Source: Oligoflexia bacterium
GTDB lineage: Bacteria > Bdellovibrionota > UBA1018
Length of the DNA stretch: 64,000 nt
Assembly (NCBI GenBank): GCA_014376785.1
Contig: JACMQW010000080.1
Location: 1 to 64,000, forward strand
Direction: 5' to 3'
Under the pieces are notes generated by a model. The model did no database searches. It saw only the letters and a list, made by a program, of their open reading frames with translations, and was not told where the DNA came from. Within the stretch, counting starts at the first letter, position 1; every line of letters starts with the position of its first letter. Of this stretch, positions 1 through 64,000 are shown piece by piece. A program made the translations under genes and the position numbers.

Positions 1-1938
1 CGTTGGAATTTAGCGGAGACCTATTTCGGGCTAAGCCGTTATGAATCCTCGGCGCAGACCTACCGTTGGGTGGCGCGGAACTGGGTTTCGGAAGTAAAAA
101 CCGTACCCGGCACGGCGATCTCTGCTCAGGCGGCTGATCTGAAAGCCATTGCCAGTCGTTATGAAGCTTTGAAAGAAGCGCATGTCGTTCCTTCGGAGCT
201 GAAAGCTTCCGCTTCCGCTCTGGTGCTGAAGGATTCAGCGAAAACCGCTCTCGTTCGTGAGTGGATTCAGTGGATCGACGAAAATGCGTCGAACGGTGGC
301 CAGGCATTAGCGGGATTCGGCTTCGAAGCGAATCGCACTCTTTATTCCGCCGGGTTTCAAGATGAAGCGATGGAGCGAATGAAAACTTTCGTTGCTCGTT
401 TCCCGACTGCGAAACAGTCGGTTGCGAGCGCATCCCTGGTTGTGGATACCTGGATCGCACGCGTTCGGTGGGATCATGTGGAAGCTGAGGCGGCCGCTTT
501 CTCCAAGAAATCGGGATGGGCAAAGCCAACCTTTGGGTCTGAAATGGGCACCCAGGCTGCAGGCGCAAAGTATAAGCGCGCAGAATCAGCGTTTGCCGCG
601 AAAAAGTTTGATGAATCCGCAACCCACGCGACTGAGTTTTTGGCGAGCTATGGCCGTTCGAACCTTGCCGTCGATGCGAACGGGATCGCTTGTAACTCTT
701 TCTTAAATCTCGGCGAGCTTGCAAAGGCAGTCGATTGTTTTGATGGACTAGCCGCTCGGTTTCCGAAATCTCCGGCATCCGTGCAGGCCCTTCGGACCGC
801 CGCACGGATCGAAGACGACCGCATGAAGTTTGCTTCTGCGAGCGATCACTACCTGAAATACCTCGACCATGTTGGTCGCGGGTTGAAAGCGGACGAGAGC
901 CTCACGATTCGGAAACGTGTTCTCTTACTTGCCCGAGCGAGTGGGGAAGCATCCCGGATGGCGGCCTTCGCATCGTCCAAAAAGCTTTGCGCACCGAAAC
1001 TCCAAGCGGAATGTGATCTGAACCTTGCGCTCGCATCACTAACTCGCAGTGCGGCTCAGTCCCAGGATCCTCACGCAAGTCTGAAAAATATGTCTAGGTC
1101 CCGCCGGGAACTTCGAGCGATCTACGCGCTTTCTGCTCTCGAGCAGTGGAAGCAGTTAGACGGCCGGACTCTTGATGGGGCGTTGAAAACCCTAGGAAGC
1201 GAATGGAAAAACACGGACGCCTCGGTTCGGTACTTCCTGATTGCTCGCGCAACGAAAACCCTTCCGGCAATTCTCGTTCGGGATCGCGCAGCGATTGCGA
1301 AAACAGGGATGGCTGCGAACGAATCCGCGATCACCAAACGAATGAAGCTCCTCGCGTCGCTCGAAGGTCGTACGGGTCTGATCGGTTCGATTCCGGTAAC
1401 GTCTCTACAAGCGGCAGCTCTGGAAACCGTGTACCTCGGTTACGCTGATTTGATTAACGACATTCGTTCGATCCCAGTGCCTGAGAAGGCAGTGGCGAGT
1501 CAGAAGGCCGAACACCTGCGACTTCTGACTGCGCTTACCCAGCCTCTGGTTCTGAAATCGAGAAAAATTCGGGATTCGTTTGCGATCTTAGACCTCCGGG
1601 AAAAGAGTGGACTCGATGCATCGAATGCGGATCAGCTTTTCGATGCTCCAGCCGGTAAAAACGCATCATTCGATGCGCTTCGAAAAGAATGGTCACAGGC
1701 CATCCATGACGAAAACTGGAGCCGGGTCTCTTTCCTTTCGGATGAGGCTTCTGAGATGAAGAATCTTCCTGCGAACTGGTCGAAAGCAGCCCGCGCGATT
1801 TCACTCGCAACGGCCGGTGCGGCCGCGGAAGCGAAAATCGTTTTCGGAGATGCTTGCCGAGACTCTAGCGGTTCCGCATCACTTCGGGATACTTGCCGGT
1901 CCGTTTCGAATTCAACCCGCGCAAAAGGAAGGGGATAG
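1..1938 (+). CDS. TPR-repeat-like protein, 5' end truncated by window edge
   Basis: Frame 1 is open from base 1 (RWNLAETYFGLSRYESSAQTYRWVARNW...), so the listed GTG at 70 is not the true start; helical repeat-like composition (ESAFAAKKFDESATHATEFLASYG...). Confidence 0.75.
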   Translation, partial: RWNLAETYFGLSRYESSAQTYRWVARNWVSEVKTVPGTAISAQAADLKAIASRYEALKEAHVVPSELKASASALVLKDSAKTALVREWIQWIDENASNGGQALAGFGFEANRTLYSAGFQDEAMERMKTFVARFPTAKQSVASASLVVDTWIARVRWDHVEAEAAAFSKKSGWAKPTFGSEMGTQAAGAKYKRAESAFAAKKFDESATHATEFLASYGRSNLAVDANGIACNSFLNLGELAKAVDCFDGLAARFPKSPASVQALRTAARIEDDRMKFASASDHYLKYLDHVGRGLKADESLTIRKRVLLLARASGEASRMAAFASSKKLCAPKLQAECDLNLALASLTRSAAQSQDPHASLKNMSRSRRELRAIYALSALEQWKQLDGRTLDGALKTLGSEWKNTDASVRYFLIARATKTLPAILVRDRAAIAKTGMAANESAITKRMKLLASLEGRTGLIGSIPVTSLQAAALETVYLGYADLINDIRSIPVPEKAVASQKAEHLRLLTALTQPLVLKSRKIRDSFAILDLREKSGLDASNADQLFDAPAGKNASFDALRKEWSQAIHDENWSRVSFLSDEASEMKNLPANWSKAARAISLATAGAAAEAKIVFGDACRDSSGSASLRDTCRSVSNSTRAKGRG

Positions 1939-1940
1939 CC

Positions 1941-2252
1941 ATGAAAGAGTCATTGATGAAGATCGTGTTTGTTTTAGGGACGATTTTTACCATCTCGATC
2001 GTGGCTGCCCATGCGAGTCCGGTAAAGCATTCCAAGGGAGCGAAAACCTCGCATGTCGGTGAAGCCCTTCGTCGAAAGAAGACCCTCGAGTTCGACGGTC
2101 GCACGGTCGAATCTCTTCGGGGTGGAAATTACGATTCAGTCAGCCATCTCGATGATGGTGGCGCAAGCAGTGGAAAACGTCTCTACAGTTTACCGCGCGA
2201 TTTCTCTTATCGCGTGGCAGATGAAAAAATGGAAATGAGGTATCGCAAATGA
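1941..2252 (+). CDS. small exported protein in AgmX-like operon
   Basis: MKESLMKIVFVLGTIFTISIVAAHAS signal peptide; stop overlaps next start (ATGA at 2249). Confidence 0.6.
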   Translation: MKESLMKIVFVLGTIFTISIVAAHASPVKHSKGAKTSHVGEALRRKKTLEFDGRTVESLRGGNYDSVSHLDDGGASSGKRLYSLPRDFSYRVADEKMEMRYRK

Positions 2253-4021
2253 ACAACCGATCTTACTTGGTGAAAATTTCTGCGGGAACGTCTGATTCTT
2301 CTAGAGTGTGGAACCCACGCAAACCGATGATCGTCGGTCATCCGATGCGTTGGTTAGTCTCTAAAGTGGAGTCAGGTGTCGAAGTGACCTCCCTTCATTC
2401 ATCGACGAAGCATTTCGTGAAAAATGCCGAGATTGAAAAAGTTGCGGAAATTTTACTGGCTAAGGGCGAGAAAGACGCTGGCGGATTGAAGCTTCAACTT
2501 CGTTTAGTCGGAAGCGTTCCTTCGGCGCATGCGGCGCCTGCTTCAGGCGGCTCGTCTCTGCGGATTTTCTATTGCAAAGCCGATTGGACGATCGAGTCCG
2601 CGGAACTCACTTCGAAGTACGTCGCTCGTATCGAAGGAAACAAAGTATTTCAACTCAAAGGGAATGTTTCGGGGGTGTACGCTCCGACCGATACGGTCGA
2701 GTTAGAAGCACTCACTGACGGAGTAGCGTTCGCGGGGGCGAACATTCGAAGGGGCGAAAAGCGTTTAGTACGCTTTTGCGATGCTTCGAACTCCGTCATC
2801 GCTTTTGGCGGTTCCGAGTGGAAGCTCGCTCCTTTTTCGAAAGACACCTCATCTTCTCCGTTTGCGACGGGGATGATCGCAGATGCCGATGCAAAACTAT
2901 TCGAAAAGACCTTAAAGGGAGCGCTTGCTGCGACCTTAGTCGCCGGACTGCTCGCCTGGTTTATGCCTGCTCCGGAATTAGAAGCGAAGAAAGAAGAACC
3001 GGTAAAAATTCTGCTCGCTAAAAAGAAAGTCGTGAAAGGTTTCATGACCGCTGCTCCTACGGGCGATCCACGAGCTCACGATTTTTCTGTGGGTAAAAAC
3101 GGTAGCGCAAAAAGCGCGGGTAAAAAAGGCACTGCGGTTGCGCACTCGAAAAAAGTCGCACCTGCGGGAGAGCGTCACGCCGAAACTCGGGTGGCTTCTC
3201 ACGCACCGGCTAAAGCTGTTGCAAAATCGGCTGCGAAATCGGCTGCGAAACCTCATTCAGTGAAAGTCGCCGCAGCAAAACCGGCTGCGAAAGCTGGGTC
3301 TAAAACCGTGGCCCATTCGAAAAGCACCTCTCGTGCTCACACGGTTGCGGTCGCTCGCCCAGTGCCAGTGCCTCATTCCGAATTGTTTAAAACGTTTTCA
3401 AGCTCTACCCTTCGTAAAGCAACTGCCGGCTTGCTTGCCGGTGGTGGAGCGAGCGGAGCAAGAAGTGCTTCCGACTCTGCGGCGGAAGCCCGTAGCGTCG
3501 GTAACTCCGGTGGAGGCTCCGGTCGGAGCGCCCTCGGAGGAACCGGCGGCGTTTCGACACGCAGTGCATCGGTTTCTGGATTCGGTGGAGGCGGACTGGG
3601 TAACGGCGATGGCGGCCCAGGAAGCTCCGGCGCCGGTTACGGCCGTGGGTCGAATTCTAAGGTCTCTGGCCAAGGTCGCTCCCTCGTGAGCATGGATACC
3701 GGAGCTTCGGACGTCGATGAGGGTCTGACCCGCGAACAGGTCGCTCGGGTCGTGAATGCTCACATGAATGAGATCCGCTACTGTTACGACTCTGCGAAAC
3801 TTCGGGCTTCGGATCTTTCGGGAACCGTAAAGATGAAGTTTTCGATTGGAGCACCGGGCGATGTGCAAACTGCCAGCGTCGGATCGTCGACGGTGGGCAA
3901 TCGGGACCTGCATGATTGCTTAGCCGGTCGGATTAAAAATTGGAGATTCCCGAAACCAAAAGGTGGCGTCACCGTCGCAACGACATTCCCATTCATGTTT
4001 AAGAGCTTGTCGACTCGCTAA
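2249..4021 (+). CDS. AgmX/PglI C-terminal domain protein (TonB-like energy-transducer architecture)
   Basis: Single TM (LVAGLLAWFMP), Ala/Lys- then Gly/Ser-rich linker, C-terminal VVNAHMNEIRYCYDSAKLRASDLSGTVKMKFSIGAPGDVQTASVGSSTVGNRDLHDCLAGRIKNWRFPKPKGG. Confidence 0.8.
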   Translation: MNNRSYLVKISAGTSDSSRVWNPRKPMIVGHPMRWLVSKVESGVEVTSLHSSTKHFVKNAEIEKVAEILLAKGEKDAGGLKLQLRLVGSVPSAHAAPASGGSSLRIFYCKADWTIESAELTSKYVARIEGNKVFQLKGNVSGVYAPTDTVELEALTDGVAFAGANIRRGEKRLVRFCDASNSVIAFGGSEWKLAPFSKDTSSSPFATGMIADADAKLFEKTLKGALAATLVAGLLAWFMPAPELEAKKEEPVKILLAKKKVVKGFMTAAPTGDPRAHDFSVGKNGSAKSAGKKGTAVAHSKKVAPAGERHAETRVASHAPAKAVAKSAAKSAAKPHSVKVAAAKPAAKAGSKTVAHSKSTSRAHTVAVARPVPVPHSELFKTFSSSTLRKATAGLLAGGGASGARSASDSAAEARSVGNSGGGSGRSALGGTGGVSTRSASVSGFGGGGLGNGDGGPGSSGAGYGRGSNSKVSGQGRSLVSMDTGASDVDEGLTREQVARVVNAHMNEIRYCYDSAKLRASDLSGTVKMKFSIGAPGDVQTASVGSSTVGNRDLHDCLAGRIKNWRFPKPKGGVTVATTFPFMFKSLSTR

Positions 4022-4053
4022 GGTCAGAGTCTACTATCTACGAAAGGCCAACA

Positions 4054-4784
4054 TCATGAATAGAATTCGCTCGTCCGCTTCCATCCTCGGTTTTGTTCTC
4101 TCGGTTTCATCCGCCATCGCCGCACCCGGCGGGAAGCGGGCGCCCACCCCACGTGATGTCCAGGTCGACACCGTGAAGGAAGCGTACTGGAATCGCACGA
4201 ACGAAGGAGAAATCGAAGTTGTCCAAAACCGCCAGTACTCGAAGAAAAATCGATTGTCTTTGGCGGTGGCGGGCGGAACGGTGAGCACGGATCCTTTCTT
4301 GAATGTGAAGAGCGTGGGAGGGGCCTTAGGCTTCCATTTTTCGGAAACTCTCGGGGTAAGCGCCGTTTACCGGAAATACGTGGTGAGTAATTCTAATTAC
4401 CTCGACGAACTTCAGTCTGGGCTCATCACCGGGACGCCGTCGACGGCAAATACGAACCGACCGAATTCCTTCATGGGTGGAGAAATCGAATACAGCCCGC
4501 TTTACGGGAAGATTTCGCTCTCTGGGGCCAGCATCGTCCACTACGATGCCCATATTCTGCTCGGAGCTGGGATGACTGACACAGATTCGGGCAAGTATTT
4601 CACCCCGACGGTGGGTTTCGGACCTCAGTTCTATCTCGGGAATAGCGTCGCGATTCGGATGGATTACCGTTTGGCGGTTTTTAAAGAAACGATTCGGGAA
4701 ACGGTTTTAACTTCTCGCCCAAATGCGGGAGAGCGCACGAACTATTCCCACCAAGTGAGCTTGGGATTGGTTCTTTTTCTCTAA
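4054..4784 (+). CDS. outer membrane beta-barrel domain protein
   Basis: Signal peptide at internal Met (MNRIRSSASILGFVLSVSSAIAAP), alternating beta-strand pattern, aromatic terminal strands. Confidence 0.7.
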
Positions 4785-4845
4785 TGAGCGTATCGCCGTC
4801 ACGGCGGTGCCTTTCATCTGATGTTGGTTAGGGTGGTTCAAATTT

Positions 4846-6438
4846 ATGTTTAAACGCTCGTATTTATCCGCGCGATTTGCGCAAATTTCGATGTTGGCGG
4901 TTCTCGCCAGTAGCTCTCCGGTCATTTCTTCTGCTGGGGCCGCACAACCACAGGAAGACTCCGGAGCCTGCGCTCCGCTTTCCTCTCAGGAGAAAGGCGC
5001 AGCCGCGGGACATTATGCAATCGGCGCGCAGCTTGTGGCGGATGGACTTCCGCAGCTCGCTTATTTTTCGATGGACCGCGCGGTACGCGCGGAAAACAAC
5101 GGAGCGGTTCGCGCGGACCGTAACGGCGCGGTTCGGGCATCTGGCACGGACCAAGCTCGGTTCGCTGCCCTCGACTGCATCGAAAACTTGCAATCAAACC
5201 ACGCCACCCTCGATCTCCCAAACTACGATCAAGAATTACCCGCTCTGGTCTCCGCCGCGAAAAAATCTCCAGCGAACCAAGCCATCCTCGCGAGGTTTGC
5301 CTTTCGCTCCGTCGTTCAGAGAATCGGTGCGGGAAATCTAAAGTCCGCCAACTTTTCTGCACTCCAACCGGCATTGAAAATTTCTGCCTTAGGTTCTCAG
5401 GCAGCTGACGGCTTGACTGCGAGCGCTCAGGGTGAACACGCAAAGGCCGTGAAAAATTTGCGAGCAGCGCTTGCGAATCCATCCGTCGGTGATCTGAAGT
5501 CCCAGCAAGCTGGTCTTCGGCTCGCGCTCGCTCGCAGTCTTTACGCGCTTGGTGACGATGCGGCTGCGATCAGCGAGTATGAAAGGCTCTATCAAATCGG
5601 ACTTCCGATGCAGGATGCCCTCATCGAAAGTGCATGGGCTCAGTTGCGCGCAAAAAATTACGTGAAGTCGATCGGCCTATCCTACGAACTCACGACCGGA
5701 AAACTTTCCCAATTTTTTGCTCCTGAAGCATTATCCATTCGTGCGATTAGCTTTCTTGAGAACTGTCGCTATTCCGAAACGCGGAAAGTGATCGAACAGT
5801 TCACCGCTACTTATACACCGATTTCCGCTTGGATTCGTGAAACGAAGAAAAGCGACCAGTCGCTTTATGAAACGGCGATTGCGCGTTCGGAGGGCGCTTT
5901 AGGGAAGGATTCAGTTCCCGAAAAGGTTTGGTCGGTGTGGACGGGTTCCGATGTTTTCACAGCAACTCAGAACGGAATTACCAAGGCTTTTGCCGAGAGT
6001 CGCCAGGCTGCAGAAACTTTAGAGGACTCGAAGTACTCAAAATCGAAAGCAAGGCTCACCGCGGACTTAAAACTTCTGGAGGCGGCACGGACTCGCGCAG
6101 CGGCGCGAATCGAAGAGCACCTTGAGCGGCTGAATGCATCGATGGGAATGCGGATCGATCGCGAAGTCGAACGCCTTAAGTTTGTTCGTATCGAAGCAAA
6201 CCAAGGCGCCGGGCGAGATTTAATCTATCGGAACGCGAATCCGGAGATGGCGGAAATGGAAAAACGCCGAATCAAAGCCGACCGCGCGGAGAAATCTTAC
6301 CGTGGAAAGCTCGATTGGGGAAAAGTAGAAGCGGAAGATCCGGCAACCGAAACGTGGATCGACGAAATTGGAAATTTTGAAGCGAAGTCCCTCGATCGTT
6401 GCAAAGCGAAAAAAGAATATCAAGATTCGAAAAAGTAA
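4846..6438 (+). CDS. exported TPR-like protein
   Basis: Signal peptide, helical repeat composition (LRLALARSLYALGDDAAAISEYERLYQIG), same operon orientation as upstream cluster. Confidence 0.7.
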   Translation: MFKRSYLSARFAQISMLAVLASSSPVISSAGAAQPQEDSGACAPLSSQEKGAAAGHYAIGAQLVADGLPQLAYFSMDRAVRAENNGAVRADRNGAVRASGTDQARFAALDCIENLQSNHATLDLPNYDQELPALVSAAKKSPANQAILARFAFRSVVQRIGAGNLKSANFSALQPALKISALGSQAADGLTASAQGEHAKAVKNLRAALANPSVGDLKSQQAGLRLALARSLYALGDDAAAISEYERLYQIGLPMQDALIESAWAQLRAKNYVKSIGLSYELTTGKLSQFFAPEALSIRAISFLENCRYSETRKVIEQFTATYTPISAWIRETKKSDQSLYETAIARSEGALGKDSVPEKVWSVWTGSDVFTATQNGITKAFAESRQAAETLEDSKYSKSKARLTADLKLLEAARTRAAARIEEHLERLNASMGMRIDREVERLKFVRIEANQGAGRDLIYRNANPEMAEMEKRRIKADRAEKSYRGKLDWGKVEAEDPATETWIDEIGNFEAKSLDRCKAKKEYQDSKK

Positions 6439-6486
6439 GTCGTTTAGACAGGACGGGTAGGGCTGTCCCCCAGTCCATACCCTTTT

Positions 6487-6524
6487 AAAAAGGCCCGCGC
6501 GGAAGGATCCACGCGGGCCTTTTC
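6487..6524 (+). terminator. intrinsic terminator
   Basis: aaaaaggcccgcg-cggaaggatcca-cgcgggcctttt hairpin with T tract just after 6438 CDS. Confidence 0.85.
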
Positions 6525-6577
6525 AATTCCTGACACAATTAAGGATGCAATTTTTCTCTGGCTGGATACCGTGAGGT

Positions 6578-7963
6578 ATGCAAAATCGACGTGTCGCCGC
6601 TTGTCTGGTTTTATTGTTTTCGGCTTTTGTTGCTTCCAGCTCCTCGGCCGCGCTCATCGAAACCCATTTCAACCAAAACCCTGCGTTTCATTTCACGGAA
6701 CCCTATTCACACCGAACTCGGGCAGGGGAGAATTTCGAAGACATCGTCATTCATCAAATTCGCGAAGCGAAAACGCAGGTTTGGGTGGCGGTTCATGAAC
6801 TGATGCTCCCGCAGATCGCCGAAACGTTGGTCGCGGCTCAGTCGTCCGGGGTGCGTGTTCGGGTCATCATCGAGAATCAATATCACGTCGCATTCAGTCA
6901 GCTCACGCCTGAGCAAATCGCAAATTTAAACCCGTACTTGGTAGACAAGTACCATGAGTTTTTAGCGCTGGCCGATGCTTACGGAGACCGAGACGGGAAA
7001 CCCAGTTTAGCGGAGCAAGCGAGGGCGGATGCGATCTTTATCCTGGAAGCGGCTCATGTTCCGTTGACGGATGATACGGCGGATGGAAGCAAGGGTGCAG
7101 AACTCATGCATCATAAGTTTATGACGATTGATGACGGTCGCGTGGTGGTTGCTTCAGCGAATTTCACGAGCAGTGATTTTTTCGGTGATTTCGCAAGTCC
7201 CCGAAGTCTTGGAAATCCAAATGGTTTAGTGGTGATTGAAAGTCCAGCATTGAACCGGCTCTTTCGAGAAGAATTCGATCAGATGTGGGGGGACTCGTCC
7301 CGTCGGCCGAGATTCGGAGTGAAGAAAGCGTATCGGCCAGCGATGACGGTGCATCTCGCCGACGGCACTCCGGTGACCGTCCAATTTTCTCCGTTTGGGA
7401 AAAAGGTTCCGGAGCCGGATACGACGAACGGACTGATTGCGGACGTGCTGAGCCATGCGAAATCACGAATCGATTTCTCTCTTTTTGTATTTTCTGAGCA
7501 AAGGATTTCGGACGTGCTCGAAAAGGTTCGGGAGCAAGGCGTGGACGTTCGCGGTTTGATTGAGCCAAGCTTTGCTTATCGCTACTACAGCGAGCTTCTC
7601 GACATGTTAGGACTGGTGCTTTTTGATCCGAAGTGCCGACTGGAGGCAGGAACCCATCCTTGGGCTCATCCCATTTCAAGCGTGGGAATCCCTGTCATTC
7701 CGGAGGGAGATAAGTTCCATCATAAATTTGCCGTGGTCGATGGACGTCGGGTGATCTTCGGCTCCCATAATTGGTCCGACGCCGCAAATCGGGGCAATGA
7801 TGAAACATTGCTCGTGATTGATGACGAAAGAAGCGCCCAGGCTTTCGATCGTGAGTTCGAAAGGGCTTATCAGCATTCCGTACTAGGAGTGCCATCTTGG
7901 TTGAAAAAACGAGCGGATGAGGACGAAAAGCGTTGTCGGTCTGCTTCTCGAATCAGGTCTTAG
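6578..7963 (+). CDS. exported phospholipase D-like/nuclease-like protein
   Basis: Signal peptide; two HKD motifs: HHKFMTIDDGRVVVASANFTSSD and HHKFAVVDGRRVIFGSHNWSDAANRGNDE. Confidence 0.85.
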   Translation: MQNRRVAACLVLLFSAFVASSSSAALIETHFNQNPAFHFTEPYSHRTRAGENFEDIVIHQIREAKTQVWVAVHELMLPQIAETLVAAQSSGVRVRVIIENQYHVAFSQLTPEQIANLNPYLVDKYHEFLALADAYGDRDGKPSLAEQARADAIFILEAAHVPLTDDTADGSKGAELMHHKFMTIDDGRVVVASANFTSSDFFGDFASPRSLGNPNGLVVIESPALNRLFREEFDQMWGDSSRRPRFGVKKAYRPAMTVHLADGTPVTVQFSPFGKKVPEPDTTNGLIADVLSHAKSRIDFSLFVFSEQRISDVLEKVREQGVDVRGLIEPSFAYRYYSELLDMLGLVLFDPKCRLEAGTHPWAHPISSVGIPVIPEGDKFHHKFAVVDGRRVIFGSHNWSDAANRGNDETLLVIDDERSAQAFDREFERAYQHSVLGVPSWLKKRADEDEKRCRSASRIRS

Positions 7964-8708
7964 GGAAATCGAGCATCATTTGTTCGATTTTTCCTAAGTC
8001 ACTCTCGGTTAAATCCCAAACTTGTTTGGTTCCGATAAAGTTGGTGATCATACCGAAAAGTTTTTCAGGTAAAAACGGCACCACTTTTCCGGATTGATAT
8101 TCGCGCTCTTTTTCGAAGTAGAGACCCATGAAGGTCTCATCGCGGAACCACGTCTGCTTGTTTGCTTTCTGAACTTCCGCGACGGCGTCGTCGCTTGGAT
8201 CGCGTTGAAGAAATTCGAAGAAGAGGCCGGATGAGCGAATGCCGGGGAAATACCATTCGCCCGAAAAGACTTGGATCAAATTCTCATGTTCGTCTTTTAG
8301 AATAGGGGTGACGAACTGCACGCTGCGCTCGGCCGCATGTTTATGAAAGGCGAGGAGATCGGGAGTGCGAAGTGCGATGTGCTGCCAATGCGCAGCTTGG
8401 TTGTGGCTATCGAGCATTTGTCTGACGTGGGACGGTTCGTCTTTCGGTTCAGAGGGTTGGACGACAGCGATGATGGTGCTGAGTTCGCTTTTCTCGGTCG
8501 ATTTCCACTGACCGATGCGAGTCGCAAACGTCATCGACGTTTCGGGATCAGCGCCTTTCGCGGGCCGGCGCTTTTCGTACAGAAGATCTTCGGGGGTAGT
8601 GCCAAAAACGATTCGGAAAAGCGCGTAGGCGACTGTATAAAGCTTCGGGTGCAGGAGAAGGGTCATGTGATCGACCGCGAAATTCATGAACTCTGGCTTT
8701 TTTTTCAT
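7953..8708 (-). CDS. VOC/4-hydroxyphenylpyruvate dioxygenase-like protein
   Basis: VDHMTLLLHPKLYTVAYALFRIVFG... HWQHIALRTPDLLAFHKHAAERSVQFVTPI...GLFFEFLQRD; internal Met (MKKKPEF) preferred over listed start. Confidence 0.65.
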   Translation of the reverse strand: MKKKPEFMNFAVDHMTLLLHPKLYTVAYALFRIVFGTTPEDLLYEKRRPAKGADPETSMTFATRIGQWKSTEKSELSTIIAVVQPSEPKDEPSHVRQMLDSHNQAAHWQHIALRTPDLLAFHKHAAERSVQFVTPILKDEHENLIQVFSGEWYFPGIRSSGLFFEFLQRDPSDDAVAEVQKANKQTWFRDETFMGLYFEKEREYQSGKVVPFLPEKLFGMITNFIGTKQVWDLTESDLGKIEQMMLDFPKT

Positions 8709-8822
8709 CGTCTTTTCCTCAGGTGTGCCCTCATTTCTAGTGGGAAAGTGGAAGTTTCTCAAGACCCGAACGTCCTTTTGCTCGCTTCCCCGGAACACCC
8801 CCTGTTATTCTAGGGTAAACCT

Positions 8823-10568
8823 ATGGAAAATTCGGGTCCTCCCCAAAACGCCCCCCTTGCGCCATCTCAGGCATTAGCTGAAGCGGCATTGCCGAGCCTG
8901 AAGACGGGGTCTCGGGGCGGCAGTGCGGCAGCCTTGGTGGCGGCGGGTATTCTGCTCTCTCGAATTTCGGGCTTAGTTCGCGACCGAGTTTTTGCGCATT
9001 ACCTCGGAAACTCGCTGGCTGCTGGTGCTTTCAAAGCGGCGCTCCGCATTCCGAATTTTCTTCAAAACCTTTTTGGTGAGGGGGTTCTCTCCGCTTCTTT
9101 CATCCCAGTTTATTCAAGGCTGATGGCAAAGGGAGAGAATGCCACCGCGGCTCGAGTCGCGGGTGCAGTTTTGTCGATCCTTTTTTCGGTCACCACGGTG
9201 ATCGTCGCATTCGGAGTGCTCCTCACGCCGAGCTTCGTGAATTTCGTCGCCCCTGGATTCGATGGGGAAGCGCGCCTGCTCACGATTCATCTGGTGCGAA
9301 TTTTATTTCCGGGTGTCGGGATTTTGGTCCTTTCCGCATGGTGCTTAGGGATCTTAAACAGTCACCGTCAATTTTTTATCTCCTACGTCGCGCCGGTTTT
9401 TTGGAACGTCGCCATGATTGGAACCCTGATTTGGCAGGGGGGGCAGGGCCTTCGCGCAGAAAGCCTTGCGATCGCGCTGGCGTGGGGATCGGTCGTGGGA
9501 TCGCTTCTTCAGCTCGGCGTCCAGGTTCCTTTCGTACTCCGGCATTCGGAGGGAATGCGGATGGGTTTCCAAACTTCGCTTGGACCGGTTCGTGAAGTTT
9601 TCAAGCATTTAGGTCCGGTGCTGGTCTCCCGCGGAGTCGTGCAAACGAGTGCGTACATTGATGGGATGATCGCGAGTTTTCTTGGCGTGGGGGCGGTCGC
9701 GAGTCTCGCCTATGCCCAGACGATCTATTTACTTCCGATCGGACTTTTCGGAATGTCGGTGGCCGCGGCCGAACTTCCCGCGATGTCGAGTGCGATGGGG
9801 GACGCCCTAGTCAGCGAAGAAGTGCGTTTTCGAAAGCTTCAAGATCGGCTGATCAAAGGTCGTAGACAGATCGCCTATTTCGTTATCCCGTCCGTGGTTG
9901 CCTTTTTGCTCATCGGAAAATACCTGGTCGCCGCGCTCTACCAAACCGGACGTTTCGGTGCGGATGACACTCTCTATGTTTGGTACATCCTCATGGGTTC
10001 GGTCGTTGGACTCCTTGCCGCAACCTGGGGAAGGCTTTATTCCTCGGCATTTTACGCGCTTCAAGACACAAAAACCCCGCTTCGATTTGCCATCATTCGG
10101 GTTCTCCTGACGGCTGCGCTCGGAGTCGCCTTTGCATTTCCACTTCGACCATTCATTCTGCCTTTTCTCTGCGACTTCTTAAGGCTCCCGCTTCCAACCA
10201 TTCCGGGCATCCAGCTCGGAATCGGCGCAGTCGGACTGACTGCATCTGCGGGACTTGCGGGATGGATCGAATTTTTATTTTTGGAGCGTGCGCTCACACG
10301 GAGGATAGGGACGACGAAAATACCCAAAAAATTTCAACTCGAGATTTGGGCATCCGCTCTCATCGCGGGAGGAATCGCTCTTCTTTTTGCGGGTGGTCCG
10401 ATGAGTCGACTTACGGGCAATGTTCCGGTGACGGTTTTCAGTTACGATGTACGACCGATCGTAGTGATTGGAGTGTACGGAATTTTCTTTCTCGGGTTCA
10501 CCTTGTTTTTCAAAATTCCGGAGGCCCTTGCTTTCAGTGGCCGAGTCACTCGGCGGTTTCGAAAGTGA
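8823..10568 (+). CDS. murJ: MurJ/MviN lipid II flippase
   Basis: MviN signatures: ILLSRISGLVRDRVFAHYLG, FKAALRIPNFLQNLFGEGVLSASFIPVYS; many TM segments. Confidence 0.92.
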   Translation: MENSGPPQNAPLAPSQALAEAALPSLKTGSRGGSAAALVAAGILLSRISGLVRDRVFAHYLGNSLAAGAFKAALRIPNFLQNLFGEGVLSASFIPVYSRLMAKGENATAARVAGAVLSILFSVTTVIVAFGVLLTPSFVNFVAPGFDGEARLLTIHLVRILFPGVGILVLSAWCLGILNSHRQFFISYVAPVFWNVAMIGTLIWQGGQGLRAESLAIALAWGSVVGSLLQLGVQVPFVLRHSEGMRMGFQTSLGPVREVFKHLGPVLVSRGVVQTSAYIDGMIASFLGVGAVASLAYAQTIYLLPIGLFGMSVAAAELPAMSSAMGDALVSEEVRFRKLQDRLIKGRRQIAYFVIPSVVAFLLIGKYLVAALYQTGRFGADDTLYVWYILMGSVVGLLAATWGRLYSSAFYALQDTKTPLRFAIIRVLLTAALGVAFAFPLRPFILPFLCDFLRLPLPTIPGIQLGIGAVGLTASAGLAGWIEFLFLERALTRRIGTTKIPKKFQLEIWASALIAGGIALLFAGGPMSRLTGNVPVTVFSYDVRPIVVIGVYGIFFLGFTLFFKIPEALAFSGRVTRRFRK

Positions 10569-11179
10569 GTGAGTGGATGCACGACGCCCCTTACGTTCCG
10601 CTTTACGCTTTTCCTGGCACGGCGGAATGGGAATCGAAGCAGTTCGAGATTTCGGGCCGCGGCTCTTTAAACGGAAATGCGGAAGGGAGTTTTCTTGAAT
10701 TGGAATATCGAGTGCGTGAACGAGTGGCCGGAGGACTCGATGCGGTGATCTTTCCGGAAGACTTGCGGCAGGGGGAGCGCCGTGACGGTCTTTGGCAGCA
10801 CCTCTGCTTTGAAGCGTTTTTCTCGGGAGTGCCAGTTGACGAAAAAGCTCGTACCAAGCCTTCGAATGGGCAACCCTACTTCGAATGGAATGCCTCGTCT
10901 TCGGGAGACTGGAATCTCTACTCGTTCGAAAATTACCGGGAGGGTATGGCCGGGGTAGGGCTGGAATTAGATCCTGTGCTGACCTTTCACCGGAGAGAGG
11001 GAGAGTATTTCGCCCGTTGCCGCATCCCGGTACCCGCCATCATTGGGCGGAAGCTTCTCCTATCCCTAGCCGTGGTATTTGAGACCCGCCTCGGTCTGAG
11101 CTACTGGAGCACGGCCCACGAAGGGGAAGCCCCAGACTTTCATCTTGCCGCATCTCGTCAGATGATCGTCGGGGCATAG
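10565..11179 (+). CDS. DOMON-like domain protein
   Basis: Frame reads SEWMHDAPYVPLYAFPGTAEWESKQFEISGRG...LWQHLCFEAFFSG...YFEWNASSSGDWNLYSFENYREGM; GTG start overlaps murJ TGA (alternative ATG 10577). Confidence 0.7.
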   Translation: MSEWMHDAPYVPLYAFPGTAEWESKQFEISGRGSLNGNAEGSFLELEYRVRERVAGGLDAVIFPEDLRQGERRDGLWQHLCFEAFFSGVPVDEKARTKPSNGQPYFEWNASSSGDWNLYSFENYREGMAGVGLELDPVLTFHRREGEYFARCRIPVPAIIGRKLLLSLAVVFETRLGLSYWSTAHEGEAPDFHLAASRQMIVGA

Positions 11180-11301
11180 CCGGCTTAATTAAACATTGTT
11201 AAGCTTAATTTCAGAATTCAACTTGACGCGTTAAGTGTCTATGTTAAAGTTTAATCATACTTCTGCTTAGCGTGGCACGTTTGAGGAAAGGCGAGAAGGC
11301 A

Positions 11302-13053
11302 ATGGGTTCGAAAGGACCACGGAGAATTGCTATGTCAGCCCACGCGCCAACCCCTGATGAGTCGATCGACGCTTCCAAGCGTTTCGAAATTTTTGGCGAT
11401 TACATTCTTCTGAAGTTGCTTGCCGCAGGAGGAATGGCCGAAGTGTTTCTCGCGCGACCCTCGAATCCAAACGCGAACGGCCGCATAGTCGTTATTAAAC
11501 GGATTTTGAAAAGCATCGCAAACGACCCGGTCTTCATTAAAATGTTTCGATCCGAAATCCGGGTCACGCTTGGATTTAATCATCCCCACACGATCCAATT
11601 GCATGATTTCGGCGAGATTGATTATCAGCCGTACATCGCGATGGAGTTTATCGAAGGGCAGAGTATACGTGAGATCATCACGAAATTTGCGGAAAGGGGA
11701 GAAACGATTCCGGTTTCGATGACCCTCGGACTTCTCGCCCAGGCTGCATCGGGGCTGAGTTATGCCCACCATTTCGAAAATACGACCACGGGTGAAGTGG
11801 TGAACGCGATTCACCGAGACATCTCACCGCATAATCTCATTGTATCTTACGATGGAAATTTGAAAGTAATCGATTTTGGGATCGCGAAAGCGAAGAACGA
11901 AATCAACGACAAAACTCGCGCTGGCCAGATCAAAGGCAAATCCGGATACCTTTCATTGGAGCAACTGCAAGAGAAAGAATTAGACGGAAGGTCCGATGTT
12001 TTTTCTCTCGGCATCGTCGCATGGGAAATGCTGACGTCCCGCCGGTTATTCTATCGTCCCGGAGACACCGATCTCCAAATGGTCCAACGTATTCAGAATT
12101 GTGAACAGCACATCGTGGCACCCTCTATTCTAAATCCTGAAATACCTGCGGAAGTGGATGAGGTGATTCTCCGTGCGTTAGAGAAACATCGTGAAAATCG
12201 ATATCCTAGCGCAGAGGCTTTCCAAGACGCCCTTCGTAAAGTGATGCGGAAACTCTATCCCAACCACACTTATGCAGATTCTGCCCAAGTCCTTCGCACG
12301 CTTTTCGAGCGTGAGATCGCTTTTGATCGTCTGATGCTTCGTGATGCAAACGATGCGGCTCAGGAAGTTCTTGCTCTCGAACACGATGCGATGACTCGGG
12401 TAGCGGAGAAAGAGAAACAGACCGGTTCCATCACCGGTTTCAAACCTCTCCGCACGCGGCCGAAAGAGCTCCAAAGCGGTGTCGAAGCCAGAATGTCGAA
12501 GCTCGAGTTCGCACTGAAGCAGAAGGCTTCGACGCGGCACATGGTGATGCTCACGTTTTACGTCGTGTCGATCATCGGCATTAAGCTCGACGAAAAATAT
12601 TCCCTGCTCGATCGGTTTTTAGCGCCCGCACAGGCGACAGAATTTGCCGTTTCGGAGCCAGCGGTGCCGCCACATGCTCTTCAGCCGAAAGCGAGTGCAA
12701 TAGTGAAAGCAGCCGCTGCGCCGGTGACGACGGCAGTCCTCACGCCTCCGGCTGCGCTCCCCGTTGCGAAAGCGCCTGCATTGAGACATCCCGTGCAGGA
12801 GTATCCCCCTCGCCAAAATGAGAGTTACCACGCTCGCGAAAAGTCAGGGTCATTGGCGGCGATCACACCATACACCGTGACAGATACCCCGGCATTTAAG
12901 CGTCCGACGAAGAAGCCGCTCGTTTCTTCGGTTCACGGAAAAGGGAAGGCGAAGGTCACTTCGCGCGTGGCTCTAAAGTCGAAAAAACCCGCTCTGACGA
13001 GTCGGCAAATCGCTTCAGAAAAAACAAAAAAAGGCGAGACGGTACGACGCTAA
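11302..13053 (+). CDS. Hanks-type Ser/Thr protein kinase
   Basis: MAEVFLAR, HRDISPHNLIV, VIDFGIAKA, GRSDVFSLGIVAWEML; Pro/Ala/Lys-rich C-terminus. Start uncertain (11272/11302/11332). Confidence 0.9.
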   Translation: MGSKGPRRIAMSAHAPTPDESIDASKRFEIFGDYILLKLLAAGGMAEVFLARPSNPNANGRIVVIKRILKSIANDPVFIKMFRSEIRVTLGFNHPHTIQLHDFGEIDYQPYIAMEFIEGQSIREIITKFAERGETIPVSMTLGLLAQAASGLSYAHHFENTTTGEVVNAIHRDISPHNLIVSYDGNLKVIDFGIAKAKNEINDKTRAGQIKGKSGYLSLEQLQEKELDGRSDVFSLGIVAWEMLTSRRLFYRPGDTDLQMVQRIQNCEQHIVAPSILNPEIPAEVDEVILRALEKHRENRYPSAEAFQDALRKVMRKLYPNHTYADSAQVLRTLFEREIAFDRLMLRDANDAAQEVLALEHDAMTRVAEKEKQTGSITGFKPLRTRPKELQSGVEARMSKLEFALKQKASTRHMVMLTFYVVSIIGIKLDEKYSLLDRFLAPAQATEFAVSEPAVPPHALQPKASAIVKAAAAPVTTAVLTPPAALPVAKAPALRHPVQEYPPRQNESYHAREKSGSLAAITPYTVTDTPAFKRPTKKPLVSSVHGKGKAKVTSRVALKSKKPALTSRQIASEKTKKGETVRR

Positions 13054-13071
13054 ACATGCGATGGGTGGCGA

Positions 13072-13623
13072 ATGGAATCCCTCGTCGTCCCGCAGAGCCT
13101 CAGTAAGAAAGAAAAATACGAAGCGTTGCTTCTGCAGGTGGCTTCCCTTTTAAAGGGAGAGCGAGATCTTGTAGCAAATCTTGCAAATCTGTCAGCGGCC
13201 TTGAAAACCTCGATGGGTTTTTTTTGGGTCGGCTTTTACCTCGTTCGGAAGTCGCTGATGCAAAAGCCTCCTGGAGCGAAGTCCGGAAACTCGGGATCCG
13301 ATTCGTCTCACGGAGAATTGGTGCTGGGCCCCTTTCAAGGTCCGGTAGCCTGCACTCGCATTCCCTATGGGAAAGGAGTCTGTGGAACCGCGTGGGCTCG
13401 AGGATCGGCCCTGATTGTACCCGACGTCGAAAAATTTTCGGGGCACATCGCGTGTAGCTCAGAAGCCAAGAGTGAAATCGTTTTGCCGTTTTACCTGCAT
13501 CCCGAGTTACAAGGCCACTCCCGAGAAATCATGGGCGTTCTTGATGTTGATAGTGACCAATTGAACGCATTTGATGCCGTGGATGAGCTCTACCTGAATC
13601 AGATCCTCATGCTTCTTTACTAG
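13072..13623 (+). CDS. msrC: GAF-domain free methionine-(R)-sulfoxide reductase
   Basis: GFFWVGFYLV...LGPFQGPVACTRIPYGKGVCGTAWARGSALIVPDVEKFSGHIACSSEAKSEIVLPF...VLDVDSD. Confidence 0.88.
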   Translation: MESLVVPQSLSKKEKYEALLLQVASLLKGERDLVANLANLSAALKTSMGFFWVGFYLVRKSLMQKPPGAKSGNSGSDSSHGELVLGPFQGPVACTRIPYGKGVCGTAWARGSALIVPDVEKFSGHIACSSEAKSEIVLPFYLHPELQGHSREIMGVLDVDSDQLNAFDAVDELYLNQILMLLY

Positions 13624-13723
13624 ACGAGACGTTCTTGATGACGCCGCTTTTCGCCGGGCGAATGTGGCAATCTGCGAGCGTCTATTTTGCAGATTGCACT
13701 GAAACCCGTTGAAAGGACCTTTC

Positions 13724-14770
13724 ATGATCTCAAGAAACTCCGTTAAAATGATCCGCGTCGCGTCGTTAGTGGGAATCAGTGCTACGACCTCCCTGTTATC
13801 TGCTCATGCCGCCCCGAAACCGAACTCAGAAATGAAAGCGGTCCTTGACCAGCTTCAATCAAAGGGCGGCAAGCCGATTGAGTCATTAACCGCCGCGGAA
13901 GCGCGAAATCAGCCGACTCCAACGGACGCCGTAAAGTCTCTCCTCGAAGCCAAGAAGAAAGATGTGAATCCAGAACCCGTTGCTGAAGTGCGCGATATCC
14001 AAATCGATGGCGCAGCGGGAAAAATCTCCGCTCGTCTCTACAAACCTGAAGGAAAAGGCGCGTTGCCCGTGGTCGTTTATTTTCATGGCGGAGGTTTCGT
14101 GATTGCGACGAACGATGTCTACGATGCGACCCCGCGAGCGCTGGCGAATCTCACGCACTCCATTTTTCTCTCCGTCGAATACCGAAAGGCGCCGGAATCT
14201 AAGTTTCCCGCAGCCCACGAGGATGCGTTTGCCGCCTATCAATGGGTGTTAAAAAACGCGGCTAGCTTTGGAGGAGATCCCATGAAAGTCGCCGTTGCGG
14301 GAGAAAGTGCGGGTGCGAATCTCGCACTGAACACCGCGATCAAAGCTCGGGACATGAAAGTGCAACTACCCGTCCATGAACTCTTGGTGTATCCGGTCGC
14401 GAGCTCGGATATGAATTCTAAATCTTACGAGGAGAATTCAAACGCGAAGCCTTTAAATAGACCCATGATGTCTTGGTTTGTTAAAAATTATTTGAATAAT
14501 CCAGGGGAAGCGAAAGATCCGCGCATCGACTTGGTGCATGCGAATTTAAAAGGCTTAGCCCCAGCGACGGTGATCACTGCCGAAATCGATCCTTTAAGAA
14601 GTGATGGAAAAGAACTTTCTGAAAAGCTGAAGGCAGCTGGTGTGAAAGTTCATTACGAAGATTATAAGGGAGTCACCCATGAATTCTTCGGTATGGCTGC
14701 GGTGTTAAAAGAAGCTAAAAAAGCTCAAACGGTCGCCGCAGATGATTTAAAAAAATCGTTCATTAAATAA
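13724..14770 (+). CDS. exported alpha/beta hydrolase, HSL-type esterase
   Basis: HGGGF oxyanion motif, GESAG nucleophile motif, C-terminal DPLRSDG and THEF; signal peptide. Confidence 0.88.
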   Translation: MISRNSVKMIRVASLVGISATTSLLSAHAAPKPNSEMKAVLDQLQSKGGKPIESLTAAEARNQPTPTDAVKSLLEAKKKDVNPEPVAEVRDIQIDGAAGKISARLYKPEGKGALPVVVYFHGGGFVIATNDVYDATPRALANLTHSIFLSVEYRKAPESKFPAAHEDAFAAYQWVLKNAASFGGDPMKVAVAGESAGANLALNTAIKARDMKVQLPVHELLVYPVASSDMNSKSYEENSNAKPLNRPMMSWFVKNYLNNPGEAKDPRIDLVHANLKGLAPATVITAEIDPLRSDGKELSEKLKAAGVKVHYEDYKGVTHEFFGMAAVLKEAKKAQTVAADDLKKSFIK

Positions 14771-14954
14771 TTCCGAAAATCTGTCTTTTGAAATTCAGGT
14801 CTCTGTAAAAAAGTGAGTGGTGTCTCCTATTTTCCGAAACGCTGCTCATACTTTTCGTGTTTATCCGATGTTGATCGTGATCGACTTCGGTTCTGACTTG
14901 GACATTACTGAATGATTGAGATTTAATTCTGTTAACAACAAACGGAGAGATGAA

Positions 14955-15335
14955 ATGAAAATATTTGCGATTCTCCCTTTGCTCCTCTCAGCTTTTGCTT
15001 TCGGGAGCACGATTCAGTGCCCTAAATTTTCTGGAATTTACAGCTGTATGATTGATGGAGAGGCGCATGAACTCCTATTCAAATCCTCTGATATTCAAAA
15101 CGGTACGCGACGTTATGACTTAGATTCATCCGTAGTATTAGCTAGTGACCGCGGGGAATTGAATCAACCAGGGTTCGCTCAATGTCGTTTAGGGAGGCTT
15201 GAGCTTTTTGGTGGAGCAGGACATGCCTCAGACCACGACGTGTCCATTCGGAGAGCGTTATTTTCAGGTTCGCTGATTATCGAAGTGAAGGAAACGGATG
15301 AAACCTTCACGATCTTCCATTGTGAGAAAACGTGA
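14955..15335 (+). CDS. small exported hypothetical protein
   Basis: MKIFAILPLLLSAFAFGSTIQCPKFSG signal peptide, paired cysteines. Confidence 0.55.
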   Translation: MKIFAILPLLLSAFAFGSTIQCPKFSGIYSCMIDGEAHELLFKSSDIQNGTRRYDLDSSVVLASDRGELNQPGFAQCRLGRLELFGGAGHASDHDVSIRRALFSGSLIIEVKETDETFTIFHCEKT

Positions 15336-15422
15336 GACATCAAGAATGAATGGAACTTTTCCCAATTGTTTAACGGTGCCTGAACTTTTCGGAGAATCAG
15401 GCCTCACTTATGAGTACCGGAA

Positions 15423-16223
15423 TCATTTCACCCCGACCACATAGGCCAGCCAAACATCGCAGTGTTCTCCCGTTTCTACCGCATCGTAGCGTCCGGATTT
15501 TTCATCTCGTGGCCAGAGCACTTCGGTCCGCTTAAATCCCGCTTCGGATAATATTTCGCGGACTTCTCGGATTTGCCAGAGTCTCCAATGATATCGAAAC
15601 TCGTCGTTCATCCACCTTCCATCCGGAAGTTTGAAGTGAATGGAGTAGTCGTTCGTGTTCGCGACGGAGTCGTATTGGTGTTGTTCCCAAGAATAGCGAA
15701 TCTTTCCCACGCCCGGCACCGTGATTTTTTCTTCGGAAGAGCCGGGCTTGATAAATCCATCTCCACCTGCCATTTCTAAAAAGAAAGTCCCTCTTTTATT
15801 CAAAGACCGAAACGCAGCTTTCGCGTATTTCAAAAGAGTTTCGCGATCTAAAAAGATGAAGAACGAAAAGTTGTGGGCGCCGATCATATCGAACTTTTCT
15901 CGCGTTGGAACTAAAACGTCTTGCTGGATAAACGTCACTCTCGAACGTATTTCTGGCTTCAGTCGGCTGCGATGCATCCGTTCCCCGAAGTCTAGGGGTT
16001 CGGGATCTAGATCGAGCCCGACTGCGCGGTTGCTCTTTGATTTTTTCGCCCAGTCGCAAGAGATGCGTCCGGTGCCGCTGAAATCTTCGCGCATCGATGT
16101 GCCGATCTGTCCGGTGAATTTCTTATGGAAAAGCGGCATGTTCTTCACTTGCCATTCCGGGCTCTGGACCGTTGCTTCGTAAAGTTGGTATTTCAGGTCT
16201 GCGGCAAGGCCTCGATTTTCCAT
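15423..16223 (-). CDS. class I SAM-dependent methyltransferase
   Basis: REDFSGTGRISCDWAKKSKSNRAVGLDLDPEPLDFG motif I/II; FDMIGAHNFSFFIFLDRETLLKYAKAAFRSLNKRGTFFLEMAGG. Confidence 0.8.
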   Translation of the reverse strand: MENRGLAADLKYQLYEATVQSPEWQVKNMPLFHKKFTGQIGTSMREDFSGTGRISCDWAKKSKSNRAVGLDLDPEPLDFGERMHRSRLKPEIRSRVTFIQQDVLVPTREKFDMIGAHNFSFFIFLDRETLLKYAKAAFRSLNKRGTFFLEMAGGDGFIKPGSSEEKITVPGVGKIRYSWEQHQYDSVANTNDYSIHFKLPDGRWMNDEFRYHWRLWQIREVREILSEAGFKRTEVLWPRDEKSGRYDAVETGEHCDVWLAYVVGVK

Positions 16224-16266
16224 AGAGGAAAAGATGCCGGGAGAACCCTCTCAAATCCAGAATTAT

Positions 16267-16635
16267 TTAGTGATGGGAAGCGGGGTGCGCAGTTCGGTTC
16301 AAAATAGACTGGAGATGAAGCTCTTCGAGCGCGATCGCCTTTTTAATTTCGGACTGAGAATAAAGTTTTCGGGTCATAGGGACGACTCGGTGTACGTTGT
16401 CCGAAGACTCCGATTCTGCGCGGGCTTTCATGCCCACCTGTTTAGAAGGGAGCAGTTCAGCGTTATTCTCGTCTAAGTGCTGGGGGAATTCTGACGATGC
16501 AGATGTACCCATATCGAGGTCTTCGATATCATCTAAAAGAACGTCATCGGAGTATTCGAAAGTGGGGGTTAATACAGCATGGACTTCGTCAACTCTTCTC
16601 ATACTCATGAATAGTGCAACCGCTGCGCCATTCAT
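16267..16635 (-). CDS. hypothetical acidic protein
   Basis: 122-aa ORF, no recognised domain; intergenic position between methyltransferase and GIY-YIG gene. Confidence 0.35.
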   Translation of the reverse strand: MNGAAVALFMSMRRVDEVHAVLTPTFEYSDDVLLDDIEDLDMGTSASSEFPQHLDENNAELLPSKQVGMKARAESESSDNVHRVVPMTRKLYSQSEIKKAIALEELHLQSILNRTAHPASHH

Positions 16636-16779
16636 TTACTTTGTTTTTGGGGAGGTTGTCCTCGGAAAAAACTGCCGACACATTTTTGCCCACCTTATTC
16701 CAGTTCTGGTTCAGGAAGACTCAGACCTCATTTGGCCGGTTGCGCCCGCCAGCGATCCATACCATTGTAGAAAATAGTC

Positions 16780-17655
16780 ATGAAGATTTTTGATCGACTC
16801 TTTGGGAAAAATCTCCACCGCGACCTTCCGACGTTGCCGGGGGTCTACCGTTTCTTCGATGCCGAAGGAAAGCTGATCTACGTCGGAAAAGCGAAAAACT
16901 TAAAGCGGCGGTTGTCACAGTACCGAAATGCCAAACGATGCAAAGCTCACGCTAAGATGTGTAAAATTCGCGGCGAGGCGAAGCGTGTCGAATTTGAGGT
17001 TTGCAAAAATGAATTCGAGGCGCTCGCGCTAGAGGCTGCGATCATCCAAGATCACCGCCCGAAATGGAATGTTGCCGGGGCCTTTCACTTTCTCTATCCC
17101 ATGATCGGGCTCTGTTCCCGCGACGGTTACCTCTACCTTTGTTACACGCTGAATCCCGATGCTTTCGAGCACTTTAAATTCCACGGTGCATTCCGCTCTC
17201 GGGAACGAACGCGGGATGGGTTCTTTGCGTTGACGGAACTCCTGCGGCTCATCGGGCACGCGATGCCAAAGGCGAAAATAGCGAAGACCGGCCTGGTGGG
17301 CACTGCGCGTGGCTACCTCTATGGGTTTCGTCAGATTTCGGAAGGTTGGCAAACCCGCCTGGAAGCGTTTTTGACCGGAGATGATTTCGGCGCCATTGAA
17401 GAACTCTCCCTCCAATTGCTCGATCGCCCGACCGCCGTGGCGAAGCGAAAAGAGACGGAAGAAAAGCTTCATGCGATTCGGAGATTTTGGCGGCATGAAA
17501 TTCAAGCCTTGAAAAGCGCCCGTCTGGCGGCGAAATGGGAGGGTTACCCTGTTTCCCAAAGGGACCGTGATTTTGTTTTCATCGCGCTGCGGTCGAAGGG
17601 CGAGTTTGTTCCTACGCCGAGGGGCGCGCTGGAGACCCTGAAAGAAGATGTCTAG
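16780..17655 (+). CDS. GIY-YIG nuclease family protein (UvrC/Cho N-terminal-like)
   Basis: LPGVYRFFDAEGKLIYVGKAKNLKRRLSQYRN...EFEALALEAAIIQDHRPKWN. Confidence 0.85.
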   Translation: MKIFDRLFGKNLHRDLPTLPGVYRFFDAEGKLIYVGKAKNLKRRLSQYRNAKRCKAHAKMCKIRGEAKRVEFEVCKNEFEALALEAAIIQDHRPKWNVAGAFHFLYPMIGLCSRDGYLYLCYTLNPDAFEHFKFHGAFRSRERTRDGFFALTELLRLIGHAMPKAKIAKTGLVGTARGYLYGFRQISEGWQTRLEAFLTGDDFGAIEELSLQLLDRPTAVAKRKETEEKLHAIRRFWRHEIQALKSARLAAKWEGYPVSQRDRDFVFIALRSKGEFVPTPRGALETLKEDV

Positions 17656-17668
17656 TTAAAGGAGACGT

Positions 17669-18928
17669 CTAAGCGAGCGCAGCCAGGGTGGGGGGCATCG
17701 CTCGGGTCTCTATACCGGTGCGTAACTCGAGTTCGCTCCTTGCGATCTTCATCGCCTCGATCAAGTTTCTAATCTGGTTGTCGGTGTGGTGAGCGTTCAG
17801 AATGATTCTCAGCCTACTCTTACCTTTGGCAACGGCAGGAAACTTTACCGGATCGACGTGAAACCCAAAATCACGAAGACGAGCGGCAAAACGGTCGCAA
17901 TCCGTCTCGGATCCGATCACTACAGGAACGATCGGAGTTTCAGTCGAAACCAGTTCGAAATCTGCCGCTTGCATCATCGAGACGAACTTTCTCTGATTTG
18001 CCCAGAGGTTCGCTCTTCTTGCCGGCTCATCTTGTACCATTTCGATCGCTTCGGAAACAGCGTAAGCCTGGTCAGGCGGAAGGGTAGACGTAAATCCGTA
18101 GGCCGAAGAAGTGAGGCGAAGGATTTCGCAAATTCCGGCATCTGCAGCCACAAATCCCCCGATCGCCCCGTAGGCTTTACTCAGAGTTCCCATGTGGATT
18201 AATCGCTCACCATAGCAGCCGAAATGCTCTGAAATTCCGCCGCCATTTGCACCGAGCACGCCCGTGCCATGCGCGTCGTCGACGTATACAGTCGCGTCGT
18301 AAAGATCAGCAAGTTTCATCAAATCCGGAAGCGGAGCGATGTCTCCGTCTTGGCTGAATACTCCATCCGTAACGATGATTTTACAGTGAGCATCGCTTCT
18401 TTTTAAACTGCTCTCCAGGTGATTCAAATCCAAATGGCGATAAGAAACTCGGTCTGCTTCCGACATTCGAATGCCTTCGCGAATGCTGATGTGGTTCAGC
18501 TCATCGGTAAAATAAGCGTACTTCATCCGGGTTGAGGGCCGGAATCCATAAAAGCGGCAAATTTGCGGAGATTTCACGAGAGCGTTTAGGACTCCAAGGT
18601 TCGTCAGGTATCCAGTTGCGTAGAGAACGGCGTCTTGCTTCTTCTTCATTCGCGCAAGCTTCCGTTCGACTTCGCGGTAAATTTCGAGGTCGCCTCCTAG
18701 AAGTCGAGACTCACAATTTCCCACACCAAACTTCCGAAGTCCTTTTTCGGCCGCAGAAATCAGGCGCTCGCTGGTCGCAAGGGCGAGGTAATTATTCGTA
18801 CTAAAAGAGACGAGCATGCGTCCTTCATGGCGAAAAGTCGGAGAGGGGAGAGACTCGACTAATAGGGTCTCGTGGCTCGCTTCGGGATTCGCACGCATCC
18901 AGGCTTCGATCTCGCGATATTCTTTCAT
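17669..18928 (-). CDS. alpha-oxoamine synthase family PLP-dependent acyltransferase (AONS/KBL-like)
   Basis: YVDDAHGTGVLGANGGGISEHFG, HMGTLSKAYGAIGGFVAAD PLP-lysine motif; RBS-preceded ATG at 18928. Confidence 0.85.
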   Translation of the reverse strand: MKEYREIEAWMRANPEASHETLLVESLPSPTFRHEGRMLVSFSTNNYLALATSERLISAAEKGLRKFGVGNCESRLLGGDLEIYREVERKLARMKKKQDAVLYATGYLTNLGVLNALVKSPQICRFYGFRPSTRMKYAYFTDELNHISIREGIRMSEADRVSYRHLDLNHLESSLKRSDAHCKIIVTDGVFSQDGDIAPLPDLMKLADLYDATVYVDDAHGTGVLGANGGGISEHFGCYGERLIHMGTLSKAYGAIGGFVAADAGICEILRLTSSAYGFTSTLPPDQAYAVSEAIEMVQDEPARRANLWANQRKFVSMMQAADFELVSTETPIVPVVIGSETDCDRFAARLRDFGFHVDPVKFPAVAKGKSRLRIILNAHHTDNQIRNLIEAMKIARSELELRTGIETRAMPPTLAALA

Positions 18929-19019
18929 AACTCTCCCTTTTCCTTTATGCATGAGAACACGAGTGGAGCTGCTGAAAGTGAAGCGAAGATAAAACTTTTT
19001 TTATTTTGAAAGATTTCTC

Positions 19020-19697
19020 ATGGAACCCATCCTCATCGTCGAAGACGATCCGAAAATCGCAACCACCCTGATGAACCTTTTTCGGGGCGAAGGGTGGACG
19101 ATTCAGATTGCGGATTCGACGGCTGCTTTAAACGACGTGATTCTCTCCCGGGGCAGTGATTTTTCGGTCATCTTGCTCGATCGACTTCTTCAGCAGTTCG
19201 ACACGAAGGCCCTTTTGCCGGAAATGCGGAAGCGTTGGTCCCAGACGCCGATATTAGTCCTCTCCGCGATCAATACACCGCTCGAACGGGCGGAGTTGCT
19301 GAACCTAGGTGTGGATGACTACCTCGGTAAACCTTTCTTAAACCAAGAGCTGCTGGCGCGAGTGCGCGCGCTCAGTCGGCGAGCAAAGCGTCCGGAAGAA
19401 GTTTACCGACAACTGGGAAATACTTTATTGGATTTGAATCGATTTTCATTCAGCGTTGAAGGCCGCGAGGAATCGCTCCCTCAAAAAGAATTCCTGATTT
19501 TAAGACTTCTTTCTCGAGATTTAGGTCGGGTATTTGGGCGGGATGATTTGATGAGTCGAGTCTGGGGGGAGGCAACCTCCAGCGAGTCAAACGTCGTCGA
19601 AGCCACCATTACCCATCTTCGGCGGCGACTCGAGGTTTCGGGTTCGTCGATCAAGCTTAAGAACCTGAGAAATGTGGGCTATTTCGTTGAGATTTAG
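19020..19697 (+). CDS. OmpR-family response regulator
   Basis: REC (IVEDDPKIA, ILLDRLL, LGKPFL) plus winged-helix (RDDLMSRVWGEATSSESNVVEATITHLRRRLE). Confidence 0.9.
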   Translation: MEPILIVEDDPKIATTLMNLFRGEGWTIQIADSTAALNDVILSRGSDFSVILLDRLLQQFDTKALLPEMRKRWSQTPILVLSAINTPLERAELLNLGVDDYLGKPFLNQELLARVRALSRRAKRPEEVYRQLGNTLLDLNRFSFSVEGREESLPQKEFLILRLLSRDLGRVFGRDDLMSRVWGEATSSESNVVEATITHLRRRLEVSGSSIKLKNLRNVGYFVEI

Positions 19698-21084
19698 ACT
19701 CTACACTTTCATCTTCTTGATCTTGCTCGTGGTCGCGGTTTGCTCTGCAGTTCTGGATAACTATTTTGTGAACCGCGAACGCCTCGCGTTTATCGACGGA
19801 GAGCTTGACGAAGTTGCCAGTCTTCTTCTGAACTCTCAGGTGATCGAAAGTGCAACCAACGACGTCGAAAGTGTGGAAAACCTCATTACGAGGGAGCTTG
19901 GTCTGTCCCGGCTTGGAAAATTTTTCGCTCTTCGAGATGCAACCGGTGAAACGGTTTTTCGCAGCACGAGCGCGCGGCTCTTTCCGAATTCTAATATTCC
20001 AAATAGTCCTGAGCGTCTTACCGTGACGGTGGGAGGAGACTCCGCGCGTATTTTGAATATACCGATTCGCCCATCGAAGACTAGAAAACAGGGGAGTCTT
20101 CAGGTCGGACTCATTATGAAAGAAGAGCTCCTCTTCACTCCCGCTTTTTCATCTCGAGACATGATCGAGGTCTTTAGTTTGGTTCTGATCGGAATGTTGC
20201 TCACGGCTGGAATGGTGAGAAAGTTTCTCCGTCCCCTGCGTGAACTGTCCGGGGAAGTTGCGGAGCTCGCTGCCCTTTCCGCATCGGCATCGCTCTTACC
20301 CCCCATTCGGGCCGGGAAATGGGCAAAGTCGGCAGAAGCCGGAGGAACGCGGGACGAATACCATTTACTCGTGAAGGGGCTCGATACATTGATTGATCGC
20401 GTAAACCGAGGGTATGAGGTGTCGCGAGTCTGGTCTTATCAGATGGCTCATGAGCTGAAAACTCCGATGGCCGTTCTGGCCGCCGAAGTGGCAAACGGCC
20501 GTGAAAATCGAGAAATTTCTCCCGGAGTTGCGGATGCGGTGGAGCGAGAGATCGAGGTTGCCTCCGAGACTGTATCTGCCTTTTTGCTTTGGGCAGAAAT
20601 CGAATCGGGAGCCGCACGAAAAGACCTTCATGTCGTCAGTCTTCGGACGGTTTTAGAAGCGCTCGTAGAACGGACGAGTTTGCGGGGTCATCCCGGTGTG
20701 CTTCTTTCTATCGTTGCCGACGAAAAAGTGGCGGTGACACCCGCGTACCTCGAAATCGTTTTGAATAATTTGGTTTCAAACGCCTTGCTCTATTCCCCTG
20801 AAGACCGCCAGGTGCGCATCTGTTTAAACGGTAGCCAAATTCAGGTGTTTGACCGAGGCCCTGGATTCCCGACAGAGGTGCTGGGCCGATTAGGACAGCC
20901 ATTTAACCGCGGGGGGGACGGGCCCACGCAAAGTCGAAACAGCTCTCGTCCTCGTCGATCTCATGGGCTAGGGCTTGCGACAGTCGTTGCCATTTCCCGG
21001 GTGTTCAATTGGCGAATCGATTTTGGTCGTGTGGGTGACGAAACGTGTGTGACTTTGGACTTAGAAGGGGATCGTCTGACTTAG
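19672..21084 (+). CDS. sensor histidine kinase
   Basis: Two TMs, MAHELKTPMAVLAAEVA H-box, LNNLVSNALLYS N-box, FDRGPGFP G-box; overlaps upstream RR gene. Confidence 0.9.
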   Translation: MWAISLRFRLYTFIFLILLVVAVCSAVLDNYFVNRERLAFIDGELDEVASLLLNSQVIESATNDVESVENLITRELGLSRLGKFFALRDATGETVFRSTSARLFPNSNIPNSPERLTVTVGGDSARILNIPIRPSKTRKQGSLQVGLIMKEELLFTPAFSSRDMIEVFSLVLIGMLLTAGMVRKFLRPLRELSGEVAELAALSASASLLPPIRAGKWAKSAEAGGTRDEYHLLVKGLDTLIDRVNRGYEVSRVWSYQMAHELKTPMAVLAAEVANGRENREISPGVADAVEREIEVASETVSAFLLWAEIESGAARKDLHVVSLRTVLEALVERTSLRGHPGVLLSIVADEKVAVTPAYLEIVLNNLVSNALLYSPEDRQVRICLNGSQIQVFDRGPGFPTEVLGRLGQPFNRGGDGPTQSRNSSRPRRSHGLGLATVVAISRVFNWRIDFGRVGDETCVTLDLEGDRLT

Positions 21085-21189
21085 CGCAGGAAAGTTGGCA
21101 TTCTTTAGACCTTCTCGCTTTTATTCGTTTTTTAAAGAAAACTTCATCCGATTCCTCATCTCTTTTCTACAGATTTCCGAACTAAAAGT

Positions 21190-23958
21190 ATGCAGCTCCC
21201 TCTGGGCCCTCTGAAAAATTTGCATCACTTTGATCGAAAAATAAGCCTGAGCTACGTGGCCATCGTGGGGGTGTTGATCAGCATTGGACTTGTGAATCAA
21301 AGCGGAATGAACAGGCTCGTATCAGCGATCAGCATTCGTCATAAAGTTAGGAACGCGTCTGAGGACGTGAGTCATCTCATGTCACTTTTGCAAGATGTGG
21401 AGACGGGCCAACGGGGTTACCTCTTAACCCGGAAAAAGTCCTACCTGCTTCCCTACCGCGAGGCGATCGGGCAAATCGAGCCCAGCTTGGAAAAGCTTCA
21501 TTCATTTTTTTCAGGTGATCCGAACGGATTAGGCTCCTTGAATGCCTTTTCAAAATCCATCCGAACAAAAGTCGCCGACGTCTCGCTTACGATCGAACTC
21601 ACTCAAGCAGGAAAATCTGCCCAGGCTTTAGCACTCATGAATACGGATCAAGGGCGCAACGAAATGACCGAGATTCGAAAATGGCACCAACAATTTAAAT
21701 TCGCCCAAGCGGAGCGCATTCTCGCGCAGTCTGAACAAGTAGAAAAAATCATCGAAAGGAGCAATCTCCTGACGTTGATTGGGAGTTTAATTGGTGGAGT
21801 GATTGTTCTTATTTCCGCGTTTCTTTTGGAATGGCATGGCCGGAGGAGCCGGACGCTTCATGAAAAAATCGCGGCGAACAATGCTGAGCTTCGTGTGCAG
21901 AAGATTCAACTGTCAGATGTGGTAAAAGCGCAGTACGAATTAGCGACGGCGGATCTCGATCCGACTCGAATTATGGATTTGGTCCTTCGTCATGCCCAAG
22001 CCCTCACGCATGCTGAGGGGGCAGTGCTGGAACTGGTTGAGGGAAATGAGCTTCTTTATCACCTGGCTACTGGAGTCGCGAGTGAGTTTATAGGCTTGCG
22101 AATTTCCATTTCCGGAAGTCTATCTGGGCTGTGTCTCGAATCGAAAAAGGTGCTCGTTTGCTCCGACTCGGAGACCGATCCGCGAGCGAACGTCGTTGCC
22201 TGCCGAAAGATGGGCATTCGATCGATGATCGCATTGCCCATGTACCACCGCGAAGTGGCGATTGGAGTTTTAAAAGTTTTTTCCGCAGAAACAGATCATT
22301 TCGGAGATGAACAAGCCACGGCTATTACTCTGATCGGCGGCATTCTGTCTTCATCACTAGGGCAGGCGAGAGCATTCGAAGAGAAACAAAAAGCAATCAC
22401 GGCACTGCACACGACGGAAAAAAAATTAATTGCCGCCAAAAACCAAGCTGAAACGGCAACACTTGCGAAGTCCATGTTGCTTGCAAATGTGAGTCATGAA
22501 GTGCGCACTCCGATCAACGGTATTCTAGGAATGGCGAGCATTTTGATCGATACGCCGCTAAGTGCTGAACAGAAAGATTACGCGAGAACCATTCTCCAAT
22601 CGGGCGAAAGCTTGCTTGAGATTGTGAATGATATTTTAGATCTTTCAAAGACGGACGCCGGGAAGCTTCATCTTGAAGAAATCGACTTCGATGTGCTGAG
22701 CACTCTTCAAGACTTAGTCAGACCTTTCCGGGTCACCGCGGAAAAAAAGAGTGTCGAAATCGAGTTGCAGGTTGCGGAGCGGATTCCGAACTACGTGAAA
22801 GGGGATCCCGGTCGCCTCAGGCAGATCATCGCTAATCTGGTGAGTAATGCAGTGAAGTTTACAGATTCGGGGAAAGTTTCAATTCGGGTGAGCGAGGGCA
22901 TGTCTGACCCTGGTCGCGTGCACCTTCGATTTGAAATTCAAGATTCCGGCGTAGGCATTAATCCCCAGACGATCGAAAAGCTCTTTCAACCTTTTGCGCA
23001 GGGGGATGTTTCTACGACGCGAAAGTATGGTGGGACGGGCCTTGGGCTGTCGATCTGTAAGAAGTTAGTCCAGCTCATGGGCGGGGAAATCGGCGTCGAG
23101 AGCACGCTCAAAAAAGGTTCCACATTTTGGTTTGAAGTGAACTTAAGGGCAAGCGAAGCGGCTCACTTATCCAGAGCTCAGGAGGAAGTAGAAGAATGTC
23201 TTCTATTTCCTCCCCATACACGAATTCTGGTGGCCGAGGACAACCCGATTAACCAAAAAGTAGCACTAAAGCAGTTAGAGAAGATCGGGTTGCAAGGGCA
23301 TGCGGTCGCGAATGGACTTGAAGCCATTCAGGCGCTGCGGACAATCCCGTATCATTTGGTCCTGATGGATTGCCAAATGCCTGAAATGGATGGGTACGCA
23401 GCATCGACCTTAATCAAAGCCGATGCGGATCTCCGGAAAGTTCCAATCGTCGCGATGACTGCGAGTGCCATTCAAGGAGAGCGAGAGCGCTGCTTGGCTG
23501 CGGGCATGGACGACTATGTTACGAAACCCATCAAAATTTCTACGCTCCAGGCGGTTCTCGTGAGGTGGCTGATGCCGGAGCCAACCGGGGCAGTTCTAAA
23601 CCCGAAAGTCCTTGAGGATCTCAGGTCACTGGATGTGCCGAACGGCCCCTCGCTTATTTCGGAACTCGGAGTTCTGTTTTTGGAATCGCTCAGCGGTAAG
23701 CTCGAGGAATTGCGTAAAGCGGCGAATGAGGGCGATAGCGACCGTCTTTCGAAAATCGCCCATCAAATGAAGTCAAGCGCCGGTAACTTAGGCGCATTCC
23801 ATTTTTCGCATCTCTTCGAACAACTGGAGGAAACGACCTCAGCTGGAAAGTTGATGGATCTCGGTATGCAGATCGTGCGAATTGAAAGAGAATCGGAAAT
23901 AGTCGTGAAGGCACTCCATGCGGAAATAGCTTCCTCTTCCGGACAGGTGGCGGAATGA
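21190..23958 (+). CDS. hybrid histidine kinase: CHASE3-GAF-HisKA-HATPase-REC-HPt
   Basis: [21 protein letters not shown] (CHASE3), [53 protein letters not shown] (HPt). Confidence 0.92.
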
Positions 23959-24006
23959 AATCAAAAATGCTCATAGCGCACGTTTATTTAGAGACAGGAC
24001 GTCGGC

Positions 24007-24695
24007 ATGTCATCACTGCATGAAAAAGAGATTTTACTAATCGATGATGCGCCGGAGGCGAGGATGCTCGCGCGTAAGATTTTAGAGGTAGATGGTGCAA
24101 TCGTTTCTGAAGCTTCCACAATCGATGACGGAATCAATCTTATCCGGAATAAAGTTCCTCACCTGATTTTAGTCGACCTTGAAATGCCGGTGAGAAGCGG
24201 ATTTGAGTTTCTCACCGTTCGAGAAGGGGATGCACTTTTTAAAACCATCCCGACCATTGTTCTCAGCGGGAGGAAAGACCGAGAGTCGATTCAGAAAGTG
24301 ATCGCGTTTGGTGCTAATGACTACATTTTGAAGCTTTTTCGAGCGATCCTCCTTCTGCAAAAGGTTCGAAAAGTCTTAATGCTGATTTCGTTCTATTCCC
24401 GAAAAATTGTCTCGGAAACGAAATTGGACGCCACATTTTCTATTTAGGGCGAAATCGTAAAAATGAGTGAAATCGGGTGTGTGGTGGAAAGTCCTGTAAA
24501 ACTCGGACTAAACTCAGACATTCGTCTAAAAAGCACCTTCATGGACCAGCTCGGAGCGGGTGACCTCGTGATGCGCTCACTTGATAAGCCGTTAAAAATC
24601 ATCGACGGGGGCAGTATTCGAGCGAGGTGAATTTCGTGGGAATTCAGCGAGACCAAGCCGCCGTAATTCGAAAGAAGCTTGGTTCAGGCCGATGA
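24007..24695 (+). pseudogene. disrupted REC-PilZ-like protein, paralogue of next gene
   Basis: REC intact to 24444, in-frame TAG 24445-24447, then GEIVKMSEIGCVVESPVKLGLNSDIRLKS in same frame, then -1 frame VNFVGIQRDQAAVIRKKLGSGR* matching the paralogue's C-terminus. Confidence 0.8.
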
Positions 24696-25390
24696 ATGCA
24701 CAGCCGGTGGTTTTGGCAGTCGAAGATGATCCAGAGTTCTTGAAGGCTTTGCAGGTGGTGCTTTCTCGTTTCGGACTCAAGGTCATCGGTGCAGCATCCG
24801 CCGAAGATTTTATGAAAGTCATGGATCAGCTCCGCCCAGATTTGTACCTTATCGACCTTCAATTGGGTACGGAGTGTGGCTTTGAGCTGATAAAAAAGCT
24901 CCGGAGCGATCTAAAAGTAATTGCCCCGGTCCTGGTGATTTCTGGAACCAAAGCGACTGAACAAATCGCGCATGCAATCGAACTGGGTGCGAACGATTAC
25001 ATCGTGAAGCCACTCGACCGGATTTTTCTTGCTTCGAAACTTTCTCGCTTTCTAGATGTCGAGCAGCTTGACGAACACACGTCTGAATACCGCAATCTTC
25101 CGTCTGGAAGAGTCGCCGCGAGAATCGAATTTAAAAGCCGAGTACTCGTGGTCGACGAACTCGGCGTGAAGCTCACCACTTCATCGCTTGTGCCGAAAGG
25201 TACGGTGTTAAAGCTTCGCTGTGAACCGCTCCGCCAAGCCGGCATTGAAAATGGAGAAGCGCTTGTCACCGTAGTTTCGACTGAGCTCGACCTGGAAACT
25301 CAGAGCTACCTGATCTATGTCGAGTTCGATGGAGTCGATTCAGAATTCATGCAATCCATTCGAAGGTGGTTAACCGAGAAGACGGTTTAA
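24692..25390 (+). CDS. REC domain plus PilZ-like C-terminal domain protein
   Basis: AVEDDPEFLKAL, LIDLQLGTECGFEL, VISGTK, YIVKPLDR; C-term ARIEFKSRVLVVDELGVKLTTSSLVPKGTVLKLR. Confidence 0.8.
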   Translation: MNAQPVVLAVEDDPEFLKALQVVLSRFGLKVIGAASAEDFMKVMDQLRPDLYLIDLQLGTECGFELIKKLRSDLKVIAPVLVISGTKATEQIAHAIELGANDYIVKPLDRIFLASKLSRFLDVEQLDEHTSEYRNLPSGRVAARIEFKSRVLVVDELGVKLTTSSLVPKGTVLKLRCEPLRQAGIENGEALVTVVSTELDLETQSYLIYVEFDGVDSEFMQSIRRWLTEKTV

Positions 25391-25601
25391 TCATTCAGGT
25401 AAACGGATATATTCCGCTTCGCCCGAAACTTTCGGGAAATCCTGCGCGAGCCAGAGGTTTTTTGCCGCTTCGATTTTACTCTTAGGATGCGACTCGAAGT
25501 TCCAACACTGAGATCACCTGTCACTAAATTTCCCCGGGGTCTTATTAGCCCATCGATGCTCATAAAGTCACGATGCACGAGTACTCTCGTGAACGACGAA
25601 T

Positions 25602-25641
25602 AAAAAAAGGCCCGAATCGCGTTTCAAGCGGTCCGGGCCTT
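25602..25641 (-). terminator. intrinsic terminator downstream of permease gene
   Basis: aaggcccg...cgggcctt stem; on minus strand followed by TTTTTTT. Confidence 0.7.
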
Positions 25642-25803
25642 GTTGAATCGCACTCTAACGCACAGGGTATTCAATCAATGTGAGTGAGGCGGTTCCAGAG
25701 GCGGTATTCCAGTCTTCCGAGAGGATCATCGCCTTGTAAATAAACAATAGATCTAGAGCCTAAAAGGGGCATTTAATTCAGATGAAAAACTCTTTATTTA
25801 TAA

Positions 25804-27138
25804 TCACTGCATTCTCGCGCCATCGACGGTGTCTTTTGCGTTCCGTGAAAGAAATGCGTAAGCAGGAAATCCAAGGGCAGCGATGAAAAGCGAAACAATC
25901 GCGTCCATCGGCGCTTGGCGGATCATTCCGTAACAGATAAATCCACAGCCTAAAATCGCAACCATCGGAACGAACGGATAGAGCGGAACACTGTACTCTC
26001 CTGACTTTGGTTTTCCGTAAATCCGGCGCAACTTAAAGATTCCAATAAACACGAGACCGTAGAAAAGGTACATGATGAACAGCGCCAGATCCGTGATGCG
26101 GTCAGGATTAAAGAGCACTATCATCACCGATGCGACCAATGCTTTTAAAATAATCGAATTTACAGGCGTGTGAAATTTTGGATGGAGAACCGCAAACTTT
26201 TCTCGAAAGGGAAAGATGCCTCGAAGGGCAATCGCGTACGGAATCCGGGTAAGGGTTAAAATGTTTCCGTTTAAACATCCAAAAATAGACACCAAGATTC
26301 CCAGACTGATGAGTTTACCGCCGATGTCTCCGAAGAGTTTCGTCGAAGCCACCGCAGCCGCTTTCTCGTTGAGTGAAGCGATCTCTGCTATGGGTAGGAC
26401 GTGAAAGAGCGCAGTGTTCACGAGGAGGTAAGCAATCATGATCACGACTAATCCGAAAACGATCGCACGAGGAAGGTTTTTTGCGGGATTTTCGATTTCG
26501 TCTGCGATGTTTGCAACCTGCATCCAGCCGTCGTAGGCCCAAAGGCAGGCGAGAACAGCCGCTCCCATCCCAGCCCCAGCGGTGGCGTTTGTAAGAGAGA
26601 CGTTAAAGATCGGATTTTCTCCCATGGCTAGACCTGCAACTCCAATCAGGAGAATCGGAATCAGCTTCAGGAGCGTGGTCGCGTCGGAGATGCGACCCGC
26701 AGTTCGCGTGCTGACGGCGACGATCGTGGCTAGCAAGTAGAGAGTGATTAATGCGACCGGTTTCGATCGAGAGTCAGGCCATGCGAAAAATTGCGTGAAG
26801 AGGGATCCGAAATACAATGCCAATGCGGACATGAGTCCGGGCCCATAAATCACGGCCTGAACCCAACCATTCACAAAGGCGAGTTTCTTTCCGTAGAGCT
26901 CCTCCATGTAGGTGTAAACACCTCCCGTTTTTGGGATGCGAAAAGCAATTTCAGCCACTGTCAGTCCACCGGCCAGTGAAAGGAGCCCGCCCAAGACCCA
27001 AGCGAGAAGCGCATGATTCGCATCTCCCGCCGCAGCGAGAACTCGACCCGGCTTTACAAACACGCCCGAGCCGATGGCACAGCCGATCACCAGAGAAACG
27101 GCGGTCCACACTTTTAATTTAACGGGAGTTTTATTCAT
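25804..27138 (-). CDS. APC-family amino acid permease
   Basis: AVSLVIGCAIGSGVFVKPGRVLAAAG, 12-TM pattern, YGLVFIGIFKLRR. Confidence 0.88.
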   Translation of the reverse strand: MNKTPVKLKVWTAVSLVIGCAIGSGVFVKPGRVLAAAGDANHALLAWVLGGLLSLAGGLTVAEIAFRIPKTGGVYTYMEELYGKKLAFVNGWVQAVIYGPGLMSALALYFGSLFTQFFAWPDSRSKPVALITLYLLATIVAVSTRTAGRISDATTLLKLIPILLIGVAGLAMGENPIFNVSLTNATAGAGMGAAVLACLWAYDGWMQVANIADEIENPAKNLPRAIVFGLVVIMIAYLLVNTALFHVLPIAEIASLNEKAAAVASTKLFGDIGGKLISLGILVSIFGCLNGNILTLTRIPYAIALRGIFPFREKFAVLHPKFHTPVNSIILKALVASVMIVLFNPDRITDLALFIMYLFYGLVFIGIFKLRRIYGKPKSGEYSVPLYPFVPMVAILGCGFICYGMIRQAPMDAIVSLFIAALGFPAYAFLSRNAKDTVDGARMQ

Positions 27139-27159
27139 TCGAAATTCTTTCGGCGAGGG

Positions 27160-28221
27160 TTACTGGGATTTGAAAAAGCGTTGGGACGGATTAAATCCGA
27201 CATTCGTCGGCTCGATCTTATCCCAAAGTTCGCCCACGATTTTCCAATCGTAAGTATTTACCTTTTTCAGAAAAAGGGTCTTTTTACCGAGGTCGTTGAT
27301 CGCACTCGAACGATAGTCCTGCTGAAAGTAAACCACTGCATATTCCGGTGAAGAAAGGACCGAGATAAAATCAAACAAGATCGACGGTTTGTCGGCGCGG
27401 GCAAAGACGGATTGTTTGTAGGCACGGTAAGCCGAATACCCTCCCCGGGTTTTATCGTGAAATTGAGGGTCGTATGCATCAATGTAACCCGTAAAGTCTT
27501 TCTCCTGCCAAGCCTTCATCCATTTCGATACGACGCTCAAGATGTCCTTCCGATTTTGCGCCCAGGTTCCCCTAGAAAGGAAAGAAGCGTCTTGCGTGAT
27601 GATGATCGGAGTGTGTTCGACTTCGATGTACTGGGAGATCTCGTGAAGGTCTGCATTCTGGGCCACTACACAACCCCGGGAATCGAGTTCTTTCGAAATT
27701 CGGCTGTCATCGTCCGTCGAGTGAAGCCAGATTCCGCCGCCTTTTTTGCCTGCGCGTTCGTCGATTAAATTCGGATAATTGGTAGGAAAGGCACCTGCTC
27801 CATAGATCTTCGCTTGTCCGCCGAATTTTTTTTGCAAATCTTCCTGCGATAGAAATCCATTCAGATCATAGATTCCTTCCGGTGTTTTATGGTCACCGTC
27901 GCTCGACTTGTTTCCTTTAAATTTACCCGTCGCAATCGAATAGGTTTTTAAAAGCTTGGGAATTCCGGATTCGTTTTCGAAAACATGGAGCTTATGACTC
28001 TGTTTTTCGACGATCAGAATGTGGTGGGCGAATTTCGAATCCATTTGGAGGATGTTCGCGGGAAGGAAATCGGGGAGAGACGTCGCCGACTGCGGTTCCG
28101 TGAGAATCTCGTCGGCTCGAGCCAACGTCAGAGAGAAAAACCCTAAGCCGATCGCCACACACAGGGAAGTTCGTACGGTAGGATTCCACGCCAGACGCTG
28201 TCCCAGTTTAAACATTTTCAC
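27160..28221 (-). CDS. exported L,D-transpeptidase (YkuD) with C-terminal NTF2-like (Csd6-type) domain
   Basis: IWLHSTDDDSRISKELDSRGCVVAQNADL catalytic motif; C-term WMKAWQEKDFTGYIDAYDPQFHDKTRGGYSAYRAYK. Confidence 0.85.
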   Translation of the reverse strand: MKMFKLGQRLAWNPTVRTSLCVAIGLGFFSLTLARADEILTEPQSATSLPDFLPANILQMDSKFAHHILIVEKQSHKLHVFENESGIPKLLKTYSIATGKFKGNKSSDGDHKTPEGIYDLNGFLSQEDLQKKFGGQAKIYGAGAFPTNYPNLIDERAGKKGGGIWLHSTDDDSRISKELDSRGCVVAQNADLHEISQYIEVEHTPIIITQDASFLSRGTWAQNRKDILSVVSKWMKAWQEKDFTGYIDAYDPQFHDKTRGGYSAYRAYKQSVFARADKPSILFDFISVLSSPEYAVVYFQQDYRSSAINDLGKKTLFLKKVNTYDWKIVGELWDKIEPTNVGFNPSQRFFKSQ

Positions 28222-28375
28222 TCATCCACTCCTTTAGCCAAGACCCGGTTATTCATTAAGATTAATGGAGATCGTTCACCAGGAAAAGCCTTGAATCAGG
28301 GCGACGTTAATCTTGAACAGCAGATGGATGAACGATCCTGAAACGGCGATCTTCTGACAGGGAACACACATTCGG

Positions 28376-29410
28376 ATGATGAAAGAATCAAAAGGCGGAG
28401 CAAGGTTTGCGCAAAAGCCATCTTTGATTGTGCTTATTTTGGGCGCATTGAGCACGGTCGGACCCTTCTCAATCGACATGTACCTGCCTACTTTCCCGGA
28501 CATGGCGAGGGACTTGGGTACCGTCCCCGGCAGGATTGCCCTCTCGCTTTCGAGTTACTTTGTTGGAATGGCTATTGGGCAATTTTTTTACGGTCCGCTG
28601 TTAGATCGGTTCGGCAGGAAGCGCCCCCTCGCGGTGGGGCTACTGCTTTATAGCCTCGCTTCCTTTGCCTGCACGAGTGTTTACGCCGTTGAATCTTTGA
28701 TTGCGCTCCGTTTTCTCCAGGCAATGGGTGGCTGCGCCGCCAGTGTCGCAGCCACGACGATGGTTCGTGATTTCTTTCCGGTGGAAGAGGGGCAAAGGTT
28801 TTTTCTCTCCTCATCTTGATTCTCGGAGTTTCGCCTCTCCTTGCCCCGACGGTTGGGGTTTTCCTCTCAGCGGTCTACGGTTGGAGGAGTGTGTTCGTTG
28901 CCCTGGCGACGATCGCTTCGGTGATTCTTCTTGTGGTCGTCAAGTATCTGCCCAAGGGGAGAGATCCGGATCCATCCCTTTTGATTCGGTTCCGACAGAT
29001 CGCGAAGGGCTATTTTCTGGTGCTGACCCACCCTCAGTTTTTAACTTATGCTTTTTCTGATCGGTCCTCTTTTCGGAGGCTATGGGCTTTCAACCACGAT
29101 CGGTCTGTTCTTTTTATTTCTGGCTTGCGTGGGGATTGCGGGTCCTAACGCATCCGGGCTTGCGCTTGCTCCATTCGAAGAAAATGCAGGAACTGCGAGC
29201 GCTCTGCTTGGTTTTCTTCAAACCGGAATCGGAGCTCTTGCTACGGCAGCCGTCGGTCTCTTTGATTCCCGGGAGATGTGGCCGACTGCGACGGTTTTGA
29301 TGGTGACTTCTTTCTCTAGTTTACCAGCCTTGCTTTGGGGTTGTCTGGGCATGGCAAAAAGGGGCGAGCGGATTTTAACCGCAAGCTCGCCGAATTTGGG
29401 CGTTCATTAG
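28376..29410 (+). pseudogene. Bcr/CflA-type MFS transporter, frameshifted and internally deleted
   Basis: Three frames in series: ...TTMVRDFFPVEEGQRFF / LLILILGVSPLLAPTVGVFLSAVYGWRSVF...HPQFLTYAF / LACVGIAGPNASGLALAPFEENAGTASALLGFLQTG. Confidence 0.85.
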
Positions 29411-29447
29411 GGTTTTCATGGAAGTCGCCCGGCAGTAAACTCGGGGC

Positions 29448-30168
29448 ATGAATACTTACCCCTCGATTTCGGGAAAAGTCGCATTGGTTACGGGATCTTC
29501 TCGCGGGATCGGGAGGGAGCGAAGGTCGTCGTGAATTACGTGTCCCGCTCTGAGGAGGCGCTCGAAGTGGTCGGGGAAATCGAGCGCTCGGGTGCGCTGC
29601 GATCGCGGTGAAGGCCGACGTGAGTCTCGCCGCAGAGGTGACTCGGCTTTTCTCAGAAGTAAAACGTGCTTTTGGCGGACTCGATATCCTTGTGAACAAT
29701 GCGGGAGTGATTCTTTATAAAACAATCGCGGAAACTTCGGATGAAGATTTCGACCGAATCTTTACTTTGAATGTAAAAGGGACTTTTCTGGCCTGTCGTG
29801 AAGCGGCTCGGATGCTTCGTTCAGGGGGACGAATCATAAACTTCTCATCGAGCACAACTGCGATCATGCTCCCCACATATGGGGTCTTCTGTGCAAAGAA
29901 GGGCGCGGTGGAACAGCTATCCCATATTCTGGCGAAAGAATTAGGCTCAAAAGAAATCACCGTAAACGTCGTTTCTCCTGGAGCCACCGATGCCGAACTT
30001 TTCACCACCGGTAAGAGAAAAGCGCAAATCGATAGGATGGCTGCAATGACCGCGTATGGGAGGCTCGGGCAGCCGGAAGACCTTTCTGATGTCGTCGTGT
30101 TTCTCGCAAGCAAAGAGGTCCGCTGGATTACCGGCCAAAATATCTGTGTGAACGGCGGAGTCATTTAA
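29448..30168 (+). pseudogene. SDR-family oxidoreductase with disrupted N-terminal part
   Basis: GKVALVTGSSRGIGR / EGAKVVVNYVSRSEEALEVVGEIERSG / AIAVKADVSLAAEVTRLFSEVKRAFGGLDILVNNAG in three frames; remainder intact to 30168. Confidence 0.85.
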
Positions 30169-30332
30169 GCCTTTTTCAATCCCCCTCCGAGAAAAAATAC
30201 TTCGCAGATTTCGAGGTCATCTCTGTTTTAAGTTGGTGGGGCAAAGATGACATCTGCCGAACCACGGTCGCTTCCGCTATTCTGAGAGGGTACCTCAAAC
30301 TAGGACGTATGAACTTGGGAGGACCTATTTAG

Positions 30333-30554
30333 ATGAGTAGTTTAAAGCATTCGATGGCCCAAAACGGCTACAATTCGGAAGAGTTGTACTGTCATAAAGC
30401 GAACCAAGAATTGATCGAGAAAATGCGGGAGAAAAAGAGGTCTCATCTGACCTTAGTGAGCTCCTCCTCCGATGATGAAAAAAATCAAACTTCCCAACGC
30501 CATGAGAAGTTCGCCGAAGACAGTGGCGGAAGCAGATTTAAAAAAGCGGCTTAG
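30333..30554 (+). CDS. small charged hypothetical protein
   Basis: 73-aa ORF preceded by GGAGG-like RBS and followed by a terminator hairpin. Confidence 0.55.
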   Translation: MSSLKHSMAQNGYNSEELYCHKANQELIEKMREKKRSHLTLVSSSSDDEKNQTSQRHEKFAEDSGGSRFKKAA

Positions 30555-30598
30555 ATTTCAACGCTTTTTAATTCATTAAATTAATTCGTTAAATTTTA

Positions 30599-30634
30599 GA
30601 GGCTCGGTTCCGAAAGGACCCGAGCCTCTTCCTT
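30599..30634. terminator. intrinsic terminator between convergent genes
   Basis: gaggctcgg-ttccgaaagga-ccgagcctc ttccttttattt. Confidence 0.75.
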
Positions 30635-32116
30635 TTATTTCCGCTTCAGCCCGGCTGGAATGATTTGTTCCGCGATTCGGTCCAAACCCCATTGGGCGAG
30701 CAAGGCCATACAAGCGGCCGGAATGGCGCCCTCTAAGAGAGTGGGGATATCATTCAGCGCCAGGCCAGTCATAATCGGTGCGCCGTATCCGCCAGCCCCG
30801 ATCAAAGCGGCCAGCGTGGCGGTTCCAATTCCGATGACGGCAGATGTCCGAATTCCGGTGAGGATGCTGGGAGAAGCGAGTGGGAGAAGTACCCGGCGAA
30901 GGATGTCTTTTTCAGCCAGACCGAGCCCTATCGCTGACTCCCGAAGTTTTGGATCCACCCCGTCTAGGCCCGAATAAGTGTTTAGAACAACGGGCAGGAG
31001 CCCATAGAGAAAAAGCGCAAAAATTGCGGGTTTCTCGCCGATACCGAAGAGGGGAATGAGAAAAGCAAGCAGCGCCAGCGAGGGGATGGTCTGAATCAGT
31101 GCACTCACATTCAAAATAATCCGACTGATACCGCGCTTGTAAAATGCGAGAACTCCCAAGGGAAGTCCGACTAGAATGGAACTTCCGAGTGAAATCAGCA
31201 CCAGCCGCAGGTGTTCTAGAGTTCTGCGCCAGAGTGCGTGCGCCTTTTCCCAATTCGCCTTAGGCGCAGAGTTAGATCCCTTGAGAAAAAACTCAGCAAC
31301 ATCGTGGAAGGAGCGGTGATCCGTCTCGACCATCGCATTCAATGAGACCATTTCTTCAGCGGAAATCTTCCCTTCGAGTTGCTTAAGCCGCTTCCAGGCG
31401 GCGGCGTTTTTGGTAATCCAGTCGCGTCGTGCGAGGAATACGGCTTGGTAATTTGGAAAATATCCTAAGTCATCTTTCAAAACAAAAAGGTCCAAGCGCT
31501 TAATCGTGGCGTCTGTCGAATAAACGTCTGTGACATCGATCTCTCCGCGTTCGAGTGCTCGGTAGGCCAGACTGTGTTGCATCTCATGGATTTCGACGGG
31601 GTTAAGACTGTAACGGCGGGCGAGACCAGGATAACCATCTTGCCGATTCATGATTTCGTTCGTGAGGCCGAAACGCGCGGTCGGAATTCGGGCTAGATCC
31701 GAAAGAGAAATCAAGTGATTTTTTTCCGCGAACTCTCTTCGAACGGCTAACGCGTAAGTGTTATTGAACCCGAGCGAATCCGTCATCTCTAGACCTAAAG
31801 AACCGATTTTTTCCTGAATTTTACCGAGTTCACGGAGTGCGGGATTTTTCAGAAATGCTTCCGCGATCGTCCCGCTGTACTCGGGATAAAGCACAATTTC
31901 TCCACGGGTAATGGCTTCAAAAACGATCCCGGTAGCCCCGAGGCCAAATTTGCGGTCCACTCGAACGGAATTTTCTTCCAGAATTTGGGCGGCAATTTCC
32001 GCAAGAATATAACTTTCTGGGAAGGGCTTAGAGGCGACGACGGATTTCAGGTCATTCGCCAAGCAGGATGAACTTCCGAAAGAGGAAAGGAGTCCGATGA
32101 GCATCCAGAGGGTCAT
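30635..32116 (-). CDS. osmoprotectant-type ABC transporter, substrate-binding protein fused to permease
   Basis: N-term signal peptide and SBP (VASKPFPESYILAEIAAQILEE...VLYPEYSGTIAEAFL), C-term permease (GVDPKLRESAIGLGLAEKDILRRVLLPLASPSILTGIRTS). Confidence 0.88.
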   Translation of the reverse strand: MTLWMLIGLLSSFGSSSCLANDLKSVVASKPFPESYILAEIAAQILEENSVRVDRKFGLGATGIVFEAITRGEIVLYPEYSGTIAEAFLKNPALRELGKIQEKIGSLGLEMTDSLGFNNTYALAVRREFAEKNHLISLSDLARIPTARFGLTNEIMNRQDGYPGLARRYSLNPVEIHEMQHSLAYRALERGEIDVTDVYSTDATIKRLDLFVLKDDLGYFPNYQAVFLARRDWITKNAAAWKRLKQLEGKISAEEMVSLNAMVETDHRSFHDVAEFFLKGSNSAPKANWEKAHALWRRTLEHLRLVLISLGSSILVGLPLGVLAFYKRGISRIILNVSALIQTIPSLALLAFLIPLFGIGEKPAIFALFLYGLLPVVLNTYSGLDGVDPKLRESAIGLGLAEKDILRRVLLPLASPSILTGIRTSAVIGIGTATLAALIGAGGYGAPIMTGLALNDIPTLLEGAIPAACMALLAQWGLDRIAEQIIPAGLKRK

Positions 32117-32859
32117 AGGTTCTCCAAAACTTCGCGTGGAGGTCTTTGAGCGTTCAAAAATTCGGTAACGAAAGGGGTAGCCGGACGCTTTGCGAGATCG
32201 GGGAAAGTTCCATGCTGAATCAAACGACCCTGATCAAAAAGAGAAATGGTATGCCCAAACGAGGCGGCTTCGCCCAGGTCGTGGGTGATGATGAGGACCG
32301 TTTTTTTCAACGTGTTAAAGATTCGTTTCATTTCGTTTTGAAGGTCGGCTCTCACAATCGGATCCAGTGCACCGAGCGGTTCATCGAGGAGAATGATTTT
32401 CGGGTCCAACATGAGAGCACGGACAATTCCGAGCCTCTGTTTCTGCCCCCCGCTCAGACTATTTGGAAATTTTGAAAAGAGGGAAAGATCGAGTTTCACC
32501 AGCCCGGCCAGTTCTTCTACTCGTTCGTTGATTCGACTTCGAGAATGTCCGAGAGTTTTCATCAGGAGAGAGACGTTATCGAATCCAGTGAGGTGCGGAA
32601 ATAAGCCCGAGTCCTGCACGACGTAACCCATCTGGCGGACCAGTTCTTTTTGGGTTTGGGGGTTCATCGCCACCCCGTTCATTTTTACTTCTCCGGTGCT
32701 CGCGGGAATCAGTCCCATCAAAATTCGAAAGAGGGTCGACTTTCCGCAACCGCTCGACCCGAGAATCACGTGGGTCTGCTCTGCAGCCAGCTTTAAATCC
32801 AGCGGGAACAGAACGGTTTTTTCGCCGTAAGTTTTTGAAACGTTTTTGATATCGATCAC
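32113..32859 (-). CDS. ABC transporter ATP-binding protein (OpuCA/ProV-like)
   Basis: Walker A GSSGCGKSTL, signature LSGGQKQRLGI, Walker B IILLDEPLGALDP; overlaps permease start. Confidence 0.92.
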   Translation of the reverse strand: MIDIKNVSKTYGEKTVLFPLDLKLAAEQTHVILGSSGCGKSTLFRILMGLIPASTGEVKMNGVAMNPQTQKELVRQMGYVVQDSGLFPHLTGFDNVSLLMKTLGHSRSRINERVEELAGLVKLDLSLFSKFPNSLSGGQKQRLGIVRALMLDPKIILLDEPLGALDPIVRADLQNEMKRIFNTLKKTVLIITHDLGEAASFGHTISLFDQGRLIQHGTFPDLAKRPATPFVTEFLNAQRPPREVLENL

Positions 32860-32871
32860 GAACTGAAAGTA

Positions 32872-33051
32872 TCACGGTCGTCTGGGCGAAAACTGCTGCT
32901 TTAAATTATTTTTCAGCCAGCGTTCTTCGATAGGAAAGTCGTCCACTTCCGCTTGAGTGATCCAACTGCGGTCCATTTTCCTTGCCGCCGTCATCTTTAG
33001 GATGCGCAGGGACCGGAGCGAAAAAGTTTCAAGCAGTGCTCGATCTCTCAT
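32872..33051 (-). CDS. small hypothetical protein (59 aa), not in ORF track
   Basis: MRDRALLETFSLRSLRILKMTAARKMDRSWITQAEVDDFPIEERWLKNNLKQQFSPRRP*; ATGA overlap with upstream frame stop at 33048-33050. Confidence 0.45.
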   Translation of the reverse strand: MRDRALLETFSLRSLRILKMTAARKMDRSWITQAEVDDFPIEERWLKNNLKQQFSPRRP

Positions 33052-33791
33052 TCGCCTGGTTTGGTAAAAGTCAGGCGAATGAGATCACCTTCTTCGGGTT
33101 GGAAATCATGCAAAAATTCTGCAGGAGCACCCTCCGTAAACCGCAGAAAAGCGTCGGCATGAGCACGAGTCAGAGTCAGTTCAAATTTCGCAGGTGGTCG
33201 GGAAGTCAGGAGCGAATGGGGGTATTCTGCCCTGTCCCCCCTTTCTGGCGGCAATTTACACAATGCACGCAAAATGGCCGAGTAAATTTTTTGGAGGGTT
33301 CCCCGATTTTTGAACGCGCCGAAGATGCGGTCGTCCTGCGCTTTCGGATCTTCGGTGAGCCGGATTCGTACCGAGGTTAAATTTCCTTCTTTGAACAGCC
33401 CGAGACCCAAGGAATGGTAAGATTCCAGTTTCGCGTTTGCAGAGTGATAGCGCGGGAGAAATTCACGAATGAGGGAGTTTTCAAGGAGGAGTGCACGGGT
33501 TTCATCCACTGATGAGATCGTTCGAACCCGCCGGGCGGTTTGAACGAGGTGCATGGTTTTTTTGCTCCCTCTCCCGGGTTTCAGATAGCGGTAGGAATTC
33601 ACCCGTTTCCGGATGTTCTTTGATTTTCCGACGCAAATGAGTCACTCTTGTTGGTCAAAGAAGAGATAAACTCCCGCACCACTCGGCAACTCCCTCATTT
33701 GCTCGCGCGTGAGGATTTGCTTTAAAGGGTTTTCGTAAGGAATGAGCCAGAGCTGCTGGGAAGATCGAGGCGACGCCGCGTCTAAGGTCAT
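33048..33791 (-). pseudogene. GIY-YIG nuclease (UvrC-like) with in-frame TGA
   Basis: One frame reads MTLDAASPR...LPSGAGVYLFFDQQE-TGA-LICVGKSKNIRKRVNSYRYLKPG...ETRALLLENSLIREFLPRYHSANAK; TGA at 33644-33642. Confidence 0.8.
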
Positions 33792-33818
33792 CTCTGAAAA
33801 TTCAGGCTTGAAAGCTCT

Positions 33819-34379
33819 TTAAGTGTCCGCTTTCGCAAGCGAAGCGGCAGCTGTCGCAGCGAGGGTATTTTTCACGAGGTCTCCCGCCAGAAAAGGAAGA
33901 AGTCCCATCACGAGCAGCGATTTAAGCGGCACAAAAAACGATAGACCGATCAATCCGAAGGTGAAGACGCAGGCACTTCCGCTCACGCAAGCAACGAACG
34001 CTCCGCGGAATGTCCGGGTGAGCCCGAGATCTCGAAATTTTCCGATCACCCAACTGGAGGCCGCCATGCCGACGAGGTAACCGGAGGTGGATCCGAGTAA
34101 GATTCCGCTCTGGAGAGAAGCGAAAACGGGAAGGCCGGCGGCACCTTCGATGAGGTAGAGGCCGAAACTTGCGAGCGATCTCCGACTTCCCAAAAGTAGA
34201 GCCAGCGTGGCCACACCGAAAGTCTGGCCGGTAATTGGTACGGGAGTGAATAGGAGAGGGATCCGCACCTGTGACAGCACCGCTAAGTAAAGGGAACCCG
34301 CTAATGCAATCGCCGCTTCGCGAGCAAAAGATTTCAAAAAGGGCTTAGTGAGTACGGGAGCTTGGAGTGCAGCGTTCAT
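33819..34379 (-). CDS. bioY: BioY biotin transporter S component
   Basis: IPLLFTPVPITGQTFGVATLALLLGSRRSLASFGLYLIEGAAGLPVFA; LPFLAGDLVKNTLAA. Confidence 0.9.
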   Translation of the reverse strand: MNAALQAPVLTKPFLKSFAREAAIALAGSLYLAVLSQVRIPLLFTPVPITGQTFGVATLALLLGSRRSLASFGLYLIEGAAGLPVFASLQSGILLGSTSGYLVGMAASSWVIGKFRDLGLTRTFRGAFVACVSGSACVFTFGLIGLSFFVPLKSLLVMGLLPFLAGDLVKNTLAATAAASLAKADT

Positions 34380-34466
34380 GGTGAAATTCCTCTGGAAACG
34401 AACCTAGCAGAAGAATCCGCTCGGTATCAACTTGCCTCCAGAAAAAAGCAGTCGTTTAATGCCAAA

Positions 34467-34955
34467 ATGGTTGATCAACAAAGTGATTCACGAGCCGTTC
34501 CTCCAGACCTGGAGCGACTTTCGACGTTGCTCGACGCCCAATACCGGCTTCCAGGAGGGATCCGAGTGGGTTGGGATGGAGTGATCGGGATGATTCCGTT
34601 AGTCGGTAATTTCGCGACCACGATCGTCTCGGGTTACATCATTGCGCGTTCGGCTTCCGCTGGCGCATCAAACCCGGTTTTAGTTCGAATGGTTGCGAAT
34701 GTGGTCATCGACGATGGCATTTCTTCCGTTCCAATCATCGGATGGATAGGAGACTTCTTTTGGAAATCCAATCTTAAAAATATCGAACTCCTCCGCAGGC
34801 ATTCGGGAAACCCTGCAGAAACCTCTCAGCGGTCGATTGGCTTCCTCATCGCATTGTTCACTGGGTTAGCACTTTCGTCATTTTGCCTGGCAGCATTGGG
34901 AGTTTGGTTGATGTGGTTGGGCGTTCACTGGATTGCATCCCTCGGCTGGCATTGA
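34467..34955 (+). CDS. DUF4112 membrane protein
   Basis: LSTLLDAQYRLPGGIRVGWDGVIGMIPLVGNFATTIVSGYIIARSA...PIIGWIGDFFWKSNLKNIELLRRH. Confidence 0.8.
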   Translation: MVDQQSDSRAVPPDLERLSTLLDAQYRLPGGIRVGWDGVIGMIPLVGNFATTIVSGYIIARSASAGASNPVLVRMVANVVIDDGISSVPIIGWIGDFFWKSNLKNIELLRRHSGNPAETSQRSIGFLIALFTGLALSSFCLAALGVWLMWLGVHWIASLGWH

Positions 34956-34973
34956 ATTTTCGCTCATTGCACA

Positions 34974-35011
34974 AAAAAAGAGCCAGATCGAAGTGATCTG
35001 GCTCTTTTTAC
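34974..35011. terminator. bidirectional intrinsic terminator
   Basis: aaaaagagccagatc-gaagt-gatctggctcttttt between convergent genes. Confidence 0.9.
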
Positions 35012-35077
35012 GAATGAATCGCTTAAAGGCAGCAGTAGAAAGCTGCGGTTAAAGCTCTGCAGTTAAGCCATCGTTGC

Positions 35078-35821
35078 TTATGCTTTGCGAGCTTTTGCTT
35101 TCGCGCCGGAAGCGGCTTTGGTCAGGGTCGATTTTGCAGACTTAACTGCTTTCGTGGCAGTGGCTTTCGCGCCGCGAACAGACTTCGGTGCCATGAATTT
35201 TTTTGCTTCGCGAACGATCTTCGTTTCAGCGGCCACTAATTTTTTTCCGAAAGCGGACTTTTTGCCAGCAGACAGAACTTTTTTAGCAGATTTTGCGAGG
35301 GTTGACTGAGATTTCAGCCCTTTCGCCAAGGTTTTCACAGCCGCTTTTCCAGAAACAGAGCCAGCAGCAGTGGTTTTCTGAGCGCTGGTTTTCGAAGCGG
35401 CTTTGCCTTTAGCTGCAAGCTTGGACTTAGGAGATTTGTTTTTCATGAGAAGTCCGGCCGCGACGGCGATTCCGACTGCTGCAAGTCCGCCAACGGCTGC
35501 AGACTTTTTATTGTTGCTGAACGTTTGAGCGACTTTTTCGGCAACTTTTTTCGCTTGAGCAGTTGCTTTTTTTGCCGTGTTTTTAGCGGTATTTTTCAAA
35601 GAAGTTTCGTTCATCGTGTCGTTCATCATTTCAGTCGGGTTGTTCATAGAGTCGTCATCTTTCTGGTGTTCTGCCTTCATTTCGGCAGTCGTATGCGCAA
35701 AGTTTGGAGTAGTCGACTCCGGAAAAGTCTTCGCGTGGTTCTGAACGTACAACGGTTTGCTCTTCTTCGCTTTATTTTTAGTATAAGAGCGGGTTTTATC
35801 GATCACATTTTGGTGTTTCAT
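35078..35821 (-). CDS. Lys/Ala-rich histone H1-like protein with one predicted TM
   Basis: C-term AKGKAASKTSAQKTTAAGSVSGKAAVKTLAKG...KATATKAVKSAKSTLTKAASGAKAKARKA; AAVGGLAAVGIAVAAGLLM hydrophobic segment. Confidence 0.7.
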   Translation of the reverse strand: MKHQNVIDKTRSYTKNKAKKSKPLYVQNHAKTFPESTTPNFAHTTAEMKAEHQKDDDSMNNPTEMMNDTMNETSLKNTAKNTAKKATAQAKKVAEKVAQTFSNNKKSAAVGGLAAVGIAVAAGLLMKNKSPKSKLAAKGKAASKTSAQKTTAAGSVSGKAAVKTLAKGLKSQSTLAKSAKKVLSAGKKSAFGKKLVAAETKIVREAKKFMAPKSVRGAKATATKAVKSAKSTLTKAASGAKAKARKA

Positions 35822-36003
35822 GAATTCTCCTTAGAATGGGATGAGGTCTTCCGTGCCGTAAAGAACCGGTCCTGAACCTTTATATTGCCAGTATATTTCA
35901 AAATTTGGACCGCAATCTACAGTTATAATTGGGGCTGATTGGGACAACCTTTGAGATTCTATGCGGTTTTCCAATACGAAAATTTGAGGAGAACACCTCG
36001 GCA

Positions 36004-36411
36004 CTATTCCTCTTTGACCATCAATTTTCCGGCAACATCGTAGATTTTAGTGAGCGAGTCCTCGAGGCCGCGTCTTGGCAGTGCAGTGGAAGATGCGCAC
36101 CGTTGTCTGTTTTCAGAGGTGGCATCCAAAAGGTCGGCGAGTAATTTTCGGCACGCTTCGGGAGTGTTGCTTCTCGCATGATTCGAGAGGGTTTGAATTT
36201 GGGAAGTCAGCGAGCCGAGAGAGAAGCAAATCTCAGAATCGGGACTGCCGTCTTGAAGAGAGCCGATGATCATTCCTGCCTCCCCAGCAATCAGTTGGGA
36301 ATGGGAGTCCAATTCGCATCGCTCCGCGTGTGCGTTCAACGAACCAAACGTGAAGACGAGAGAAACGAAAGCAAAGAGGGAAGAAAGATTACGCAAAGTT
36401 TGTTTTTTCAT
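36004..36411 (-). CDS. exported hypothetical protein
   Basis: MKKQTLRNLSSLFAFVSLVFTFGSLNAHA signal peptide; four cysteines. Confidence 0.6.
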   Translation of the reverse strand: MKKQTLRNLSSLFAFVSLVFTFGSLNAHAERCELDSHSQLIAGEAGMIIGSLQDGSPDSEICFSLGSLTSQIQTLSNHARSNTPEACRKLLADLLDATSENRQRCASSTALPRRGLEDSLTKIYDVAGKLMVKEE

Positions 36412-36605
36412 GAAAAGTCCTTCTAGGTGAGCGATTGAGGACTTACTAACGCACCGAGTCTATAAATGCAAACGCGTAATCGGTTTTTTCGTTTATACCC
36501 CTTTTACCCGCATAGAATAGGCCGGGGACTGAGAGAAAGTCCTCCGGCCTTACTCATTAAAAAGAAGATTCAGGCAGGGCCGGTGGGCTCTGACCAGACT
36601 CCTGG

Positions 36606-37019
36606 CTAGACTGCAGAAGTCTTGGTTAACGGTTTGATCTTGGAGCTTGCAGTGATCGGCAGGCGATGGGCGAAATACACCGCAATGAGGGCGTAAGCGC
36701 CATGAGTTGCGACTTCCGCACCGTAGAGGGGCATCAGTCCAAGCAGGGTTTGAGTCGCCGGGATCAGGCCGAGGGCAGCCAGAGGGCCCATGACGAAGAA
36801 AACCCACTTCGACCAAGTGATCGAGCCCATCAGACTTTTATCTCCGGATCTCGATACGATGATTTCTGCAAGTCCGAATGGAATCATTGCGACTTTATTC
36901 AGGATGTTCAGAGGAAAAATTCCGAGGAAGAGGTCATAGCTGGCGGTGAAGTTTAGGGAGGGGCAGTGCATCGGATCCGTGTGAAAAGGAAGGAGCCAAA
37001 GATGCCACTCCCATTGCAA
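36606..37019 (-). CDS. DUF4383-like membrane protein
   Basis: ASYDLFLGIFPLNILNKVAMIPFGLAEII...WVFFVMGPLAALGLIPATQTLLGLMPLYGAEVATHGAYALIAVYFAHR; start uncertain. Confidence 0.5.
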   Translation of the reverse strand: MQWEWHLWLLPFHTDPMHCPSLNFTASYDLFLGIFPLNILNKVAMIPFGLAEIIVSRSGDKSLMGSITWSKWVFFVMGPLAALGLIPATQTLLGLMPLYGAEVATHGAYALIAVYFAHRLPITASSKIKPLTKTSAV

Positions 37020-37150
37020 GTAAAAGGGCGGCCGCCGCCGGCGGCGAAAATTCGCGGGGTCATAGTCGTTTCTCCTGCCGCAGGAAAAGCAAATTCAAAA
37101 CCAGGTGGGGACGGTCAAATTGTCGCCCGCTAGGATGCGGCGCCGATGCG

Positions 37151-37196
37151 AAAAGGCCGATTTGGAAGGTGTTCCAAGTCGGCCTCTTTTTTAATT
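37151..37196. terminator. probable intrinsic terminator
   Basis: aaaaggccga...tcggcctctttttt hairpin downstream of the minus-strand phosphatase gene. Confidence 0.6.
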
Positions 37197-37214
37197 TTTC
37201 AGGTTCGAGGGGGT

Positions 37215-37889
37215 TCAGTTTTCCGCTCGAGCCAGAATGGCGATGTCATCAGAAGGCGCATCGTTTTTCCGCACGCAGTACTTTTCTTTTTCGGAGCAGG
37301 ACTTTCCCTCGACATAGTCGTGGAGGGCTCTGACTTGGTTATCCAAGAAAGGGTAGAGGATCATGTACTTTGCAAACTTCCTCAGGTCTTTGTTGGCTGC
37401 TTCCGCAGAATATCCCATGTATTTCATTTGATAGTAGGCAGCCAATCGGCCTGTTCGGTGACACCCACAATGGCAACGGAATGCGATCTTCTTACCCATT
37501 GCTTGAGATTCCTTCACCCAAGAATCGAAGCCGTCCAGGAAATCTCCAGACATCGGAATCTTCGCCGTCTGCTGAGTGTTGTAAACAACTTTAAGTTGGG
37601 GACAGTATTTTTTGGCGAGGTCGGTATCGATTTGTCCGTCACCGCTTAAAACCATCATTTCAGTGATCCCAAGCTTGCAGAAATTTTGCATGTCGGCTGC
37701 GTTCGGTTCGCTCGTGCGGTAAATGGCGAAGCCTTTTTGGTCTTCTTGGATGAGGTGCATGTTCTGTTTCATGCGACCTAATGCGTGTGCGTCGTGGGAT
37801 GTGAACTGGAGCGCGGCCAAAAATAGACCCGAAATGAGGGCGTGCAATTTCATGAAATTCCTCCGTGAATTTTGGAAACTTCTCTTCAT
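37215..37889 (-). CDS. exported dual-specificity/tyrosine phosphatase-like protein
   Basis: CX5RTG in FRCHCGCHRTGRLAAYYQMKYMGYSAEAANKDL; internal Met gives signal peptide MKLHALISGLFLAALQFTSHDAHA. Confidence 0.75.
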   Translation of the reverse strand: MKRSFQNSRRNFMKLHALISGLFLAALQFTSHDAHALGRMKQNMHLIQEDQKGFAIYRTSEPNAADMQNFCKLGITEMMVLSGDGQIDTDLAKKYCPQLKVVYNTQQTAKIPMSGDFLDGFDSWVKESQAMGKKIAFRCHCGCHRTGRLAAYYQMKYMGYSAEAANKDLRKFAKYMILYPFLDNQVRALHDYVEGKSCSEKEKYCVRKNDAPSDDIAILARAEN

Positions 37890-38123
37890 GAGAAGTTGAA
37901 AACCGATCGGTAAGACGAGTAGCGACGAAAAACCAGGCGGACGTTTTTCTGATTCTACACGGAAGGTGTTTACTCACAAGCCCTGGATCGAGCGGCAACT
38001 AATGCCGAACGAAACCTTGACGGAAAACCAAACTTTGTTAGGATTTCATGCGGATCGAGCAAAAAAGAGGGAAGAATTTGCCGGCTTCATCAGGAAGAAG
38101 GCTCCATGGATATTGCAAAAACT

Positions 38124-38168
38124 AAAAAGGGAACGCTGAATCCTTTGATCCTGCGTTCCCTTTTTAAT
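38124..38168. terminator. intrinsic terminator
   Basis: aaaaagggaacgc-tgaatcctttgatcct-gcgttccctttttaattttt. Confidence 0.85.
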
Positions 38169-38239
38169 TTTTAGTTTTTAGTTTTTAAAATCTGAGTCGA
38201 GAACTTGATCGACTTCACTTATCCGAATTCCGAATCGGG

Positions 38240-38470
38240 TCACCGCGCAGAAAAGCGCTCTAGAGCTCCGAGTTCTTTCTTTCGGGATTCGTTTAAGTCG
38301 GACTGTTTGCGCTGTAATTTTTTTGTCCGTTTGGAACTCTGATCTTTCGGTTTATTCCGACGCCCTTCTTCTTCGAGCGGGCTCAAATGAGAGGTAAAGT
38401 TTTTTAAGTTTTCTGTCCCCGAAGATTCGGGGGCAGTGAGATTTCGATCGGCTTTTTGATTTGTGTTCAT
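38240..38470 (-). CDS. small charged hypothetical protein
   Basis: MNTNQKADRNLTAPESSGTENLKNF... 76 aa with AGGTTGG-like RBS upstream. Confidence 0.5.
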   Translation of the reverse strand: MNTNQKADRNLTAPESSGTENLKNFTSHLSPLEEEGRRNKPKDQSSKRTKKLQRKQSDLNESRKKELGALERFSAR

Positions 38471-38555
38471 GGTTCCAACCTTCTGTGAGGAAAAGAGCCT
38501 CACGAGGTCTAAAGTTGCATTCGACGTGCCGGGCTCAGGGTTGAATAAGGAAGTT

Positions 38556-39065
38556 TTAGAATGAGACTTTTTTAAGAAAGCACGTCTTCAAAACCAGTGT
38601 GCTGCCATCCACACGGCATTCGATGAGGTCTTTCTCCCCGATGAGATGAATCTTTTTCACCAGTGTTCCTCGCTTCAAGTCGCTCGTACCGCCTTTCACT
38701 TTCAGGTCTTTGATCACTTGAACGCTATCGCCTTCAGTCAGCACGGCTCCATTGCTGTCCTTGACCACAGGGTCGCCATCAGCTTCGCTCTGATTGCCTT
38801 GGGTGAGACTCTTTAAGATTTCAGTAAGCCAGGCGCGCCCTTCGGTTTCATCGGCAAACCACCGATTCGCTTCACTCCCGAATTCTTCAACCGGAAAAGT
38901 TTCAGCAGCGACGATGAGGGTCGTCTCACGGATCAGGCTCGCCAAACGCTCAGCAGGTGCGCCTCGAGAGAAAGAAAGGGCGGTTTCAGGGTCGGAATCC
39001 CTCTTTCCTTCCGAAATAGAATGGTTCAAGAAACGAAGGAGTTCAGGCGCCTGGCTTAATTTCAT
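38556..39065 (-). CDS. PhnA/YjdM-domain protein
   Basis: C-term VVKDSNGAVLTEGDSVQVIKDLKVKGGTSDLKRGTLVKKIHLIGEKDLIECRVDGSTLVLKTCFLKK. Confidence 0.85.
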   Translation of the reverse strand: MKLSQAPELLRFLNHSISEGKRDSDPETALSFSRGAPAERLASLIRETTLIVAAETFPVEEFGSEANRWFADETEGRAWLTEILKSLTQGNQSEADGDPVVKDSNGAVLTEGDSVQVIKDLKVKGGTSDLKRGTLVKKIHLIGEKDLIECRVDGSTLVLKTCFLKKVSF

Positions 39066-39123
39066 CTTCCTTTCTTATGGCAAACCGTTCTGCTCTGGAA
39101 ATGAATTTAAAGCGGCTAGATTT

Positions 39124-41292
39124 CTAAAAACGAGAGATGGCTCGTCTCAACCAATTTGGGCAGGAGGTTTTTTCTGCAGGTCGGTCCGACCATTCCCCGA
39201 GAAGTGCCGCTGCGACCCGACTTTTCGCATTTCCAGGGATGAGATGACCATCTGATGTTGCGATATCCAAACGAAAGCTCCTTCCCTGAGCAGCGGGAAG
39301 ACGGAATTCCACCGAGTCTCCGACTTTCTTCGGGAAAGCAGATCCATGCATATGTCCGAGCGTGTAAATCACTCGAGAGCGAAGAAGATCGTCCAATTTA
39401 AAATCGAAACCAAGCAGGTTTCCGCGGTTTCCACCCGTGTCGATTCGCAGAATCGTCTCGAATTCCCCTGAACGTGCATCGAAAACGCGGCGGAGCGCGT
39501 ATCCTTCGAAGGTGTTGGAAGCCTGATCTATGACCAGTTGGAAAGGGGAGGCATCCGGAAAATCGTGAACGTTTTCTTCGACCATCGAGTCGATGTACGT
39601 CTGGACTGCATTCACATCTTGCGATTTTTCGAAACGGTCCCAGACGCGTTCGCTCTCTCGAACAAACTCAGGGCTTCGCATGAGGTGGGGCCGTTTGCGA
39701 TTTCTCACCACGGCGGCTTCTGCGAAGAACGCCTGAAGGGCTCTAGGACTGACGTGGTCACGAGCGCCGGCATTGCTCATTTCCGTCGTCGCATCGAAAT
39801 ACGCGTGCGCGAATGTTTGGCGAATTTTCTGATTTGGAATGAGCGTTCTGAGCCCGCGTTCGATGGCTTCGCGGCCGTCGGGGAGCGTCTTTGCGGCTTG
39901 AATCAGGATTTCATCCACGCGGTAAGTTCCGGTGTTTTTAGGCATCGCAATTTCATGGGGACGAAAGACGACGTCGACGTGGCGAGTTTCTTCGTTACCC
40001 GCGGTTGAGAGGCGATGAATTTCCGCTCCTAGGAGCTGAATCGAAGGTGAGTTTTCAAGGTGGTGAAGAATTTCTTTCGGAGCTCCCGCCAAAAAGACAA
40101 ATTCTTGATGTAAATATTTTTCGTAATTTTGGTCGAACAATGCCGCCGCTTTTTCAAATGAAGGCAGATAGGGTTTGTATTTTTCGGGGAGGGTTTTTTC
40201 GTAATCGTCCACGATTTCTTTGAGGATGTCGCGCTTAGGGCCGTTCGTGTCGCCATTCGGCGCATTCACTTCGGGGGGGAGAATGGTCACGCGAGTAAAT
40301 CCGTCCACGGCGCTTGCCGTTCCGAAGTCGGTGATTCCGCCATTTGCCATGATGTTTGACGGTGAATCCGCACCGACGTAAATCGACCGAACGTGGAGTT
40401 GGGCATAGGTGAGAGCGATACGACGAATGAATTCTCGAAGACCTATTCCGAAACGCTCCGGCTCGGATTTCCACCGAGCTCCGACGGGCGCGGGATAGAA
40501 CTCATCGATATGGGCAACCATCGACTTCAGGCGCTCACGGTCGCGAGCTCGCTGTTCTTCACTTCCAGCGTGGATATTCGGATTACTGAGAGTGTGCGCT
40601 GGCCGGGCGAAGTCGAGCGAAAGCATCTCCGCCAATCCGTCTTGCCTTCCATCGGGCCATTTTACCGTGCGGCCATCCGCGAAAACGAATAGAATTCCGC
40701 TCGTTCCATAGGTAAGTTCTTCATCCAACACCGCGGCAATGGTTGGTTCGATGATGGCGTCCGGGCGGAAGAGGCCGCCATGTCCGTGGGCCATGTCGGT
40801 TTTTCCAACCATCTGTGTAACACCAACCCCTTTCAACGAGACTTTTCCTCGGCTTCCTCGACGTCCGTCTCCGAAATTACCATCCATTCCAAGCCCGCCG
40901 TATCCGCTTGAGTAAAGGGTCACGACTTTTTCTAAGAAAGTTCCGGGCGCGTCTTCGGGACGAGGAATGGCGGTGGCATAGAGCTGCGCTGCGGCTTCTC
41001 TGAACCGCGTTTGGCCGTCATAGGGAATGATGACCCCTGACGCGCGCAAACGTTTCCAATTCACATACACGGTTTGGGCATGCGCTAATGCTTTCGTCTC
41101 AAAGGCGACAAAAGTCTCGGGGGTGAGCTGGCCGCTTGCGAGCGTGGGCTTTCCTCTTCCGAGTTCCTCAAGCCCAATGGGAGCAACGGGTTCGTTCGGC
41201 GGAGTCGCATTCGAGGCCACGGGCAAAATACCCAGAAGCAATGTCAAACAAAGGAGTTTTCGCCCATGAAACCGAAAGAGATTTGTGATCAT
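39124..41292 (-). CDS. exported divergent SelO-like (pseudokinase/AMPylase fold) protein
   Basis: Signal peptide MITNLFRFHGRKLLCLTLLLGILPVASNA; SelO-like GDGRRGSRGKVSLKGVGVTQ and SPSNIMANGGITDFGTASAVDGF (N-x8-D spacing as in SelO DNMSILGETIDYGPFGF). Confidence 0.6.
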   Translation of the reverse strand: MITNLFRFHGRKLLCLTLLLGILPVASNATPPNEPVAPIGLEELGRGKPTLASGQLTPETFVAFETKALAHAQTVYVNWKRLRASGVIIPYDGQTRFREAAAQLYATAIPRPEDAPGTFLEKVVTLYSSGYGGLGMDGNFGDGRRGSRGKVSLKGVGVTQMVGKTDMAHGHGGLFRPDAIIEPTIAAVLDEELTYGTSGILFVFADGRTVKWPDGRQDGLAEMLSLDFARPAHTLSNPNIHAGSEEQRARDRERLKSMVAHIDEFYPAPVGARWKSEPERFGIGLREFIRRIALTYAQLHVRSIYVGADSPSNIMANGGITDFGTASAVDGFTRVTILPPEVNAPNGDTNGPKRDILKEIVDDYEKTLPEKYKPYLPSFEKAAALFDQNYEKYLHQEFVFLAGAPKEILHHLENSPSIQLLGAEIHRLSTAGNEETRHVDVVFRPHEIAMPKNTGTYRVDEILIQAAKTLPDGREAIERGLRTLIPNQKIRQTFAHAYFDATTEMSNAGARDHVSPRALQAFFAEAAVVRNRKRPHLMRSPEFVRESERVWDRFEKSQDVNAVQTYIDSMVEENVHDFPDASPFQLVIDQASNTFEGYALRRVFDARSGEFETILRIDTGGNRGNLLGFDFKLDDLLRSRVIYTLGHMHGSAFPKKVGDSVEFRLPAAQGRSFRLDIATSDGHLIPGNAKSRVAAALLGEWSDRPAEKTSCPNWLRRAISRF

Positions 41293-41341
41293 TCTGTTTC
41301 TCGTCGGAGATTTGGAACAAATCATTGAGCTTAATTAGCGG

Positions 41342-42424
41342 TCATTTGCTCCACTTCGACTCGATGTCGCTCAAAGAAGGATAAGTGGTGTAGCCTTCCG
41401 CCCCAGGTGCATAAAAGGTCTCTGGAATGGGCGTATTCAAATTCGCTCCGAGGCGGAAGCGTTCGACCAAATCAGGGTTCGCTATAAAGAGCTTACCGAA
41501 TGCTACAGCATCGGCACCCTGCCGATCCAAGATTGTTTCCGCGCTTTCTTTCGTAAACTTTTCGTTTGCGATAAACGCTCCCTTAAAAAGTTTCTTCATT
41601 TCGGGTGCCAAGCTGTCTGGTCCTTCCGATTCGCGTGCGCAGAGAAAAGCGAGTTTTCGTTTTCCGAGTTCGGAAGCAACGTATCCGAAAGTTTTTAGAA
41701 GGTCGGAATCACCCATCGAGTGGGAGTCGCCGCGAGGAGCCAAGTGCATTCCCACAAAACCTGCGCCCCAAACCGATACGACCGCATCGGTCACTTCCAG
41801 CATGAGACGAGCACGGTTTTCTAACGACCCGCCGTAACGGTCAGTCCGGTGGTTGGAGCCGTCTTGTAGAAATTGGTCAAGCAGGTAGCCATTTGCTCCG
41901 TGAATTTCGACTCCATCAAATCCTGCCCGTTTCGCGTTCAGCGCTCCGGTACGGTATGCGGTGATCACGGCCTCGATTTCAGAAAGTTCGAGCGCGCGGG
42001 GAACCACGAAGGGCGTGAGGGGACGGAGAAGGCTCACATGTCCGCTGGGAGCAATCGCGCTGGGTGCTACCGGGAGTTCTCCGTCTAAAAAAATCGGATG
42101 CGAAATACGACCCACGTGCCAGAGCTGAAGGATGATTTTTCCGGCTTTCGCGTGCACGGCGCGGGTGATTTCTTGCCACCCTTCGACTTGTGCGTCGGAC
42201 CAGATCCCGGGGGTGTTTGCGTAACCGACACCCATGGGTGTGACCGCCGTCGCTTCACTGATGATCAATCCCGCAGTGGAGCGCTCCGTGTAATATTTTC
42301 CCATCAGAGCATTCGGTGTTCTTCCGTCAGAACCGGACGCGCGACTTCGAGTGAGGGGGGCCATCACCACACGGTTTGAAAGAGAAAAAGCGCCGAGCTT
42401 CACGGGACTGAGGAGGGTGGACAT
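41342..42424 (-). CDS. Old Yellow Enzyme family alkene reductase (NemA-like)
   Basis: MSTLLSPVKLGAFSLSNRVVMAPLTRSRA, LQLWHVGRISHP, FDGVEIHGANGYLLDQFLQDGSNHRTDRYGGSLENRARL. Confidence 0.92.
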   Translation of the reverse strand: MSTLLSPVKLGAFSLSNRVVMAPLTRSRASGSDGRTPNALMGKYYTERSTAGLIISEATAVTPMGVGYANTPGIWSDAQVEGWQEITRAVHAKAGKIILQLWHVGRISHPIFLDGELPVAPSAIAPSGHVSLLRPLTPFVVPRALELSEIEAVITAYRTGALNAKRAGFDGVEIHGANGYLLDQFLQDGSNHRTDRYGGSLENRARLMLEVTDAVVSVWGAGFVGMHLAPRGDSHSMGDSDLLKTFGYVASELGKRKLAFLCARESEGPDSLAPEMKKLFKGAFIANEKFTKESAETILDRQGADAVAFGKLFIANPDLVERFRLGANLNTPIPETFYAPGAEGYTTYPSLSDIESKWSK

Positions 42425-42582
42425 GAAAATTCCGATCAAATTTGGGTTAAGCTCGTAACGTACCTTAACTTCCCAAGTCAGTCTATTGGCGCTCTCGAGG
42501 AAAAACCGCGGAGAGGTGATGGACTTTAGTTTTTTGAGAAAAAAATCGAAGAGAGAAAGTGCCAAACTCAAATGGAATTAGG

Positions 42583-44889
<2,307 letters not shown>

Positions 44890-44941
44890 GTCTTACCGGC
44901 CACACTTCCCTGAGCCCATCAAATCCGTTTATACTGTTGGA

Positions 44942-45514
44942 ATGGGGTTTTCCTTTCTACACGTGAGCACATGCCTCCCGACGGTTGGATATCTTTTCGG
45001 GGTATTCGCTTTGAGTGGCTGTGTCCAGTCGTCGAGCCTCATTCTGCGACTTTCTGATTCGACGGCATTCAGCCAGACTGCGGGTTGCCCGCTGCCTCAT
45101 TCTTCCTCCGTCGCAAATATCCGTCGACGGCTTGCCTCGGACGCACTGGTTCCATCACCAAACTTTTGTGAACTCAGTGCAAATTACGAATGTTACTCTC
45201 GCGTCTTTTCTCCGATTGTTCAAAACAGTAAAACCCGAAAGAGCGAATGTGTGGATCTGGAATTCTTTGGGCAAAAAGTTTGTTTGGACGTGGCGGTTCA
45301 AAATTTCGATACCAGAGAGGCAAGTCGACTTTCCGATTCCGCTTCGGGAGCGTTCGAATCGGGCGGAGAGTTTAATCGCGCCGAATTTGTTTGCCACCAA
45401 ACGGAACTTCGAGACCAAGACGCCTTTTTGGCTAAAGGCGAGGGTGACAAAATGAGCGAGGCGTTGACGAAGGCCCATGATGAATGCCTGGCGATTCTAC
45501 CGAGGTTGAAATGA
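44942..45514 (+). CDS. Cys-rich lipoprotein, hypothetical
   Basis: Hydrophobic N-terminus ending in lipobox ALSGC; stop overlaps downstream ATG (ATGA). Confidence 0.6.
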   Translation: MGFSFLHVSTCLPTVGYLFGVFALSGCVQSSSLILRLSDSTAFSQTAGCPLPHSSSVANIRRRLASDALVPSPNFCELSANYECYSRVFSPIVQNSKTRKSECVDLEFFGQKVCLDVAVQNFDTREASRLSDSASGAFESGGEFNRAEFVCHQTELRDQDAFLAKGEGDKMSEALTKAHDECLAILPRLK

Positions 45515-46035
45515 AGAATTTTATTCGGAAGCACTGGTGGGTAGGAGCCGGATTATTTTTCGTTGGTCACGTCCATGCGCATTCACGACTTTTGCTGAAC
45601 GGAACCACACCACCCCGCAATGCGAGTTCAGGGCTGAAAGTGGGGCCTTGTGGAAATGTGCCTCGCACATCCAGTCCAACGGTACTGACGGCGGGGCAGA
45701 CCCTGAAGGTGCAGTGGGAAGAGGTGATCGATCATCCTGGTTACTACCGGATCGCATTTTCACCCGCCGCGGATGCCGGATTTGATGCAAATATCCTTGC
45801 CGCAAGAATCGATGACCTTCCGAATGTGCACGCTTATGAAACGAATGTGACGGTGCCGAGCACCCCCTGTACGAATTGCACCCTCCAACTCATCCAATAC
45901 ATGACCGAAAATAATCCGCCGACGCTGTATTACTCGTGCGCCGATGTAGAGATTCGGGCAGCCGGATCACCGATGCCCAGCCCCACTCCGAGAGTCAGTT
46001 ATTCGCCGGTGCCATTACCGACGGACTGTCATTAG
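45511..46035 (+). CDS. exported polysaccharide monooxygenase-like protein (SCE4755-like)
   Basis: Predicted mature N-terminal His after AHA (HAHSRLLLNGTTPPRNASSGLKVGPCGN), GQTLKVQWEEVIDHPGYYRIAFS, CTNCTLQLIQYM, YYSCADVEI. Confidence 0.65.
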   Translation: MKNFIRKHWWVGAGLFFVGHVHAHSRLLLNGTTPPRNASSGLKVGPCGNVPRTSSPTVLTAGQTLKVQWEEVIDHPGYYRIAFSPAADAGFDANILAARIDDLPNVHAYETNVTVPSTPCTNCTLQLIQYMTENNPPTLYYSCADVEIRAAGSPMPSPTPRVSYSPVPLPTDCH

Positions 46036-46090
46036 ACTGGGCAGAAATCGCCCGGTTCACTGAACGCGAAAAGGATTTAAAATCGACTAA

Positions 46091-46324
46091 ATGGGTGCAC
46101 CTAAGCTTTTTCAAGATGCGATACCGGAGTCCACGCTTTTCGAAGGTCCAAAGAAATGCGTGAAAGTACACATCGAAGCCGATGGTTCTGCGGCCGTCTC
46201 GATTTGGCGGACCGAGCCTGAAGGTCAGTTGACCGAGGTGCTCAGCGATTTTCGTTTGCCCGCAGAGAAAGCCCATTTGGCGTTTTTCTGGGCGCGCGCT
46301 TTAGCCGCCGATCCGCTGGATTAA
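46091..46324 (+). CDS. hypothetical protein
   Basis: 77-aa ORF; stop codon interleaved with the convergent gene's stop in TTAA. Confidence 0.5.
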   Translation: MGAPKLFQDAIPESTLFEGPKKCVKVHIEADGSAAVSIWRTEPEGQLTEVLSDFRLPAEKAHLAFFWARALAADPLD

Positions 46325-47235
46325 ATTTCCGACGCGCCCTCGGTAGCGTCTAAAATATTTTCGGCTGACCAGTTTGGGAGATCCGTCGTGTGCTCAAGCA
46401 AGAGACCGTCGAACTCGCAGCGAGCTCGCTTCCGCCGCTCCTGATTCGTTGAGCCTACGCCATCTGCCAGCTCGCGCCACTCGGGTGACAAAACCAAACG
46501 GCTTCGAAGTGCGGCAAGGAAGACGTCTAACCAAGCGGGCTGGTTATAGGTAAAGTTTAAAGCAAGGGCATCGCCGGCTGCTTCTGTGCAGTGCCAATAG
46601 CCGCGAGGCACAAAGAGCACCGAGCCTGGCTCGAGCGTGTAGGTCATGCTTCCTTCTGGCATTGCGGTAGGGAAGCTGACCGGTGCGTAGGTCGAAAGCT
46701 CAGGAGTGATCGGTTGGCCGATGGTGTGGCGTTCGGTGGGATTTTCTACGCTCTCATTCGAAGCGAGCCACCACTTTTTCGTTCCCTGGAGTTGGAGAAC
46801 GAAATTGATGTTTTGGTCGAAATGCGGAGCAGTGCCTTTTCCGTCCGGCGTTGCGTAGACCATGCACCTTCCATAGGTAGCGGCCGGTAATCCGAGGTCG
46901 CTTCGGACCGCTTCCACTGCCGACCTCAGAAACGGAGATAATTTTTCAACGTTGTTAAAGAGTAGACCCATCCGGTTTTTGAAAAGTTTTTCTGCGTCCT
47001 CGGCTCTGACTTCGATGGAACTGGATTCGTCGGCGATATCCGGAAGGTGTGCTTGGATGAAGCCTGACCAGCAGCGAATCAGCGCTTCCCGAGACTGAAG
47101 AAAGGGGAGATCGAAAATTTCTCGAACCGATTCGTTTAGACCGTGCGTGATGAAAGGGGTTTTTGACCAGTTTCCTTCCAATAAATCATCCGGGTTACGA
47201 GGGCTAATGAGCGAGTGGAGGCCAAACGGTTTCAT
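46321..47235 (-). CDS. JmjC/cupin-like oxygenase family protein
   Basis: GTAPHFDQNINFVLQLQGTKKWWLA... LEPGSVLFVPRGYWHCTEAAGDALALNFT. Confidence 0.85.
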   Translation of the reverse strand: MKPFGLHSLISPRNPDDLLEGNWSKTPFITHGLNESVREIFDLPFLQSREALIRCWSGFIQAHLPDIADESSSIEVRAEDAEKLFKNRMGLLFNNVEKLSPFLRSAVEAVRSDLGLPAATYGRCMVYATPDGKGTAPHFDQNINFVLQLQGTKKWWLASNESVENPTERHTIGQPITPELSTYAPVSFPTAMPEGSMTYTLEPGSVLFVPRGYWHCTEAAGDALALNFTYNQPAWLDVFLAALRSRLVLSPEWRELADGVGSTNQERRKRARCEFDGLLLEHTTDLPNWSAENILDATEGASEI

Positions 47236-47353
47236 GCGTCTTTCTAACCGAATTCGCGGCTAAGTGGGAATGGATTTATGGGTCTATGGACGCTAGGGTG
47301 GGACGCTTAGGCCTGCTCAGCGTTCTAGGGCACTCAAAGGATGATGGCGATTC

Positions 47354-48745
47354 ATGGGTTCTTTCGTTGTTTCTAAATTTGGCGGCACCAGTATGGGAAG
47401 CGCTTCCGCGATGGCGGCTTCCGCGGAAATCGTTTCGGCTGATCCTCGGGTTCGGTTTGTCTTAGTGAGTGCTACGAGCGGGACCACCCATCAACTTCTA
47501 AAAATCCATGAACTGCGGCGCGGTGGGAGCGTTTCCGAATGCCAGCAGTTCGCCGAAGAGATCGAGGAAAAGCACCGGGAGATCGCTGTCGAACTTGGCT
47601 GTAGTGAAAAAGCGATGGAGACACTCAAAGCGTTTCTTCTAGAGCTGAAGGCGCCGCTCATTTGTTCCGACTCTAACCAGTCTCTGGATCACTTGCTCTC
47701 AGTGGGTGAGCGGATGTCATCGCTTCTTTTCACCGAAGCGCTCCGAAAAAAGTCGGGCTCGAAAATCACCTGGATAGACGCTCGGAAATTTTTGATCACG
47801 GACGACCGGTTCGGAAAGGCGGAGCCCGATATCACGCTCACTCGTGCGAACTGTGACCCGCTTCGTGATCGCTTGGATTTAGTCAGGGATGCGGCCCCGG
47901 AAGTTTTCGTCAGCCAAGGATTTATCGGAGCCAGCTCCCAGGGAGCCACGACCACCTTAGGGCGCGGGGGGAGCGATTACAGCGCAGCCCTTTTCGCCGA
48001 GGCTCTCTCTGCAGACGGCGTCGAAATTTGGACCGATGTTCCGGGCATACTCACGATGGATCCTCGAGTGGTATTGAATGCTCGGATCATCGATGAAATG
48101 AGTTTTGCGGAAGCGGCCGAAATGGCGAACTTTGGTGCGAAAGTCCTTCATCCGGCCACCTTGGCTCCCGTGATGCGCGCAAATATCCCCGTGTGGGTGA
48201 AGTCGACTTTCAGGCCCGACCTTCCGGGAACTCGCATTTCTCCACAGGTCGAATCCGGCGCCCCGCTGATTCGGGCGATTGCCGTGCGCAAGCGGCAAAC
48301 CCTCATCACGGTGAGTAGCCTTCGAATGTTGAACGCTCACGGATTTCTGGCAAAAATTTTCGAAGTTCTGGCGAGGTATCATTTGAGCGTGGATCTGGTC
48401 ACCACCTCCGAGGTAAGCGTCGCACTCACCATCGACGAAGATGCGATGGGATCAGCTGGAAAATCTGTCAAGGAAAGTACGGAGATGTTAGCCGAGCTTC
48501 GAAGCTTTGCCGAAGTTCGACTCGAAGAGGACTTGTCCCTGATCGCCGTCATCGGAAACGGACTGAATTCGGCGCCCGGAGTAGCGGCCGAAATTTTTCA
48601 CGCCATTCGAAGTCAGAACGTTCGGCTCATTTGTCATGGCGCCAGCGAGCATAACATCTGCTTTCTGGTTGCGTCGGAAGACGCGCTCACCATTGCGCGC
48701 CAGTTGCACGAGGTCTGCATCGAAAAGCCAAGGGTGGACGGATGA
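47354..48745 (+). CDS. lysC: aspartate kinase
   Basis: VVSKFGGTSMGSA, TTLGRGGSDYSAALFAEAL, EIWTDVPGILTMDPR; two ACT-like regions. Confidence 0.93.
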   Translation: MGSFVVSKFGGTSMGSASAMAASAEIVSADPRVRFVLVSATSGTTHQLLKIHELRRGGSVSECQQFAEEIEEKHREIAVELGCSEKAMETLKAFLLELKAPLICSDSNQSLDHLLSVGERMSSLLFTEALRKKSGSKITWIDARKFLITDDRFGKAEPDITLTRANCDPLRDRLDLVRDAAPEVFVSQGFIGASSQGATTTLGRGGSDYSAALFAEALSADGVEIWTDVPGILTMDPRVVLNARIIDEMSFAEAAEMANFGAKVLHPATLAPVMRANIPVWVKSTFRPDLPGTRISPQVESGAPLIRAIAVRKRQTLITVSSLRMLNAHGFLAKIFEVLARYHLSVDLVTTSEVSVALTIDEDAMGSAGKSVKESTEMLAELRSFAEVRLEEDLSLIAVIGNGLNSAPGVAAEIFHAIRSQNVRLICHGASEHNICFLVASEDALTIARQLHEVCIEKPRVDG

Positions 48746-49335
48746 TGGCGGATAATCTGGGATTGCCCACACTCTTCGCGCTCAAAGGCGCGTGGCAAGT
48801 ATTGACCCTCTTTTTAATTCCGATTGGGGGGGGCATTCCTGCGGGAGTGCTCCTCGCCCAATCGAAAGGGATCGCTTGGCTTCCCACGACGTTTCTCTAC
48901 CTCGTATCCGATGTGATCCTCGCCTGCATTTTTGAGCCGCTCATCCTCCTCGCCGCTGCCGGCTCGAAACGCTCTCCGTTGCTTGCGAAGATGAAAGAAG
49001 CGTTTCGGAAGTCGATCGAAAAAACGACCGAACTTTATGGGAGCAAGCTTGGACCTCTTGCCCTGATTGGCATCTCATTTGGAGTCGACCCTATGACGGG
49101 GCGGGCGGTGGCGATCGCCGCCGGACACGGTTTCGTGACTGGATGGATGTTCGCGATTGCGGGAGACATGCTTTATTTCGGAATCTTGATGGTTTCGACT
49201 CTCTGGCTTCACGAAGTTTTGGGCGACGGAACCGTGACGACGCTGATCATTCTCGCGCTCATGATGGGGGTTCCGGCGGTCATCAAGCGGGTGCGCGGAA
49301 AGCCTAACGCCCCGCTGCCGAAGGAATCGATTTAG
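48742..49335 (+). CDS. hypothetical integral membrane protein
   Basis: Multiple TM segments; ATGA overlap with aspartate kinase stop. Confidence 0.65.
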   Translation: MMADNLGLPTLFALKGAWQVLTLFLIPIGGGIPAGVLLAQSKGIAWLPTTFLYLVSDVILACIFEPLILLAAAGSKRSPLLAKMKEAFRKSIEKTTELYGSKLGPLALIGISFGVDPMTGRAVAIAAGHGFVTGWMFAIAGDMLYFGILMVSTLWLHEVLGDGTVTTLIILALMMGVPAVIKRVRGKPNAPLPKESI

Positions 49336-50109
49336 CTTGTTCAGAAAAAACCTTCCAGATCGCGCGCGCGGTCGGTCCCATCGGGCGCTTTCTTGCTCGC
49401 AGAATGCAGAGATCGAGTCGAAGGGAAGGTGACAGCTCCTCGTCTAATGGGATGAGATCGTTCCCGGACTTGATTTCTAGAGTGGAAATGCGGCCCCACC
49501 CGATTCCCGCTTCGATATAACGGAGTTTGGTAAAGTGGTCGGGTACGTAGATGCGATGCCCACTCGAGGCTTTCAGTCGGGGAGATGCTGCTTCGTCTTT
49601 TTCAACCTCGGGATCTTTCGAACTCACCAGAAATTGAGCCGTTTTTCGGAGGAAAACGTCATCGAGGGATTTTTTGGGCGGCATGATCTTTTTAGAAATT
49701 GCAGCGGCGAGGGTTACTTTTTCGAGAACGATCTTTTCGATTTGGTCTTCATCATCCACGCAGGGCGCGAATGCCAGATCCAGTTTCCCATCGAGCAGCG
49801 GTTGGTAACTTCCCTTTAAAATGGATTTTTCGATGATCAGCCGGACAGAAATGAGCGGCCGCCCGCAATCCGAGATGCTTGCTTGGCTGCATTTAAAGTC
49901 GTTCGGGCTGCACTTAGAAAGATGGCACCGGCCTCAGTGAGTTTCGGTCGGTAGGCTGACCGATCAAAAATTAAAATTCCGAATTCTGCTTCCAGGTTTT
50001 TAATTGCGGCGCTCAAAGCGGGTTGGGAGCGTTTCAATTTCGCGGCGGCCGCCCGGAAGCTTCCGAGTTGGGCGATGAGATCGATCGCCTCGAGTTGGTC
50101 TAAGTTCAT
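49304..50109 (-). pseudogene. LysR-family regulator, frameshifted with internal deletion
   Basis: N-term HTH MNLDQLEAIDLIAQLGSFRAAAAKLKRSQPALSAAIKNLE...IAGG, then other frame RPLISVRLIIEKSILKGSYQPLLDGKLDLAFAPCVDDEDQIEKIVLEKVTLAAAI. Confidence 0.82.
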
Positions 50110-50155
50110 TGTTTGTAACCTAGAATGATTGAGCGATTAGTGCAAAAATAGAACG

Positions 50156-51352
50156 ATGAAAAAACTTTCCATCCCTCGTCTGCTGAGTCCGATCCTGATT
50201 GAAGGTGCAGAAATTTTCAGTCCCGCCCCTTTGGGAGTGCAGTCCGTGCTCTTGGTGAATGGGAAGGTGATGGCGATTCGAGAAAAGATCGAGCGTGATT
50301 TCGTACTGTTGATCGCGGAAGGGATGGAAGTTGAACCCTGTTTCATCGATGCCCGCGGCCATCGATTGATTCCGGGAGTGGTGGATGCGCATGAGCACCT
50401 CACGGGAGGAAGTGGAGAGGATGGTTTCGCGACCCAAACTCCGGCGATTACCTTGGAAGAACTCATTCGGGGAGGAATCACCACCGTAGTCGGTTGCATC
50501 GGGGTGGACACTTACACCCAAAACCTTCCCCATTTACTCGGCCGAGTAAAAGCCCTTCGCGAGGAGGGGATTTCGGCCTGGATGTACACTGGTGGGTACG
50601 ATGTCCCTCCTCAGACTCTGACCGGCGATGTGCGGACGGATCTTATTTTAGTGAGTGAAGTGATTGGAGCAGGGGAGACGGCTATTGCCGATCGGCGTTC
50701 CACCCAACCTTCCACAGGTGAGCTTGCGCGAATCGTGGCGGCGGCTCGTACGGGCGGATTGCTCACTCAGAAAGCCGGCATCACTCACTTTCACGTGGGA
50801 GACGAACCCCGGGGAATTTCCCAACTGAATGAACTCTTAGACCACTTCGATGTCTGTGCAGACTGCCTCTATCCGACTCATGTGGAGAGAAAACCTGCAC
50901 TCTTGAAAGAATCTGCGAAGATCACCCACCGAGGAGTGGTGGTGGATATGGACGTCTGCGAGCAAGACCTGGAAGGAGATCTTTCGAAGTTCGTGGAAGA
51001 AGATGGACTCCTTACTCATCTCACTTTTTCGTCGGACGCCTCGATCATTTCTCCGCGCACTCTCTATGACCAAGTTCGGGGCTGCATTCTCAATCAGAGC
51101 TTGAAGAAAAAAACGCATTCCATAGAGACCCTGCTGTCACTTATTACGCTTAATCCCGCGCGTGTCTTAAAGATGCCGACAAAAGGTTGGATCGCAGTCG
51201 GGGCGGATGCGGATGTGCTCGTCGTGGATTCAAAGTTCGAAATTCGAGATGTGATTGCCTCCGGAAGGTTAGTTATGGCGGGGGGCGTAGTGAAGGTAAC
51301 CCCTCGATATGATAGGTGGAGTAACCGTTTTGGGTCGAAAATCGAGCGGTGA
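50156..51352 (+). CDS. iadA: beta-aspartyl (isoaspartyl) dipeptidase
   Basis: VVDAHEHLTGGSGEDGFATQTPAITLEELIRGGITTVVGCIGVD, GETAIADRRSTQP, FSSDAS. Confidence 0.88.
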   Translation: MKKLSIPRLLSPILIEGAEIFSPAPLGVQSVLLVNGKVMAIREKIERDFVLLIAEGMEVEPCFIDARGHRLIPGVVDAHEHLTGGSGEDGFATQTPAITLEELIRGGITTVVGCIGVDTYTQNLPHLLGRVKALREEGISAWMYTGGYDVPPQTLTGDVRTDLILVSEVIGAGETAIADRRSTQPSTGELARIVAAARTGGLLTQKAGITHFHVGDEPRGISQLNELLDHFDVCADCLYPTHVERKPALLKESAKITHRGVVVDMDVCEQDLEGDLSKFVEEDGLLTHLTFSSDASIISPRTLYDQVRGCILNQSLKKKTHSIETLLSLITLNPARVLKMPTKGWIAVGADADVLVVDSKFEIRDVIASGRLVMAGGVVKVTPRYDRWSNRFGSKIER

Positions 51353-51391
51353 GCCCTAGCGTAAATCCTAAATCTCCCCTAAGCTCATAAG

Positions 51392-52150
51392 ATGAATCTT
51401 AGGACGAGATTGATCGTTTTCGGCGGCGGGGTTCTTCCAAAGACGGGAATGCAGACATTCTTCGAATGGACAGGCCGGCCTGCTGAATCGACCGTGCTGG
51501 TGATCGCTTGGGCCTCCGAAGAAGTTCGCAACACGGTAGCCTATTATCTCGAACTCTTTACGGGCGCAGGATTCAAGGTCGAAGTTTCTGCTTCAGCGCC
51601 GATCACTTACTCCGAGCGCATCGATTTTATCGAGCAACTTTCCCGAGCGGACGGTGTGTTTTTTACCGGAGGCGACCAGAATCGCACGGCGGCCGGATTT
51701 GATTTCAAAGATGTGAAGTTAGCTCTCCAAACCGCTTACACAAATGGGACGCCATTTGCGGGAACGAGCGCGGGGACTGCGATCATGTCGATGCTCATGT
51801 TCACCGGCAAAGACGACCCAGAAAAACTAGACGAAGAAAATTTACACCTTCGCGAAGGTCTGGGGTTTGTCCCTGGAGTGATTTTCGATCAACATTTTAT
51901 CAAGCGCATGCGCCAGAACCGACTTTTTTCAGCGATCCTTCATCATCCGAATTTGATCGGTTTGGGGATTGATGAGGGGACAGGCCTCGAAATATTGGAT
52001 GGAAAATATTGTAAGGTCGTTGGTCCCGAAAAAGTCATGCGGGTTGCGAAACAAGGGTCTAAGCGTTCTTTGGACGTAGAGATTTACCACGAGGGAGAAT
52101 CTTTCGAACTTCTGCCCGCAAAATCTTCTTCAACGCAGCAGGCTTCTTAA
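51392..52150 (+). CDS. cyanophycinase-like S51 peptidase
   Basis: FFTGGDQNRTA, GTSAGTAIMS nucleophile motif, GLGFVPGVIFDQHFIKRMRQNRL, GLGIDEGTGLEI. Confidence 0.87.
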   Translation: MNLRTRLIVFGGGVLPKTGMQTFFEWTGRPAESTVLVIAWASEEVRNTVAYYLELFTGAGFKVEVSASAPITYSERIDFIEQLSRADGVFFTGGDQNRTAAGFDFKDVKLALQTAYTNGTPFAGTSAGTAIMSMLMFTGKDDPEKLDEENLHLREGLGFVPGVIFDQHFIKRMRQNRLFSAILHHPNLIGLGIDEGTGLEILDGKYCKVVGPEKVMRVAKQGSKRSLDVEIYHEGESFELLPAKSSSTQQAS

Positions 52151-53057
52151 TTGCTTCTGGGATGATTTTCGCCTCGCGGAGGGACGTCCTACCTGAGGTA
52201 GGAATTCGCGTGAGTAAATTGAAGTGGTCACCGGCGCTGAGGAGATGGTTCTTTAAATTAAATAATGAGAGCGCACTGTTGTCGTCGCTATCGGAGATGT
52301 TCGAGTCATCGGACTCTCTCGCATCGGCGATGTAAACGCATCCCGAGCCGACGACTCGGAATGTTTCTCTTTTTTCGACGATGATCGCGGTGTTTTCGTC
52401 GATGCCGATTCCGAGGTACTTCGGATTATGCGCGAGCGCCCCGAGGAGTCTACCCCAGCGTCCGCGCTCCATGAAATGTTGGTCGATGATCACATCGTCT
52501 AAAAATCCGAGTCCGGGTGCCATGCGAAGCCCTCCGCCCACGCGGAAAGATCCTTCATTTCCAGCAATCAGCATGGTGTTGCTCATGACGGAGGCTCCGG
52601 CGGACGTGCCTGCGACAATTCCGCCTTCATGAAAAATTTTTCGAATTTTCATCTCCGCTAGCGTGCCGCCTAAATCGCTGGTGATCCGAAGCTGGTCTCC
52701 CCCAGTAAAGAAAACGGCGCCCGCACCCTCCAGCGCACCGAGCGATGCTTCTGAATTCGCTTCATGGCGTCCGCGAAAATTCAGATGAGAAATATTTTTA
52801 AGACCGAGGCGCGTGAAAGCATGAAAGTATTCCTGCCAGAGTTCTTCTCCGACCCGACTCGCGATCGTGGTCACACAAAGCTTTCGGTCTCCAATCAGAC
52901 GCGCGAGTTCTTCGAGAACCCGCATGCTCCCTTTTCTGTCCTCATGTCCACCAATAATCATGAGCGTTCCAATTTCAAATTGGGGCGTCTTCTGGGTTCG
53001 GTAGGGGGTCGGTTTTTCTCTACTCACCCGAACTTTAGGTGGTTTCATGCTTGGCAT
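52059..53057 (-). CDS. cphB: cyanophycinase (S51 peptidase)
   Basis: VFFTGGDQLRITS, GTSAGASVMSNTM, GLGFLDDVIIDQHFMERGRWGRLLGALAHNPKYLGIGIDENTAI. Confidence 0.9.
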   Translation of the reverse strand: MPSMKPPKVRVSREKPTPYRTQKTPQFEIGTLMIIGGHEDRKGSMRVLEELARLIGDRKLCVTTIASRVGEELWQEYFHAFTRLGLKNISHLNFRGRHEANSEASLGALEGAGAVFFTGGDQLRITSDLGGTLAEMKIRKIFHEGGIVAGTSAGASVMSNTMLIAGNEGSFRVGGGLRMAPGLGFLDDVIIDQHFMERGRWGRLLGALAHNPKYLGIGIDENTAIIVEKRETFRVVGSGCVYIADARESDDSNISDSDDNSALSLFNLKNHLLSAGDHFNLLTRIPTSGRTSLREAKIIPEAIKKPAALKKILRAEVRKILPRGKSLRPKNA

Positions 53058-55734
53058 CCTTCGCGGACACTTCGACTGGAATCGGTCGACCGACGAGTCC
53101 GGATAATTCTGACAGGTCTTTGATCGGCTTCGCGCCTACTTTTTCCAAAGTGCGCATCACGCGCGCGAGGTTATCATAGAAAAAGAAAATCACTTCCCCG
53201 GGCACCATTTCGCTCACCGCAAATTCAAGCGCGTCGGGTTCGTCTAACATCTGATACGTCTCAATTTCAGGCTTTTTTGCTTTCGCCGCTGCACAGAGCA
53301 TGTCGGCCGTTTCCCTAGCCGGCCGGCCCCGAAGGTCGACGTCTTCACGGATAATAATCCGGTCAAAGAATTCAGCAGCCGCATGGCCCGACATTTTGAT
53401 GATTTCATCCGTCCGGTCTCCGGGAGCGGAGATGATTCCGGTTAAACGAGTGGTGTTCCAATGTTTTGCCATATCACAGACCGAGCGTAGAGCGTCCGCA
53501 TTATGACCGAAGTCGACGACGACGTATCCTTCCTTTACGCGAAAGAAATTAGCCCGACCCGCATTATCTAAAATGGGATTGAATGAACGAAGGCTGCGAA
53601 TCACCTCGTTCTTGCTCATTCCCATTTCGCGCATAGCGGCCGCAGCCGCGAGAGCATTAGACACTTGGTACTTCGCTGTGCCTCCGATGGTGAAGGGTAG
53701 AGTTCGGGCTTCACAGATTTCGGTGGTGACGCCATTTTTTACTTCAAAAATCGAAGTCCCGTCATAGTAGAAACCGGTTCCGTTTTCGCTGAAGTGGTTT
53801 TGAAGCCGCGGATTCTCTTTGGACAGCGAGAAAAAGACTACGTTTTTATTTTCAGCGCGAACGCTCGCTTTTTCTGTCAAACTCGCGACATGGCTGTCGT
53901 CCGCATTTAAGATGAGAGTGCCCCCATCGCGGACGCTTTCCGCAACGAGCGATTTGATTCGTAAGATATCGTCCACGGATTCGATTCCATCTTGCCCGAT
54001 GTGATCGGGTTGGACGTTCGTGATGACGGCCAAATCCGAAAAATCGAACCCAAGGCCGCGTTTCACAATTCCGCCTCGTGCGGTTTCGAGAACAGCCACA
54101 TCGACCCAGGGGTCTTCCAGAATCATTTTTGCCGAGACCGGACCAGTCGTATCCCCGGATGAAATTTTGGTCTTACCCAGGTAAATTCCCGCAGAAGTGG
54201 TCATACCGACTTTCACAGAATTTTCGTGAAGTCCGTGAGCAATTAAACGAGTGACGGTCGTTTTTCCATTCGTGCCGGTAATCGTAATGATCGGAATGCG
54301 TCCCGTTTCGCCATTCGGGAAGAGGTGATCGATGATCGCAGATCCGACATCCCGAGATTTTCCGACGGTCGGATAATGGTGCATCCGAATCCCAGGTGCG
54401 GCGTTCACTTCGATGACACCACCGCGCTGACCAGCCAGAGGGCGTGCGATGTCTTCGATAATCAAATCGATCCCGCAAACATCGAGTGCGACGACTCTAG
54501 CCGCCCTCTCGCACATGACTTGAATGTCAGCGTGAACGAGGTCGGTGACATCGACCGCGGATCCGCCTTTAGAGAGGTTCGCTGTGTTCCGGAGCTGGAT
54601 GCGTTCACCGGCCATCGGAACGGAGTCGAGTCTAATTTGGGCGCGCTCTAAATACTGCGCGGCCGCTCGGTCGATCGTGATCTTCGTCATCGGTTTCTCA
54701 TGGCCCTCACCACGAAGGGGATTCCGATTTTCTTGATCGATCAGATTTTGGATCGATTGTTTTCCATCACCGATGACGTGCGCGGGTATTCGCTCGGCGG
54801 CGGCGACCAGTTTTCCCCCGATGACTAAAAGGCGGAAGTCTTTTCCAGTGTAAAACTGCTCGACCAGTACTTTTCTCGAAAATTCGCGAGCGACATCGAA
54901 TGCCTCGGTGACCGCTTCTTCGCTTTTCAAATTCAGACAAACGCCGTTACCATGATTTCCGTCGAGCGGTTTCACAGTAACAGGGCCGCCGAGGTCGTTG
55001 AAAACTTCGAGCGCGCCTGCGAGGGTTGCGACACTTTCACCGCGCGGAACCGGTACGCCCATGCGACCGAGCAGTGCCTTCGTGAGGGATTTATCCTGCG
55101 CGATCGCGACCCCGATATGGGAAGTCAGGCCGGTGATGGTGGCCTGGAGGAGTTTTCGTTTTGAACCGTAACCGAATTCGATCAAGCTTCGATCATTCAT
55201 TCGGCGCCAAGGAATTCCGCGTCTCACCGCCGCATCGATGACCGCTTGGGTGCTCGGACCGAATTTTTCAGCTTCGGCGATTTGCCTCGCCTCGTGAATG
55301 ATCTCGTCGATGTTCACCTGTTTACCGTCTGCACAAGCGTCAATAACTTCGACAGCCTTTGTGAGGAGGTGCTTCATCCCCGGTTCAGATTGGTAGCGGA
55401 CGATCACGTGGTAAACGCCGTGCGAGCCGCCGTAAATCGATTTTCCGAAACCCACTTTAATTCCGGATGGGTGACTGAGCTCCAAAGCGACGTGTTCGAT
55501 CATGTGGGCGAAGTAGGTCCCACGGTTCAATCGCTCGATAAAGCCCCCTGGCCGGCCAGGCGAACAGCGATGCTCTTTCAAGCCCGGCAGAAGGGCCACC
55601 AGCCGGTCGACGAAACCCGGGAGAGACTTGCTAGAAGTCTCCGCTCTCTCTTGGAGGTCGATCGTCATCATGAGGACGGGGTGGTGGTGGTACGTATTTG
55701 GGCCGGAGAGGGTCCGGATATTCTTAATTTTCAT
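53035..55734 (-). CDS. cphA: cyanophycin synthetase
   Basis: RGTYFAHMIEHVALELS, ATP-grasp VTVKPLDGNHGNGVCLNL, Mur-ligase ITITGTNGKTTVTRLIAHGL, 899 aa. Confidence 0.95.
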   Translation of the reverse strand: MKIKNIRTLSGPNTYHHHPVLMMTIDLQERAETSSKSLPGFVDRLVALLPGLKEHRCSPGRPGGFIERLNRGTYFAHMIEHVALELSHPSGIKVGFGKSIYGGSHGVYHVIVRYQSEPGMKHLLTKAVEVIDACADGKQVNIDEIIHEARQIAEAEKFGPSTQAVIDAAVRRGIPWRRMNDRSLIEFGYGSKRKLLQATITGLTSHIGVAIAQDKSLTKALLGRMGVPVPRGESVATLAGALEVFNDLGGPVTVKPLDGNHGNGVCLNLKSEEAVTEAFDVAREFSRKVLVEQFYTGKDFRLLVIGGKLVAAAERIPAHVIGDGKQSIQNLIDQENRNPLRGEGHEKPMTKITIDRAAAQYLERAQIRLDSVPMAGERIQLRNTANLSKGGSAVDVTDLVHADIQVMCERAARVVALDVCGIDLIIEDIARPLAGQRGGVIEVNAAPGIRMHHYPTVGKSRDVGSAIIDHLFPNGETGRIPIITITGTNGKTTVTRLIAHGLHENSVKVGMTTSAGIYLGKTKISSGDTTGPVSAKMILEDPWVDVAVLETARGGIVKRGLGFDFSDLAVITNVQPDHIGQDGIESVDDILRIKSLVAESVRDGGTLILNADDSHVASLTEKASVRAENKNVVFFSLSKENPRLQNHFSENGTGFYYDGTSIFEVKNGVTTEICEARTLPFTIGGTAKYQVSNALAAAAAMREMGMSKNEVIRSLRSFNPILDNAGRANFFRVKEGYVVVDFGHNADALRSVCDMAKHWNTTRLTGIISAPGDRTDEIIKMSGHAAAEFFDRIIIREDVDLRGRPARETADMLCAAAKAKKPEIETYQMLDEPDALEFAVSEMVPGEVIFFFYDNLARVMRTLEKVGAKPIKDLSELSGLVGRPIPVEVSAKDAKHETT

Positions 55735-55845
55735 CGTGATTCCAGATTAGCGAGATCCGTGCCACGTTAAATCGGTTTAAGATGAGGAGTTTTTGGGGAA
55801 AGGGATGGATCGTTTTTCCCCCTTTCGTTACGCTTCCGGAAAGAT

Positions 55846-57147
55846 ATGAAAAAAATCGATTCGCCTCAATCTAACCCTTCTGAAACCGATTCTCCTCTTT
55901 CTCGCCGTCATTTTATTTCGTGGGCGGGCGCGGGGACCGCAGCGATTGGAGCCGGTGTGCTCCTGGGGAAAACTCCCTCCGCATTGGCGAGTGGGGTCCG
56001 AGATCGCTCGCATGTGCCTAGCCATCCCGGTGTCCCGCCGGGATGGGCGAATGCTTTCCAACCTTCATCCACTTTGCCTGAATTTCCGGTGCGAGAAGCG
56101 CCGAAAATGGGTGAAAAAATTCACGAGTTCACGATCGAACTCGGAATATCGGTTCACGAAATCGTACCCGGAGTAAAAATCCACGCTTTCACTTATAACG
56201 GAACTTATCCAGGGCCAGAAATTCGCGTTCCGGAAGGCGACTGGATTCTCTGTCATTTTACGAATCGAACGCCGGAGATTCACACCATTCACTGGCATGG
56301 GATGATCTTGCCAAATGAAATGGATGGAATCCCTAACGGCACCCAGTGGGGGGTCGGCCCCGGCCAAACATTCAATTACCTTTTCCGCGCCCAACCTGCC
56401 GGAACTCATTTCTACCACTGTCACAACATGACGAATTTGCATGTTCAAGCCGGAATGTTCGGCGCATTGATTGTCGAGCCGAAAGAGGATTTAGTGAAGA
56501 AAGTTTTCTCTTACACCCGCGAGTACACTTTACTCCTGAGTGAAGTCGACACGGTGATGGTCGAGCGGCAAATGGAAGAAATGCTGAAAATGATGGGCAC
56601 GATGGAGAAAATGAATGACGATCCGAAGCTCATGAAAGAAATGAACGGTCGGATGATGGGTTGGTTCATCGACAAAAAAGCATTTCTGAAAGCGGTAGAA
56701 GAGGGTTACGTTCCTCCGTACGTTTCTGCCCAGCGGGGTCGGAGCGTTGCACCGAATTTTAATTTTTTCCTTATCAACGGAAAATCCTACCCGATGACCG
56801 AAGAATTACACATTCGGTCCGGAGAAAATATCCGCGTGCGGTTGGTCGGCGCTGGAGCAAGCCCTCATTTCATGCACCTCCATGGCCATGATTTTTGGCA
56901 CGTCTGTCAGGACGGAACGCCCCTTCAGTCCCCCGTTCGACTAAATACGATTCCCATTTTCCCAGGCACGACTTCTGACATTATCATCCAAGGTACGAAT
57001 CCGGGTATGTGGCATTTTCATGATCACAGTGATCTCGCGAGCACGAATAATGGGGTCTTCCCGGGTGGGATGATGACGATGCTGATGTACGATGATGCCG
57101 AGGAAAAGGGTGTTCGTGTGCCAGAAATTGTGCAGGTGAGTTCGTGA
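55846..57147 (+). CDS. TAT-exported two-domain multicopper oxidase
   Basis: SRRHFISWAG Tat motif; IHWHG, THFYHCHNMTNLHVQAGMFG, HFMHLHGHDFWH, MWHFHDHSD; Met-rich insert. Confidence 0.9.
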   Translation: MKKIDSPQSNPSETDSPLSRRHFISWAGAGTAAIGAGVLLGKTPSALASGVRDRSHVPSHPGVPPGWANAFQPSSTLPEFPVREAPKMGEKIHEFTIELGISVHEIVPGVKIHAFTYNGTYPGPEIRVPEGDWILCHFTNRTPEIHTIHWHGMILPNEMDGIPNGTQWGVGPGQTFNYLFRAQPAGTHFYHCHNMTNLHVQAGMFGALIVEPKEDLVKKVFSYTREYTLLLSEVDTVMVERQMEEMLKMMGTMEKMNDDPKLMKEMNGRMMGWFIDKKAFLKAVEEGYVPPYVSAQRGRSVAPNFNFFLINGKSYPMTEELHIRSGENIRVRLVGAGASPHFMHLHGHDFWHVCQDGTPLQSPVRLNTIPIFPGTTSDIIIQGTNPGMWHFHDHSDLASTNNGVFPGGMMTMLMYDDAEEKGVRVPEIVQVSS

Positions 57148-58358
57148 GTCGTTTCATTCTGACGAGTTTTGCACTCACCGTTGCTTCCATGGGGTCGTCC
57201 TTTGCCAACCAAGCGCAGCCCGTTCCCGTGCCGGAGGACCAAAGCCTTTCTCCCCAGGTAAACATTTCCGGAGTGGGTGCCGCGACCTTTAATGTTGCCC
57301 ACTCTTTAGCCTCAGGAGGAAAAACTCAGGCCGGAATGAATTTCAGCGATTCCGCTCTGGTGGTGGGTGCAGCCCAGCGGCTTTCCACGCTCAGTGGAAT
57401 CGGAAGCATGGGACTGGGCCTGTTGACTCTAGACGACACCGTGAGTGGGAAAGCCAGCCAACTTTTTCTGCATCAGGCTTTCGTCGATTTTCAGGCGGAA
57501 AGATTCGAAGCGCTGATCGGAAGGAGTGATAATCCGACTGCCCACGTCGTCGATTTTCCCACGATTCGCGGAGACGATCTTGTGACTTTAACCAATCCGC
57601 TGGATCCGTATTCAAACGGTAAAAACAGCGAAGAGAATCGCTATTCGAATGTCACATCTGTCACGCTGAACCAAGGATTGCAGACGTTCGAAAACTTTCA
57701 CGCTCAGCATTTGATCGATAGTGCGGGAATCGGTACTGAGCAGGGGATCAACTCGTTCGGGGCAAGTTTCGAATACCTAGGTGTCCCGGGCATGGAGCCG
57801 TTTAGTCGCGTTCCATCCTTTGGGTTTGGATATGAGCATTTTACAACAAACTCCGGAGGCAAATCGGGTTTGAATCAAATTTACTTGGGTGGGGTGGTGA
57901 ATTTGAACACCAGTGTGACGAATCGCTGGGATCTGAGATTTCAGGACGTCGTCGGGTTTGGCAGTGGGTTGTGGGCATTTCAGTCTGTGACGGATAGTTA
58001 TCAGGCGGATTCAAACTCCCTTGCGGCCTCGCTCCGTTATCTTTCGAGTCCATTCGGTAGTCCTGGTTACCAACTTGCTCTCACCGCTGCCGGAAAAAAT
58101 TATTTTAAAGTCGACCGATCTCGTTCTTACGGCGCGGCTCTCACAGGGGTGAAGCGCCTCGGACAGGGGTTTGATCTCGTTGCTCAGTACATGGGTCAGT
58201 ATCGTGACCGGGCACTTGCGGTAGCGCAGTCATCCGGTATTGCTTATGAGCAGACATTCGAAGTGGGTTTCGTTTTTAATTTCGATACCACGCTGAACCT
58301 ACACCTCTCCCCGCGTCGCTCGATTCTAAACCAGCAACACCAGTACGTTCCAAACTAA
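57144..58358 (+). CDS. exported beta-barrel/porin-like protein
   Basis: Signal peptide, amphipathic beta pattern, YEQTFEVGFVFNFDTTLNL near C-terminus; GTG start overlaps MCO stop. Confidence 0.6.
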   Translation: MSRFILTSFALTVASMGSSFANQAQPVPVPEDQSLSPQVNISGVGAATFNVAHSLASGGKTQAGMNFSDSALVVGAAQRLSTLSGIGSMGLGLLTLDDTVSGKASQLFLHQAFVDFQAERFEALIGRSDNPTAHVVDFPTIRGDDLVTLTNPLDPYSNGKNSEENRYSNVTSVTLNQGLQTFENFHAQHLIDSAGIGTEQGINSFGASFEYLGVPGMEPFSRVPSFGFGYEHFTTNSGGKSGLNQIYLGGVVNLNTSVTNRWDLRFQDVVGFGSGLWAFQSVTDSYQADSNSLAASLRYLSSPFGSPGYQLALTAAGKNYFKVDRSRSYGAALTGVKRLGQGFDLVAQYMGQYRDRALAVAQSSGIAYEQTFEVGFVFNFDTTLNLHLSPRRSILNQQHQYVPN

Positions 58359-58366
58359 GGTGGGCG

Positions 58367-58999
58367 ATGATGAGTAAAATCAGATGGATGTTTCAAATTT
58401 TGGTATTCGCGATTCTGACCGCTATTTCTTCTATTCAGTCCGCTCGAGCTGGAAATTTTGAAGGGATGAAGGAGATGCCGCTTGCGGTGCCGAGTAAAAC
58501 CTACACCGTTCCATCAAAGGAAGCGGGAGAAAGTCTGGTGGAGGCTCGGGGATTCGGCGATCAAGAACCTTCGGTACGGATGATGAATTTAATGATGGTC
58601 GAAGGTTCTGGGTTCGAAGGAATGGACATGGCGGAAGGAATGGCGTCGAAAAAAACGCCAGTGGCGCCTCATTCCCATTCCGGATCCCTGGCTAAAACCC
58701 TGGCTAAATCCACGATTGAAATCACCAAGGCTCCAGCCCCTGCGAAAGTCGGATCGAATGTCTTCGAGTTCAGAATGAAGCCGGAAAATGCGGAACGTGC
58801 ATCCTCGAAGCAGTCTCCCGTCCTTCAAGTTTCGATGACAACCATGGACATGGGGACCGACCGGCCGGAAATGGTTCAGATCTCTCCCGGAACTTACCGA
58901 GCGAAAGTATTATTTTCCATGGAAGGACCGTGGGAATTAAAAATCACGACGAAACAAGAATCGAAGAGTTTCGTCGTGGATGTGGTCAGAAAGAAATAG
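58367..58999 (+). CDS. exported YtkA/FixH-like domain protein
   Basis: FEFRMKPENAERASSKQSPVLQVSMTTMDMGTDRPEMVQISPGTYRAKVLFSMEGPWELKI. Confidence 0.7.
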   Translation: MMSKIRWMFQILVFAILTAISSIQSARAGNFEGMKEMPLAVPSKTYTVPSKEAGESLVEARGFGDQEPSVRMMNLMMVEGSGFEGMDMAEGMASKKTPVAPHSHSGSLAKTLAKSTIEITKAPAPAKVGSNVFEFRMKPENAERASSKQSPVLQVSMTTMDMGTDRPEMVQISPGTYRAKVLFSMEGPWELKITTKQESKSFVVDVVRKK

Positions 59000-59017
59000 T
59001 GGCTCGACCCGTTCGAT

Positions 59018-59572
59018 CTATTTACGCAATGACTTCATCGCGGTTCCCCATGAGATGACTTCATCTAAAAGACCATTCATCGATTTTTCGGCGCGAGCGG
59101 AAGGCTTGAATTTTCCGTCTTCGAAATCGGTGAACAAAGAGAATCCCACTTGAGAAGAGACGGTTGCGATCTTAACCGCGCTGAGCACGAGTCTGAGTTG
59201 CTCGATCGCTCTTGCGCCACTCATGCCGCCGTATCCGACCAGTCCGGCGGACTTGTTGTTCCACTCTTTATAAAGGTAATCGATCGCGTTTTTAAGCGCG
59301 CCTGACGTTCCGTGGTTGTATTCGGGCGTGACGAAAACGAAAGCGTCATAACCGGACATTTTCGCTGCCCAAGCTTTCGTGTGTGGCTTGGAATATTCAT
59401 TAGCTGATGCGGGTACGGGCTCATCGAGGAGAGGCAGGTTAAAGTCCAGGAGATCGACCAAGTCATAGCGTGCATCGGTTCGCTTGCTTGACACTTCATG
59501 GACCCACTTCGCGACCGCTTCGCCTTTACGTTCCGGACGGGTGCTTCCAATGATCACTGCGACGTTTAACAT
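59018..59572 (-). CDS. NAD(P)H-dependent FMN reductase family protein
   Basis: VAVIIGSTRPERKGEAVAKWV, FVFVTPEYNHGTSGALKNAIDYLYKEW, GYGGMSGARA. Confidence 0.9.
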   Translation of the reverse strand: MLNVAVIIGSTRPERKGEAVAKWVHEVSSKRTDARYDLVDLLDFNLPLLDEPVPASANEYSKPHTKAWAAKMSGYDAFVFVTPEYNHGTSGALKNAIDYLYKEWNNKSAGLVGYGGMSGARAIEQLRLVLSAVKIATVSSQVGFSLFTDFEDGKFKPSARAEKSMNGLLDEVISWGTAMKSLRK

Positions 59573-59654
59573 CTGAGTTCCTTTCAGGGGGTGGGGTGGG
59601 ATCTAGGCTTCTTTCTCTCATGGCATTTTCTAAATCCGAAGGTAGATTTGGAGG

Positions 59655-60185
59655 ATGAAAAAATCTTTTGGAGTTCTAGTGTTTCTCGGTTGTGCACCTT
59701 TAATTTTCACTTCAATCGCATTCGCTCACATTCAAATCGAACCCTCGACGGCGGTCGCGGGAAGTTTTGGCAAATATTCATTTCGAGTTTTGCACGGGTG
59801 TGACGGATCGCCCACTACCAAGCTCACGATTCAAATCCCAGACGGGGTCATTTCGGTAAAACCCCAAGTTCATCCCGGTTGGGAGATTGCCCTCAAGTCA
59901 AAAAAAATGGGGAAGCCCGCGATGCTTCATGGAAAAGAAATCACCGATACAGTGAGTGAGGTGGTTTTTAGTGGCGGGAACCTGCCGGATGAGTTCATGG
60001 ACGAATTTGCGATCGACGTGAAAGTTCCCGACACGGTCGGGATGAAGCTCTCTTTTCCAGTCATTCAAGAATGTAAAAAAGGATCGAATCGTTGGGTCGA
60101 TCTAACGGATGAAGCAAAATCTCCGGCACCCGTTCTGACGTTAGGTGCGGCTAAAGCGATGAGCGGTCACGGTCATCACCACTGA
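59655..60185 (+). CDS. YcnI-like (DUF1775) copper-binding protein
   Basis: Signal peptide then mature His (FAHIQIEPSTAVAGSFGKYSFRVLHGCDGSPTTKLTIQIPDGV...), C-terminal HGHHH. Confidence 0.82.
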   Translation: MKKSFGVLVFLGCAPLIFTSIAFAHIQIEPSTAVAGSFGKYSFRVLHGCDGSPTTKLTIQIPDGVISVKPQVHPGWEIALKSKKMGKPAMLHGKEITDTVSEVVFSGGNLPDEFMDEFAIDVKVPDTVGMKLSFPVIQECKKGSNRWVDLTDEAKSPAPVLTLGAAKAMSGHGHHH

Positions 60186-60213
60186 ACGCTTTTGTTGATT
60201 CATGCCTGAAACT

Positions 60214-60253
60214 AAAAAAGGACAGTCACCCGCTCGGTGGCTGGCCTTTTTTT
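60214..60253. terminator. bidirectional intrinsic terminator
   Basis: aaaaaaggacagtcacc-cgctc-ggtggctggccttttttt between convergent genes. Confidence 0.8.
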
Positions 60254-60266
60254 AATCTCTAAACGA

Positions 60267-62501
60267 TCATTTTTTCAGATCGAAACGGTCAAGCGACATG
60301 ACTTTGTCCCACGCGGATCCGAAATCACGCGCGAACTTATCTTTCCCGTCATTGGATGCGTAGACTTCCGAGATCGCTCGAAGCTCCGAGTGTGAACCGA
60401 AAATCAAGTCCACAGGAGTTGCCGTCCATTTCACTTCGCCCGACTTTCGATCGAGTCCCTCGTAGATGAAATCCGATGTTTTCGACTTCTGCCACTTCGT
60501 CGACATATCGAGAAGGTTCACAAAGAAGTCGTTCGTCAGCGTTCCCGGTTTTGCGGTGAAAACCCCGTGCGCGGATCCATCGGCGTTCGCATTCAATGCA
60601 CGCATTCCACCCACGAGCACCGTCATTTCAGGCACGGTCAACGTGAGCATGTTTGCTCGGTCGATCATGCTCTCAGTCGGTGAAAGGCGATTCTCAGCAC
60701 TGTAGTAGTTTCGAAACGCGTCGGCTTTTGGCTCGAGGGCTTCAAACGTACTCGCGTCCGTCATTTCCTGAGTGGTGTCCATACGACCAGGCGTGAAGGC
60801 GACTTTCACCGCATGACCGCCGGCCTTCGCCGCTTGCTCGACCGCAGCCGTTCCACCGAGAACGATCAAGTCAGCCAGTGAAACTTTTTTTCCACCCTTG
60901 CTGAATCCCGTCCGGATCTCTTCAAGTTTGGAAATGACCTTGGCGATTTCCGCGGGATTGTTTACGGTCCAGTCTTTCTGAGGAGCGAGTCTGAGTCTGG
61001 CTCCGTTTGCTCCTCCGCGCATATCCGTATCACGGTAGGACGCGGCTGCGGCCCATGCGGTTCGGACAAGTTCGGGAGTCGTGAGTCCTGATTTCAGGAT
61101 TCTTGATTTTAAACTCGAAATCTCTGCCGCGCCGATGAGCTTGTGATTCACAGCCGGGATCGGATCTTGCCAAATCAGATCTTCTTTCGGAATTTCAGAT
61201 CCGAGGTAGCGAATTTTTGGTCCCATATCTCGGTGGGTGAGTTTGAACCATGCTTTTGCGAAGGCGAGTTCGAACGCAGCTGGATCTGCGAGGAAACGCT
61301 TCGTGATGGCTTGGTAACTCGGATCGGTTTTCAGCGCGATGTCGGTCGTGAACATGATCGGTGCGTGCTTCACGCTCGGATCATGGGCGTCCGGTACCGT
61401 GCCCGCTCCTTTTCCATCTTTTGGAATCCACTGAATGGCTCCGGCTGGACTCTTCGTTTTTACCCAGTCAAACGCATAGAGGTTCGTCAGGTATTGCATC
61501 GTGAAGTGAGTCGGATTCATCGTCCAAGCGCCCTCGAGACCGCTGGTCGTCGCGTCTTTCCCGACTCCGGTACCGCATTTGTTTTTCCAACCCATGCCTT
61601 GGTCTTCGACTGGCGCCGCGGCTGGTTCTTTGCCGATGCATTCTGCCGGAACTTTCGCTCCGTGTGCTTTTCCGAAAGTGTGTCCGCCAGCAATCAGCGC
61701 GACCGTTTCTTCGTCGTTCATGGCCATCCGGCCGAATGTTTCGCGAATGTCTTTCGCAGAAAGCATCGGATCGGGATTTCCGTTTGGTCCTTCAGGATTC
61801 ACGTAAATCAGGCCCATTTGGACAGCGGCCAGCGGTTTCGCTAATTTGCGGTCACCCGTGTAGCGTTCGTCGCCCATGAATTTGCGTTCAGGTCCCCAGT
61901 AGACGAGATCTGCTTCCCAGTCATCGGTTCTTCCACCGGCGTAGCCGAAGGTTTTAAAGCCCATGGATTCGAGCGCGACGTTTCCGGTGAGCACCATCAA
62001 ATCGGCCCACGACACTTTATCGCCGTATTTTTGTTTGATCGGCCAGAGGAGGCGACGCGCTTTATCGAGATTTGCATTATCGGGCCAGCTGTTCAGGGGC
62101 TCGAAGCGTTGCTGTCCACCACCAGCGCCTCCGCGACCATCGAGGGTGCGGTAGGTGCCGGCGCTATGCCAGGCCATACGGATGAAGAACGGTCCGTAGT
62201 TTCCGTAGTCGGACGGCCACCAAGCTTGGGACGTTTTCATCACCGCTTCGATGTCTTTTTTCAAAGCAGGAATGTTTACTTTTTTGAATTCTTTCGCGTA
62301 GTCGAATTTTTTATCGAGGGGGTTGGACTCAGCGGCGTGCTGGCGGAGGGGGGCGAGGTCGAGCCGCTCTGGCCACCAAAATTGGTTTGAGGTGTTTTTA
62401 AGGTCAGTGGTGATCTTAGCGGGCGGTGAATCGGCCGCTTGGCTGAGGGGGGACAGGGCAAGTGCGGCTAGCACCAAGCCTGATAATTTCAAATTGAACA
62501 T
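60267..62501 (-). CDS. katG: catalase-peroxidase with signal peptide
   Basis: [23 protein letters not shown] then Kat[74 protein letters not shown]. Confidence 0.95.
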
Positions 62502-62653
62502 GAATTCTTCTCCTGTGTATCGAGTTAGTCGTTGTAGCGATCGTTTCACAAACCTGGCCGATCGGCAAAATCGATAAAATCGATCTGTAGTTCATTAAAA
62601 TCTATGAGAAGCTTTGAATTGATCTACTGCGCTAAAGCAGGTACAGGGACGGC

Positions 62654-62890
62654 ATGAAGGGCAACAACCTCAGTTCTACGAACCGCACCGTTTTGAAAAA
62701 AGCGAATCGCCAATCCACTTTTGCGATGAACCAAGAAAGCTACCTTGCTTCGAAAGAACGACAGAAGTCGCTTCGCATGCAGGCAGAGAAAGCCGAACTT
62801 GAGCGTCGGAAGCGGGACGTATTGCCGGAGTTAATTGTACCTGTGACCGACTCCCAGCCTGGCGATAGTGGCGGCGAATCCCTTTCCTAA
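62654..62890 (+). CDS. small charged hypothetical protein
   Basis: 78-aa ORF, MKGNNLSSTNRTVLKKANRQSTFAMNQESYLASKERQKSLRMQAEKAELERRKRD. Confidence 0.5.
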   Translation: MKGNNLSSTNRTVLKKANRQSTFAMNQESYLASKERQKSLRMQAEKAELERRKRDVLPELIVPVTDSQPGDSGGESLS

Positions 62891-62899
62891 TCCGACCGC

Positions 62900-63028
62900 C
62901 TACCTGGTTTGAGGATTTCTTCGCGCAACTTTTAGATAGACGATGCTACCCGCGATTGAAATTGCCCCTCCCAATAGGAGCGTGTGATTTATTCCAATGA
63001 GGTCCGTGAGTAGACCGGCTCGAAACCG
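62900..63028 (-). pseudogene. C-terminal remnant of MFS-like membrane protein
   Basis: Minus strand reads RAGLLTDLIGINHTLLLGGAISIAGSIVYLKVARRNPQTR*; no upstream coding continuation. Confidence 0.5.
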
Positions 63029-63718
63029 GTCCGAAATTTACCGTCGCGCAGGGAGATTCACCGAGTCAGGCACTCGTTTCTCCATTCGCACCTCTGGTCT
63101 TCGGTGCCGACTTTTTAGGCGGAGTGGTTCGATCCTTTGCGGTTGACTCGAGCGGGTCTCTGGAGCCGGTGTCACGATTAAAAATCCCCGCGTCAGTCTA
63201 TCCGGATCCGAAAACGCTACGACTACCGCTTGGCTTGGCGGCACATCCGCGTTTGCCAATCGTATACGCAGGCTTGCCGACGGCGAATAAAATTGCGGTT
63301 TACTCCTATGAACGTGCAGGTAAACTGAAGTTACAAAACGTGGTAGGAAATTCGGGCATGGTCGTTTGTTGGTTAACGACGAACCGCCGGGGAAGCCTCC
63401 TCTACGCTTCGAATACCGCAGACTCCACGATCACCGTTTACGAAATTGCTTCTGATCCTCGGGCTCAACGGGAACTCCAGAAACTTTCTCTGCGTTCTCA
63501 CGGGGGAACGTACCAGCTGGCCCTGAGCCCAGATGAAAGAAACTTGGTAGTGGTATCCCAGCGTTTTGAATCTAAAATTCCACTTGGCGTAGGCTGGCAA
63601 TGAAATTCACGTTGTGAATTTGGAGGCCAGGGATGGAAAGATGCGGGAAGCTTCCGAATCTCCTTTGGTACTGAAGCTCCCGATAGACACCCGCCCCCAA
63701 GGCGTCGTTGTTTTCTGA
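63010..63718 (+). pseudogene. lactonase/7-bladed beta-propeller fragment, truncated and frameshifted
   Basis: ADFLGGVVRSFAVDSSGSLEPVS...LALSPDERNLVVVSQ; shift near 63596 to GNEIHVVNLEARDGKMREASESPLVLKLPIDTRPQGVVVF*. Confidence 0.65.
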
Positions 63719-63744
63719 TTTGAAACGGAAAGAGTGGGAATCGG

Positions 63745-64000
63745 CTAGTAAGAGTGCTTCCCGATTTCCACTCTTTTCCGAAAAGTCCAATAGACGATCG
63801 AACTGTAAGTGAGAAAGAGCGGAATACCAAACGCAGCAATTCCGAGCATGATTTTTAAAGTCTTCGGACTCGAAACAGAGTGCCAGACGGTCAACGCGAG
63901 AGCAGTACGAGGTTAGGCATAGTTTCTCAGCGGCCAATCTTCGGTGATAATTTTAGGTGAAGAAAGAGCAATGCCTTACCAACTTCTTCCCTGCATCAAC
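63745..64000 (-). pseudogene. cydB: cytochrome bd oxidase subunit II C-terminal remnant, continues off window
   Basis: Minus strand ALALTVWHSVSSPKTLKIMLGIAAFGIPLFLTYSSIVYWTFRKRVEIGKHSY*; PNLV motif lies in a different frame and TAA (63915-63913) interrupts. Confidence 0.65.

Follow-up and report, generated by a model that had tools for sequence, protein, structure and literature searches.

The region at positions 50,156-55,734 of the window (the whole 64,000-nucleotide stretch of DNA analysed here, from an Oligoflexia bacterium) probably constitutes a complete island for the storage and mobilisation of cyanophycin, a nitrogen-storage polymer, with two opposed transcription units and a second cytosolic cyanophycinase. 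The four genes lie where the preliminary description placed them, with intact open reading frames and intact catalytic residues in all four. On the plus strand, iadA (50156..51352; 398 aa), encoding an isoaspartyl dipeptidase of a short-loop lineage, lies 39 bp upstream of the gene for a second cyanophycinase-like serine peptidase (51392..52150; 252 aa), termed S51A here as the second S51 protein of the window. These converge on the minus-strand cphB (52059..53057; 332 aa), encoding a canonical intracellular cyanophycinase with short extensions at both termini, and cphA (53035..55734; 899 aa), encoding cyanophycin synthetase 1. The 3' ends of S51A and cphB share 92 bp in a tail-to-tail overlap (52059..52150), and the end of cphA overlaps the start of cphB by 23 bp on the minus strand (53035..53057), which likely marks a coupled operon.

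The further claim that the locus encodes polymer synthesis, hydrolysis by two S51 enzymes and dipeptide cleavage is borne out by profile models, motifs and structure comparison, with the enzymatic activities themselves standing as predictions from sequence. CphA scores 1131 bits against TIGR02068 (cut-off 850), and its residues 1-861 align to 7lg5 (E 2.5e-212) across the full N-terminal, ATP-grasp and Mur-ligase domains. The loss of key ligase residues that the preliminary description had regarded as fatal to its reading is not seen: the ATP-grasp KPLDGNHGNG (255) and Mur-ligase GTNGKT (487) motifs are intact, as are the catalytic and binding residues of both S51 proteins. Additionally, the N-terminal domain retains at residue 57 the Cx19HxxEH motif (CSPGRPGGFIERLNRGTYFAHMIEH), which is kept in all 19 full-length CphA proteins of relatives in the same phylum. 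This motif, which occurs in most but not all CphA1 proteins, has been tied to primer-independent synthesis (PMC9262961), and the enzyme is accordingly worded here as a CphA1 predicted to need no primer. The 332-aa protein matches TIGR02069 with 258 bits (cut-off 126.6) and 7uqv with an E-value of 3e-61, keeps the catalytic and binding residues and falls within the CphB clade in both trees constructed; by these sequence criteria it is the standard cytosolic cyanophycinase CphB. The genome also contains argG, and arginine synthesis is therefore plausible.

The two S51 proteins do differ in length and sequence, as first described (252 versus 332 aa, with about 28% identity). However, the distinct substrates or division of labour that had been suggested on this basis do not follow, because both keep the same six binding residues. 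In CphB the critical residues Gln101, Asp172, Gln173, Arg178, Arg180 and Arg183 surround the catalytic Ser132, which acts with a catalytic His and Glu (PMC3235067); in the alignment Ser132, His174, the Glu and all six of these residues are kept in both window proteins. In S51A they map to the catalytic S126, H168 and E195 and to Q96, D166, Q167, R172, R174 and R177 at the binding site. S51A scores 135.8 bits against TIGR02069, narrowly above the cut-off of 126.6, and its AlphaFold model (pLDDT 94) finds 3en0, 7uqv and 7uqw as its nearest folds, ahead of PepE. Identification as PepE itself was rejected on the NF003642 score (28 bits against a cut-off of 156) and on the residues. These features suggest that S51A is likely to be active on cyanophycin.

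The real difference between the two S51 proteins, judged from their sequences, is one of ancestry. In the phylogeny that had been proposed as a check, S51A does not group with the CphB proteins; it stands apart from every one of them and joins S51 proteins that stand alone in genomes of the phylum (support 100/100 and 100/99 in the two trees), and is hence classed as cyanophycinase-like rather than as a CphB. Both trees also rule out a recent duplication of cphB. The relatives of S51A occur as stand-alone genes away from cphA in about 20 genomes, and most of this clade carries a hydrophobic, signal-peptide-like N-terminus. By the same rough hydrophobicity check of N-termini, used in place of a dedicated predictor, S51A and its counterpart in G044, a genome of the same order, lack a signal peptide and start directly at the core. 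Annotated plasmid S51 matches beside cphA were also considered as instances of S51A and set aside, being CphB-type in the tree and mostly accompanied by IaaA, not IadA. The window's genome encodes a third S51 protein on another contig (L056:2259-3170; contig C96), of 303 aa, with a signal-peptide-like N-terminus and GGGQ instead of GGDQ, the other checked residues being kept; its product is a candidate exported cyanophycinase-like enzyme.

This separate ancestry bears on the alternative that S51A is a peptidase of some other isoaspartyl or aspartyl substrate (for instance oligomers, beta-Asp-Lys products or damaged peptides), placed near iadA since IadA finishes its products. The strongly supported separation from all CphB (100/99-100), the solitary relatives in those genomes away from cphA and the weak match to the PepE model would all be in keeping with such a role. 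However, the retention of all six cyanophycin-binding residues, a PepE score so far below the cut-off and nearest folds that are cyanophycinases speak against it, and we regard it as possible but doubtful. On these sequence features, S51A most likely acts as a second cyanophycinase in the cytosol and supplies IadA with substrate.

The IadA assignment relies on several lines of evidence. The protein reaches 302 bits against TIGR01975, below the equivalog cut-off of 331; it is nevertheless filed as an IadA-like enzyme since both fold and active site are those of IadA. Its PDB sequence matches reach E 5e-72, and the best Foldseek matches of its AlphaFold model (pLDDT 78, with low-confidence loops) are all IadA (E 6e-36). 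The alignments identify the metal ligands H79 and H81 (HxH), E174, H213, H242 and D294, and the substrate residues E88, Y148, R181 and R245. Some of the reference residues are those of EcIadA. The others come from LmIadA (PMC10206079), with E174 being a glutamate like its E159. The window IadA groups with the IadA proteins of the cphA operons of the phylum and shares with them two loops that are 8 and 16 residues shorter than those of 7cf6 and that by approximate position may be those discussed for active-site access in LmIadA (PMC10206079). A scan of the genome collection for IadA returned no matches. In a family-by-family search of the window's genome, the window iadA was the sole full-length IadA homologue and no IaaA was found, leaving its product as the one candidate for an isoaspartyl dipeptidase there. 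Caution is needed over the specificity of this enzyme, because the cluster-encoded LmIadA was found to be unspecific (PMC10206079). Elsewhere in the phylum, the HxH metal motif is lost in two IadA proteins of cphA operons (L099:6679-7737 and L104:7061-8146, in G271 and G273), where it reads QxL and QxH, and these proteins may be inactive or altered.

Counting the window's genome, 20 of 369 genomes in the phylum encode a CphA that scores above the cut-off. The clustering of these genes is not due to chance: each of the 19 other loci with a full-length cphA has cphB next to it, and in 12 a co-oriented iadA sits between the two. S51A was not found at any of these 19 within the sequence stretch examined, some of the contigs being short, and is present at only two of the 21 cph loci of the phylum, those of the window and of G044. 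These two genomes are also the only ones among 55 in the order with cphB, the other 53 being without it. The G044 locus, on a partial contig of 4,980 bp from a genome 72% complete, comprises a minus-strand cphA-iadA-cphB and a convergent plus-strand S51A that overlaps cphB by 81 bp. The two S51A proteins are 39% identical with all catalytic residues kept in both, and their joining as one clade has an AU p of 0.516; the conserved junction favours a single origin. Because this junction is common to both loci and iadA lies inside the G044 operon, the placement of the window iadA on the other strand, outside the operon, seems to have arisen by a later rearrangement. The G044 iadA (L032:3792-4662) is split across two reading frames separated by a gap, either through an assembly-error frameshift or as a broken gene. 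Two genomes of the same family as the window's, G021 (L107:8368-10179) and G005 (contig C24), encode, in place of a full-length CphA, CphA-like proteins in open frames of roughly 565-673 aa.

Two neighbouring genes, LysC (47354-48745) and a membrane ORF (48742-49335), were rejected as island members, as neither was found near cph in any relative. This pair, at 47354-49335, encodes an aspartokinase of the lysine-sensitive type and, downstream and overlapping by 4 bp, a probable membrane protein of 197 aa lacking any Pfam or NCBIfam match.

In functional terms, the minus-strand cphA-cphB unit would make the polymer through CphA1 and carry the standard cytosolic CphB along, and the plus-strand iadA-S51A unit, presumably co-transcribed, would add another cytosolic cyanophycinase, belonging to an S51 clade that is otherwise mostly exported; the released beta-Asp-Arg would then be cleaved by IadA to Asp and Arg. 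The gene layout, taken alone, raises the idea that the two units might be used at different times, one in synthesis and the other in mobilisation, though such alternation is speculative. The more specific proposal that S51A works with the short-loop IadA as a cytosolic pair dedicated to mobilisation, with an exported-lineage enzyme kept inside the cell and set against cphB for alternating cyanophycinase expression, appears unlikely. Against the favoured reading count the score of S51A near the cut-off and its identity of only about 28% to CphB, the fragmentary state of G044 and the lack of convincing promoters: a promoter and terminator scan of the locus gave results no better than shuffled sequences (2 promoters versus 3.7 expected).

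Alternatively, iadA-S51A might be a module that scavenges cyanophycin, or fragments of it, from outside the cell or from prey, with internal storage left to cphA-cphB only. Signal peptides in most S51A relatives, and the known utilisation loci with a cyanophycinase and iadA but no cphA (PMC10206079), would be compatible with this. However, S51A itself has no signal peptide, the island has no evident transporter gene and the window IadA groups with those of cphA operons, making such a module quite improbable. The restriction of S51A to two cph loci and its long branch might hint at a paralogue that is redundant or in decay and hitch-hikes beside cphB, but this is very unlikely given an intact reading frame and full retention of the catalytic residues in two genomes so divergent in this protein.

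The favoured reading, a storage-and-mobilisation island with a second cytosolic cyanophycinase, implies from gene content that scattered members of a phylum with known predators have a complete cyanophycin metabolism, and it offers one case in which the cluster has gained a second cyanophycinase-like enzyme of a separate lineage. If S51A is active, the secreted relatives in its clade become candidate extracellular cyanophycinases. The cphA1-cyanophycinase-iadA core is already known, with all three genes clustered in 37 of the 231 RefSeq genomes that possess them (PMC10206079), and the gain is hence incremental; what is new is the second S51 protein of separate lineage and its pairing with iadA. 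A search by title and abstract, with most subscription journals outside its reach, found no on-point paper on a second cyanophycinase within a cph cluster.

Clusters of the Leucothrix mucor type (Sharon and Schmeing 2023, PMC10206079) bring the same three enzyme families together within a few kb, whereas the window adds a second S51 protein of another clade and the 92-bp convergent overlap, and has iadA on the other strand, separate from the cphA/cphB unit. The cphA-iadA-cphB operons of the phylum (e.g., L092, L090, L105) have homologous CphA, CphB and IadA proteins (about 35-55% identical), the last of the same short-loop lineage, but lack S51A and hold iadA co-oriented between cphA and cphB. 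Finally, compared by features, the extracellular CphE of Pseudomonas alcaligenes (CphEal; PMC3235067) is an S51 serine peptidase that shares its Ser/His/Glu and its binding arginines with S51A; however, it has a Sec signal, a Thr in place of Gln173 and about 420 aa, whereas S51A has no signal, keeps the Gln and spans 252 aa.
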